Shown: positions 1 through 37,296 of the stretch, in pieces
Numbering within the stretch: position 1 is the first letter of the stretch
How the letters are laid out: every line of letters starts with the position of its first letter
Assembly (NCBI GenBank): GCA_018061065.1
Contig: JAGOUV010000014.1
Location: 1-37,296, forward strand
Direction of reading: 5' to 3'
Source of the DNA: Candidatus Altimarinota bacterium
GTDB taxonomy: Bacteria; Patescibacteriota; Gracilibacteria; UBA1369; UM-FILTER-53-11
DNA: 37,296 nt
Notes under the pieces: generated by a model
What the model saw: the letters and a program-made list of their open reading frames with translations, nothing else
What the model was told of the DNA's origin: nothing
Database searches by the model: none
Translations under genes and position numbers: made by a program

Positions 1-3
1 TCT

Positions 4-267
4 ATGACTCAAAAATCTTCATTTCCGCGGAAGCTCGGTAGTTTCCTAGCAAAAGTGCAGGCTGTTGTTGATGATGTGATTGAATTTGGTTTTAAAAAAT
101 TAAAGTCAGTTAATAAAAAACCAACTCCGCCACCGCCACCGGATGCTAAAATTAAAGACAAGGTAATTCATGCTGCACATGTTGGCGCTGGATTTATTGG
201 TGAGGCAGGGGAGAGTTATTACGAAACGTATCAAAAAATTAAGGCGAAGAAAGATAAGAAAAAATGA
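4..267 (+). CDS. Small basic hypothetical protein
   Basis: This 87-residue protein is not recognised. The first ~40 residues form a basic, possibly amphipathic segment. A run of five prolines follows (about residues 42-46), then a Gly/Ala-rich stretch (HVGAGFIGEAGESYY, about 59-73) and a very Lys-rich tail. No signal peptide or clear membrane segment is seen. The stop codon overlaps the start of the next gene as ATGA, so the two are probably translationally coupled and in one operon with the downstream repair genes. The window begins only three bases before the ATG, so the promoter cannot be judged and an upstream start cannot be excluded. A role at the membrane beside the SemiSWEET-like protein is only a guess. 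Confidence 0.6.
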   Translation: MTQKSSFPRKLGSFLAKVQAVVDDVIEFGFKKLKSVNKKPTPPPPPDAKIKDKVIHAAHVGAGFIGEAGESYYETYQKIKAKKDKKK

Positions 268-539
268 ATAATACACTTTTAGATCTATTGTCTGCTGCCT
301 ACGCCACCGTCAGTTTTATCGGATTAATTGCCTATTGGCCGACGATCAAAGACCTCTATCATCACAAAAAAGCGAGCGCGAATATTTCTTCATATGTGAT
401 GTGGACATCTGGTTATGTCATTACACTGCTCTACAGTATTTTTGTTTTGCCCGATCTGCTTTTTCAGATTGTAACGCTGGTTAATCTTGTTGCCTGTGCC
501 ACGGTGCTTTTTCTTTCCATTGCGCTTAGTAAGAAATAA
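264..539 (+). CDS. SemiSWEET / PQ-loop family membrane protein
   Basis: The 91-residue protein has three predicted transmembrane helices (about residues 8-27, 44-62 and 66-88), the size and layout of bacterial SemiSWEET half-transporters, which dimerise to form a sugar channel. The segment YWPTIKDLYHHKKASANISS followed by YVMW fits the PQ-loop pattern: a Pro near the end of helix 1, a basic loop, then small residues and an aromatic at the start of helix 2. The canonical PQ is PT here, so the substrate is uncertain; related families carry sugars, vitamins or amino acids. It starts inside the stop codon of the preceding gene (ATGA) and ends 3 nt before the DNA-repair gene. Confidence 0.7.
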   Translation: MNNTLLDLLSAAYATVSFIGLIAYWPTIKDLYHHKKASANISSYVMWTSGYVITLLYSIFVLPDLLFQIVTLVNLVACATVLFLSIALSKK

Positions 540-542
540 TCT

Positions 543-1247
543 ATGAAGCTCACTGCGTCCGATGTACATCGTGAGATGTTGAAGCTTGCGAATCCTGAAA
601 AGGCAAAACTACTTCAGCGGTTTTTTAAAACTGGCTCGGGCGAGTATGCAGAGGGCGATCGGTTCCATGGAATTATGGTTCCGCAGACACGAAAAGTTGC
701 AACGGATTATAAGGAGATGCCATTGAGTGAGGTGGTAAATTTATTGTCTTCGCCGTTTCATGAGGAGCGACTCTGTGCACTGATCGTACTGGTGCATCAG
801 TACAGGCATGGCGACGAAAAGACGCGGACAAAAATATACGATACGTATCTGGCCAATACGCTTTTTATTAATAACTGGGATTTGGTTGATCTGAGCGCGC
901 ATCATATCGTGGGGCCGCAGATCAAGGGGGACGTGCGTCCGCTGGAGAGACTCGCGCGTTCTAAATTGTTGTGGGATCGGCGGATCGCCGTGCTCGCTAC
1001 ATTTTGGTATATAAAAGAAGGGAATGCACAGCTTGCACTGCGTATTGCGGACATGCTTTTGAATGACAAGCACGACCTTATTCACAAAGCAGTGGGGTGG
1101 ATGTTGCGCGAGGTAGGGAAGCGCTGCAGTGAGCAGTTATTGATGGAATTTCTGGATGATCACGTCACTGAAATGCCACGAACAATGTTGCGCTATGCGA
1201 TTGAGCGCTTGCCCCAGCAGAAGAAAATGTATTATATGAAGGCATGA
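543..1247 (+). CDS. AlkD-like DNA alkylation repair glycosylase
   Basis: The 234-residue, all-helical HEAT-repeat-type protein matches the DNA alkylation repair family (AlkD/AlkC), which excises positively charged 3- and 7-alkylpurines from DNA. The segment NNWDLVDLSAHHIVG contains W112 and D116, spaced as the Trp/Asp pair that contacts the lesion in Bacillus AlkD. WDRRIAVLATF (R146/R147) corresponds to the conserved Arg region, and the C-terminal KAVGWMLREVGKR and MLRYAIERL helices are typical. Length is normal for the family. It follows the SemiSWEET gene by 3 nt, and its stop overlaps the next start (ATGA). The uracil-DNA glycosylase two genes later makes this a small base-excision repair operon. 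The family call is firm; substrate range is inferred. Confidence 0.88.
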   Translation: MKLTASDVHREMLKLANPEKAKLLQRFFKTGSGEYAEGDRFHGIMVPQTRKVATDYKEMPLSEVVNLLSSPFHEERLCALIVLVHQYRHGDEKTRTKIYDTYLANTLFINNWDLVDLSAHHIVGPQIKGDVRPLERLARSKLLWDRRIAVLATFWYIKEGNAQLALRIADMLLNDKHDLIHKAVGWMLREVGKRCSEQLLMEFLDDHVTEMPRTMLRYAIERLPQQKKMYYMKA

Positions 1248-1861
1248 AGATTATTGATCTTACTCATACATTTGATGCGACGATGCCGGTGTTTCCCGGA
1301 GATGAGCCGGTTGAGCTTGTTAAAAATGAGGTTGCCGGGCCAGGTGGCGTGATTATGAACCATACAATGAAATCGAGCATGCATGTGGGCACTCATATGG
1401 ATGGACCTGCTCACATGATTTCGGATGGAAGGTATTTGTTTGAAATGCAGCCAAAGAAATTCACTGGACGTGGTGTATTTATTGATGTTCGTGGTCGCAA
1501 GGAAGTTCATGCCGAAATGTTAGATACGATTGAATTGAGGGCGGGGGATTGCATTTGTATATGTACCGGTGCATCAGTACGATTCCGTGAGCCAAATTAT
1601 TTTGACGATATACCTTCTATATCACCTGGTTTCTGCCAGAGACTCGCCGATGCGAAAGTTTCAATGGTGATTTTAGATTTCTGCAGTCCTGACGCGCCGC
1701 CCTATCCTCTGCACAAAATCCTACTTTGCGCTGAGGTACTTATTGTGGAAAATGCCTGTAATCTAGAGCTACTCGATGTGGTTAAAGAATTTGAAATTAT
1801 TGCGCTCCCTTTAAAAATAAAAGCTGACTCCGCGCCGGTTCGTTTAATCGCCCGCTATTAA
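1244..1861 (+). CDS. Cyclase-family metal-dependent hydrolase (kynurenine formamidase-like)
   Basis: The 205-residue protein belongs to the cyclase/KynB-like family. It begins with the typical IDLTHTFDATMPVFPGD and carries the metal-binding signature HxGTHxDxPxH at residues 47-57 (H47, H51, D53, H57). Family members hydrolyse amide or lactone bonds; kynurenine formamidase is the best known, but many relatives act on other small molecules. No kynurenine pathway genes lie nearby, so the substrate is open. The ATG overlaps the AlkD stop codon (ATGA), implying coupling in the repair operon, and ung starts 5 nt after its stop. It could be a detoxification hydrolase in this stress/repair context, which is inference only. 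Confidence 0.82.
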   Translation: MKIIDLTHTFDATMPVFPGDEPVELVKNEVAGPGGVIMNHTMKSSMHVGTHMDGPAHMISDGRYLFEMQPKKFTGRGVFIDVRGRKEVHAEMLDTIELRAGDCICICTGASVRFREPNYFDDIPSISPGFCQRLADAKVSMVILDFCSPDAPPYPLHKILLCAEVLIVENACNLELLDVVKEFEIIALPLKIKADSAPVRLIARY

Positions 1862-1866
1862 CATCT

Positions 1867-2529
1867 ATGACTGTAAAACTCGAACCATCGTGGAAAGCCA
1901 CGTTAGAAAAAGAGTTTGATAAGGAATATTTTAAAGAGCTCACCGAATTTGTCCGCAACGAATATAAAAAGAAAAAAGTGTATCCACCGCCGTCTGCAAT
2001 TTTTCATGCTCTTGAAATGTGTGCTTTTGATAAAGTGAAGGTGGTGATTTTGGGCCAAGATCCTTATCACGGTGCGGGACAAGCAAACGGTATGGCATTT
2101 TCAGTTAATGACGGTGTGACGATTCCACCCTCGCTCATGAATATTTACAAGGAAATTCACGAAGATCTGGGCAAGCCGATTCCCACTTCAGGAAATTTGG
2201 ATCGTTGGGCTGCGCAGGGTGTTTTACTTTTGAATGCGACGCTTACCGTCATTGCGGGTCAGGCGGGTTCGCATCAAAAAAAAGGATGGGAACAGTTCAC
2301 CGATGTGGTGATTCAGGCACTCTCTGACCAACGTGAGCATTTGGTTTTTATGCTCTGGGGACGCTATGCCCAGGAAAAAGGAAAAGTCATCGACACCAAC
2401 AAGCATTTCGTTTTAACAACTACGCACCCCTCGCCGTTTTCTGCCTATAGCGGATTCATGGGCAGCCGGCACTTTAGTAAGGCGAACGCTTATCTAAAAG
2501 AGCACGGCCAGGCAGAGATTGATTGGTAA
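1867..2529 (+). CDS. ung: Uracil-DNA glycosylase, family 1
   Basis: The 220-residue protein has all the hallmarks of family-1 UDG, which removes uracil from DNA arising from cytosine deamination or dUMP incorporation. The water-activating motif GQDPYH lies at residues 63-68 (catalytic D65). A GMAFSV stretch, LLLNATLTV and LWGRYAQEKG follow, and the minor-groove Leu-loop region HPSPFSAYSGFMGSRHFSKAN begins at H187, the second catalytic residue. The usual HPSPLS is HPSPFS here, a conservative change. Length matches E. coli Ung (about 229). It is the last gene of the + strand operon and converges on rpmB, with the intervening terminator at 2531-2557. Confidence 0.97.
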   Translation: MTVKLEPSWKATLEKEFDKEYFKELTEFVRNEYKKKKVYPPPSAIFHALEMCAFDKVKVVILGQDPYHGAGQANGMAFSVNDGVTIPPSLMNIYKEIHEDLGKPIPTSGNLDRWAAQGVLLLNATLTVIAGQAGSHQKKGWEQFTDVVIQALSDQREHLVFMLWGRYAQEKGKVIDTNKHFVLTTTHPSPFSAYSGFMGSRHFSKANAYLKEHGQAEIDW

Positions 2530-2530
2530 C

Positions 2531-2557
2531 GAAAAAAGCCGCCCCGTGGGACGGCTT
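2531..2557 (-). terminator. Rho-independent terminator of rpmB
   Basis: Read on the minus strand, the hairpin AGCCGTCCC / GGGCGGCT pairs with one G-U wobble and is followed by six T. On the + strand the same stem has a C-A mismatch and only a weak T run, so it mainly serves rpmB, though it may also slow transcription coming from ung. Confidence 0.75.
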
Positions 2558-2579
2558 ATAATTTCACTTTTGATGAGGC

Positions 2580-2819
2580 TTATTTTCCTGCAGGAACCTT
2601 GCGTGAAGGTTTCTTAGGAGCCTTGGTCCAAGGAGTCTTTACCGCGGTGCGCATACAGTTAGTGCAGATGCGGAAATACTTCACGATACCCGTTTTAGGG
2701 TCAACCATACGGCGTTTCTGCAAGTTTGGTGCAAAACGACGGAGGGTCTTGATGTTTGAGTGACTTACGCGATGGCCTACAGAAGGCTTCTTGTCGCATT
2801 TTACGCAGATTTTTGCCAT
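2580..2819 (-). CDS. rpmB: 50S ribosomal protein L28
   Basis: The 79-residue basic protein matches bacterial L28, a large-subunit protein. It begins [20 protein letters not shown], continues with [13 protein letters not shown] and ends in a Lys/Arg-rich tail. It is the zinc-ribbon (C+) form: Cys pairs at C5/C8 and C52/C55 can bind one zinc. Length is normal. It stands alone on the minus strand, convergent with ung and divergent from the M50 protease gene, with its own terminator just downstream. No good Shine-Dalgarno site is seen before the ATG. Confidence 0.95.
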
Positions 2820-2874
2820 AAAACAGTGGAGTTAAGCCAACGCACTTTAATATAGGTCTGTGTAAAAAGCAAGG

Positions 2875-2880
2875 TATAAT
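2875..2880 (+). promoter_or_regulatory. -10 element of the M50 protease gene
   Basis: A perfect TATAAT ends 6 nt before the ATG at 2887. With a usual 6-8 nt spacing from the -10 to the start of transcription, the mRNA would begin at or within a base or two of the start codon (leaderless). The -35 region is weak. Confidence 0.6.
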
Positions 2881-2886
2881 GCCGAC

Positions 2887-3513
2887 ATGGATCTTTTGTC
2901 TACTATTATTGCGGTAGTCGCGGCAGTTACGGTGCATGAATATTGCCACGCCTGGATGGCTTATAAACTGGGAGATCCCACGGGAAAACACCTTGGACGC
3001 CTCTCCCTTAATCCACTGCGCCACTTCGACCCACTAGGCACGTTTGCACTGATATTTCTCGGCTTTGGCTGGGGCAAACCGGTACCTTATAATCCCACGT
3101 ATCTTGCTCATCCTAAGCGCGATGCCTCACTTATTGCGCTGGCAGGTCCTTTTTCAAATCTGATTACCGCTATTTTGATCGCTATTCCGCTTAAATATTT
3201 TAACAATACTTCTATAGAGGTGTTGCCGATTTACAATTTATTGCAGAGTATTTTTTGGGTGAATGTGTTGCTTTTCTCGCTCAATATTTTGCCGCTGCCA
3301 CCTTTTGATGGCTCAAAAATAATTGGCATTTTTATTCCGCGTCGTTTCCATGATGCTTACGAAACTTTTTTGGAGAAGGGAGTCATGTATGTGATTATTT
3401 TCATTCTCTTCGATTCATTTATTTTGCAGGATCTTTTTAACATCTCAATTTTGGGCACCGTTGTAGGATTTGTGAGTAAGTGGGTCATTGCGATTATCTC
3501 GCTGGGGACGTAG
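2887..3513 (+). CDS. Site-2-protease-type M50 membrane metalloprotease
   Basis: The 208-residue, multi-pass membrane protein belongs to the compact M50 family (YwhC/FtsH-unrelated S2P group). The zinc motif HEYCH is at residues 17-21 inside the first helix (H17, E18, H21). The third ligand lies in LNILPLPPFDG (D141), the family's NPxPxxDG motif. GRLSLNPLRHFDPLGT is the typical loop after helix 1, and GFGWGKPVPYNP is also conserved. Such enzymes cut substrates within the membrane, often anti-sigma factors or signal-peptide remnants; no substrate is evident here. There is no PDZ domain. The gene sits alone between rpmB (divergent) and tRNA-Thr and has a TATAAT only 6 nt before its ATG. Confidence 0.92.
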   Translation: MDLLSTIIAVVAAVTVHEYCHAWMAYKLGDPTGKHLGRLSLNPLRHFDPLGTFALIFLGFGWGKPVPYNPTYLAHPKRDASLIALAGPFSNLITAILIAIPLKYFNNTSIEVLPIYNLLQSIFWVNVLLFSLNILPLPPFDGSKIIGIFIPRRFHDAYETFLEKGVMYVIIFILFDSFILQDLFNISILGTVVGFVSKWVIAIISLGT

Positions 3514-3560
3514 CGGCGGGTATTGCAAATTCCAATTCATAATGCGAAACTCATCGCGTT

Positions 3561-3636
3561 GCCGTTGTAGCTCAGTTGGTAGAGCACACCCATGGTAAGG
3601 GTGAGGTCTCGGGTTCAATTCCCGACAACGGCTCCA
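3561..3636 (+). tRNA. tRNA-Thr (anticodon GGU)
   Basis: The cloverleaf is complete in 76 nt. The acceptor GCCGTTG pairs with CAACGGC, the D arm is GCTC/GAGC, and the anticodon stem CACCC/GGGTG encloses the loop ATGGTAA (anticodon GGT, reading ACC/ACU). The T arm is TCGGG/CCCGA with loop TTCAATT. The discriminator is T and CCA is encoded. Confidence 0.96.
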
Positions 3637-3650
3637 TAAAAAATATTACG

Positions 3651-4277
3651 ATGATTCTCCGCTTCATCTTTGAACACTTTTATATTATTCTCGGCCTTTT
3701 TGCTGTGTGGTTTGTGGTGGGAATGTATCGCTGGGATAGTAAGCGTTCTAAACTTACCGGGCAGCCGCGTTTTTCGAGCTTCTATCATACGCCACCTCAT
3801 GGGTCTTCACTTTGGGTTGTTGTCGGTGCGTCATTTAGAAATGCCGCCGTCGCATTTTTTATTGGAATGATGATGGGCACGATTCCGTTTTCTTTTTTGG
3901 TTGCTCCATTAATTCAGTACTATCACACGCCTCAGCTTCTCATTAATATAATCGTTGCGAGCGCATGGGCGGTGCTCATGATAACGCTGCAAATTATCTG
4001 GGGATATTTTTCACTAAAAAATATGGGTCGGCGTGCGTGGCTCTATGGCGTAGGAGTTTTTGTAGCACTGACCTTGGGTTTTGGCATAATTTTTGCCGTT
4101 ACCCCCTGTCGCAACAGCTGCATGAGAAATAAGGATAACGTTTTGTTGGCGATGTGGAATAATCCTCTGCAGACCTACGGATATCTCATGATTTTTGGAG
4201 GGATATTAGGGGTTGGGCCCTTGATCGGTGGAGTCATTGCATCTTTCCGCAAGCCTTATCCACACCATAAAATTTGA
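3651..4277 (+). CDS. Multi-pass membrane protein of unknown function
   Basis: The 208-residue protein is not recognised. It has about five hydrophobic segments: near residues 8-24, 58-85, 100-120, 128-150 and 180-200. A charged, aromatic-rich loop after helix 1 (MYRWDSKRSK) and the cysteine pair in VTPCRNSCMRN (a possible extracytoplasmic disulphide) stand out. An open frame extends upstream to 3576, but that start lies inside tRNA-Thr, so the ATG at 3651 is chosen; it is only 14 nt after the tRNA CCA end. Co-transcription with the tRNA is likely because no separate promoter fits in the gap. Function is unknown. Confidence 0.7.
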   Translation: MILRFIFEHFYIILGLFAVWFVVGMYRWDSKRSKLTGQPRFSSFYHTPPHGSSLWVVVGASFRNAAVAFFIGMMMGTIPFSFLVAPLIQYYHTPQLLINIIVASAWAVLMITLQIIWGYFSLKNMGRRAWLYGVGVFVALTLGFGIIFAVTPCRNSCMRNKDNVLLAMWNNPLQTYGYLMIFGGILGVGPLIGGVIASFRKPYPHHKI

Positions 4278-4309
4278 CAAAATCAACCCGAAGTTCTAGG
4301 CTTCGTCAT

Positions 4310-6376
4310 ATGATTAAAAAAATCCTCGGTATCTCACTCGTTGCGGCATTCATGTCGCTCTTTTTTGCCATACCATTTACGCAAGCAGTTGAGATTAACC
4401 CAAATGAGCTTCTTCGCGATGCTATGATGCAAGATCAAAATATGGATAACTGGAGACCCTGGGGACGGATGCCTGCGGGGACAGTTTTAGAAAAAATTCA
4501 GACCGAAAATCTGATTTTTGATGGCCCACCAGCAATGTTCGAGAAACGCTTGCACCTACGCACACTTGGTACAAATGGAGGCGTGCAGCAAGTTAATGTT
4601 CCCGTGCTCGCGGGGCATACCTATGTCTTTACATTTAATTACGATCTATCGGCTGGAACGATTCGTCCGTTGTTAGGCATCCACACATCCAATTCAGACT
4701 TTGAGGGCAAGACGGAGCTTGTAAATTTCCGCACCGTTGGGGATAGTAAGATAGGAACCTATGTACGTTATTTCACCGTTCCCAATAATTTTGCCGGAGA
4801 TTTTAGGGCGCTGATTTTGCTTGAGAATGGCGAAGCGACTATCGCTTGGCCTTCACTACGTGAGGTAACACCTGAATATAATTCTAATTCTGATTGGGCA
4901 TATGTGGATTACAACCGCATCGTTCGCGATCCCTTTATGTCGATGAGTGGAACTGCACACTGGAGAACGTGGGGAGCGCCTGTTTCAGTTGCTAAAATTT
5001 CTGAGCCATTTGCTTTGCCCGGTGGCGGTATATCAGAGTCACGGCTTCATGTTGATGCAAGAGGTACAAGCGCGGGAGCTCAGCAGGCGGGCATTCCACT
5101 TCAGGCAGGAAAATATCGTGTCACTTTTTCATACAAAATTGATAGTGGAGTGATGACTTCTTTACTGGGAATGGCCGATTCAAATAGAGATTTTGAAAGG
5201 AAGCAGGTTGTTTTACGATCATCAAATCAGTGGCAGGATTACACGCGAGTTTTTGAAGTGCCTACTGCTACCAAGGATTTCCGTACGGTCTTTATTATAA
5301 AAAATGGCCAAGGATCAATTGATAACGTTATGATCGAGCCGATTCCGAATATTGCTGCAGAAGAGACCGGCTCACTTAGAATTACCTCATCTGCTGATTT
5401 CGCTGCGACCCCTCGTTTAGCTGGATCACAGGATGCTCCGTTGGGGGATTTCGATCTCACTGCTGGCCCAGAAGAGGATGTGTTACTCCAGAATATGCGT
5501 TTTACTATTGAAAATAGTAATAATGATCAGACCGTTTGGTATGAGAATTATCGTTTGCAAACTCCGGATGGGCAGCGCCTTGTACAGGGTCAATTAATTG
5601 GTGATCAGCTGACGTTTAATAATATTGGGCTGACTATTCCGCGTGGCCAGACAGTTACGATCCATCTTATGGCTGACGTACAGCTACCCCCAAAAGATCC
5701 AATGGTTCAGTCCCCGGATATTATTGATCTCTACTTATATTCATCTGACCTAGTTACGGGGGTGCAGACGGTTGATGCAATAGGCACCATGAGCGGCACA
5801 GATCTTAAATACGATCACGTTACCTATGGAAGATTGATGCATGCTGACCAGCTGCTCGTCGGCTCTGTAACCACAATACTTTACACTACCATCACACAGA
5901 ATTTAGGAGTAAATTTTAACGATGTTACCGCGGGATTCGATGAGCCATTTATGCAGTACTCGGTGGTGAATTCGAATAACCCGACTGATGCTTTGGCCAC
6001 TTTAGGAGTAGTGAAAATGCAGATATCAAGCCAGAATTTCGACTTTGTAGCGGGAAATAAGGTTCGCATATACCGTGATCATGTTGCTCCCGAGCAGCTC
6101 TTGGGAAGCGCCGATATTACCAGCGTGGAGCCATTTGTTATGGAAGGTAGGACGTACCGAAATATCAACATTGATATTGGTGCTCTTGAGATCGCGTCAG
6201 GCGATAGCGAGCAACTTATCGTCACTTTGGATCTCCAAAATGCAGCTCCTATTCCAGGAAATGCCAATGTGATAGAGATGAATATTCTTACTCCCGGTTG
6301 GAGTGATGGTAGGTCACAAGAAGCGGAATTTGGCCTTAATCTCATACAATTACAGGTACAAAAGGTGCTTTTTTAA
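4310..6376 (+). CDS. Secreted surface protein with two tandem jelly-roll-like modules
   Basis: The 688-residue exported protein has a classic signal peptide (KK, then a hydrophobic core, cleavage near FTQA). Two homologous modules follow, at about residues 32-195 and 210-355. Each begins with a LLRDAMM- or IVRDPFM-type strand and NWRPWG/HWRTWG. Each then has RLH, a G-QQ stretch, AG-Y-TF-Y and LLG----NxDFExK, and ends in a T-xFxVP--DFR--xxxxNG segment. This resembles carbohydrate-binding jelly-roll (CBM4/9-like) modules. The remainder (about 370-688) is beta-rich and unrecognised. No C-terminal anchor is obvious. A TTG at 4274 overlapping the preceding stop would extend the frame, but the ATG at 4310 gives a normal signal peptide. 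The sugar-binding role is inferred from fold resemblance only. Confidence 0.7.
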   Translation: MIKKILGISLVAAFMSLFFAIPFTQAVEINPNELLRDAMMQDQNMDNWRPWGRMPAGTVLEKIQTENLIFDGPPAMFEKRLHLRTLGTNGGVQQVNVPVLAGHTYVFTFNYDLSAGTIRPLLGIHTSNSDFEGKTELVNFRTVGDSKIGTYVRYFTVPNNFAGDFRALILLENGEATIAWPSLREVTPEYNSNSDWAYVDYNRIVRDPFMSMSGTAHWRTWGAPVSVAKISEPFALPGGGISESRLHVDARGTSAGAQQAGIPLQAGKYRVTFSYKIDSGVMTSLLGMADSNRDFERKQVVLRSSNQWQDYTRVFEVPTATKDFRTVFIIKNGQGSIDNVMIEPIPNIAAEETGSLRITSSADFAATPRLAGSQDAPLGDFDLTAGPEEDVLLQNMRFTIENSNNDQTVWYENYRLQTPDGQRLVQGQLIGDQLTFNNIGLTIPRGQTVTIHLMADVQLPPKDPMVQSPDIIDLYLYSSDLVTGVQTVDAIGTMSGTDLKYDHVTYGRLMHADQLLVGSVTTILYTTITQNLGVNFNDVTAGFDEPFMQYSVVNSNNPTDALATLGVVKMQISSQNFDFVAGNKVRIYRDHVAPEQLLGSADITSVEPFVMEGRTYRNINIDIGALEIASGDSEQLIVTLDLQNAAPIPGNANVIEMNILTPGWSDGRSQEAEFGLNLIQLQVQKVLF

Positions 6377-6379
6377 TAT

Positions 6380-6408
6380 TTGACGGCGCATAGCCTTGTT
6401 GTTATAAT
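6380..6408 (+). promoter_or_regulatory. Strong sigma70-type promoter of rpmG
   Basis: TTGACG (6380-6385), a 17-nt spacer, and perfect TATAAT (6403-6408). The rpmG ATG lies 12 nt after the -10, so the leader would be about 5 nt. Confidence 0.85.
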
Positions 6409-6420
6409 CCCCGGGTCTTT

Positions 6421-6594
6421 ATGGCAAAATCTAAGTTTATTATCTCGCAGTATCGCTGCCCTGAGTGCCGCACTCCAAGCAAAACGACTAAGCGCAATAA
6501 AAAGCCGCTGAAGGAGATGAGCAAGTTCTGCAGCAAGTGCCGTAAGCACACCAAGCAGAAACCACGCGACATCAAGAAGCCAGCTAAGAAATAG
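6421..6594 (+). CDS. rpmG: 50S ribosomal protein L33
   Basis: A 57-codon gene read directly from the sequence. It starts MAKSKFIISQYRCPECR, then a Lys-rich middle, then KEMSKFCSKCRKHTKQK, which matches the L33 pattern of two CxxC pairs (C13/C16 and C37/C40) and the conserved KYCPRCRKHT-like core. It is the zinc-binding form of this large-subunit protein. Length fits L33 (50-60 residues). It has its own strong promoter just upstream, with almost no leader and no Shine-Dalgarno site, and lies 17 nt before the lipoprotein gene, which may be co-transcribed. Confidence 0.92.
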   Translation: MAKSKFIISQYRCPECRTPSKTTKRNKKPLKEMSKFCSKCRKHTKQKPRDIKKPAKK

Positions 6595-6611
6595 TATGGT
6601 AATCTGTGGGC

Positions 6612-8357
6612 ATGAAAAAATTACATGCCTCGTTTGTGTTGGTTAGTGCAGTTTTGGTTTTGTCCGGATGTACACTATTCGGCTCTTCTCTAAAAGTTAT
6701 TCCCGCCACGGGGCAGGGGGTTCATTTGGAAGAGTTGATGCCCGTAGATCCTTTTATGGTGTTTACGTACAATCCAACGGATGCTCAACAGGGAGATCTC
6801 CTCAGGACAAATCTCGAAAAAATTACCGCAGTGGCAAATAAGTACAATCAGGATTACGTAAATGGACTTACGCAATTTTTCAATACGCTTCCTAAAGATG
6901 CTTTGATGGTAAGTTTGATGGAGAAAGAAAAAGCATTGGGAGCGAATGCCTTTCCAGCAGCACCACAAATTTCAGTCTCGATAAAATTTCCTCCAGCCGC
7001 TTCAGAGCAAAGCGATCCTATCATGGGAGTATTTATAGGTGGCTTTAGCGAGTCGCAAATACAGGCACAGCGCTCAATTTTGAAAGACATCCTTACTGGA
7101 GTAACGCCACAACGTGATACTGCGGATGTTTTATATATACCCTCAAGCAATGGCAAAAAATTACAAGTGGGAGTGATCAAGGACGTTGTTTTTCTAACAG
7201 GCAGTTCAGAACAGGCTACAGAAATTATCGAACGCTTTGAAAATACTAAGATTCAGACCCTCGCAGACAACACATTATTTAAAGATGCTATTAAGGAGTT
7301 GCCGAATCAATTTGCTGGATATGTTTTCTATGACACGAATGCAATATGGGATCGTATGGGAGACGGAACAGAGGACGTTCCTGCATTGAAATTACCTTTC
7401 CCAAAAACAGGCATGTCAGTGTTCTCTGCATCAGGCACGGGTATTAATGTGAGCACTTTGCAGCCGTTTACCGATGAGACAAAAAAGAGTGCCTATTATA
7501 AGAATATGAAAGAGGGCGATATTGGTCTTTATAAAAAAGTTCCTACCACTGATGCAATTCTTTATGAAGAAGGAGTGGGTCTTGGGGGAGTTATAGAGGA
7601 TATGTTAGTTGCTGGTGAGGTGGCTGATGAAGATCTAAAAAATATTAAAGATGCATCAGGTATCGATGTGCGCGGAGATATTATCCCGCTCTTGAACGGC
7701 CCATTTGCCTTTGTTATGCAGAACAGCCCGAGCGGCGCTATCCCCGCATTTTCTTTCTATGTAGATGCAGCACAGCATGCAGAAAGTGCACAGCGCATTG
7801 AGACAACGCTCGATGTAACACTCGACAGTCTTATTTCATTCGCAAAAATGTCGATTGCATCAAAAGATCCTATGCAATCAGTCCTGGAAAAACATGCGCT
7901 TGATTCAGCAGTGGGGCAGGGAGCAGTGCTTACCTTCCATGCAAATCGATTGAAAGATACTCCTACGGAACTAGAAGGAATAATTTCTGCACTTGTACCG
8001 GCACAGGTCGAGGTTACCTATGGTTTGACCAAGGACAATGTATTTTTCTTTTCAACATATACGGGCGTAGAAAAGCTACTTGGTACATCGAATGCAGCGC
8101 TCACTTCTCAGCCGCTATTTAAGATGTTCTTAAATAACGCAAAGATAGAGAAGTCAGTTGTGTATCTTGATCCTGCAGCATTAGGGAAGACGATTCAGCG
8201 GTTCGTTGATGTATTCAGCACAATAGAACCTATGGATGAGGCGACAAAGTCGGGGCTCGCACTCGTTCAGGAATATCTGGGCTTGGTAAAAGGTGTTTTT
8301 TCGGCAGGTTCATTGACGAGCGATGGCATTCGCAGTGAGTCTTTCATCGGCTTGTAA
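6612..8357 (+). CDS. Exported lipoprotein, DUF3352-like
   Basis: The 581-residue protein has a lipoprotein signal peptide with lipobox LSGC (C20), so it should be lipidated and held on the outer face of the membrane. The body looks like the DUF3352 type: an opening phrase about a value in the protein's interior (LMPVDPFMVFTYNP), repeated alpha/beta segments containing FVMQNSPSGAIPAFSFYVDA, and a late KSVVYLDPAALGKTIQRF stretch. No catalytic motif is seen. A GTG at 6606 is possible, but the ATG at 6612 gives the normal MKK start of a lipoprotein signal. It follows rpmG by 17 nt and ends before a strong terminator. Function is unknown; the family assignment is moderate. Confidence 0.7.
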   Translation: MKKLHASFVLVSAVLVLSGCTLFGSSLKVIPATGQGVHLEELMPVDPFMVFTYNPTDAQQGDLLRTNLEKITAVANKYNQDYVNGLTQFFNTLPKDALMVSLMEKEKALGANAFPAAPQISVSIKFPPAASEQSDPIMGVFIGGFSESQIQAQRSILKDILTGVTPQRDTADVLYIPSSNGKKLQVGVIKDVVFLTGSSEQATEIIERFENTKIQTLADNTLFKDAIKELPNQFAGYVFYDTNAIWDRMGDGTEDVPALKLPFPKTGMSVFSASGTGINVSTLQPFTDETKKSAYYKNMKEGDIGLYKKVPTTDAILYEEGVGLGGVIEDMLVAGEVADEDLKNIKDASGIDVRGDIIPLLNGPFAFVMQNSPSGAIPAFSFYVDAAQHAESAQRIETTLDVTLDSLISFAKMSIASKDPMQSVLEKHALDSAVGQGAVLTFHANRLKDTPTELEGIISALVPAQVEVTYGLTKDNVFFFSTYTGVEKLLGTSNAALTSQPLFKMFLNNAKIEKSVVYLDPAALGKTIQRFVDVFSTIEPMDEATKSGLALVQEYLGLVKGVFSAGSLTSDGIRSESFIGL

Positions 8358-8378
8358 AGAAGTTCTATGTAACAAACG

Positions 8379-8432
8379 CTTCACTGCTTCGTATTAAAAC
8401 TACGAGGCAGTGAGGTTATTTTTATCTTTTTT
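8379..8432 (+). terminator. Rho-independent terminator after the lipoprotein gene
   Basis: A 15-bp hairpin (8379-8393 with 8401-8415, two G-U wobbles, 7-nt loop) is followed by a T-rich run ending in six T. Confidence 0.85.
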
Positions 8433-8443
8433 AATCCGTTGAT

Positions 8444-11116
8444 ATGAAATCAAAAACTACGTGGATTTCCGGTATTACGATCCTGAGTTTGGTAGTACCT
8501 TTTTTGGCATTTGCAGAGCCAGTTGCGCTACGCATCGCGGGGCCGACTGAAAATACCAATACGCTTTTTACCGATGTTCCTAGTAATCATCCCTTTTTTA
8601 GTACGTTGACCACGGTAAAAGAAAAAGGATTTATGCGCGGGTATGCAGATGGAAGTTTTTCGCCCGAGCAGTCTATTAATCGTGCAGAGTTTCTTAAAAC
8701 GTTGGTGAGTGCAATTACAACCACGCCAAAAGGAAGCAACTGTTTTTCTGACGTGAAAGATGAGTGGTTCGCGCCGTATGTCTGTGAAGCTAAGGCACGC
8801 GGAATTGTAAAAGGATATTCTGACAACACCTTCCGTCCGAGTAATAATGTGAGTTTTGTGGAAGCTGCTCAAATGATGACGCATGCGAATATCGGCATAA
8901 GTGCCGGCGTGCCAACAGGCAGAGATGCGTGGTTTACACCTGCGGTAAATACGATGGAGCAGAAGCGCGCAATTCCCGTGACGATTGATACCCTCGATCA
9001 AAAAATTAGTCGTTCAGATGCCGCGGAGATGATTTATCGCGTAAAAGAGCGCGTAGAAAATAAGACATCCAAGACGCTTGCAGCCCTTAGTAATCCGCTT
9101 CCTGTAATTAATTCTTGCGATGAGCTTAATGAAAAATTAAAGATCTTCGATTATCGTCAGTATGGTGGACAACGTATGTATAAAGACGCTATGCCGCTTA
9201 TGATGCCTACGAGTGCACCAGCTGCGCAAAATGTTGGAGCTGCTCCCGTTGCTGAATCAGCCCGCGATAGTGAGGAAAGTGCTGACTCATCCTCATCTTT
9301 TTCTACAACAAATGTCCAAGTAGAGGGCGTGGATGAGGCGGATATCGTAAAAAATGATGCGAACTATATTTATATTTTGTCTGGTCGCAAAGTACGTATT
9401 GTGAAAGCTGCTCCCGTAGGCGAGATGAAAGAAGTGGGGGTGGTTGTTCTGGAAGAAAAAAATATTACGCCACAGGATATGTATGTGGATGGTAACAAGT
9501 TGGTGATTGTAGGGACGAGCTACGAATATATGAACGCTGATGGTGGAGATGCGATTCGTCCCATGATGTATCCGTGGAGAGATAGCACGCGCACGATTGT
9601 TTCCGTGGTGAATATTACTGATCGTGCAGCACCAAAAGTAGAGCGCACGGTGAAGTTTGATGGAAATATTCTTTCTACACGTAAGATTGATAATCAGCTG
9701 TATGTGGTGACTAATACGTACAACGGATATCACGTCATGTATGACCAAGAGGCCACTGATAAGCCGGAGCAGGTAGTGCCCTATGTGTTCGACTCAAAAG
9801 TAGGCGCAGAGCGTCCATTGGTAAATTGTAATCAGGTTCGCTTCGTTCCAAATTACGAGGATGTGAACTTTTTGACGGTCGCCAGCTTAGATGTTTCAAA
9901 TCCAAACAGCACATTGCAGAAGCAGGTGATCATGGGCTCAGGAGAAAATATTTATGCGTCACGCGAGAGTTTGTATGTTGCCGCAACTCGCTACAGCTAC
10001 CCATTAATGGGCACGTTTAATATTTGGAATCCACCAATGAGCACGGAAGAAACACGATTAGTGCGTTTCGCATTAGGTGCGAACGGAGCAGTAACGTACT
10101 CGTCTACCGGTACAGTTCCTGGCCACTTGCTCAATCAATTTTCTATGGATGAGAACGGAAACTACTTCCGTGTCGCGACAACGATTGGTCAGGTATGGGC
10201 TGGTCTCGAGAGCAGCCGCGCAAGCAGAAACAGTTTGTATGTGCTTGATCGTAGTGACTTGAGTAAGCGCGTAGGTGCATTGGAAAACCTTGCACCGGGA
10301 GAAACTATTTACTCAGTGCGTTTCATGGGAAATCGTGCCTACATGGTTACCTTTAAAAAAATAGATCCATTCTTTGTCTTGGATGTTTCAGAGCCAACAA
10401 ATCCAAAAGTTTTGGGTGAGCTCAAGATCCCTGGGTATAGCGATTATCTTCATCCCTACGATGAGAATCACGTCATTGGTTTTGGTAAAGACGCAGTTGA
10501 TCCAAGAGAAATTGAGGAGACAAATCCAGGTCCATGGAGTCTTCAATTCACAAAAGATTTTGCATGGTACCAGGGTATGAAAATTGCACTCTTTGATGTG
10601 ACTGATGTTGCAAATCCAAAACTGCAGTTCAATGAAGTTATCGGTGATCGTGGTACGAACAGTGAATTGCTACACAATCACAAGGCACTTCTCTACGATC
10701 GTGCCCGTGGTATTTTTGCCTTCCCCGTTACCGTTGCACGCGTCACTGATGAAGATCGCGCACGCAGTATCGAAAATATGAGTGATCCTGGAAGTGCGTA
10801 CGGAAAAGATATTTTCCAAGGTGCATATATTTATCACTTGGATCTTACAAAGGGATTTACTTTGCTAGGAAAAGTATCGCACCTTCCCGCAAATACATTC
10901 ACTCAGCCTAACGTGTATATAAATGAAGAGATGCCCGGCGTGATCCGTCGTATTGTCTTAATCAATGATTATCTTTATACGGTCTCTCGCAACTTGGTAA
11001 AAGCATTCGCCCTTCCTACCGGAAATGGAACCATCAATGTCGATGCTCCAAGCGCGAGCGCAGCTGTTCAAGTTGATCCGGAGGATACACCAGTTCCGGT
11101 GCCATATTTGAAATAG
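8444..11116 (+). CDS. S-layer-homology and beta-propeller surface protein
   Basis: The 890-residue exported protein has a signal peptide ending near LAFAE. Three SLH domains follow at about residues 40-90, 97-150 and 155-205 (FTDVPSNHPFF, GFMRGYADGSFSP; CFSDV, GYSDNTFRPSNNVSF; a weaker third). They normally bind pyruvylated cell-wall polymer and hold the protein on the surface. After a Ser/Ala-rich linker, VEGVDEADIVKNDANYIY (about residue 285 on) opens the large beta-propeller domain of PF09826 type, which runs to near the C-terminus. The propeller's ligand is unknown. A TTTAAT ends 8 nt before the ATG, and no Shine-Dalgarno site is present. It lies between two strong terminators, so it is a single-gene unit. 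Confidence 0.88.
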   Translation: MKSKTTWISGITILSLVVPFLAFAEPVALRIAGPTENTNTLFTDVPSNHPFFSTLTTVKEKGFMRGYADGSFSPEQSINRAEFLKTLVSAITTTPKGSNCFSDVKDEWFAPYVCEAKARGIVKGYSDNTFRPSNNVSFVEAAQMMTHANIGISAGVPTGRDAWFTPAVNTMEQKRAIPVTIDTLDQKISRSDAAEMIYRVKERVENKTSKTLAALSNPLPVINSCDELNEKLKIFDYRQYGGQRMYKDAMPLMMPTSAPAAQNVGAAPVAESARDSEESADSSSSFSTTNVQVEGVDEADIVKNDANYIYILSGRKVRIVKAAPVGEMKEVGVVVLEEKNITPQDMYVDGNKLVIVGTSYEYMNADGGDAIRPMMYPWRDSTRTIVSVVNITDRAAPKVERTVKFDGNILSTRKIDNQLYVVTNTYNGYHVMYDQEATDKPEQVVPYVFDSKVGAERPLVNCNQVRFVPNYEDVNFLTVASLDVSNPNSTLQKQVIMGSGENIYASRESLYVAATRYSYPLMGTFNIWNPPMSTEETRLVRFALGANGAVTYSSTGTVPGHLLNQFSMDENGNYFRVATTIGQVWAGLESSRASRNSLYVLDRSDLSKRVGALENLAPGETIYSVRFMGNRAYMVTFKKIDPFFVLDVSEPTNPKVLGELKIPGYSDYLHPYDENHVIGFGKDAVDPREIEETNPGPWSLQFTKDFAWYQGMKIALFDVTDVANPKLQFNEVIGDRGTNSELLHNHKALLYDRARGIFAFPVTVARVTDEDRARSIENMSDPGSAYGKDIFQGAYIYHLDLTKGFTLLGKVSHLPANTFTQPNVYINEEMPGVIRRIVLINDYLYTVSRNLVKAFALPTGNGTINVDAPSASAAVQVDPEDTPVPVPYLK

Positions 11117-11134
11117 GGGATAAGTAAGTTTTTT

Positions 11135-11176
11135 AAGAGGCCTCGCTACGCAGATTGTGTACGGGGCTTCTTTTTA
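11135..11176 (+). terminator. Rho-independent terminator of the SLH/propeller gene
   Basis: AAGAGGCCTCG pairs with CGGGGCTTCTT (two G-U wobbles), with a further TAC/GTA pairing in the loop, and is followed by a T run. It lies between this gene and the converging XRE gene. Confidence 0.8.
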
Positions 11177-11183
11177 GTTAATG

Positions 11184-11462
11184 TTAGTTTCTGAATCCGA
11201 TCATCAGGCGCTTCCCAAAGATATAACTAAGCCCGCAGAGCGTCCGTAGCGTGAGGTTTTGTTTGCCGGTTTCTATCCGGGCAATGACGCTTTGGGTTGT
11301 CTTGAGTTTATGGGCCAGTTGCTTCTGATTCAGCCCCTTTCTAAGGCGCATTTTCTTGACCTGGGCACCAATAAGTATCTTTTCGTACTTTTCGAGGGAT
11401 TGCGGAGACTGTAATCGGGCAGCGAGATGCCCTTCTTGGTCGAAATGAGGCAAATTTTCCAT
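11184..11462 (-). CDS. XRE-family helix-turn-helix regulator
   Basis: The 92-residue protein has a Cro/C1-type HTH in its C-terminal two thirds: KMRLRKGLNQKQLAHKLKT, then TQSVIARIETGKQNLTLRTL. Q-K-Q-L-A-H and Q-S-V-I-A-R-I-E-T-G are the diagnostic positions of HTH helices 2 and 3. The first ~30 residues are a short acidic/helical extension. It resembles solitary XRE regulators and HigA-type antitoxins, but no toxin gene adjoins it, so a toxin-antitoxin role is not supported. Its promoter contains a perfect inverted repeat that overlaps the spacer and -10, which suggests autorepression. Confidence 0.9.
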   Translation of the reverse strand: MENLPHFDQEGHLAARLQSPQSLEKYEKILIGAQVKKMRLRKGLNQKQLAHKLKTTQSVIARIETGKQNLTLRTLCGLSYIFGKRLMIGFRN

Positions 11463-11489
11463 TAAAAATATTTTATTTTTAATGATTAA

Positions 11490-11518
11490 ATTATAGCATA
11501 AAAGCTATAAACGGCCAA
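11490..11518 (-). promoter_or_regulatory. XRE promoter with embedded operator
   Basis: On the minus strand TTGGCC (11513-11518), a 17-nt spacer and TATAAT (11490-11495) form a promoter. The perfect 7-bp inverted repeat TTATAGC-N6-GCTATAA (11491-11510) covers the spacer and the -10, a placement where bound repressor would block polymerase. A second perfect repeat, ATTAAAAAT-N5-ATTTTTAAT (11461-11483), abuts the start codon. Confidence 0.7.
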
Positions 11519-11523
11519 AAAAC

Positions 11524-11553
11524 TTGATTTTTACCATAAGTGTGTGGTATAAT
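11524..11553 (+). promoter_or_regulatory. Promoter of a short non-coding transcript
   Basis: TTGATT (11524-11529), an 18-nt spacer and perfect TATAAT (11548-11553). No convincing open frame follows before a terminator about 65 nt downstream. Confidence 0.55.
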
Positions 11554-11559
11554 ATCCCT

Positions 11560-11624
11560 GTTAGTTTGTTTTTAGAACTCGTTGTGGAACCGCATCCGCC
11601 CAAAAGCAATTGGCGGTTTTTTTT
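11560..11624 (+). ncRNA. Candidate small RNA between XRE and the FlgD-Ig-like gene
   Basis: The predicted transcript begins about 7 nt after the TATAAT at 11548-11553 and ends at a hairpin with eight T. It would be about 65 nt and has no credible reading frame. Its 3' part can fold two ways: CCGCC/GGCGG (11596-11600 with 11612-11616) or AACCGC/GCGGTT (11588-11593 with 11613-11618). It is transcribed away from the XRE gene, with the two -35 elements about 6 nt apart. It could also be only an attenuated leader of the 11676 gene, although that gene has its own promoter after the terminator. Family unknown. Confidence 0.4.
11596..11624 (+). terminator. Terminator of the candidate small RNA
   Basis: Stem CCGCC/GGCGG, extendable by AA/TT across a bulged C, followed by eight consecutive T (11617-11624). 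Confidence 0.7.
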
Positions 11625-11638
11625 CGTCTAAACTATAG

Positions 11639-11666
11639 TTGCAATAATAAGATATTATGATATAAT
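11639..11666 (+). promoter_or_regulatory. Promoter of the FlgD-Ig-like gene
   Basis: TTGCAA (11639-11644), a 16-nt spacer and perfect TATAAT (11661-11666), only 9 nt before the ATG at 11676. A 10-bp perfect palindrome, AACTATAGTT (11631-11640), overlaps the -35 and shares the core CTATA with the XRE operator half-site. Confidence 0.7.
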
Positions 11667-11675
11667 ACTATTAAT

Positions 11676-12584
11676 ATGAGAACAAAAACTAAATTTATCT
11701 TTGGACTATCTGTTTTAGCTCTGCTTATTATTGGTGGGGCATACGTTGCTTTACCTAATACGGGGAAGGGATCCCTACTAGACCTAGTAGGAAATATTCC
11801 GTCAGTAAATAATGCTGTTCGAACCTACCATCATTTTGAGTTTTATCTGCCTTCATTGGTGTATCCTCATCAGGACGGACATTCAGTCAGTACATTGAAT
11901 TATTTTGCAAAAAGTAATTCAGCGGCTCATGTGAATTTTAAAATGGAAGTTGAAGATAGATTTAATACAGTGGTGAAAGAGGTATGTTTTATCCGGGCGG
12001 TCAGAGGACTATGTAGTTGGGACGGTACGAATTCTGCTAATCGGCCAGTGACAATACCAAATAAATATCGATTTAAGATCACTTTCTTTGATAGTGCACG
12101 CAACCCCACGGTGGCTTACTCTCCTTACTTTGTATTACCAAGAGATTGGTCTGAAAATGAAGATAGTAGTGTATATCAAGAGAGCCCCTTGGCGCTGGCT
12201 GCCTCGTCAAATGATATTAAGCATTATTTTGTCTTTTTCGTTGGTAATAGAGAATTCCCCAGATATTTCGTAGAACATTTGCCTCTTACCCAGTTGCGAA
12301 GTGCTTTTTTAGTAGAAAATACTAATAGAGTTAGTATAGCTGGGCGTATACCTGCTCAGCTTGATCAGTGGGAAATGGCTTCGGGTTTCAGTTTAATATG
12401 GGATGGTACACGGGGACAGGCTTACCAGGGTAATGCTCAGGCTGCCCCTGATGGAAAGTACCGTTATAAAACCTCTTTAAACTATGTGGGGGGTGGCCAA
12501 CCAAATGAAACGATTTATTCAAGCTATTTTGTGATTACAAGACAAAATAGAAATCGGTTGAATTTGAACCTTATTGATATCTAA
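11676..12584 (+). CDS. Exported protein with two FlgD-Ig-like repeats
   Basis: The 302-residue protein has an N-terminal signal or membrane anchor (about residues 7-28, IFGLSVLALLIIGGAYVAL). Two repeats follow, each with a WDGT core and a late Y-F strand: about residues 85-155 (CSWDGTNSANRPVTIPNKYR, ending YSPYFVL) and about 225-290 (LIWDGTRGQAYQGNAQAAPD, then GKYRYK, ending YSSYFVI). The WDG…aPDGkYrY pattern is that of FlgD-type Ig modules found in many secreted proteins. No flagellar genes are present, so this is an adhesion or structural surface fold rather than a hook cap. Its -10 lies 9 nt before the ATG, implying a near-leaderless mRNA. The specific role is unknown. Confidence 0.7.
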   Translation: MRTKTKFIFGLSVLALLIIGGAYVALPNTGKGSLLDLVGNIPSVNNAVRTYHHFEFYLPSLVYPHQDGHSVSTLNYFAKSNSAAHVNFKMEVEDRFNTVVKEVCFIRAVRGLCSWDGTNSANRPVTIPNKYRFKITFFDSARNPTVAYSPYFVLPRDWSENEDSSVYQESPLALAASSNDIKHYFVFFVGNREFPRYFVEHLPLTQLRSAFLVENTNRVSIAGRIPAQLDQWEMASGFSLIWDGTRGQAYQGNAQAAPDGKYRYKTSLNYVGGGQPNETIYSSYFVITRQNRNRLNLNLIDI

Positions 12585-12619
12585 AAGTCAGTAAGCTTTA
12601 TAATATCGACAATATTAAG

Positions 12620-12647
12620 TTGCGGCTTGCCAGAACTCGCGTATAAT
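12620..12647 (+). promoter_or_regulatory. typA promoter and ribosome binding site
   Basis: TTGCGG (12620-12625), a 16-nt spacer and TATAAT (12642-12647). Unlike many genes here, a leader of about 20 nt follows and contains AAGG 7 nt before the ATG, a Shine-Dalgarno site. Confidence 0.7.
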
Positions 12648-12674
12648 GCCAAGGCTTACTTTTAAGGTACCTAT

Positions 12675-14465
12675 ATGAAAATTTTGAATATCGCGATTAT
12701 CGCGCACGTAGACCACGGCAAGACAACACTCACTGATCACTTGTTGAGACAAGGTGGTGCGTTCAAGATAAATGAGGCGGTTGATGAATTGGTGATGGAC
12801 TCGAATGACCTGGAAAAAGAGCGTGGTATTACCATTTTGGCTAAAAATGCATCGATTCGTTATGGTGACGTGAAAATTAATATCGTAGATACTCCTGGAC
12901 ACGCGGATTTTGGTTCTGAGGTTGAGCGTGTGTTGAAGATGGTGGACTGTGTGTTGTTATTGGTTGATGCAAAAGAAGGTCCGATGCCGCAGACTAAATT
13001 CGTATTGAAGAAGTCACTCGCATTGGGAATCCGTCCGATTGTGGTTATTAATAAAATCGATAAGCCCGATCAGCGTGCAGATGAGGTCGTGAATATGGTG
13101 TTCGATTTATTCGTTGCTATGGGCGCAAGTGATGCACAGCTCGATTTCCCTATTGTATATAGTATTGGAAAGTTGGGTATCGCTAAAAAAGAAATGGCCG
13201 ATGACAGCAAGGATCTTACGCCCCTTTTTGATACGATCTTAAAGCACGTACCATTGTATCCAGACAAAAATGATGAGGTATTGCAGATGCAAGTTGCCAA
13301 CCTTAACTACGATGACTATGTCGGTCGTATTGCTGTTGGTCGTGTGTTTTCTGGAACGCTTGAAAAGAATAAAACAGTTGCCGTATGCCGCCGTGATGGA
13401 AGCATGATCACTGGTCGCGTGAGCAAGTTGCTCGTGTATGAAGGTTTGAGACAAGTTGAAGTAGAAAAAGCAGAGGCAGGTGATATCTGTGCTATTGCGG
13501 GATTCCCGGACATTACTATCGGCGATACGGTTACCGATCCTGAAAAGCCGGCACCATTGCCACCAAATGAGGTGGATGAGCCGACACTGGAGATGAACTT
13601 TTTGGTCAACAACTCACCGTTTGCGGGAAGAGAGGGAAAGTTTGTTACGACGCGTCATATACATGAGCGTCTTGATCGTGAGCTGCAGACGAATGTGGGT
13701 TTGAAGGTTGAGCCTTTGGGTGGTGCGGATGGATATAAAGTGAGTGGACGTGGTGAACTGCATATCTCAATTTTGCTTGAGAACATGCGCCGTGAAGGAT
13801 ATGAAATTCAAGTTTCAAAACCAGAAGTTATTTTTAAGACGATCAATGGTGAAAAACATGAACCTATTGAACAAGTGATGATCGATGTGCCGGAAGCGTT
13901 TGCGGGAGTTGTAATTGAAAAATTAGGTAAGCGCCGTGGTGAGATGACGGGAATGATTACGGAAAATGCACATAGCCGTTTGGAGTACACGGTTCCTACG
14001 CGTGGTTTGCTTGGCTTCCGCTCTGAATTTATTACCGATACACGTGGAGAAGGAATTTTGGATCACAGCTACCTTGAGTATCAGCCATACCGTGGTGAGA
14101 TCGCGGGTAAGTTGAATGGTGTATTGATTTCTGGCGAACATGGAGTCACTGCTTCATACGCTTTGTGGAATCTACAAGAGCGTGGAAAATTGTTCTTGGG
14201 ATCTGGCGTGGAAGTTTACGAAGGTATGATTATTGGTGAACATTCACGCGATAATGACCTGGTCGTCAATCCATGCAAAGAGAAAAAACTTACCAACATG
14301 CGTGCCTCTGGTAGTGACGATGCGATTCGCCTCGTGCCGCCGCAGGATATGAGTTTGGAACAGGCGCTTGAGTATATCCACGACGATGAGTTGGTGGAGG
14401 TCACGCCGAAGTCTATTCGTCTACGCAAAAAGTTCCTCACGGAGAATGAGCGCAAGCGTAAATAG
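12675..14465 (+). CDS. typA: Ribosome-associated translational GTPase TypA/BipA
   Basis: The 596-residue protein is a full-length TypA, an EF-G-like GTPase that binds the ribosome and assists 50S assembly and stress adaptation. The G1 loop AHVDHGKTT is at residues 10-18. Switch regions [12 protein letters not shown] and [15 protein letters not shown] and the specificity motif NKIDKP follow. Domains II, III and V are present, and the C-terminal TypA-specific domain contains [18 protein letters not shown] and [19 protein letters not shown]. It has its own promoter and an AAGG ribosome binding site. It converges on the PRMT-like gene with only 11 bp between stops and no clear terminator. Confidence 0.97.
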
Positions 14466-14476
14466 TTCCAGGCGAC

Positions 14477-15388
14477 TTATCTAATGCCCTTTGCTGTGTC
14501 CATCTTGATGACTGCTTTTGAGCTGCTCGTGCGGATTTCCCATGTGAGACGCACGCCTACGTTGTAGCTCGTGTCTGAGCTGAGCTTGAGTGAGCAGGTT
14601 TCATCAGCAGCAAGAGTGAGGGGAGTCATGAGGGGAAGATAAATCTGATCCCAGTGGGTGGAGGTGTGATGAGGATCGGTCGTGAGCAAAATGTCTTTCG
14701 TGAGATGTGCAGTCCACCAAATGCAAAAACCATACACGGTCGTTGGTTTTTCGTATGACCATTCTGCATTGCCAGCACGTTTGCTGGAAGGATTGGCGGT
14801 GAGGTCGATGGTGTCCCAACATTGCGGTGTGCCGTTGAGTTCATCGGCTGTGATGCGATAGACGTACATATTGTTGAGTGCCGCTTCTTTTGCTGGAGAA
14901 AAATCCAGTTTATATCCAACATGATCCCAGGCGGTGATCTCATCATGAATGCGAGGTGCAGTGACGGGTGCAACAAATTGCTGAACCTGAGCGGGAATCA
15001 TGTGCCCGCCTTTTTTTAGGAAACGCTGTGCGTCTTGGAAAATTTCAATGATATGTTCCTCCAGGGCGTAGTTGCCGAGCGTTTCTGAAATAACAATATC
15101 GGTACGAGTCGGGTCTTTTACTTCATCGCTGTACCCGTGCATCAGTACGCAGTTGGTAATCTTGTTCTTCAGCGCGAGTTTTTTACTCAATGCGAGTATG
15201 TCTTCATCTGCTTCGTAGAGATAGCATTTTTTTGCTCCGAGCTGTGATGCGAGAAAGCTTAAAAATCCTGTTCCCGAACCAATATCAGAGACGGTGCTGA
15301 TGCCTTTTTTAATAGTCGACTGCAGTGCCTTATAGAACGCATCATTGCGTCCGTGATCGGCGAGTAATTTTTGTTGTAGTTCAATCAT
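14477..15388 (-). CDS. PRMT-like protein methyltransferase
   Basis: The 303-residue protein matches the protein arginine methyltransferase fold. Motif I is DIGSGTGFLSFLA (35-47), and the acidic residue binding SAM ribose is in YLYEADED (E59). The double-Glu loop reads SETLGNYALEE (E102 and E110/E111). The C-terminal beta-barrel holds the THW loop at T244-H245-W246 (HTSTHWDQIYLPL). In this family the two Glu residues bind the target guanidinium and THW shapes the active site. True PRMTs are rare in bacteria, so the substrate is unknown; a small-molecule or protein target is possible. Its ATG overlaps the stop of the RlmK-like gene (4 bp), and a TATAAT also lies 9 nt before the ATG (15398-15403). 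Confidence 0.78.
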   Translation of the reverse strand: MIELQQKLLADHGRNDAFYKALQSTIKKGISTVSDIGSGTGFLSFLASQLGAKKCYLYEADEDILALSKKLALKNKITNCVLMHGYSDEVKDPTRTDIVISETLGNYALEEHIIEIFQDAQRFLKKGGHMIPAQVQQFVAPVTAPRIHDEITAWDHVGYKLDFSPAKEAALNNMYVYRITADELNGTPQCWDTIDLTANPSSKRAGNAEWSYEKPTTVYGFCIWWTAHLTKDILLTTDPHHTSTHWDQIYLPLMTPLTLAADETCSLKLSSDTSYNVGVRLTWEIRTSSSKAVIKMDTAKGIR

Positions 15389-16272
15389 ATATGTCGAATT
15401 ATAAAACAGTGATGGGCGCAGAGTGGTTCGAAATCCAGCGGTATCGTATCAAATTTTTCCTCGACCTGCGCGCCTTTTAGCTCTTTTTTGTTCAACTTAA
15501 ATTCTTGGAAATTATTTGAGAAGACGATAAAACCCTTTGGAGAGAGGATCTCTAACGCTGCATTGATGAGCTCGGGATGATCTTTTTGCACTGAAAAACT
15601 CAATCCTTTATTACGACTAAATGTCGGTGGATCGATAATAATAATGTCGAATGTTAATTTTTTTCGTAGGGCATATCTAAAAAATTCCCGCGTATCCATT
15701 TTATAGATCCAGTTTTGTTCGGGAGGCAGATTGTTAAGTTCCAGGTTGCGTCGTGTCCAATCACAGTACGTCTTAGAAAGGTCTACGGTATAAGTTTTCT
15801 GGGCACCACCACGCGCAGCATATACGGAAAATGTTCCGGTATAAGCAAAAGTGTTTAATACAATTTTTCCTTTTGATTGTTCACCTACCCAGCGACGTGT
15901 CTCACGATGATCTAAAAATAATCCCGTGTCTAAATAATTAGAAAGATTAACTTCAAATATATTCCCATATTCATTGACGGTAATTTTTTCAAAGTTCTTG
16001 TCGTCCATCGGCTGTCCGGCTGCCTTAAGACGATCTTTATAGAAAAAAGACTTTATATTCAGCAGTGTTCGTAATGTTGCCTCACATTCTTTTTTTGTCT
16101 GTGCGCTGATCGGTTCAAACAAATGAAAAACGGCCGCGTGTTTATATATATCAATTGCGATAGGAAGCTCGTAGGTTGGCTGCCACAGGCGAAAAGCCTC
16201 GAGTTTATTTTTTGTAATATACGGTTGAAGTCCCGCGAGTCGTTCTTGTAGTAGTTCAGGAAGCATGGTCAT
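15385..16272 (-). CDS. RlmK/RlmI-like SAM-dependent RNA methyltransferase
   Basis: The 295-residue protein matches the C-terminal methyltransferase half of RlmKL, and RlmI-like enzymes, which methylate 23S rRNA. Diagnostic motifs are GLFLDHRETRRWV, then VLNTFAYTGTFSVYAARGGA (SAM motif I), YTVDLSKTYCDWTRRNLELN, and IIIDPPTFSRNKG (the catalytic DPPTF loop). No THUMP or PUA domain is attached. The open frame extends to 16305, but that lies well within the MFS gene; ATGs at 16272 and 16266 give a short overlap with the MFS stop and are preferred. Which rRNA position it modifies cannot be told. Confidence 0.85.
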   Translation of the reverse strand: MTMLPELLQERLAGLQPYITKNKLEAFRLWQPTYELPIAIDIYKHAAVFHLFEPISAQTKKECEATLRTLLNIKSFFYKDRLKAAGQPMDDKNFEKITVNEYGNIFEVNLSNYLDTGLFLDHRETRRWVGEQSKGKIVLNTFAYTGTFSVYAARGGAQKTYTVDLSKTYCDWTRRNLELNNLPPEQNWIYKMDTREFFRYALRKKLTFDIIIIDPPTFSRNKGLSFSVQKDHPELINAALEILSPKGFIVFSNNFQEFKLNKKELKGAQVEEKFDTIPLDFEPLCAHHCFIIRHI

Positions 16273-17431
16273 CTTGAATGAAAAACAACATAATAAAAGC
16301 GACAATTGCCATACTCATGGAGTAGATAAAAGCCGCAGAGGGGCCAGTTGATTGCCACAGTATTCCATTAATGAGTGCGCCCGGTAATGTGCATAATCCT
16401 ACTACCATTTGGAATCCTCCAATTCCAGTAGTGCGATGATGCGGAGGTGCTAATTCGCTTACGTATGTTTTCTGTACGGTGTCCATAGCTCCGTTGTGTA
16501 AGCCATAAAACATAGTTGCCAAGAGGAACCAGCCCGGCTGACGTGTGCTTTCTACGATGCATAAACACATGAGAATCCAAAGTGCGAGTGCGAGTGCAAT
16601 TACTTTTTTTCTTCCTATGCGGTCGGATAATTTCCCAAAAGGAACTGAGCTGGTGCTCGCAAAAAAGGTGAATAAAAAGTAAATAAGCGGTGCGTAAATA
16701 ACTGAGATGCCGAGCGTCTCACCGAATAGTAATATGAAGGAATAGGTAAAAGTGCCGAATGAGAAAATCGCGCTGAGGATGAGGAAAAGTGAGTAGTTTC
16801 TACCCAATTCTTTAAAAGAAAAAGGCATTCGTGGGAGCTGTGAGGTGCCGTCTTCTTTTATGTATTTCACTACAAGGTAGACCGCCAGCAGAGAGGGAAG
16901 TGCTGCCAGCAAAAAAATGGCACGCAAGGGAAGCCAACGAATCAAAATAATAACCGTAATAATACCTACCAGCGCACCAAGGTTATCAAAGGCGCGTAGT
17001 ATGCCAAAATTTCCTCCACGATTTTTATCATGTGATACTTCAGCGATCATTGCATCGCGTGAGGCTTCTCGTAATTTCCCAAAGCGATCTAATATGCGGA
17101 AGGGGATCACCGTTTGCCATATATACGATAGCGCATAGCCGATACGTGAGATTCCTGCACATAAATATCCAAACCATATGAAAACTTTTCGCTTTCTGTA
17201 GCGATCAGAGAGGTATCCGCCGACTGCTTGTGAGAGTGAAACCATCGCCTCACCGAGCCCGTCAATAAAGCCGAGGATCGCCATGTTTGCACCTAAGATG
17301 GTCGTCACAAAAGCTGGCCAAATTGGCGCGATCATATTTGACCCCAAGTCATTTAAAAAAGACGAAAGAGAGAATATGCGCACAATGTTTCCTCCATTCT
17401 TTGGAAGAGGTTTAGATGCGGGCTCTTTCAT
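16256..17431 (-). CDS. MFS transporter
   Basis: The 391-residue, 12-helix membrane protein carries the major facilitator signature twice: GGYLSDRYRKRK between helices 2 and 3, and GKLSDRIGRKKVI between helices 8 and 9. FRILDRFGKLREASRDAMIAE after helix 4 is common in drug/metabolite exporters of the YajR/MdtG-like type. The substrate cannot be inferred. Its ATG lies 20 bp inside the end of the superoxide dismutase gene, and its 3' end overlaps the RlmK-like gene, so the minus-strand run looks translationally coupled. Confidence 0.88.
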   Translation of the reverse strand: MKEPASKPLPKNGGNIVRIFSLSSFLNDLGSNMIAPIWPAFVTTILGANMAILGFIDGLGEAMVSLSQAVGGYLSDRYRKRKVFIWFGYLCAGISRIGYALSYIWQTVIPFRILDRFGKLREASRDAMIAEVSHDKNRGGNFGILRAFDNLGALVGIITVIILIRWLPLRAIFLLAALPSLLAVYLVVKYIKEDGTSQLPRMPFSFKELGRNYSLFLILSAIFSFGTFTYSFILLFGETLGISVIYAPLIYFLFTFFASTSSVPFGKLSDRIGRKKVIALALALWILMCLCIVESTRQPGWFLLATMFYGLHNGAMDTVQKTYVSELAPPHHRTTGIGGFQMVVGLCTLPGALINGILWQSTGPSAAFIYSMSMAIVAFIMLFFIQDDHAS

Positions 17432-18002
17432 AGCGGCTATTTACAGTAGCCCAGTTGATATTTCCCAGAAGCGCTTGGATATACGCTTTCCGGTCAGAGC
17501 CGTAGTCAATAAAATAAGCGTGTTCGTAACAATCGATAGTCCAGAGAGGCACAGTGCCCCAAACGCCACCTTGATTGTGAACATCGCAGAGAAAGTTATG
17601 TACGCGGCCGTCGCTGGGGTCGTAAGCCGTCACCATCCATCCACGGGCTGCCATAGCTGTTGCTGTCGCATCTTCAATAAATGCTTCCCATGAGCCGAAA
17701 TCTTCCGCTACCTTTTCTTTAAAAGTTCCCGTTGCTACGCCGTCACCACCGAGAGAATCAAAATATAATTCGTGAAGCAATTGTCCATCTGCGTTAAATG
17801 TCTCTTCTAATTTTAGGGCACGGAACGGGCTGTAAGTTTGCGCCGCTTTTGATTTGTCAGCTGTTTTGAGCGCTTCTTCAACCTCGTTACGCTTATTTAC
17901 GTAGCCAGCATAGAGCTTATCATGGTGAATTTCAGTTGTTTTAGCAGAAATCCCCTTCAATACATCTTTTCCAAACGGCAGATCTTTTACTGTAAATGTC
18001 AT
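17412..18002 (-). CDS. Fe/Mn-family superoxide dismutase
   Basis: The 196-residue cytoplasmic enzyme dismutates superoxide. Metal ligands are recognisable: H26 in TTEIHHDKLYAGYV, the second His in LLHELYFDSL, and Asp and His in WTIDCYEHAYFIDYG. Gateway Tyr34 is kept, but the usual HH pair at positions 30-31 is LY, and the usual DVWEHAY is DCYEHAY, so it belongs to a divergent subgroup and metal preference cannot be assigned. Two ATGs are possible. The first (18008) begins one base after the -10 TATACT, so the second (18002), 7 nt beyond the -10, is chosen. Confidence 0.9.
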   Translation of the reverse strand: MTFTVKDLPFGKDVLKGISAKTTEIHHDKLYAGYVNKRNEVEEALKTADKSKAAQTYSPFRALKLEETFNADGQLLHELYFDSLGGDGVATGTFKEKVAEDFGSWEAFIEDATATAMAARGWMVTAYDPSDGRVHNFLCDVHNQGGVWGTVPLWTIDCYEHAYFIDYGSDRKAYIQALLGNINWATVNSRYERARI

Positions 18003-18009
18003 ATGCATA

Positions 18010-18015
18010 AGTATA
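18010..18015 (-). promoter_or_regulatory. -10 element of the superoxide dismutase gene
   Basis: TATACT on the minus strand lies 7 nt before the ATG at 18002 and decides between two in-frame ATGs. It predicts a leaderless message. No clear -35 is seen. Confidence 0.5.
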
Positions 18016-18951
18016 CTACGAAAATTTCCGCTTCACCATGTCCAGAAACTCGCCTTTTATCTTGCCGCCGCATGATTGCACATACAGATACACGGTGGGA
18101 TCAAAATCATCCATCCCGGAGGTAGTGGTCGCCTCTGCGGTTGTTGCGCCTTTTTCTTTAAGCCAATGTAATGCAGATAGTACGAGGTAGTTCCCCAGGC
18201 CCTTTCCTGGATGATCGCGCAGTAGCATGGCACCCCACTCAAAAGCAGTATCACAGAGCGCGACTATTTTTTTCTCACCGCTTTTTTGTCGTGCAATAAA
18301 AAATGTCTGTTCAGGATTACTCTGTGATGCCGTCAGCATCTCAATAACTTTTGCACGATTTTCTTCAGTATTTTTTTGTTCAATTTCATCGGGCTCCATG
18401 CTGGGATAATCGATGCGATCCCAGAGACGATCAAAAGCATCATCCTTCCACCAGGTCCAATACGGCTGATATGAATGTAAAATAAATTCAGCGAGCTCGA
18501 TGGGGTCATACGTTGTTTCAATAGCTATATCTAATTCCGTAGACAGCTCGGGGGCTTTTACATCGGCTAAATCCCACTCTACTACGACTGTTTTTCGAGA
18601 TGCCCAGTATCCCTGTGCGATAAAAAGATCACTTATTTTATTTCCATCCATAATAAGTGCATCAATTTTTGTTGCTCCTTGGGCGAGAAGTTTTTTCTCA
18701 GCAGCTTGAATAAGAAGTGGGGCGCAGTTTTTTATATCTTCCGGTTTTGCACAGTAGAGATCGGTAATTAATCCATGCTTAAGTTGAGGATGTACTCGCA
18801 GGGCAGTACGGATCACGCCGACCAATGTTTCACCTTCATACGCAGCAAGAAGCTCGCTGGGGCCATACCACAGTAAATTTAATTCGCGGCGAAAGGGTGT
18901 TGCAATAGGAGGAGGAACTTCGGCAATGGTTTCAATAATAAGTTGATTCAT
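18016..18951 (-). CDS. Tandem GNAT-family N-acetyltransferase
   Basis: The protein (311 residues from the chosen start) looks like two GNAT folds in a row. The N-terminal half has LLAAYEGETLVGVIRTALRV, GLITDLYC and FIAQGYWASRKTVVVEWDL, typical of the late GNAT strands. The C-terminal half has FFIARQKSGEKKIVALCDT and the acetyl-CoA-binding segment LLRDHPGKGLGNYLVLSALHWLKEKGA (GKGLGNYL resembles Q/RxxGxG/A), and ends with YLYVQSCGGKIKGEFLDMVKRKF. The acceptor substrate is unknown. The ATG at 18951 is preferred over 18957 because an AAGG ribosome binding site lies 7 nt upstream of it. Confidence 0.72.
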   Translation of the reverse strand: MNQLIIETIAEVPPPIATPFRRELNLLWYGPSELLAAYEGETLVGVIRTALRVHPQLKHGLITDLYCAKPEDIKNCAPLLIQAAEKKLLAQGATKIDALIMDGNKISDLFIAQGYWASRKTVVVEWDLADVKAPELSTELDIAIETTYDPIELAEFILHSYQPYWTWWKDDAFDRLWDRIDYPSMEPDEIEQKNTEENRAKVIEMLTASQSNPEQTFFIARQKSGEKKIVALCDTAFEWGAMLLRDHPGKGLGNYLVLSALHWLKEKGATTAEATTTSGMDDFDPTVYLYVQSCGGKIKGEFLDMVKRKFS

Positions 18952-19005
18952 AGACATACCTTAGTACATAGATTTACCCGAGTGCAAAATCCCGCCGTGT
19001 TGCCA

Positions 19006-19033
19006 TTGACATATGCGGAAAAGTACTTATAAT
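19006..19033 (+). promoter_or_regulatory. Consensus sigma70-type promoter overlapping an annotated start
   Basis: Perfect TTGACA (19006-19011), a 16-nt spacer and perfect TATAAT (19028-19033). Predicted transcription starts near 19040, downstream of the only in-frame ATG (19013). Confidence 0.75.
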
Positions 19034-19633
19034 ACTGGCATCATAGGGAATAATAGTGAAAAAATTGGTCCATCTGCTCATACATTGGCGGAAGTTGCCG
19101 CATTTATTAAGGAACGCTTGGGGGCTTCTGACGGTCAGCTTCCGCCAGAACTTACCTCAAGACAGAACGAGGTACGACGACAATTACCGGTGGGTACCAC
19201 GCCAGTAGCTGATGAAGATATAAGTGCGCGTGTTACACGTAGAAGTGAGATGACTGTTGAGGAGCGTAGAGCAGAAGATGAAAGAGATGAACGTGAGGGG
19301 GAGCGCCGTCTTGCCGCGCACATGATAACGTGGGATTCACAGCGTTTAGACGCGAGACTCACTGCACAGTCAAGTGCAGCCGTCGCTAAATCAATGGAAA
19401 GAGCACAAAGGGTAGCGCGTCCGCGGAGTAGCACCGTGTTTGAGGAAGCACGACAAAAACGCGAGTGGATGAAGGCTGATGTTCAAGGCAAGGCTGATTC
19501 AAAAAAAAGAGCCAGGGCTACTCCTGACTCAGAGCTTGATGCGCGCCTCGCTGAACTACGCGCAGAACACGGGCGACTCCAGGAGGCTATAGCGTCAGGC
19601 AATTGGTCTACGTCCCTGGATAACTCTTATTAG
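19013..19633 (+). CDS. Hypothetical charged, helical cytoplasmic protein
   Basis: Up to 206 residues, not recognised. It is rich in Arg, Glu and Ala, with long predicted helices and coiled-coil character (EERRAEDERDEREGERRLAA and SELDARLAELRAEHGRLQEA). There is no signal peptide or membrane segment. Start choice is a problem: a consensus promoter covers the ATG at 19013 and would start RNA near 19040. In that case translation might begin at the in-frame TTG at 19085, just before LAEVAAFIKERLGA, or at a rare codon. The frame given is the longest one. Its 3' end overlaps the small membrane gene on the other strand by 39 bp. It may be specific to this lineage. Confidence 0.6.
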   Translation: MRKSTYNTGIIGNNSEKIGPSAHTLAEVAAFIKERLGASDGQLPPELTSRQNEVRRQLPVGTTPVADEDISARVTRRSEMTVEERRAEDERDEREGERRLAAHMITWDSQRLDARLTAQSSAAVAKSMERAQRVARPRSSTVFEEARQKREWMKADVQGKADSKKRARATPDSELDARLAELRAEHGRLQEAIASGNWSTSLDNSY

Positions 19634-19747
19634 CACAACGACGATTGCCAGGACGAGCAGCAAGTGTATGAAGCCGCCCAACGTATAAGAAGTGACTACA
19701 CCAAGCAGCCACAGAACAACGAGAATAGTAAAAATAGTCCATATCAT
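19595..19747 (-). CDS. Small lmo0937-like (DUF5670) membrane protein
   Basis: A 50-codon gene read directly from the minus strand. It begins MIWTIFTILVVLWLLGVVTS, then YTLGGFIHLLLVLAIVVVL, and ends IRVIQGRRPIA. This is the familiar pattern of the lmo0937/DUF5670 small membrane proteins: two hydrophobic helices joined by the short SYTLGGFIH turn, then a basic tail. Their role is unknown, though they are often linked to envelope stress. It overlaps the 3' end of the convergent hypothetical gene by 39 bp and is divergent from the DUF1003 gene, 47 bp away. Confidence 0.85.
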   Translation of the reverse strand: MIWTIFTILVVLWLLGVVTSYTLGGFIHLLLVLAIVVVLIRVIQGRRPIA

Positions 19748-19794
19748 AATGCATAAAGGTACAAACGTGAGACGAAGTTTGTTACACTATTGAT

Positions 19795-20298
19795 ATGCCA
19801 AAATCACTTACGAGTAGACATATTATTAGAAGTTTAAAAGCCAAGGCGGATGCAAAGCGTAAATTTACTGAGCGCGCTGCCGATTGGATGACTTCTATTT
19901 TTGGTACGATTACGTTTTTAGTGCTCAATGTTGCTTGGTTCACTGTTTGGATTTGGCTCAATCTTGATCAGCCAGGAGGACTTACCGCCTTTGATCCATT
20001 CCCATTTGGTTTGCTCACGATGATCGTTTCACTGGAGGCGATCGTGCTTTCTATCATTGTGTTGATTTCACAGAATCGTGCTGCGAGAATTGGAGATTTG
20101 CGTGAAGAAATTGATTTGCAGGTGGATATTATTAATGAAGAGGAAACTACAAAAGTTCTTCACATGGTTGCTCAACTATTGGAAAAACAGGGTGTTAATA
20201 TTTCTGAAGATCAGCACCTTCAGTCTATGTTATTACCAACCAATTTAGAAAAAATCGAGCGCGCGCTGGAGCGGCAAGTAGTGAATAATGGGAAATGA
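19795..20298 (+). CDS. DUF1003 membrane protein
   Basis: The 167-residue protein matches DUF1003: two membrane helices (about 36-55 and 70-92) and the conserved FDPFPFGLLTMIVSLEAIVL followed by SIIVLISQNRAA. The charged stretch RIGDLREEIDLQVDIINEEE then leads into a cytoplasmic helical tail. Function is unknown. The N-terminus is basic and cytoplasmic. It is divergent from the small DUF5670-like gene and converges on a minus-strand membrane protein gene, with 15 bp between stops. Confidence 0.9.
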   Translation: MPKSLTSRHIIRSLKAKADAKRKFTERAADWMTSIFGTITFLVLNVAWFTVWIWLNLDQPGGLTAFDPFPFGLLTMIVSLEAIVLSIIVLISQNRAARIGDLREEIDLQVDIINEEETTKVLHMVAQLLEKQGVNISEDQHLQSMLLPTNLEKIERALERQVVNNGK

Positions 20299-20313
20299 GA
20301 TATCAGAGGTTCC

Positions 20314-21081
20314 TTAGTTTGAGCTGGCGAGCATGACGACTCCTAGAAATATCATGCCTACGCTTAGGCAGAACATGCTGACTGCGATAAAGCGTGCAAA
20401 CCAACCGTAATATATTGTACCGCTGACGGTTTCGACGCGGTGAAATGAAGACACGATTAATGCATCAAGGAAAAAATAAAGACCAAATAAACTAATTACT
20501 AAACCGGTGTAGCGTTTTAAATATACGAGAGGAATGATAAAGAAAATAATGACGGCAATGAGACAAATTCTGCCAATGTGTCTGCGCAATGTAATGTATC
20601 GTGCCGAGGACTGACGTATAGACAGGGGAATTTCTGGTGGGGCTTTTTGTATGAGTTCGGTGAGACGGAATTTTTTGATCGGACGTGCAGTGCGAATTCT
20701 TTTCCATCCTTGTGCGGAAACTTTTTCTAAGTATGCGGCGCTCGTATAGTGATGCAATGAAAGTGCGAGAAATCCGCTGCGTCCAAAATCGGCAACTTTC
20801 CAATTAGGATTTGTGGCCATGTTCCAACTGAGCGAGCTTATTAAACCAATGAAAATAGGGCCGACGATAAGAGCGCTCATCCAGGCGGTTAATTGGCCGA
20901 GTGGAGGGGTGGAAGAAGTCAAAGCATCATGAATGCCCAGTGCAGTGAGCGTTGCAAAAACGGCAAAGAAAACCACCATAGTTTCAAACATCATGCGCAT
21001 TATTTTTCTCTGTGCCCACGTTTGTAACTGCTCGTTACTTACATGATGTTTTTCGCACAATTGTTTTACCGTAGCATCCAC
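20314..21081 (-). CDS. Membrane protein of unknown function, distal gene of the PadR-PspC cluster
   Basis: The 255-residue protein is not recognised. Hydrophobic segments lie near residues 34-52, 68-86, 170-190, 192-212 and 228-250. Between the second and third sits a basic cytoplasmic region containing KVADFGRSGFLALSLHHYTS and RIRTARPIKKFRLTELIQKA. The first 30 residues look like a small soluble helical motif. The start is a GTG, 6 nt after a minus-strand TATACT (21088-21093), and lies 19 bp after the PspC stop. It could therefore be read from the pspC operon as well as from its own leaderless promoter. Linkage to PspC suggests an envelope role. Confidence 0.65.
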   Translation of the reverse strand: MDATVKQLCEKHHVSNEQLQTWAQRKIMRMMFETMVVFFAVFATLTALGIHDALTSSTPPLGQLTAWMSALIVGPIFIGLISSLSWNMATNPNWKVADFGRSGFLALSLHHYTSAAYLEKVSAQGWKRIRTARPIKKFRLTELIQKAPPEIPLSIRQSSARYITLRRHIGRICLIAVIIFFIIPLVYLKRYTGLVISLFGLYFFLDALIVSSFHRVETVSGTIYYGWFARFIAVSMFCLSVGMIFLGVVMLASSN

Positions 21082-21087
21082 GGGACG

Positions 21088-21093
21088 AGTATA
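21088..21093 (-). promoter_or_regulatory. -10 element before the GTG-start membrane gene
   Basis: TATACT on the minus strand, exactly 6 nt before the GTG at 21081. It supports the GTG as the start of a leaderless mRNA. No convincing -35. Confidence 0.45.
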
Positions 21094-21100
21094 TCATTGT

Positions 21101-22252
21101 TTATGGTTGCAGTGGTGGCAAAGGTGCGATGGGCGGAAGCGGCTGCGCTGGAGGGGATGGTTCAAGTGGCGCGGTGCCCATTTGTTCTTGCCAGAAGTGG
21201 CGGATTTTTTCCCAAACAATGTGTGATTCAGGAACGTACGTCCACACGAGCCAGAGTACGATGCCAATAAACGTGAACCACATAATGGCATCCAAAATTC
21301 CAAACACTCCGCTGTCATTGCGATGACCATAGCCGTACGGATACGACGACAACATACTTGAGCGAATAGCGCGCAAAGGTAACAGCGCGATGCTATATGC
21401 GCTCGTTAGCAGTACGATAATGACCCACAACGGTACGCCCTCAAAATAATAGCCAAATAGCGTTCCTGTTACGATTACCGAGATGGTGATTCCCAGCCAG
21501 GCGAAGGTCACAAGTGTCATCATAATACTATTGAACACCAAGCCTGACTCGCCTCTATTTTTTGCAAAAGCTGGCTGGTTTTTGCCCCAGCTTTCCTGTT
21601 GCTCATGAGCCCAGCGTTTCCAGTCTTTCTTTTTTGATTTCCAATAATCCTTATCAAACTGCGCGTATTTTTCACGGGCACGTTGGAGCAATTCGTTTGC
21701 GTTAAAAGGCAATCCTCGTGCCTCTGCTTTTTGCTCAGAAGTGTTTGCGTAAGGAACAACGATCGACATAATTATGTATACTAAAATCCATGCGCCGTGA
21801 GTAAGAATGGTCAGTCCCACAAATGCAATGCGCACGAGAGTCACATCGATATTAAAGTACGCAGCCAAGCCATTACAGACGCCGGTTATCATCGCTCCTT
21901 CCCTGATTTGATAGAGGCGTTTCGGCTCATTAGTAGTGGTTTTATCCGCTTTGTCTTCTACTGATTCCGTGTTCGTTTTTTGACCTGCTTTTTCGTCAGT
22001 TTCGTGAACTGGCCCCATCTCCGCAATAATAGTTTCTATTTCTTTTGTGGTGATGACATTTTTATGAGCAGTTAAAACGTTGTCACATTTATCTGCAATT
22101 GCTTGCTCAAAGTCACCCATAATTTCTTCTTTATCTGGATTCTCGCCGAGTTTTTTTTCTGCACGATCTAAGTAATGACTCAGAGCCTCCCAGCCGCCTT
22201 CTTCCAATTGATAGGCACGTCCGTTGAGATTGATAGTGGTGACTTTATTCAT
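21101..22252 (-). CDS. PspC-domain envelope protein
   Basis: The 383-residue protein has a soluble N-terminal domain (1-115) with NLNGRAYQLEEGGWEALSHY and a helical repeat region. The PspC domain follows at about 118-175: RLYQIREGAMITGVCNGLAA, then a YF-DVTLVRI stretch and a long hydrophobic helix. After a charged region come three more helices (about 235-260, 275-295, 320-345) and a Pro-rich tail. PspC proteins sense or respond to membrane stress. The layout, a cytoplasmic N-domain that reads like a partner-binding module followed by PspC, is shared with many PadR-linked operons. It starts 9 nt after the PadR stop, so the two are co-transcribed and probably PadR-controlled. Confidence 0.88.
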   Translation of the reverse strand: MNKVTTINLNGRAYQLEEGGWEALSHYLDRAEKKLGENPDKEEIMGDFEQAIADKCDNVLTAHKNVITTKEIETIIAEMGPVHETDEKAGQKTNTESVEDKADKTTTNEPKRLYQIREGAMITGVCNGLAAYFNIDVTLVRIAFVGLTILTHGAWILVYIIMSIVVPYANTSEQKAEARGLPFNANELLQRAREKYAQFDKDYWKSKKKDWKRWAHEQQESWGKNQPAFAKNRGESGLVFNSIMMTLVTFAWLGITISVIVTGTLFGYYFEGVPLWVIIVLLTSAYSIALLPLRAIRSSMLSSYPYGYGHRNDSGVFGILDAIMWFTFIGIVLWLVWTYVPESHIVWEKIRHFWQEQMGTAPLEPSPPAQPLPPIAPLPPLQP

Positions 22253-22261
22253 AAAAAAGAA

Positions 22262-22591
22262 TTAAAGGGTATCGATGGTAGTATGCAAATCGCTCCAGTA
22301 GCTTAGAAGAACTTTGAGTTGTGCTTTGCCGCGAGCAGTAAGTTGATAATATTTTCGTGGTGGGCCCGACTCTGACTCCACCCATTCATATTCCACCATG
22401 TCTTCGCGACGCATGCGACTGAGGAGGGGATAGAGGGTGCCTTCCTGCGTAGTAAACTCAGTTTTTTTCAAGCGAGAGAGGATATCTGCGGCGTATACTT
22501 TTTCTTTTGCAATAATTTTTAGCACGACTAATTCCAGTAGCCCTTTTCTGATAGGACCGAATTTATCTGCAATAGTTGAGGTATCGTTCAT
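22262..22591 (-). CDS. PadR-family transcriptional regulator
   Basis: The 109-residue protein, from MNDTSTIADKF, is a PadR winged-helix repressor. Diagnostic parts are KGLLELVVLKIIAKEKVYA, then ADILSRLKK, TQEGTLYPLLSRMRREDMVE and the wing with GPPRKYYQLTARGKAQL. The open frame extends upstream to 22660, but those residues would run through the operator palindrome at 22605-22624, so the ATG at 22591 is chosen. It heads an operon with the pspC gene. A perfect palindrome immediately upstream suggests autoregulation, as is usual for PadR, with release by an envelope or small-molecule signal that is not identifiable here. Confidence 0.92.
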   Translation of the reverse strand: MNDTSTIADKFGPIRKGLLELVVLKIIAKEKVYAADILSRLKKTEFTTQEGTLYPLLSRMRREDMVEYEWVESESGPPRKYYQLTARGKAQLKVLLSYWSDLHTTIDTL

Positions 22592-22604
22592 AGATATATA
22601 ATAG

Positions 22605-22624
22605 TACCTTGTGTCAACAAGGTA
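22605..22624. promoter_or_regulatory. Palindromic PadR operator
   Basis: Perfect 8-bp inverted repeat TACCTTGT-N4-ACAAGGTA, 13 bp before the PadR ATG. It contains a minus-strand TTGACA (22612-22617) and is next to TACTAT (22601-22606), which lies 9 nt before the start. Placement and shape fit a PadR autoregulatory site. Confidence 0.75.
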
Positions 22625-22672
22625 GCTCTTTAAATGACCTACGTCAAACAAAAATTGCATCAGGCTAAAATC

Positions 22673-24337
22673 CTACTTAGTTATTGGGGCACCAATTGGC
22701 CAGTCTTTTATCACCGATGCATCAAAGGTGTATCGCCCTCTAAGGCGTTGTTTTTTTGCGACTTCGGGTGAGATCAAATGGATCGCACGATTTTTAAATA
22801 CGTACAACGCACGCGTTTCTTTTTCTGTGAAATACGTATTTTCTTTTGGAGTAGGGTAGGTGCCGACTGCCAGACTTTCAATTTCACTATCGCTCAAAAT
22901 AACAATATCTTTTTTCTTATATTCTAAGTTAGAGAAGAGGCCAGAAGTGAGTGGTCGTTTTTTACCCTTGGTCACGATATATACCGTGTCCTTAAATTTA
23001 CTTTTAACGAGTGTGCCATCCAGTGGTGCGACGAATCCTGATTTGGGATAGCGTGCGATCTCACTGTCCGCCACAATCTGCGCTCTGTCTTTTGCGTTAC
23101 GCTGTTTTAGAGTAAATGTGCTGAATTGTTTGAGGCTGCCTTTTTCAACTATATAGTACATATTTGGCTTAGTGCGAGCCCGTAAGATAGTTCCATTTTT
23201 AGGCAAAAGTTGTTCGCCTTCAGGGAATAACGCAGACTCTGCTACGGTCATGCGCTGTGTTTTTGATTGATCAAGATTGCGTTGCGAAAGTACGAGGCTT
23301 GAAACTAAATGACGCTTTCCGCCCAGGAAGAGATACAATTTTCCTTCCATTGAAACAATCGTATTTGCCGGTGGTTGGTAAAGTATTCCCAACGGATATC
23401 CGCTCAACTCAGTAGGGGAGGCGCTGGTAATAGTATCGGTATTAATTTTTCGTATGCGCGCTACAAACATCGGCAACTGACGTCTCATGCCATTTTGAAT
23501 AATATAGATCGTATTTGTCGCGGTGTCTTTTAAGATAGTGCCGTTTGCATAATTGAACCAGCTCGTAAAAAATTTCCAAAAATTATAATTTCCGTTATAG
23601 ACATGCGGTGTATAGCGGTACAGTGCTGCAGTAGCCCGATTGCCAATTTTAATTGTTTGTTTGGCTTGTACGCCGTTATATCCGCCCAGTGTATTGTCTA
23701 AGGTAATCGTATCGCCTACATTCGTGACTCTTCCGTTAATCGTGGGGCCCCTGCCTTGCGGTGTCAAAAATGATTTCATGAGTGAAGTTGCTGCACCTAA
23801 ATAACGATCTCCTTCGGTGCTCACATTTCCAAACAGTTGAAAATAAAAACCAGAAAGTGTTTCATCGCAGCCACTGCCATCTGGACAACCAAAACCCATG
23901 GAGTGATTCAATGCACGTTGCAGGCGGTCACCGCTTGGTGCGGCGGTAATGAGTCCCTGCTCTTTATTGAGTGTTACGAGAATAACCTGAGGGTTCAGTC
24001 CGCTTTTGATTGAAGCATCCCAGATGAGTTCTGCGGCGGTGCGCGGTCGAGAAAGATTATGACGTGGATCATCCAGATTTTGTTTCAGATATGCATCATC
24101 GGGCTCGCGCAATTTTTTTAGAAAATCTAAACTTGTATTTGCTAACACGCTGCCTTTTGATTCTAGAAATTTCTGAATTCCTTCAGGGCCACCAAATGTT
24201 TTGTTATCTGAAAAAACACTGTCGGGCACAATCATACTTGCATTGAAGCCAGAGCTGACAGACTGTTGCGCAAAGGCTGTAAAAGGCATGAGGAGACCCA
24301 AAAAAATGAGAAACGCAAAGGGTGTAGTTCTTTTCAT
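22673..24337 (-). CDS. Secreted protein with lysozyme-like motif and five C-terminal repeats
   Basis: The 554-residue exported protein has a signal peptide ending near TAFAQ. The N-terminal domain holds AAELIWDASIKSGLNPQVIL followed by VTLNKEQGL, with E126 placed like the catalytic Glu of lysozyme/glucosaminidase-type hydrolases; a wall-cleaving role is plausible. From about residue 266 on, five repeats of about 50-60 residues follow. Each begins N/DGTL(V)K, then a -YIVxxGKKRxL core, an aromatic/hydrophobic helix, then S(D)SE-xxY--G; the first and last are more divergent. Such repeats are common in CPR exported proteins and probably bind the wall or a surface polymer. It lies on the minus strand downstream of tRNA-Trp and its terminator. 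Confidence 0.75.
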   Translation of the reverse strand: MKRTTPFAFLIFLGLLMPFTAFAQQSVSSGFNASMIVPDSVFSDNKTFGGPEGIQKFLESKGSVLANTSLDFLKKLREPDDAYLKQNLDDPRHNLSRPRTAAELIWDASIKSGLNPQVILVTLNKEQGLITAAPSGDRLQRALNHSMGFGCPDGSGCDETLSGFYFQLFGNVSTEGDRYLGAATSLMKSFLTPQGRGPTINGRVTNVGDTITLDNTLGGYNGVQAKQTIKIGNRATAALYRYTPHVYNGNYNFWKFFTSWFNYANGTILKDTATNTIYIIQNGMRRQLPMFVARIRKINTDTITSASPTELSGYPLGILYQPPANTIVSMEGKLYLFLGGKRHLVSSLVLSQRNLDQSKTQRMTVAESALFPEGEQLLPKNGTILRARTKPNMYYIVEKGSLKQFSTFTLKQRNAKDRAQIVADSEIARYPKSGFVAPLDGTLVKSKFKDTVYIVTKGKKRPLTSGLFSNLEYKKKDIVILSDSEIESLAVGTYPTPKENTYFTEKETRALYVFKNRAIHLISPEVAKKQRLRGRYTFDASVIKDWPIGAPITK

Positions 24338-24391
24338 AAGCTTACAAAATTACGAGCACTGCCATGTGTTTGTAGTGCGACTACGATAGCG

Positions 24392-24450
24392 GAAAACTCA
24401 AAAAGATTCCACTTGTGCAAAAGTGGTGCAAAACTTATGCCTGAGTTTTC
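24392..24450. repeat. Nested inverted repeats downstream of tRNA-Trp
   Basis: Outer arms GAAAACTCA (24392-24400) and TGAGTTTTC (24442-24450) are a perfect 9-bp pair enclosing the CCACTT/AAGTGG hairpin (24409-24426). A third pairing, AAAACT with AGTTTT, is possible inside the right half. The right arm starts 4 nt past the tRNA CCA end (24455). Confidence 0.6.
24399..24426 (-). terminator. Rho-independent terminator of tRNA-Trp
   Basis: On the minus strand, CCACTT-N6-AAGTGG is followed by AATCTTTTT. It lies about 30 nt after the tRNA 3' end. Confidence 0.7.
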
Positions 24451-24454
24451 TATC

Positions 24455-24528
24455 TGGCAGGGGCGGAAGGAATCGAACCCTCATTAGCCGCTTTGGAGGC
24501 GGATGTTTTGCCACTAAACTACGCCCCT
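24455..24528 (-). tRNA. tRNA-Trp (anticodon CCA)
   Basis: Read on the minus strand, the acceptor AGGGGCG pairs with CGCCCCT, the D stem is GTTT/AAAC, and the anticodon loop CTCCAAA gives CCA. The T loop is TTCGATT, the discriminator is G and CCA is encoded. The acceptor and loop match E. coli tRNA-Trp closely. The first anticodon-stem pair looks mismatched (T-C). Confidence 0.95.
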
Positions 24529-24617
24529 ATGATGGTTTCAGCTAGAACATGGTATAGGGCATCGATCTTTCTGGCAAGATGACAGTGCTCCTAGCTGCAT
24601 GCGACTGCAGGTAGCCA

Positions 24618-26885
24618 TTACATGTTCTTATCCGGTGGAATGTTGTAATACTGGAACAAGAATTCTGCGATTTGTTGAAAGAGGGGAGCAGCGCTCGCAT
24701 CGGCCCAGATGGATGCACGAGGGCGGTCGATTTTTACGAGCATCACAAACTTAGGATGGTCGATAGGAGCCATACCAATAAATGAAGCGATCGTTGTACC
24801 GGGACCGGTAAGCGGCACTCCATTTTTATACGTCTGCGCCGTACCCGTTTTTGTGCCGATGCGATACCCTGGCACGCGTGCTCTATTTGCACCTCCATTT
24901 TCTACCACACTCGCCATCATGGCGCGCATGGTCGATGCTGATTTTTCCGATATCACACGGCGAATTTCTTTGGGCTCATACTGCTGGAGAGTCTTTCCAC
25001 TCGAATCTTGAATCTCTTCGATTATCTGAGGCTTCATGAGCACGCCGTCATTGGCGATCGCGGCAACTGAGGTGATCATTTGAATTGGCGTAACCGCGAT
25101 ACCCTGACCGAATGCATGTGTTAACAATTCACTTTCCGCCCACTGAGAACTTGCCTCAAATGCTCCCTCGGCTTCATCGTCGAATTCGATTTCTGTCTTC
25201 TCACCGAATCCATATTTAGATAAATATTTTCCAAATAATTCACGGCCAATTTTGCGCGCCACAAAAGACATACCCGTATTGAGCGAACGCTCAAGCACTT
25301 CACGCATCGTGGTAATACCTCGATACTCATTGGTAGAATTATGAATTTCAAACTCATCTACTTTTACTGGTCCCACATCATTGAACGTAGAGTTTGGTGT
25401 CACATCACCATCATCAATTCCGATCGACATCGCGATCACTTTAAAAATAGAACCCGGCTCCCAAATATCGGAGACAGAACTATTACGGTACACGCCCGCG
25501 CCTAACGTATTTTTAAATTTTGAATAAACAATTTTTCCGCTATCCATAATTTCTTTGAAGAGCTGAATTTGATAGTGAGAGTCTGGATCGATCGTCCATA
25601 TATATGTTTCTTCTCCCGGTTTTCCCTTGGCAATGATGTTGGTAATTTCCTGTTCAGAGAGGTGAATATCCTCAGTCTCAAGCGCTTTTCCGAAGCTATT
25701 AGGATCGAACGTCGGATACTGTGCCATAGCGACTATACGACCCGTCTGAGGTTCCATAATAATAACTGAGCCCGAGTCCGCGCGAATATCCTGCACCATT
25801 TTTGCAAGTGCGCGCTCCACAAATGTTTGAATCGATCGATCGATGGTGAGCATTACTGATGAGCCGTCGATCGCCGGTTGAATTACCAAATCGTCCCCGA
25901 CGATAACTTGTTGCCCCGTGGCATCCAACTGTGTTTTGAAAATTCCTTTTTTACCTCGCAACAATGTATCGAAACTCCGTTCAATTCCATATGCACCTCC
26001 CGCCTCTGTCATAAATCCAACAACCTGCGCTGCCAGCTGACCTTCAGGATAAAAACGATAATATTTTTCTTGAAAACTGACGCCGGTGAAAAATTCAGTC
26101 TTGGCTTTTTTATCTGCTGCCATGAGAGTTCGAATTTGATTTTCTACTTCTGGAGGAACTTTTGTGCGGAGAATCACATAGCGATTTCGGCCTTCTAGAA
26201 GCTCACGCAGACGTTCATATGGAATCTCAACCACTGGTGCCAGTGTTTTAGCCGTGTAGTCTTTATCTCCAATTTGATTTGGTTTTACGATAATCGCTTC
26301 ATTGGAAATTTCCACACCACTAAGTCCTGAGCTCGTAATGAAATTTTTCAATTCATCATTTGGATCTTGATACAAAATAATACTCTCGCGTGTTCGTTGA
26401 CTTATTTTTTCATACAACTCGCCACGATAATCTTTTTTTAAATCTTCTTCAGAGCGCGCGGTAATGGCATTGATCTGTTCGATCGTTGCATCTTCTGGAA
26501 GCAGACGTCGTGCTTGGCGCACGCGTTGTTTTTCTTTTTCATTTGCAAGATCTCCATCAAATAAAATCGGCGCCAGTTTATCTGCCAAATAATTGGAATC
26601 TTTTAATAATGTGGGGTCGGCAAAAAGTGTAGGCAGGGAAGTATTCGTAGCTAAACGGAACGCCTCGCCGGAGTGATGATCACGAATTAAAATATCACCA
26701 CGTCGCGCGGTCACCTCACTGTATCCCAAGTGACCCTCTTCTGCCTTTTGGGCAAAATAGGTACCCTTTACCAGTTGTAGGTTGAACAGCTGGGCAATCA
26801 ATACAAAAGCCAAAAACGCCATCAAGGCAATAACTCCATAGAGGCGATTGAATTTTCCAGTGCTGGATCTGCGTAGAGCGTTCAT
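24618..26885 (-). CDS. ftsI: Class B penicillin-binding protein (FtsI/PBP2-type transpeptidase)
   Basis: The 755-residue protein has one N-terminal membrane helix (about 17-38), then a periplasmic dimerisation region with EVTARRGDILIRD and YYRFYPEGQLAAQVVGF. The transpeptidase domain has S478-I-F-K in WEPGSIFKV, SLNTG as the SxN motif and TKTGTAQ (about residue 678), the three serine-acyltransferase signatures. It cross-links peptidoglycan, probably in division. Two inserts are longer than in E. coli FtsI: about residues 95-220, and about 400-475 between PTFDPNSFG and the active Ser. Only one PBP is in the window, so FtsI versus PBP2 cannot be settled. A TATAAT ends 9 nt before the ATG (26895-26900). 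Confidence 0.9.
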   Translation of the reverse strand: MNALRRSSTGKFNRLYGVIALMAFLAFVLIAQLFNLQLVKGTYFAQKAEEGHLGYSEVTARRGDILIRDHHSGEAFRLATNTSLPTLFADPTLLKDSNYLADKLAPILFDGDLANEKEKQRVRQARRLLPEDATIEQINAITARSEEDLKKDYRGELYEKISQRTRESIILYQDPNDELKNFITSSGLSGVEISNEAIIVKPNQIGDKDYTAKTLAPVVEIPYERLRELLEGRNRYVILRTKVPPEVENQIRTLMAADKKAKTEFFTGVSFQEKYYRFYPEGQLAAQVVGFMTEAGGAYGIERSFDTLLRGKKGIFKTQLDATGQQVIVGDDLVIQPAIDGSSVMLTIDRSIQTFVERALAKMVQDIRADSGSVIIMEPQTGRIVAMAQYPTFDPNSFGKALETEDIHLSEQEITNIIAKGKPGEETYIWTIDPDSHYQIQLFKEIMDSGKIVYSKFKNTLGAGVYRNSSVSDIWEPGSIFKVIAMSIGIDDGDVTPNSTFNDVGPVKVDEFEIHNSTNEYRGITTMREVLERSLNTGMSFVARKIGRELFGKYLSKYGFGEKTEIEFDDEAEGAFEASSQWAESELLTHAFGQGIAVTPIQMITSVAAIANDGVLMKPQIIEEIQDSSGKTLQQYEPKEIRRVISEKSASTMRAMMASVVENGGANRARVPGYRIGTKTGTAQTYKNGVPLTGPGTTIASFIGMAPIDHPKFVMLVKIDRPRASIWADASAAPLFQQIAEFLFQYYNIPPDKNM

Positions 26886-26894
26886 GGAGCCACC

Positions 26895-26900
26895 ATTATA
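26895..26900 (-). promoter_or_regulatory. -10 element of the penicillin-binding protein gene
   Basis: Perfect TATAAT on the minus strand, 9 nt before the ATG at 26885; no strong -35. Divergent from the promoter at 26925-26953. Confidence 0.55.
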
Positions 26901-26924
26901 GAGTAAATTTCATGAGCAAACGCC

Positions 26925-26953
26925 TTGACATATTATGTTATTAATTGTATAAA
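26925..26953 (+). promoter_or_regulatory. Consensus-like promoter of the pseudo-aminotransferase gene
   Basis: Perfect TTGACA (26925-26930), a 17-nt spacer and TATAAA (26948-26953). A leader of about 30 nt precedes the ATG at 26992, with no clear Shine-Dalgarno site. Confidence 0.75.
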
Positions 26954-26991
26954 ATTAAAGCTCTACTGTATTAGCAGCCAGTAATCAATTT

Positions 26992-28185
26992 ATGTCAACA
27001 CCAGAAGCTTCAGCATTGGATACGTATGACGAATATAGAGACGCGGATCCTGCGTACGATTCGTTGGAAGCGCAATTGGGAATCGTAAGACCTGATGATA
27101 CAGACCATACAGACGATGTTACGGAGGTGACCGATTTGGCGAGCACATTACGCGCGCCTTTTGCCGATATTCAACATGAGTTAAGAAACATACTGGCAAG
27201 GGATGATGTGCCCTATGATCCAGCAATTGCTCATCGTGTTTTTCGACTTTTATTTGGCGGACGATTAGGGCACGGTGAAATTTCCATGGACTCAGCGGCG
27301 TTATTTCAGAAATGCATCTCAGTCGCACATGCGATCGCGGGCAGCAGGAGTTCTGCCAAATCAGTTCGTCGCGTGGTGGTAGATGCGGAGGGGAAAAGTA
27401 GCCACGCAACATTTTCTTTACAGGGAGAAATTGAGAGTCCGTGGCAGCCTTTTGAACTAAATAATACTGGTGACATTATCCGTTCCGCTCAGGCAGATAA
27501 ACAAGCGCCTTTGGTTATTATGCAGCCAGTGCTTTCTAATGGTTCAGGTGGGCCAGATATTTTTTCAACTGATTTTGGCGATAGCGTACTTGAGGCTACG
27601 CATAGCGCACATGGATTAGTATTAGTAGATGAATCCAGCTCTTTTGCCACAGGGCTACAGGGCGATGCAAATGTCTTGTGGTCAGATTCGCTTTCCCGTG
27701 CAGCCGATATGACTTTTATGGATCTTCAACTTGTTCCGGACGTGCATGTGGGGGTCGCAAATGTTCATGGCACTACGGCGGCAGCCTTGCAGGGGCTACC
27801 ACATAAAACCCCCGGGCTGGCCAAGCACATTGAGGCATTAGATAGAGGAATGCAGCATGTGAATGAATATTTCGCATCGACGATCAGGGATACAAGAGCG
27901 CTCTACCTTGCTATTTCAAATGCATTTCATAGGGAGAAGGCGGTCAAGGATGTTTTGAGCGGGGGCATGAGGCGCGCGGGACGCATAGTGAAAATGAATT
28001 TCGGATCGAGCAGATTGGCACGAGAATTTGATTATTCTACAGAGAATGGGGCAGTTGACCTGGCGCCCGGAGGCAATGATAATCAGAGGATTATGGCTCC
28101 ATTAATTGGGCCGCATACTCAAAATGATTTAGATACAGCTGTATTCCGTGTCTTGAATGCAGTCGTCCAGGCGCGTAAGTCGTAA
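26992..28185 (+). CDS. Degenerate class III aminotransferase-like protein
   Basis: The 397-residue protein has an acidic N-terminal ~50 residues, then resembles class III (ornithine/lysine aminotransferase-type) PLP enzymes. APLVIMQPVLSNGSGG matches the usual avivEPiqgegG. LVLVDESSSFATGLQG (D213) matches the LLIvDEvqtGxgRTG motif. AADMTFMDLQLVPDVHVG aligns with the pDivtlgKalggG strand, and QRIMAPLIGPHTQNDLDTA aligns with the C-terminal vRfxPPLxit-eeld motif. The PLP-anchoring Lys is missing: no lysine occurs between residues 171 and 271. The pyridine-binding Asp survives. It is therefore probably a pseudoenzyme or structural/regulatory relative. It is divergent from ftsI and has its own TTGACA promoter. 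Confidence 0.55.
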   Translation: MSTPEASALDTYDEYRDADPAYDSLEAQLGIVRPDDTDHTDDVTEVTDLASTLRAPFADIQHELRNILARDDVPYDPAIAHRVFRLLFGGRLGHGEISMDSAALFQKCISVAHAIAGSRSSAKSVRRVVVDAEGKSSHATFSLQGEIESPWQPFELNNTGDIIRSAQADKQAPLVIMQPVLSNGSGGPDIFSTDFGDSVLEATHSAHGLVLVDESSSFATGLQGDANVLWSDSLSRAADMTFMDLQLVPDVHVGVANVHGTTAAALQGLPHKTPGLAKHIEALDRGMQHVNEYFASTIRDTRALYLAISNAFHREKAVKDVLSGGMRRAGRIVKMNFGSSRLAREFDYSTENGAVDLAPGGNDNQRIMAPLIGPHTQNDLDTAVFRVLNAVVQARKS

Positions 28186-28214
28186 AAAGGCCGTAAATTT
28201 GTTAGAGTAACGCC

Positions 28215-29477
28215 ATGAAAAAAGAAGTTCTTTCAAATGGCCTACGATTGGTGACAAAAAAACTGGGAAGCACGCAGTCGGTGACGGTACTTATTTTAGT
28301 GGGAGCGGGTTCTCGTTATGAGACGAAACGAATTAACGGTATCTCGCATTTTCTTGAACATATGTTTTTTAAGGGCGCGGAAAAGTATGCAAATGCAAAA
28401 GAAGTTTCTGAGGCGATCGATCGCGTGGGTGGTGATTTCAATGCGTTCACGGGTAAAGAATATGTGGGCTATTACGTAAAAGTTGCGGCACGTCATGCCG
28501 ATGTAGCGTTGGAGGTTTTGGCGGATATGTTGCTGCATTCTAAATTTGATCCGGCTGAAATTGAAAAAGAGCGTGGCGTTATTATGGAGGAGTACAACAT
28601 GTATCAGGACACGCCGATGTACCAGGTGGGCTGGGATTTTGAGCGTCTTATATATGGAGACCAGCCGATGGGTTGGGATCAGGTGGGAAGCAAAGATTTA
28701 ATTAATACAGTGACGCAGGCGGATTTCATTCAGTACAAACATGCGCTCTACACTCCGGAGAATACGGTGATCAGCGTGGTGGGAAATATTGATCATGAAG
28801 AGGTGGTCACGAAAGTTAAAAAATTATTTCATTTTCCTGCAGGGCGCAAGGCATATGGTCCCCAGGCGCTCGAGGAAAATCCAAGCATGGAGCGCGTTTT
28901 CTTGCAGTACAAAAAAACGGAGCAGACGCATATTGTGGTCGGCTTCCCGGCTTATTCTGAGACACATAAAGACTATTACGTTCAAAAAGTATTGTCGGTT
29001 ATTTTGGGTGGAGGCATGAGCTCACGCATGTTTTTGGGTGTGCGTGAGGCAAAGGGACTCTGTTACTACATTCAAACATCGACCGATGATTATACTGATT
29101 CCGGCGTGATTTCTACGCGGGCGGGTGTGGATGTGAAGCGTATCAAATTAGCAATCGAGGCGATTTGCGAGCAGTATAAAATAATTCGCGGTGAGGTGAT
29201 TCCGGCGGATGAGCTCAGCAAAGCCAAGGAATATATAAAGGGTAAGCTGGTGCTGCGTCTGGAGGATTCAGAGGAGTACGCGCACTTGGTGGGAAAAGAT
29301 GAGCTGTTGTATGGGAAACCAGCTGGCCCCGAGGAGATTATAAAAGAGGTTGATAAGGTGACGGCGGAGGACATTGCACGGGTCACAACTGAGCTTTTTA
29401 AGGATAATAATCTGCGGTTGGCGGTTATCGGGCCGTACGAAGATAAGAAAGAGTTTGAGGAAGTACTGCACCTGTAA
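28215..29477 (+). CDS. M16-family zinc peptidase
   Basis: The 420-residue protein belongs to the inverzincin M16B family. The inverted zinc motif is HFLEH at residues 45-49 (HxxEH) in GISHFLEHMFFKG. The downstream Glu ligand lies in ERGVIMEEYNMY, and GGDFNAFTGKEYVGYY is typical. The second half-domain has the R/Y pair region GGGMSSRMFLGVREAKGLCY. There is no signal peptide, so it is probably cytoplasmic and degrades peptides. Length is that of single-chain bacterial M16B enzymes. It starts 29 bp after the upstream gene, with a weak TAGAGT 6 nt before the ATG. ndk follows 15 bp downstream. Confidence 0.93.
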   Translation: MKKEVLSNGLRLVTKKLGSTQSVTVLILVGAGSRYETKRINGISHFLEHMFFKGAEKYANAKEVSEAIDRVGGDFNAFTGKEYVGYYVKVAARHADVALEVLADMLLHSKFDPAEIEKERGVIMEEYNMYQDTPMYQVGWDFERLIYGDQPMGWDQVGSKDLINTVTQADFIQYKHALYTPENTVISVVGNIDHEEVVTKVKKLFHFPAGRKAYGPQALEENPSMERVFLQYKKTEQTHIVVGFPAYSETHKDYYVQKVLSVILGGGMSSRMFLGVREAKGLCYYIQTSTDDYTDSGVISTRAGVDVKRIKLAIEAICEQYKIIRGEVIPADELSKAKEYIKGKLVLRLEDSEEYAHLVGKDELLYGKPAGPEEIIKEVDKVTAEDIARVTTELFKDNNLRLAVIGPYEDKKEFEEVLHL

Positions 29478-29483
29478 TATAAT
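29455..29483 (+). promoter_or_regulatory. ndk promoter inside the M16 gene's end
   Basis: TTGAGG (29455-29460), a 17-nt spacer and TATAAT (29478-29483), 9 nt before the ndk ATG; the -35 lies in M16 coding sequence. The RNA would have a leader of about 2 nt. Confidence 0.7.
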
Positions 29484-29492
29484 GCGGCCACT

Positions 29493-29969
29493 ATGGAACG
29501 AACACTCGTATTGATTAAACCCGACGGCGTACAGCGCGGCCTGGTGGGTGAGGTAACGAAGCGCTTTGAATCTAAGGGTCTGAAATTGGTCGGTCTCAAG
29601 ATGATGAGTCTTGATGAGGCGATCTTACGTGAGCATTATGCACACATTGCAGACAAGCCATTTTATCCTGGTGTTGAGTCGTTTATGCGCTCTACTCCGG
29701 TGGTAGCAATGTGCTGGGAGGGTGTAGAGGTTGTTGAGGCAGTTCGTATTTTGTGTGGCATTACTAAGGCTCGCAAAGCGGATGCAGGAACAATTCGTGG
29801 TGACCTCGCCATGAGTGTTGCATGTAATGTCGTGCACGCATCAGACACGGTTGAAAATGCAGTTGCTGAAGTGAAGCGCTTTTTCAACCCAGATGAATTG
29901 TTTGAGAGCTATGACAAAACTGAGTATCTTCATGTTTATTTGGAAGAAGAGCGTGATGGTGCTCGTTAA
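29493..29969 (+). CDS. ndk: Nucleoside diphosphate kinase
   Basis: The 158-residue enzyme transfers phosphate between nucleoside tri- and diphosphates, using His115 in NVVHASDTVENA as phospho-carrier. Other hallmarks are ERTLVLIKPDGVQRGLVGEV at the start, the region of catalytic Lys9, and IRGDLAMS near 101-108. The last ~20 residues (YLEEERDGAR) extend beyond the standard ~140-residue form. It lies between the M16 peptidase and pabB with short gaps (15 and 8 bp). Its own near-leaderless promoter suggests independent expression, with read-through into pabB likely. Confidence 0.96.
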   Translation: MERTLVLIKPDGVQRGLVGEVTKRFESKGLKLVGLKMMSLDEAILREHYAHIADKPFYPGVESFMRSTPVVAMCWEGVEVVEAVRILCGITKARKADAGTIRGDLAMSVACNVVHASDTVENAVAEVKRFFNPDELFESYDKTEYLHVYLEEERDGAR

Positions 29970-29977
29970 TTGAGTCG

Positions 29978-31081
29978 ATGAATAAGCTCCTTTTTCAGTC
30001 CAACGGACAGCTCTACGAGGGTCATATCGATCCTCGTATTGAAATACCGTCGGGCGGGAAGGGGCTTTTATTTATGCGCGATTTTGTGCGAACGCATAAG
30101 CGGGCTGGTGCCGTACATGGAGAATTCCAAGAAGGCTTTGTAGGATTTGTGACGTATGAAGGCGATTCAAAGTTTGTGTATGTGAAAGAAAAGAAATTAG
30201 TAGATAGTAGTCAGTTTACGATTCTTTCTAATATAAAAAATAACCCTGATTATCCGCTTCCAGATAAGGAAAAATACTTCACGGCTCTTTCTAAAATAAA
30301 AGAGTTATTGGCGGCGGGTGAGACGTATCAAGTAAATTATTCAGAAAAATTTTCGGTGAAGTTTGGGGGTGAGGCAGAAAAAGTTTTTGCGACACTAGTC
30401 GCAAGAAATCCATCGTCGCATCAGTTTTTTTGGGAGACCGATAATTTTGCGTTGATTTCAAATTCGCCTGAGTGTTTGATGCGTATCGATGCGGCAGGAC
30501 GCATTACGACGCAACCGATAAAGGGGACAGTGCGACGTGGAAGAACCGACGAAGAAGATGCGGCTCTCGCAGGTCAGCTTCTGGCTGATGAAAAAAATGC
30601 TGCGGAGCTGGCTATGATTGTGGATCTGGAACGGAATGATATGGGAAAGGTTTGTACTGCTGGATCAGTACGCGTGATTGATGAGCGACGTATTGAAAAA
30701 TATTCGCATGTTATTCATACGGTGGCTGAAGTGGAAGGGCAACTGAATCCTGAATGCGATTGGTATGATGCATTGATGGCGCTTTTCCCCGGTGGTTCCG
30801 TGACAGGTTGTCCTAAGAAGCGCACCATGGAGATTATTAGAGAATTAGAGGGTGAGCCGCGCGGTATTTATTGTGGCAGTGCGGGATGGATTGATTTGTC
30901 GGGCGCGTGTGATTTTAATATTTTGATTCGGACGGCATGGCTTGATAAGAAAACGCATGAGCTTACATTCCGTTCAGGAGGGGGAATCGTGGCGGACTCA
31001 GGTCCACAACAGGAGTATGAAGAGGTATTGCATAAGGCTGCGGCGCTCGCGTCAACAGTTGCTGCTTGCGCGAAAGGGTAG
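29978..31081 (+). CDS. pabB: Aminodeoxychorismate synthase component I
   Basis: The 367-residue enzyme converts chorismate and ammonia (from glutamine via PabA) to 4-amino-4-deoxychorismate, the first step to p-aminobenzoate. The diagnostic PIKGT (K182), rather than the anthranilate synthase PIAGT, shows the PabB activity. ETYQVNYS, LERNDMGK, PGGSVTGCPKKR and the C-terminal GGGIVADSGPQQEYEE also match the chorismate-binding family. The N-terminal region is short, so it is the compact PabB form. No glutaminase (pabA/trpG) lies in the window, so the partner must be elsewhere or free ammonia is used. It begins 8 nt after ndk and heads the pabB-pabC-folP run. Confidence 0.93.
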   Translation: MNKLLFQSNGQLYEGHIDPRIEIPSGGKGLLFMRDFVRTHKRAGAVHGEFQEGFVGFVTYEGDSKFVYVKEKKLVDSSQFTILSNIKNNPDYPLPDKEKYFTALSKIKELLAAGETYQVNYSEKFSVKFGGEAEKVFATLVARNPSSHQFFWETDNFALISNSPECLMRIDAAGRITTQPIKGTVRRGRTDEEDAALAGQLLADEKNAAELAMIVDLERNDMGKVCTAGSVRVIDERRIEKYSHVIHTVAEVEGQLNPECDWYDALMALFPGGSVTGCPKKRTMEIIRELEGEPRGIYCGSAGWIDLSGACDFNILIRTAWLDKKTHELTFRSGGGIVADSGPQQEYEEVLHKAAALASTVAACAKG

Positions 31082-31090
31082 TGTGAGTGT

Positions 31091-31186
31091 ATGCTCACAA
31101 ACATGGAAACTATATTAGAAATGTGGGAGGGCATCCTACAAAATATCGATCAGGCGGTAGAGGGCATCGAGACACAGCGCGGATAA
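31091..31186 (+). CDS. Possible 31-residue small protein between pabB and pabC
   Basis: An open frame begins MLTNMETILEMWEGILQNID and ends after QAVEGIETQRG. It is short, acidic and amphipathic-helix-like. It begins 9 nt after the pabB stop and ends 9 nt before the pabC -10. No homology is recognised and no ribosome binding site is evident, so this may be a chance frame. Confidence 0.2.
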   Translation: MLTNMETILEMWEGILQNIDQAVEGIETQRG

Positions 31187-31191
31187 GTTCC

Positions 31192-31200
31192 TGCTATAAT
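31192..31200 (+). promoter_or_regulatory. Extended -10 promoter of pabC
   Basis: TGCTATAAT, an extended -10 with perfect hexamer (31195-31200), lies 15 nt before the ATG at 31216. The -35 is weak, as allowed for extended -10 promoters. Confidence 0.65.
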
Positions 31201-31215
31201 GTTTTTGTTGTCTGT

Positions 31216-32019
31216 ATGATCATCTACTTAAATGGTAAATTCGTTGATGCAAAGGAGGCAAAGATCTCGATTTTTGATCCGGCCTTTCTCTATGGAGATG
31301 GAATTTTTGAGACGCTACGAACATACGATGGTGTGGTGTGGGGATTTGATGAACATATCGAGCGGCTCTTTGAATCGGCAAAAATGCGGGGCTGGAAGCT
31401 CTCGTGGAAACCTGCGGAGCTGCGTGAGTTAGTTGAGAAAATATTGAAAAAGAATGAATATAAAGAGGCGCGCATTCGTATTACCGTGACACCGGGGGTG
31501 AAGCGACCTACACTTTTTATTTGGGCACAACCGTTGGAGGAGGTTCCAGATACAGCTTATTCTAAAGGAGTTTCAGCGATTACGTTTCCGCTGGAGCGGC
31601 CGTTTCCACAAATGAAAACTTCCAGTATGCAGGCAATTTTAATCGCGCGAAATGAGATGCAGCGCAAAAAAGCGTTTGAAGCTCTCCTCATTAACACGAA
31701 AGGATTTATTACTGAGGGAACATATACCAATCTTTTTATCGTGAAAAAGAAATTTATCATCACGCCTAAGATTGGCGTGCTACTGGGGACGACGCGCGAA
31801 TTAGTCTTAAAGATGGCACGACCTTTGTTCCGAATTAAACAACGCGATATTACCTTGCGTGAGCTGTTGCGTGCCGATGAGTGTTTCCTTACTAACTCGC
31901 CGAAAGGCATGATTCCTGTAGTGAAAGTTGATGGCGAAAAAATTGGGACGGGACATGTGGGACCGGTCACAAAACATTTGATGGATAAGTTTAAGAAAAA
32001 AGTATGGAAAACGTCATGA
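31216..32019 (+). CDS. pabC: Aminodeoxychorismate lyase (PLP fold type IV)
   Basis: The 267-residue protein belongs to the fold-IV PLP family (BCAT/ADCL). It begins MIIYLNGKFVDAKEAKISIF and FDPAFLYGDGIFETLRTYDG; YGDGIFETLR is diagnostic. The Schiff-base Lys lies in MKTSSMQAILIARNEM (the K-[ST]-x-NY-like position), and EGTYTNLFIV is the PLP-phosphate loop. Beside pabB and folP it most likely releases pyruvate from aminodeoxychorismate to give p-aminobenzoate; a branched-chain or D-amino-acid aminotransferase role is less likely. An open frame extends to 31087, but the family start and the -10 at 31195-31200 favour 31216. It overlaps folP by 16 bp. Confidence 0.85.
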   Translation: MIIYLNGKFVDAKEAKISIFDPAFLYGDGIFETLRTYDGVVWGFDEHIERLFESAKMRGWKLSWKPAELRELVEKILKKNEYKEARIRITVTPGVKRPTLFIWAQPLEEVPDTAYSKGVSAITFPLERPFPQMKTSSMQAILIARNEMQRKKAFEALLINTKGFITEGTYTNLFIVKKKFIITPKIGVLLGTTRELVLKMARPLFRIKQRDITLRELLRADECFLTNSPKGMIPVVKVDGEKIGTGHVGPVTKHLMDKFKKKVWKTS

Positions 32020-32771
32020 TCATGGGTGTTTTGAATGTTACGCCGGATTCTTTTTCCGATGGTGGAAAATTTAATAGTACCGCTGCAGCAGTACGGCAAG
32101 CACGACGAATGTTGAAAGATGGTGCAAAACTTATTGATGTAGGAGGGGAGTCTACGGGGCCCACGAGCATTGATGTTAGCGAAGCGGAAGAATTGCGTCG
32201 CACGATTCCTATTATAAAAAAACTGGCTCAAATAAAGCCTAAACCCTATATATCAATTGATACGTACAAGGCAGAGGTCGCGCGTCAGGCGATTGCTGCG
32301 GGAGCTCGTATGGTAAATGATGTGACAGCATTGAGGGGAGATTTGAACATAGCGGAGGTGATCGCAAGATCGGGTGTCAAGGTGGTGCTCATGTACTCAA
32401 AAGATCCGACCGCACGAACAACGCGTACAAAAAAACAATATAAAGATGTTATTAAAACGGTGAAGGAATTTTTGCTAGAACGTGTCGCATATGCACTATC
32501 TAAAGGCATAAAAAAAGAGCAGATTATCTTGGATCCGGGGATGGGTGCTTTTGTCAGTGGTGATCCTCAATATAGTTTTGAAATTTTGCGGAGATTAGGT
32601 GAACTAAAAAAACTTGGATTCCCATTATTAGTAGGAGCATCGCGTAAAGGTTTTTTGCCCGGGAATGTTAACGAGCGCCTCGTGCCTACGCTATTGGCGC
32701 ACATGGTCGCAGCAAAAAATGGCGCTGATATCATCCGGGTACACGATGTTGTAGCTCACTCTGGACTTTAA
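32004..32771 (+). CDS. folP: Dihydropteroate synthase
   Basis: The 255-residue enzyme joins p-aminobenzoate to 6-hydroxymethyldihydropterin pyrophosphate, giving dihydropteroate. It holds the family motifs NVTPDSFSDGG (11-21), DVGGESTGP (about 46-54), SIDTYK, VNDVTAL, DPGMGAFVSG and GASRKGFLPG. These loops bind pyrophosphate and PABA and are the sulfonamide target. The P-loop-like GASRKGF is intact. Length is slightly below the usual 270-280. It starts 16 bp inside pabC (translational coupling) and converges on a small hypothetical gene, overlapping it by 4 bp. Confidence 0.96.
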   Translation: MENVMIMGVLNVTPDSFSDGGKFNSTAAAVRQARRMLKDGAKLIDVGGESTGPTSIDVSEAEELRRTIPIIKKLAQIKPKPYISIDTYKAEVARQAIAAGARMVNDVTALRGDLNIAEVIARSGVKVVLMYSKDPTARTTRTKKQYKDVIKTVKEFLLERVAYALSKGIKKEQIILDPGMGAFVSGDPQYSFEILRRLGELKKLGFPLLVGASRKGFLPGNVNERLVPTLLAHMVAAKNGADIIRVHDVVAHSGL

Positions 32772-33034
32772 TCATCCCAATCATTCAGACCATCGCAGTC
32801 ATCATTTCCAACCGAAATATGCCCAGCTTCTTTTAGGCAACGAACACGCTCATTATATTGTCTCTCAAAATCCCGTGGGTTCAGCATTTGTACAATTCCA
32901 ATGTCAGAGTCCATGAGCGCGAGCATGATCCGTACTCCAAACGGCGCTCCATTGTTCATGAGGCCGGACGTCTCTACTTTGATAATTTCTTCATCGCTGA
33001 AGTCGGCTGCTTCTCTGATAGTACGTTTTTCCAT
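32768..33034 (-). CDS. Small acidic hypothetical protein
   Basis: An 88-residue protein, not recognised. It is acidic, with a DE/DD-rich C-terminus (NDDCDGLNDWDD) and a mixed alpha/beta-looking middle (APFGVRIMLALMDSDIGIVQ). No membrane segment or signal is seen. The promoter is good: TTGACA-16-TATTGT, with the -10 ending 6 nt before the ATG, so the mRNA should be leaderless. This supports it as a real gene. It is divergent from queD, sharing the -35 region, and converges with folP. Confidence 0.7.
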   Translation of the reverse strand: MEKRTIREAADFSDEEIIKVETSGLMNNGAPFGVRIMLALMDSDIGIVQMLNPRDFERQYNERVRCLKEAGHISVGNDDCDGLNDWDD

Positions 33035-33040
33035 ACCAGT

Positions 33041-33089
33041 ACAATACCGCTATATATTTATTTGTCAATAATGGCACTCATGCTATATC
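33041..33089. promoter_or_regulatory. Divergent promoters sharing one -35 region
   Basis: Minus strand: TTGACA (33063-33068), 16 nt, TATTGT (33041-33046), 6 nt to the ATG at 33034. Plus strand: TTGTCA (33062-33067), 16 nt, TATATC (33084-33089) preceded by TGC (extended -10), 11 nt to the queD ATG. The two -35 elements overlap by 5 bp, so the two polymerases cannot bind at once. Confidence 0.7.
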
Positions 33090-33100
33090 CTTAAACAGCT

Positions 33101-33451
33101 ATGAAAGTCACACGCACGTTTAGTTTCTCGGCAGCACATCATCTCACGGATTATCACGGTGCATGTGAGCGTCCGCATGGTCACACGTATCGTCTTGCCG
33201 TTACGGTTCAGGGCGCGGTTCGCGACGATGGATTGGTAATTGATTTTGTGGAGATGAAAAAAATTGTCAGTGAGAAAATTTTGAGCAAGCTCGATCACAC
33301 CGATCTCAATAACACGTTTAAAAATCCTTCAGCAGAACATATTGTTACCTGGATTTGGGAACAGCTTACGTCAGCGTTTTCTACCGTAACCTTGTATGAA
33401 GTACAATTATGGGAAGGCGATAACACCTCGGTCACTTATGATGGAAATTGA
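33101..33451 (+). CDS. queD: COG0720 enzyme (QueD / PTPS-III type) with CExxHGH motif
   Basis: The 116-residue protein is a 6-pyruvoyltetrahydropterin-synthase-fold enzyme acting on dihydroneopterin triphosphate. Zinc ligands are H13 (FSAAHHL), H26 and H28. The catalytic motif is C22-E23-R24-P25-H26-G27-H28. The Cys fits QueD (6-carboxytetrahydropterin synthase, queuosine pathway); the adjacent Glu is the mark of PTPS-III-type paralogs, which give 6-hydroxymethyldihydropterin and bypass FolB. LDHTDLNN, PSAEHI and LWEGDNTSVTY complete the active site. It stands between folP and folK, with queF and queE downstream. A dual function is thus likely but unproven. Its end overlaps the CYTH gene. Confidence 0.9.
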   Translation: MKVTRTFSFSAAHHLTDYHGACERPHGHTYRLAVTVQGAVRDDGLVIDFVEMKKIVSEKILSKLDHTDLNNTFKNPSAEHIVTWIWEQLTSAFSTVTLYEVQLWEGDNTSVTYDGN

Positions 33452-34007
33452 ACGAAAAGTTTTGGGCATTGATAAAAAAAAGCTTATTTCGTCGATTAAT
33501 AAACTGCGGCCAAAACCTAAAAAATTATTTGAGGGCCGTGTTCGTATTCGCTATTTTGATTTTAAAGATGGCTCTATTAGGGCAAAAAAAGATCTTTTAC
33601 GCGTACGTGAACTGCGCGAAAAGGGAAGGCCCGCCCGCACAGAATTAGTCTACAAAATATATAAAGGTGTGAAAAACGGGTGCAAGTGTTTTGAGGAAAT
33701 TGAGGTGGAACAGGTGGGGCCAAAGTGGTTTGAAAAACTGAGTGATTTTTTGACTGCGCTGGGATTTGTGCAAACTTTGTACTATGAAAAAAAACGAACT
33801 CACTACGCATACAAAAAAGTGAAATTTGAAATCGATGAACATCCGCGCATTCCGGCATTTGTTGAAATTGAGGCTCCTTCGCCGAAAGAAATTGACGCGG
33901 TAATAAAACTTCTTGGACTACAGAATAATGAACAGACCGCGGAGAGTATTAGTGAATTACTCGTCCGTAAATATAAAGGCATCGCACTCAACGGTTTGAT
34001 TTTTTAA
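33438..34007 (+). CDS. CYTH-domain triphosphate-tunnel protein
   Basis: The protein (189 residues) has the CYTH signature ExExK (E3, E5, K7) at its start (MMEIERKVLGID). It continues with LRVRELREKG, LVYKIYKGVK, FEEIEVE, YYEKKRTHYAYKKVKFEID and AFVEIEAPS. These charged strands form a tunnel that binds triphosphates with a metal ion. Family members include tripolyphosphatases, thiamine triphosphatase and CyaB-type adenylate cyclase; the spacing looks CyaB/ThTPase-like. The ATG at 33438 (or 33441) lies inside queD, overlapping it by about 14 bp, and folK begins 1 nt after its stop. An upstream ATG at 33396 would overlap more and add a non-family extension, so it was not used. Confidence 0.82.
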   Translation: MMEIERKVLGIDKKKLISSINKLRPKPKKLFEGRVRIRYFDFKDGSIRAKKDLLRVRELREKGRPARTELVYKIYKGVKNGCKCFEEIEVEQVGPKWFEKLSDFLTALGFVQTLYYEKKRTHYAYKKVKFEIDEHPRIPAFVEIEAPSPKEIDAVIKLLGLQNNEQTAESISELLVRKYKGIALNGLIF

Positions 34008-34008
34008 A

Positions 34009-34488
34009 ATGGCACACATCTTTCTCAGCATCGGATCGAATCTGGGTGATCGACAGCAGCTTATTAAATCGGCTGGTGAACTTTTACCTCTTACCATCAC
34101 CAAGTCGTCTTCATTGTATGAGACTGAGCCGTGGGGTGGAGCACAGGGTGGGTGGTTTCTGAACCAAGTTATTGAGGGAAAAACACCCCTTACCTCAAAG
34201 CAATTTCTCAAAGAAATCACGCGTATCGAAAAAGAGTTAGGACGCAAAAGAATCATCCAAGGTCGCTACGAACCCCGCACCATTGATATCGATATTTTGT
34301 TTTGGGACGATGAAATTATACTCCCGCCGCCACTGCATATCCCACATCCGCTCATTGGCGAACGACGGTTTGTTTTAGAGCCGCTTGTGGAGATTGCACC
34401 AGATTTTACTCATCCTGTCCTGAAAAAAACGATGAAAGAATTATTGAACGAATGCCCAGATCACTCTATAGTAAGGACGATTTCATGA
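34009..34488 (+). CDS. folK: 6-hydroxymethyl-7,8-dihydropterin pyrophosphokinase
   Basis: The 159-residue enzyme activates 6-hydroxymethyldihydropterin with ATP, giving the folP substrate. Motifs are LSIGSNLGDRQQ, SSLYETEPWGG, NQVIEGKT, ELGRKRIIQGRYEPRTIDID (about 75-95) and HPLIGERRFVLEPLVEIAP. The R-R/E-P-RTIDIDIL core holds the Mg-binding Asp pair. Length is normal. It starts 1 nt after the CYTH stop, and its own stop overlaps the transketolase start (ATGA), so queD-CYTH-folK-tkt read as one operon. Confidence 0.97.
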   Translation: MAHIFLSIGSNLGDRQQLIKSAGELLPLTITKSSSLYETEPWGGAQGGWFLNQVIEGKTPLTSKQFLKEITRIEKELGRKRIIQGRYEPRTIDIDILFWDDEIILPPPLHIPHPLIGERRFVLEPLVEIAPDFTHPVLKKTMKELLNECPDHSIVRTIS

Positions 34489-35327
34489 ATACGCCTGAGC
34501 TCAAACAACTTGCTACACAGCTGCGCCTGGATATTTTGCACATGGTTCATAAGGCAAATTCTGGCCATGTGACGACATCTCTCTCTGCTATCGACATTAT
34601 TACGATGTTGTATTTTGGTGAGGTGGACGGCGAGCGCATCTTGAAAGTGGATGCAGCCAAGCCACACTGGGATGGACGTGATTATTTCATTTTGAGTAAG
34701 GGACATGGTTGTCCGGCACTCTATGCGGTATTGGCGCATTTAGGTTTTTTCCCCAAGGAAGAGCTCAATCATCTTCGTCAGATCAACGCACTTTTAGAAG
34801 GGCATCCGGTTCGAAAAATCCCGGGAATCGAGGCAACTACTGGTCCGTTGGGTCAGGGAATTTCTTTTGCGAATGGCATCGGTATGGCGCTGAAGATGGA
34901 TAAAAAAACGAATCGTGTTTATGTAGTACTGGGCGACGGAGAGCTTCAGGAAGGCCAAATCTGGGAGTCAGCCATGACGGCGGTACAGTATAAATTGGAT
35001 AATGTGATTTGTTTTGTAGATAATAATAAATTGCAGCAGACGAATTTTGTGCGAGCGGTAAAGCCAGTTGAGCCAATAGGTCCTAAGTTTTCCGCCTTTG
35101 GTTGGCATGTGATAAATGTTCTTAACGGTCACGATTTTGATGAAATTCGCGATGCGATTCGCCGCGCGTGGAAAGTGAAGATGAAGCCGGTGATGATTGT
35201 CTGTAATACGGTGAAGGGTAAGGGAGTGGCATTTACCGAGCAGAAGCCGAATTATCATGGCGTACCGCTTTCCAAAGAAGAGATGGCGGTTGCAGTGCCG
35301 GAGCTGGAGAAGTTATTGACAAAATAG
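34485..35327 (+). CDS. Transketolase, N-terminal subunit (TPP-binding half)
   Basis: The 280-residue protein is the N-terminal half of transketolase. It contains HKANSGHVTTSLS, LSKGHGCPALYA, TTGPLGQGISFANGIGMAL and the thiamine diphosphate motif GDGELQEGQIWE…NN (about 150-181). Split transketolases need a separate C-terminal subunit, and no such gene follows here; the next gene is unrelated. The open frame extends to 34452, but the ATG at 34485 forms an ATGA overlap with folK and gives the family start. Transketolase makes erythrose-4-phosphate and pentose phosphates. A link to folate via chorismate or GTP supply is possible but inferred. Confidence 0.9.
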   Translation: MNTPELKQLATQLRLDILHMVHKANSGHVTTSLSAIDIITMLYFGEVDGERILKVDAAKPHWDGRDYFILSKGHGCPALYAVLAHLGFFPKEELNHLRQINALLEGHPVRKIPGIEATTGPLGQGISFANGIGMALKMDKKTNRVYVVLGDGELQEGQIWESAMTAVQYKLDNVICFVDNNKLQQTNFVRAVKPVEPIGPKFSAFGWHVINVLNGHDFDEIRDAIRRAWKVKMKPVMIVCNTVKGKGVAFTEQKPNYHGVPLSKEEMAVAVPELEKLLTK

Positions 35328-35343
35328 AAATTCAAGCTTTAAT
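35316..35343 (+). promoter_or_regulatory. Promoter of the 35350 hypothetical gene
   Basis: TTGACA (35316-35321, within the last transketolase codons), a 16-nt spacer and TTTAAT (35338-35343), 6 nt before the GTG start at 35350. Predicts a leaderless mRNA with a GTG start. Confidence 0.65.
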
Positions 35344-35349
35344 AGTTCT

Positions 35350-36108
35350 GTGGAAGCACCTAACTATACCGTTCGACATAAATTGAATAGGGATCTTCTT
35401 TTAGCTGCAAAAGATGGTTCTGCCTTGGCTAATGTTTTGCCGCAGCTGCAAAATGATTTTAGTGGTTTTGTTTCAAATGCAATACGACTTCAAGATAGAG
35501 AGTTACGCAGTGCCATGGTGGGGGTTACGAAATCCGCTGCACCTGAGCAGATGCAAATTACTGCCATGGAGTATCTACGCGTTTTTCATGTGCATAGTCT
35601 GGATGCATCGTGGCATGAGGATTGTGATAGCGTTCCCGCAACAATTGGTGATGCTCGCGAAAATGTTTACCGGATGCGCATGAAAGCCGACCGACCTCCA
35701 CGGATTGATAAATGGAATCTCGGTCGACACCATGACGTAACCTGTACAGATACAGAGGGGCTTTTTTCTTCGGCATATCAAAAAGGATTCTGTGTGGTGA
35801 TGAGTGTGCCTGGGGGAGTTCCGCTCCATTTCTTATTCAAGACAGATGTTGGTTCTCGACAGCTCTTACTTAATCTCGCCGCCGGTGAAATTTTTGTGCC
35901 CGATGAGAAACTTATTGATGCATTGCGCGCCAGGAGTAATAGGTGGAAACCTGAAAAAGTAAAACCTGGTCGGCATGTTCATGTTACGGCGAATGAGATT
36001 GAGCAGGAGATCGGAGCCGAGAAGATGGCTCTACGTTTTGTACGTCCCATATACCAAAATCCGAAGGTTCTACAGCTTCGCGAACAACTTTTGGACGAAT
36101 TAATGTAA
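35350..36108 (+). CDS. Hypothetical cytoplasmic protein
   Basis: A 252-residue protein, not recognised. The N-terminal ~85 residues look helical (RDLLLAAKDGSALANVLPQL). The middle has a Trp/His-rich patch (HVHSLDASWHEDCD and RIDKWNLGRHHDVTCTDTEG) and a hydrophobic beta segment (GFCVVMSVPGGVPLHFLFK). The C-terminus is charged and helical. No signal peptide or membrane helix is seen. The GTG start is chosen because a TTTAAT lies 6 nt upstream with a consensus -35 at the right distance. It sits between the transketolase half and queF, 12 bp before queF. Confidence 0.62.
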   Translation: MEAPNYTVRHKLNRDLLLAAKDGSALANVLPQLQNDFSGFVSNAIRLQDRELRSAMVGVTKSAAPEQMQITAMEYLRVFHVHSLDASWHEDCDSVPATIGDARENVYRMRMKADRPPRIDKWNLGRHHDVTCTDTEGLFSSAYQKGFCVVMSVPGGVPLHFLFKTDVGSRQLLLNLAAGEIFVPDEKLIDALRARSNRWKPEKVKPGRHVHVTANEIEQEIGAEKMALRFVRPIYQNPKVLQLREQLLDELM

Positions 36109-36111
36109 AAT
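36106..36111 (+). promoter_or_regulatory. -10 element of queF
   Basis: TAAAAT, 9 nt before the ATG at 36121, overlapping the stop of the preceding gene. No clear -35. Confidence 0.4.
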
Positions 36112-36120
36112 ACCCTCACT

Positions 36121-36540
36121 ATGAAGCTTTATAAAGAAGGAAAGGACTATCAACAGATTGATCTTAAGGCGTTGCGGACACATATGAAAAAGGTGGCACC
36201 ACTTGAGAGTTTTGCTTTTGAGGAGATTTCACCGGGTGAGCACTGGGTCTCGATCTCAACCCCGGAGCTGACGGCAATTTGTCCGTTTTCCGATTATCCT
36301 GACTTTGGGCGCGTGGAGATTCAGTATGTTCCGGGCAAAGTATGTTTGGAGCTGAAGTCGTTTAAAATGTATATCAATGCGTTTCGCGATATTAAAATTT
36401 TCCACGAGGCGCTAACCGAGGTGATTTTTGCGGATTTTCTGGAGGCGGTGAAGCCACAGAAAGCCTGGATCGTGGTGGATATGAATGTCCGTGGAAATGT
36501 GAAGACGGTCTGCAAAAAGACCTACAAAACGAATCATTGA
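36121..36540 (+). CDS. queF: NADPH-dependent 7-cyano-7-deazaguanine (preQ0) reductase
   Basis: The 139-residue enzyme reduces the nitrile of preQ0 to the amine of preQ1, a step unique to queuosine synthesis. C54 and D61 in ELTAICPFSDYPDFG are the catalytic Cys (thioimide) and Asp, with the same 7-residue spacing as the Bacillus enzyme. VCLELKSFKMYINAFRD, with E and K, is the NADPH/substrate signature, followed by HEALT. Size is that of the unimodular type I form. Together with queD and queE it shows that this cell makes preQ1 de novo; queC is not in the window. Confidence 0.96.
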   Translation: MKLYKEGKDYQQIDLKALRTHMKKVAPLESFAFEEISPGEHWVSISTPELTAICPFSDYPDFGRVEIQYVPGKVCLELKSFKMYINAFRDIKIFHEALTEVIFADFLEAVKPQKAWIVVDMNVRGNVKTVCKKTYKTNH

Positions 36541-36565
36541 CATAAATATATAAAAAGGTTTTAAT
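36537..36565 (+). promoter_or_regulatory. Promoter of the 36573 hypothetical gene
   Basis: TTGACA (36537-36542, overlapping the queF stop), a 17-nt spacer and TTTAAT (36560-36565), 7 nt before the ATG at 36573. Confidence 0.65.
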
Positions 36566-36572
36566 ACAGATC

Positions 36573-37130
36573 ATGGAGCGACTTTTTGAAAAAGAACTTG
36601 GTATTACATTGCGGGCAGCCGTGGTGCCTCAGATGGGAGCTCTTTCGCCAAAAGACGTTCAGGCAGAAGACGCGGCTCTGAATGCCTTGCCGGAAGGTTA
36701 TGTTATGTCTGGGCGTGAAATTGCAGAATATACAGCGTTGTATCGTGCGCGCATGACTGCTGCTTTTAGGAATCCGAAAAAATATGACGCTGTCCACAAT
36801 GATCTTCTAAGATTTGGCGTTCTCATGGATGGCAAACATCCGGTGGGAACACGTACTACGGAATTTGATGACGATGACGGTGATGATAGTCTTACCTTAG
36901 ATAGATGGGCAGATGCCAATCACGGTCTTGATGACCATTATGATTTTGTCGATGCAGAACGTCGCTGGGCATTGGGGATTATGAGGCAACGTCGCGAGGC
37001 CGAGGATCGTCCTGCGGCGCACCATGATATTCGTAATGATCGCCGTGCTTATGCCGGAGGCGCTAGGGAGGCACGCAAAGCCGGACGGAGGATTAAACAG
37101 TCCAATGCAGGAGCAAGTAAGGTAAAATAA
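36573..37130 (+). CDS. Hypothetical charged protein
   Basis: A 185-residue protein, not recognised. The N-terminal half contains [20 protein letters not shown] and is helical. The centre is very acidic ([19 protein letters not shown]), and the C-terminus is basic and Arg/Lys/Ala-rich ([20 protein letters not shown]), as in nucleic-acid-binding or disordered tails. There is no signal peptide or membrane helix. It lies between queF and queE with 32-bp and 5-bp gaps and has its own TTGACA promoter, so it may not be functionally tied to queuosine. Likely lineage-specific. Confidence 0.6.
37123..37128 (+). promoter_or_regulatory. -10 element of queE
   Basis: TAAAAT, 7 nt before the queE ATG at 37136, overlapping the preceding stop. 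Weak -35; fits the leaderless pattern. Confidence 0.4.
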
Positions 37131-37135
37131 GCCCA

Positions 37136-37296
37136 ATGATTCTCAACGAAGTTTTTTATTCGATTCAAGGCGAGGGCTTAAACATAGGAGTGCCTGCGGT
37201 TTTTGTGCGTTTTGGAAACTGTAATTTAAAGTGCAGCTGGTGCGATACGAAATACACCTGGGATCCTACGGTGAGAGATAACTACGAGGCACAGCT
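37136..37296 (+). CDS. queE: 7-carboxy-7-deazaguanine synthase (radical SAM), truncated by window end
   Basis: Only the first 53 codons are inside the window. They begin [20 protein letters not shown], then [17 protein letters not shown], the QueE start. The radical-SAM 4Fe-4S motif CNLKCSWC is C29-x3-C33-x2-C36. QueE converts 6-carboxytetrahydropterin, the product of QueD, to 7-carboxy-7-deazaguanine. [10 protein letters not shown] and CDTKYTW are diagnostic. The gene is intact as far as seen and starts 5 nt after the preceding stop. Confidence 0.93.

Follow-up and report, generated by a model that had tools for sequence, protein, structure and literature searches.

The COG0720 gene and its neighbours

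The window (the whole stretch of DNA that was analysed, 37,296 nucleotides) is one contig, C11, of a 28-contig draft genome of 1.30 Mb that is 98.5% complete and whose nearest named relatives are Candidatus Peregrinibacteria MAGs. It encodes, in the midst of genes for folate and queuosine synthesis (Table 1), a COG0720 protein that scores 115.5 bits with the Pfam PTPS model PF01242 (cut-off 22.4) and 94.4 bits with the NCBIfam QueD model TIGR03367 (cut-off 89.25). The initial annotation had described a COG0720 enzyme with the sequence C22-E23-R-P-H-G-H, encoded between folP and folK and followed by queF and queE, and had proposed that it serves both folate and queuosine synthesis. The translation and the profile matches bear out the enzyme and its motif, and both queF and the start of queE were found downstream. 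The position between folP and folK is also right, although the genes are not strictly adjacent, an 88-residue minus-strand ORF and a CYTH-domain gene being interposed.

Table 1. Positions of the COG0720 gene, its motif and the surrounding genes in the window
Feature	Position	Strand	Basis and remarks
pabB-like, aminodeoxychorismate synthase component I (p-aminobenzoate for folate)	29978..31081	+	TIGR01824 327 bits, under its cut-off; chorismate-binding Pfam match
pabC-like class IV aminotransferase / aminodeoxychorismate lyase	31216..32019	+	the listed ORF begins at 31087; start probably at 31216
folP, dihydropteroate synthase	32004..32771	+	TIGR01496 274.7 bits, over cut-off
88-aa ORF separating folP from the COG0720 gene	32768-33034	-	no NCBIfam/family match
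COG0720 gene, predicted CExxHGH-type PTPS-I/III (dual QueD and FolB-bypass enzyme)	33101..33451	+	116 aa; profile matches and predicted structure
CERPHGH motif, residues 22-28	33164..33184	+	Cys22 (QueD-type), Glu23 (PTPS-III-type), His26 and His28 (zinc-ligand type); translation and alignment
CYTH-domain gene	about 33438..34007	+	PF01928 40.9 bits; overlaps the 3' end of the COG0720 gene at its start
folK, 6-hydroxymethyldihydropterin pyrophosphokinase	34009..34488	+	TIGR01498 118.6 bits, over cut-off
transketolase N-terminal-domain gene (tktN)	34485..35327	+	start overlaps folK stop; conserved neighbour
queF (type II), preQ0 reductase	36121..36540	+	TIGR03139 104.7 bits, over cut-off
queE, 5' part	37136..37296	+	cut by contig end; continues on contig C15

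The PF01242 match, together with an AlphaFold model (pLDDT 96.6) that Foldseek matches best to structures of PTPS and QueD proteins (PH0634 at the top; TM 0.89-0.94), assigns the protein to the PTPS-type fold. Dihydroneopterin aldolases are matched weakly by Foldseek (E ~0.01, TM ~0.5), as fits the T-fold superfamily to which these enzymes belong in common. With respect to the motif (C22 E23 R P H26 G H28), the Cys fits CxxxHGH and the Glu fits ExxHGH, i.e. the protein carries the PTPS-I/III signature CExxHGH. Cys22 is kept, whereas a strict PTPS-III has Glu in place of Cys, and the spacing is CxxxHGH rather than the CxxxxxHGH that marks PTPS-II (biopterin) enzymes (PMC5041015). C22 and E23 are among just 16 invariant columns in an alignment across 63 relatives of this CE type, and the CE motif is thus not due to chance.

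The queE gene runs off the contig end. Positions 37170-37296 of the window are identical to positions 1-127 of locus L089 on contig C15, an exact overlap of 127 bases between the contig ends, within queE, and the two contigs are probably neighbours in the genome. The queE piece on C15 encodes 199 residues, and its best matches are all QueE models, yet lie under the curated cut-offs; queC follows queE on the same contig (C15:2333-2944). Since C15 shares the overlap, continues queE and carries queC, both genes are very probably part of the cluster in the window.

All six genera of the family share the gene order M16 peptidase-ndk-pabB-pabC-folP-COG0720-CYTH-folK-tktN-queF-queE-queC (the contig of G004 stops after queF), and each has a single COG0720 gene, of the CE type. 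The last steps of queuosine synthesis vary or are missing from some of these drafts, since profile searches did not find QueA in the draft genomes G001, G002 and G005, or Tgt in G005. In each of the six genera, the COG0720 gene and folK are separated by the CYTH-domain gene.

FolB and COG0720 in the genome and across the class

Profile searches of the contigs found exactly one COG0720 gene in the whole genome, and neither a FolB nor an archaeal-type MptD/DHNA aldolase in this 98.5%-complete assembly. The initial annotation had named a separate folB or a second COG0720 gene as arguing against its reading; the genome search has turned up neither. FolE was detected at 251.7 bits, QueC at 217.4 bits (TIGR00364 204 bits, over cut-off), and Tgt, QueA and QueF by profile searches as well, such that folE, folK and folP, plus queE, queC, queF, tgt and queA, the other genes of the two pathways that the search covered, are all present in the genome.

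A sample of 192 genomes of the class, in which FolK was counted where it scored above cut-off (94 genomes), reveals near-exclusion of the two gene types: COG0720 occurs in 65 genomes and FolB in 37, and both occur together in only two. Among the 94 FolK genomes, 56 have a CE-type COG0720 protein without FolB, 33 have FolB alone, two have FolB and a Cys-only COG0720 protein, and three have neither; i.e. CExxHGH is found in 56 of the 59 FolB-less FolK genomes. FolB is missing from all 59 genomes with a CE-type protein, which supports a role of the CE enzyme in folate synthesis, as far as gene content can tell. The exclusion of FolB and COG0720 has a Fisher's p of ~1.6e-19 with kinship ignored; the bulk of the FolB genes fall in two families (f14 and f16), and because the distribution of either gene runs with the family, few independent events lie behind the exclusion.

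A FolB gene could be present in the source genome and have been missed in an incomplete draft, and a 28-contig assembly of 98.5% completeness leaves some room for one. We regard such an oversight as most improbable, given that all 59 CE genomes in the class sample, among them G005 as the further family member that the search covered, yielded no FolB, and that the same search does detect FolB elsewhere in the class, in 37 genomes.

The Cys-only COG0720 proteins number six, two from FolB genomes (G044 and G059) and four from FolK-less genomes (G082, G148, G177 and G186); both proteins from FolB genomes have the Cys without the Glu. The best internal control is G044, which has FolB on one contig and, on another, a CKNMHGH QueD adjoining queC and queF (L043, G044:C4:16891-17319).

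Several cases stand apart from these patterns. Three genomes (G086, G103 and G140) have FolK and neither FolB nor COG0720 was found in them, possibly reflecting incomplete drafts, salvage or another bypass; four others (G014, G066, G119 and G151) have a strong QueC match and no detectable COG0720 gene. Weak QueF matches (~20-33 bits over ~58 positions) were set aside as homologues of FolE, the weak QueF match of G000 lying inside its FolE match, and weak QueC matches below ~40 bits were ascribed to other PP-loop ATPases and likewise discarded.

A predicted branch point for folate and queuosine

Taken together with the class-wide pattern, the genome content supports the dual folate/queuosine interpretation that the initial annotation had put forward. 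We consider it highly probable that one PTPS-I/III-type COG0720 enzyme sits at the only pterin branch point of the cell, where it would both replace FolB for folate and supply queuosine synthesis. In the proposed scheme FolE would make 7,8-dihydroneopterin triphosphate, part of which the COG0720 enzyme, via Glu23, would convert by retro-aldol cleavage to 6-hydroxymethyl-7,8-dihydropterin, to be taken on to dihydropteroate by FolK and FolP, with FolB thereby replaced. The other part would be converted by the same enzyme, via Cys22, to 6-carboxy-5,6,7,8-tetrahydropterin, which QueE, QueC, QueF, Tgt and QueA would take towards queuosine. We infer both activities, and likewise which residue yields which product.

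An enzyme acting in queuosine synthesis alone, i.e. a QueD in which the Glu is incidental, with an unrecognised aldolase supplying the FolB function, would account for the above-cut-off QueD match and for the intact CxxxHGH. It appears very unlikely to us: Glu23 is invariant in the 63 CE proteins, whereas it is absent from the COG0720 proteins of the two FolB genomes and of the four FolK-less Cys-only genomes; the gene stays beside folK in genomes that lack QueC (within 3 kb in 22 QueC-lacking CE genomes); and the source genome yielded no candidate for the FolB function in the FolB and MptD-type aldolase searches.

Conversely, the enzyme could be a PTPS-III acting in folate synthesis alone, making just 6-hydroxymethyldihydropterin, with 6-carboxytetrahydropterin coming from an unrecognised source or not being made. 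The survey lends this reading some weight. QueC is missing from 36 of the 59 CE genomes in the class, and Cys and Glu are both retained in 34 of the 63 CE proteins, L015, L028 and L077 among them, whose genomes lack queC as well as queF (folK is present in 31 of these, of which 22 reach at least 95% completeness), so the CE type evidently persists without queuosine synthesis. For the source genome we nevertheless judge it unlikely, because queF, queE and queC, which are clustered with the COG0720 gene both here and in the family, need 6-carboxytetrahydropterin and no other COG0720 gene is present, and because the window protein exceeds the cut-off of the QueD model.

Cys22, Glu23 and known relatives

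On the dual-function reading, the simplest allocation of the two residues would assign the Cys to the queuosine branch and the Glu to the folate branch. In Plasmodium PTPS the Cys is replaced by Glu38, which is required for 6-hydroxymethyldihydropterin formation, the Glu38Cys variant of the P. falciparum enzyme making none (PMC2229834). The best phmmer match of the window protein among proteins of solved structure is P. horikoshii PH0634, an ExxHGH protein that lacks the Cys and places its Glu opposite E23; the QueD proteins of E. coli and P. aeruginosa carry the Cys and lack the Glu.

The distribution of the Cys calls for caution with respect to its half of this allocation. The Cys is as invariant in the 34 CE relatives lacking both queC and queF as it is in the others, and therefore Cys22 alone is not evidence of QueD activity. 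On the tree of CE proteins, the QueC state changes at least seven times (genomes at least 95% complete; tree built from few columns), so preQ0 synthesis has probably been lost or gained several times while the Cys stayed in place. Tentatively, and with somewhat more doubt than conviction, we raise the possibility that the Cys of CExxHGH in this lineage may be needed for the folate reaction itself, or may have another conserved role, beyond queuosine. If so, the CExxHGH signature over-predicts dual function, and the division of labour in which Cys serves queuosine and Glu serves folate needs revision. By itself, CExxHGH cannot separate dual-function from folate-only enzymes; for the window genome, the case for queuosine function is that queE, queC and queF are present and that its COG0720 gene is the only one of its kind.

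The ACERPHGH sequence is shared with Thermodesulfobacteriota, and transfer from that group was considered and rejected, in that the proteins of the family nest among the other CE proteins of the class; the likeness itself is discounted, the Thermodesulfobacteriota loci having been retrieved using that very peptide as the search pattern.

The CxxxHGH signature of PTPS-I and the ExxHGH signature of PTPS-III are not mutually exclusive, and CExxHGH can exist (PMC5041015). Bypasses of FolB have been described (PMC3223725), with Glu replacing or accompanying the Cys (PMC5615194), and PTPS-I/III hybrids are reported to act in both the folate and the queuosine pathways (PMC5041015, citing Phillips et al. 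2012); the content of Phillips 2012 and Pribat 2009 is taken here as given in PMC5041015, PMC3223725 and PMC5615194. As in those hybrids, the window protein has CExxHGH, folB is absent and a lone COG0720 gene is expected to serve folate and queuosine; the window case, predicted from genes alone, differs in occurring in a Peregrinibacteria-type family and in having a conserved cluster that unites the genes of both pathways. With the PTPS-III enzymes (Plasmodium PTPS, the bacterial FolB-bypass paralogues and PH0634-type proteins) it shares Glu at the ExxHGH position, linkage to folK and folP and the lack of FolB, but the window protein also retains the Cys, and its genome also has queE, queC and queF. 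Compared with QueD/PTPS-I (E. coli 4NTK, P. aeruginosa 2OBA), the CxxxHGH motif, the fold (TM ~0.92-0.94, query-normalised) and the linkage to queE, queC and queF are the same, whereas the window protein has Glu after Cys and its gene is also linked to folate genes.

The idea of a dual-function CExxHGH enzyme is thus already published and the window enzyme is a well-supported further example, to which the present work adds the lineage, the conserved combined folate-queuosine cluster and the caution about the Cys. It provides a clean genomic case of one predicted enzyme feeding two pathways in a family of small-genome bacteria. In Peribacteria, which form a class within the same candidate phylum, no folate synthesis genes were found (PMC4736985), and the route predicted for the window consequently bears on which of such bacteria need the folate of others.

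Follow-up and report, generated by a model that had tools for sequence, protein, structure and literature searches.

Inorganic triphosphatases of the CYTH type are very fast phosphohydrolases; their role is largely elusive, and their substrate, inorganic triphosphate (PPPi), is hardly detected in cells (PMC3440374, PMC8233210). The closest described relative of the protein considered here is SaTTM (Saci_0718; PDB 7NS8-7NSF), an archaeal single-domain CYTH protein that prefers PPPi 19-fold over NTPs and for which a polyphosphate role has been suggested, no pterin-gene context being proposed (PMC8233210). NeuTTM, CthTTM, AtTTM3 and E. coli YgiF have a two-metal site and cleave the gamma phosphate of PPPi within the tunnel, as predicted for our protein, which, unlike YgiF, has no CHAD domain; a pterin source of PPPi does not figure in the papers on these enzymes, where pterin is not mentioned (PMC3440374, PMC4641920). 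Class IV adenylyl cyclases (AC-IV; CyaB, TIGR00318) have the same CYTH/triphosphate tunnel metalloenzyme (TTM) fold and can be told apart by motif: they carry HFxxxxExExK, have lost the first Arg of RxR, and show ExA in place of ExE, while thiamine triphosphatases carry W/YxRxR (PMC8233210).

The neighbouring enzyme of the locus belongs to COG0720 (PTPS). According to PMC5041015, CxxxHGH denotes PTPS-I (QueD), ExxHGH denotes PTPS-III (folate), and CExxHGH denotes hybrids serving both; PMC2229834 gives dihydroneopterin triphosphate itself as the PTPS-III substrate. FolB is absent from the bacteria with the hybrid enzyme and also from Plasmodium, and a triphosphatase partner goes unmentioned in the consulted sections of either paper. 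The NudB/FolQ dihydroneopterin triphosphate pyrophosphohydrolase is likewise a phosphohydrolase of the pterin branch, but it has a Nudix fold, removes pyrophosphate rather than phosphate, and catalyzes a step that is bypassed when PTPS-III is used. A literature search found no paper linking CYTH, PTPS and PPPi, though earlier key work may have mentioned the connection.

The window, i.e. the whole stretch of 37,296 nucleotides analysed here, is contig C11 of a 1.30 Mb genome (98.5% complete) from Candidatus Peregrinibacteria, a group of very small, uncultured bacteria to which the closest related loci also belong. The genes in question lie in the order ndk-pabB-pabC-folP-PTPS-CYTH-folK, and the features of the region are as follows:

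29493..29969, + strand: nucleoside diphosphate kinase (ndk, by similarity); conserved upstream member in families f1 and f8; the homologue in relative G010 matches Pfam NDK
29978..31081, + strand: pabB-like chorismate-binding enzyme (Pfam/NCBIfam)
31216..32019, + strand: pabC-like class IV aminotransferase (Pfam/NCBIfam)
32004..32771, + strand: folP, dihydropteroate synthase (Pfam/NCBIfam)
33101..33451, + strand: PTPS (COG0720), PTPS-I/III hybrid type by its CExxHGH motif; Pfam PTPS at 115.5 bits, QueD TIGR03367 above cut-off
33164..33184, + strand: CERPHGH motif of PTPS, with both the Cys of PTPS-I and the Glu of PTPS-III
33438..33451, + strand: overlap of the PTPS and CYTH reading frames (14 bp), a possible site of translational coupling; the same -14 overlap occurs in G003, G004 and G056
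33438..34007, + strand: CYTH/triphosphate tunnel metalloenzyme gene, 189 aa, alternative ATG at 33441 (Pfam CYTH, AlphaFold2, SaTTM as best PDB match)
33444..33458, + strand: ExExK motif (E3, E5, K7; MEIERK), predicted to bind metal and substrate; invariant in 45 aligned homologues
33600..33608, + strand: RxR motif (R55, R57; LLRVR), both Arg invariant, with Leu two residues before
33864..33872, + strand: ExE motif (E143, E145; FVEIEA), predicted second metal site, invariant; ExA in AC-IV
34009..34488, + strand: folK (HPPK, 121.6 bits), which uses the 6-hydroxymethyl-dihydropterin made by PTPS-III
34452..35327, + strand: transketolase, N-terminal half (Pfam); part of the conserved cluster of f1 and f8
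36121..36540, + strand: QueF (preQ0 reductase; QueF-II above cut-off), of the queuosine branch and putatively fed by the same PTPS

Several smaller observations concern the layout of this region. An 88-aa ORF on the minus strand (32768-33034) separates folP from PTPS and seems to be either inserted or spurious; in G003, by contrast, folP and PTPS overlap. The transketolase at 34452-35327, which adjoins folK here and is conserved in both f1 and f8, comprises the N-terminal half only. On either side of QueF lie ORFs (35350-36108, 252 aa; 36573-37130, 185 aa) with no Pfam or NCBIfam match, and in G001, G003 and G004 the transketolase directly adjoins QueF without the 252-aa ORF between them. A scan of the locus for promoters and terminators returned values close to those of shuffled sequence.

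The ORF at 33396-34007 matched Pfam CYTH at 41.2 bits (cut-off 23.2). The first-pass annotation had this ORF starting about 14 bp inside PTPS and ending 1 nt before folK, and its coordinates agree with ours (34007 is the last base of the CYTH stop, and folK begins with the ATG at 34009); only the start codon was moved, from 33396 to the ATG at 33438 or 33441. This later start is likely because homologues begin with M-x-EIExK; translation from 33396 would add 14 residues, which are not conserved. The overlap with PTPS is 14 bp from the ATG at 33438 and 11 bp from that at 33441.

The residues E3, E5, K7, R55, R57, K73, K118, R120, E143 and E145 were invariant in the 45-sequence alignment and match the SaTTM active-site set described in PMC8233210; the ExExK, RxR, KxR and ExE motifs are all shared with that enzyme, which is also of similar length. 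SaTTM was the best match in the PDB by sequence (24-29% identity), and its complexes were the top four Foldseek matches to the AlphaFold2 model (mean pLDDT 97.6). The model had the eight-stranded tunnel fold (7nsd; Z 19.4, rmsd 2.2 over 167 residues by VIA-align). Structures of the AC-IV of Yersinia aligned to the model about as well as SaTTM did (Z 18.6-19.1 as compared to 19.4), such that the fold does not separate cyclase from triphosphatase, and the class was therefore called on motifs. Besides this structural likeness, the sole NCBIfam match of the protein was to cyaB (TIGR00318), at 33.1 bits and thus below the cut-off of 57.95, and a class IV adenylyl cyclase is the label that automatic annotation would likely assign. 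However, only M-M precedes ExExK where a cyclase would have HF, the first Arg of RxR that cyclases have lost is kept, and E143-I-E145 forms ExE, not ExA. A thiamine triphosphatase would have Trp or Tyr at the thiamine-stacking position, where this protein has Leu (LxRxR). A cyclase or a thiamine triphosphatase is thus a most improbable identity for this protein. The first-pass annotation had considered that activity might be confined to one of these two; the motifs instead strongly predict a triphosphatase.

One feature sets the Peregrinibacteria proteins apart from SaTTM and other homologues. A C-terminal tail of the form L[NDS][GND]LxF (LNGLxF; window positions 33987-34004, beyond the last helix) occurred in 9 of the 10 loci from Peregrinibacteria and in none of 52 outside homologues. 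The tail appears to mark the clade rather than linkage to PTPS, since it is common to linked and unlinked members. It is possibly a partner-binding or substrate-capping element.

The pterin pathway encoded by this genome lacks one familiar enzyme. The genome encodes FolE, and QueC outside the window, FolK, FolP and QueF are encoded in the window, and a profile search of the genome returned no match to FolB. By its CExxHGH motif, the PTPS is a predicted PTPS-I/III hybrid that would replace FolB. The distribution of these genes among relatives is in keeping with such a replacement: of 96 relatives with folK, 82 had PTPS only, 9 had FolB only, 2 had both, and 3 had neither. The two genomes with both, G123 (CKNMHGH) and G137 (CNNFHGH), have a PTPS without the Glu. 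In this group (motifs were compared for the PTPS of 88 genomes) the Glu of CExxHGH thus tracks FolB loss, a pattern that a PTPS standing in for FolB would produce. In relative G011 (locus L013), folK, folP and CYTH were present and PTPS, FolB and FolE gave no match, a pattern that could reflect an incomplete assembly or pterin salvage.

This pathway bears on a second role that had been suggested for the CYTH protein, that of trimming dihydroneopterin triphosphate in a NudB/FolQ-type step. The gene is embedded in a pterin operon, and TTM enzymes can cleave organic triphosphates such as ATP. With no FolB, however, trimming here would yield a dephosphorylated pterin without an aldolase to act on it, and no NudB-type step is missing from the predicted pathway, because PTPS-III acts on the triphosphate itself (PMC2229834). 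The chemistry also differs: the gamma phosphate is the group cleaved by TTM enzymes, and the Nudix enzyme known for this step removes pyrophosphate instead (cited in PMC5041015). Across the genomes, trimming would be needed in the 11 with an above-cut-off FolB, and 10 of these had no CYTH match (the exception being G010). The CYTH gene instead accompanies the pathway in which trimming is unnecessary. On this distribution we rejected a NudB-type step, which we consider very unlikely.

In contrast, the proposal that CYTH and PTPS form a conserved neighbourhood in relatives was borne out, within one order. A CYTH orthologue (>160 bits) was found in 24 of the 89 genomes of the order examined, spanning eight families, and in 14 of these genomes, from four families, it lay directly downstream of PTPS. 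The two genes adjoined each other in every one of the six f1 genera (family f1, G000-G005) and in six of the seven genomes of family f8 (G012, G025, G035, G041, G047, and G056); in the seventh (G051), the PTPS/CYTH junction fell at contig ends. The distance between the two genes varied between -14 and +90 bp, and in 11 of the 14 genomes it was no more than +14. Most of the wider order ndk-(pabB)-pabC-folP-PTPS-CYTH-folK-transketolaseN is retained in f1 and f8, which shows stable synteny, non-pterin genes included. More telling than this synteny is the persistence of the pair in one genome each of families f16 (G031) and f9 (G013), where folK is on another contig; the G013 contig with the pair is only 3 kb long.

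Other orthologues occupy related settings. The order in G017 is PTPS-Vut_1-CYTH, and Vut_1 is directly upstream of CYTH in G028 and G042 (loci L077, L094, and L021); the Vut_1 family (putative vitamin uptake) includes queuosine-precursor transporters. One gene separates folP from CYTH in G011, folP is near CYTH in G024, and one long ORF lies between PTPS and CYTH in G020. In a tree of the CYTH proteins, the linked copies were close to one clade, with a few losses of linkage. The pair was found in this order only. Among 64 SaTTM-like CYTH loci in public genomes, which were gathered by an alignment-based scan (a single-sequence scan with the window protein gave no match), PTPS adjoined in all 10 from the Peregrinibacteria group and in none of the 54 others. 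A survey of 380 Patescibacteria genomes found no PTPS-CYTH pair outside the order; in G281 the two genes lie on separate contigs. The large sister family f15 (about 30 genomes) has the same CExxHGH PTPS beside folK and no CYTH orthologue. Because f15 keeps PTPS without it, CYTH is dispensable for PTPS, and the pairing is a lineage-specific arrangement. Overall, PTPS was present in 22 of the 24 genomes with CYTH as compared to 46 of the 65 without (Fisher p = 0.05, kinship ignored), a weak association that we did not use as support.

We infer the activity of the CYTH protein, its substrate, and its coupling to PTPS, and the proposed sequence of events is as follows: PTPS would convert dihydroneopterin triphosphate to 6-hydroxymethyl-dihydropterin for FolK and to 6-carboxy-tetrahydropterin for queuosine, each turnover leaving a triphosphate: in the QueD reaction PPPi, and in the folate reaction either glycolaldehyde triphosphate or PPPi. 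As a SaTTM-type hydrolase with a triphosphate tunnel and a need for Mg2+, the CYTH protein would cut the terminal (gamma) phosphate, yielding PPi and Pi from PPPi, and the PPi would then pass to the membrane pyrophosphatase. The best explanation of the locus is that the CYTH protein clears the triphosphate by-product of the PTPS encoded upstream, a role to which we give an even chance. The first-pass annotation had gone further, with the CYTH protein removing PPPi to drive the PTPS reaction; removal of the by-product stands as the best reading, and clearing is safer wording than driving. Its identification of that by-product as PPPi also needs qualification. The QueD reaction of the same enzyme releases PPPi and acetaldehyde, but the folate (PTPS-III) reaction may give glycolaldehyde triphosphate, which in enzyme nomenclature is the PTPS-III product, rather than PPPi. 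The CYTH protein could be dedicated to glycolaldehyde triphosphate, (triphosphooxy)acetaldehyde, from the PTPS-III retro-aldol reaction, or to a mixture of this compound with PPPi; it would then serve in metabolite repair, with physical or translational coupling to PTPS. We regard so specific a role as rather unlikely; if true, the substrate of a triphosphate tunnel enzyme would have a defined origin in metabolism.

Clearance of the PTPS by-product draws its support from the tight adjacency of the pair in 14 genomes of four families, two of which have folK elsewhere, from the orthologues elsewhere that adjoin or neighbour other pterin or deazapurine genes (Vut_1, folP), from the invariant catalytic residues that match SaTTM, an enzyme with a preference for PPPi, and from the combination of a CExxHGH PTPS with missing FolB. 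The inventory of pyrophosphatases is also relevant. In a search that covered the family I soluble and the membrane pyrophosphatases, none of the f1 and f8 genomes matched the former and nearly all carried the latter. In E. coli, most PPPi hydrolysis is by soluble pyrophosphatase (PMC3440374); a dedicated triphosphatase thus makes sense in f1 and f8, where family I gave no match. The argument is weakened by f15, in which most of the genomes checked also have no family I enzyme. More broadly, among 59 relatives nearly all have the membrane pyrophosphatase without the family I soluble one; the soluble enzyme occurs in six, of which only G037 also has the membrane one.

The main competitor is a general housekeeping triphosphatase, acting on PPPi, NTPs or short polyphosphates, that owes its place in the operon to inherited gene order and has no dedicated tie to PTPS. 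CYTH proteins of the SaTTM type occur widely without a neighbouring PTPS, in Patescibacteria, in DPANN archaea and in other bacteria (0 of the 54 loci above, and no case in the phylum sample beyond the order), and f15 lives without the orthologue. Within the f1 and f8 cluster, ndk and transketolase are as conserved as CYTH, and the PTPS-CYTH linkage may in part be inherited gene order. Two genomes also speak against clearance, in that G010 has FolB, a CYTH orthologue and no PTPS, and G011 has CYTH and no PTPS. Gene order by itself, however, fits less well with the persistence of the pair in f16 and f9 with folK elsewhere, with relocated CYTH copies that adjoin or neighbour Vut_1 or folP, or with PTPS-CYTH gaps that are tight and often overlapping, and the clade's own tail hints at some specialisation. 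A housekeeping role is a real possibility, although we lean against it.

The chemistry proposed here, clearance of a triphosphate left by PTPS, is conventional; what the pairing offers is a concrete answer on where CYTH enzymes obtain their substrate. Triphosphate has a defined source in the PTPS/QueD enzymes, and a conserved, often overlapping gene pair makes the origin of PPPi directly testable. For these Patescibacteria genes, the motifs argue against the automatic label of class IV adenylate cyclase. For the widespread enzyme family to which they belong, the pairing with PTPS suggests a genuine role in metabolism.
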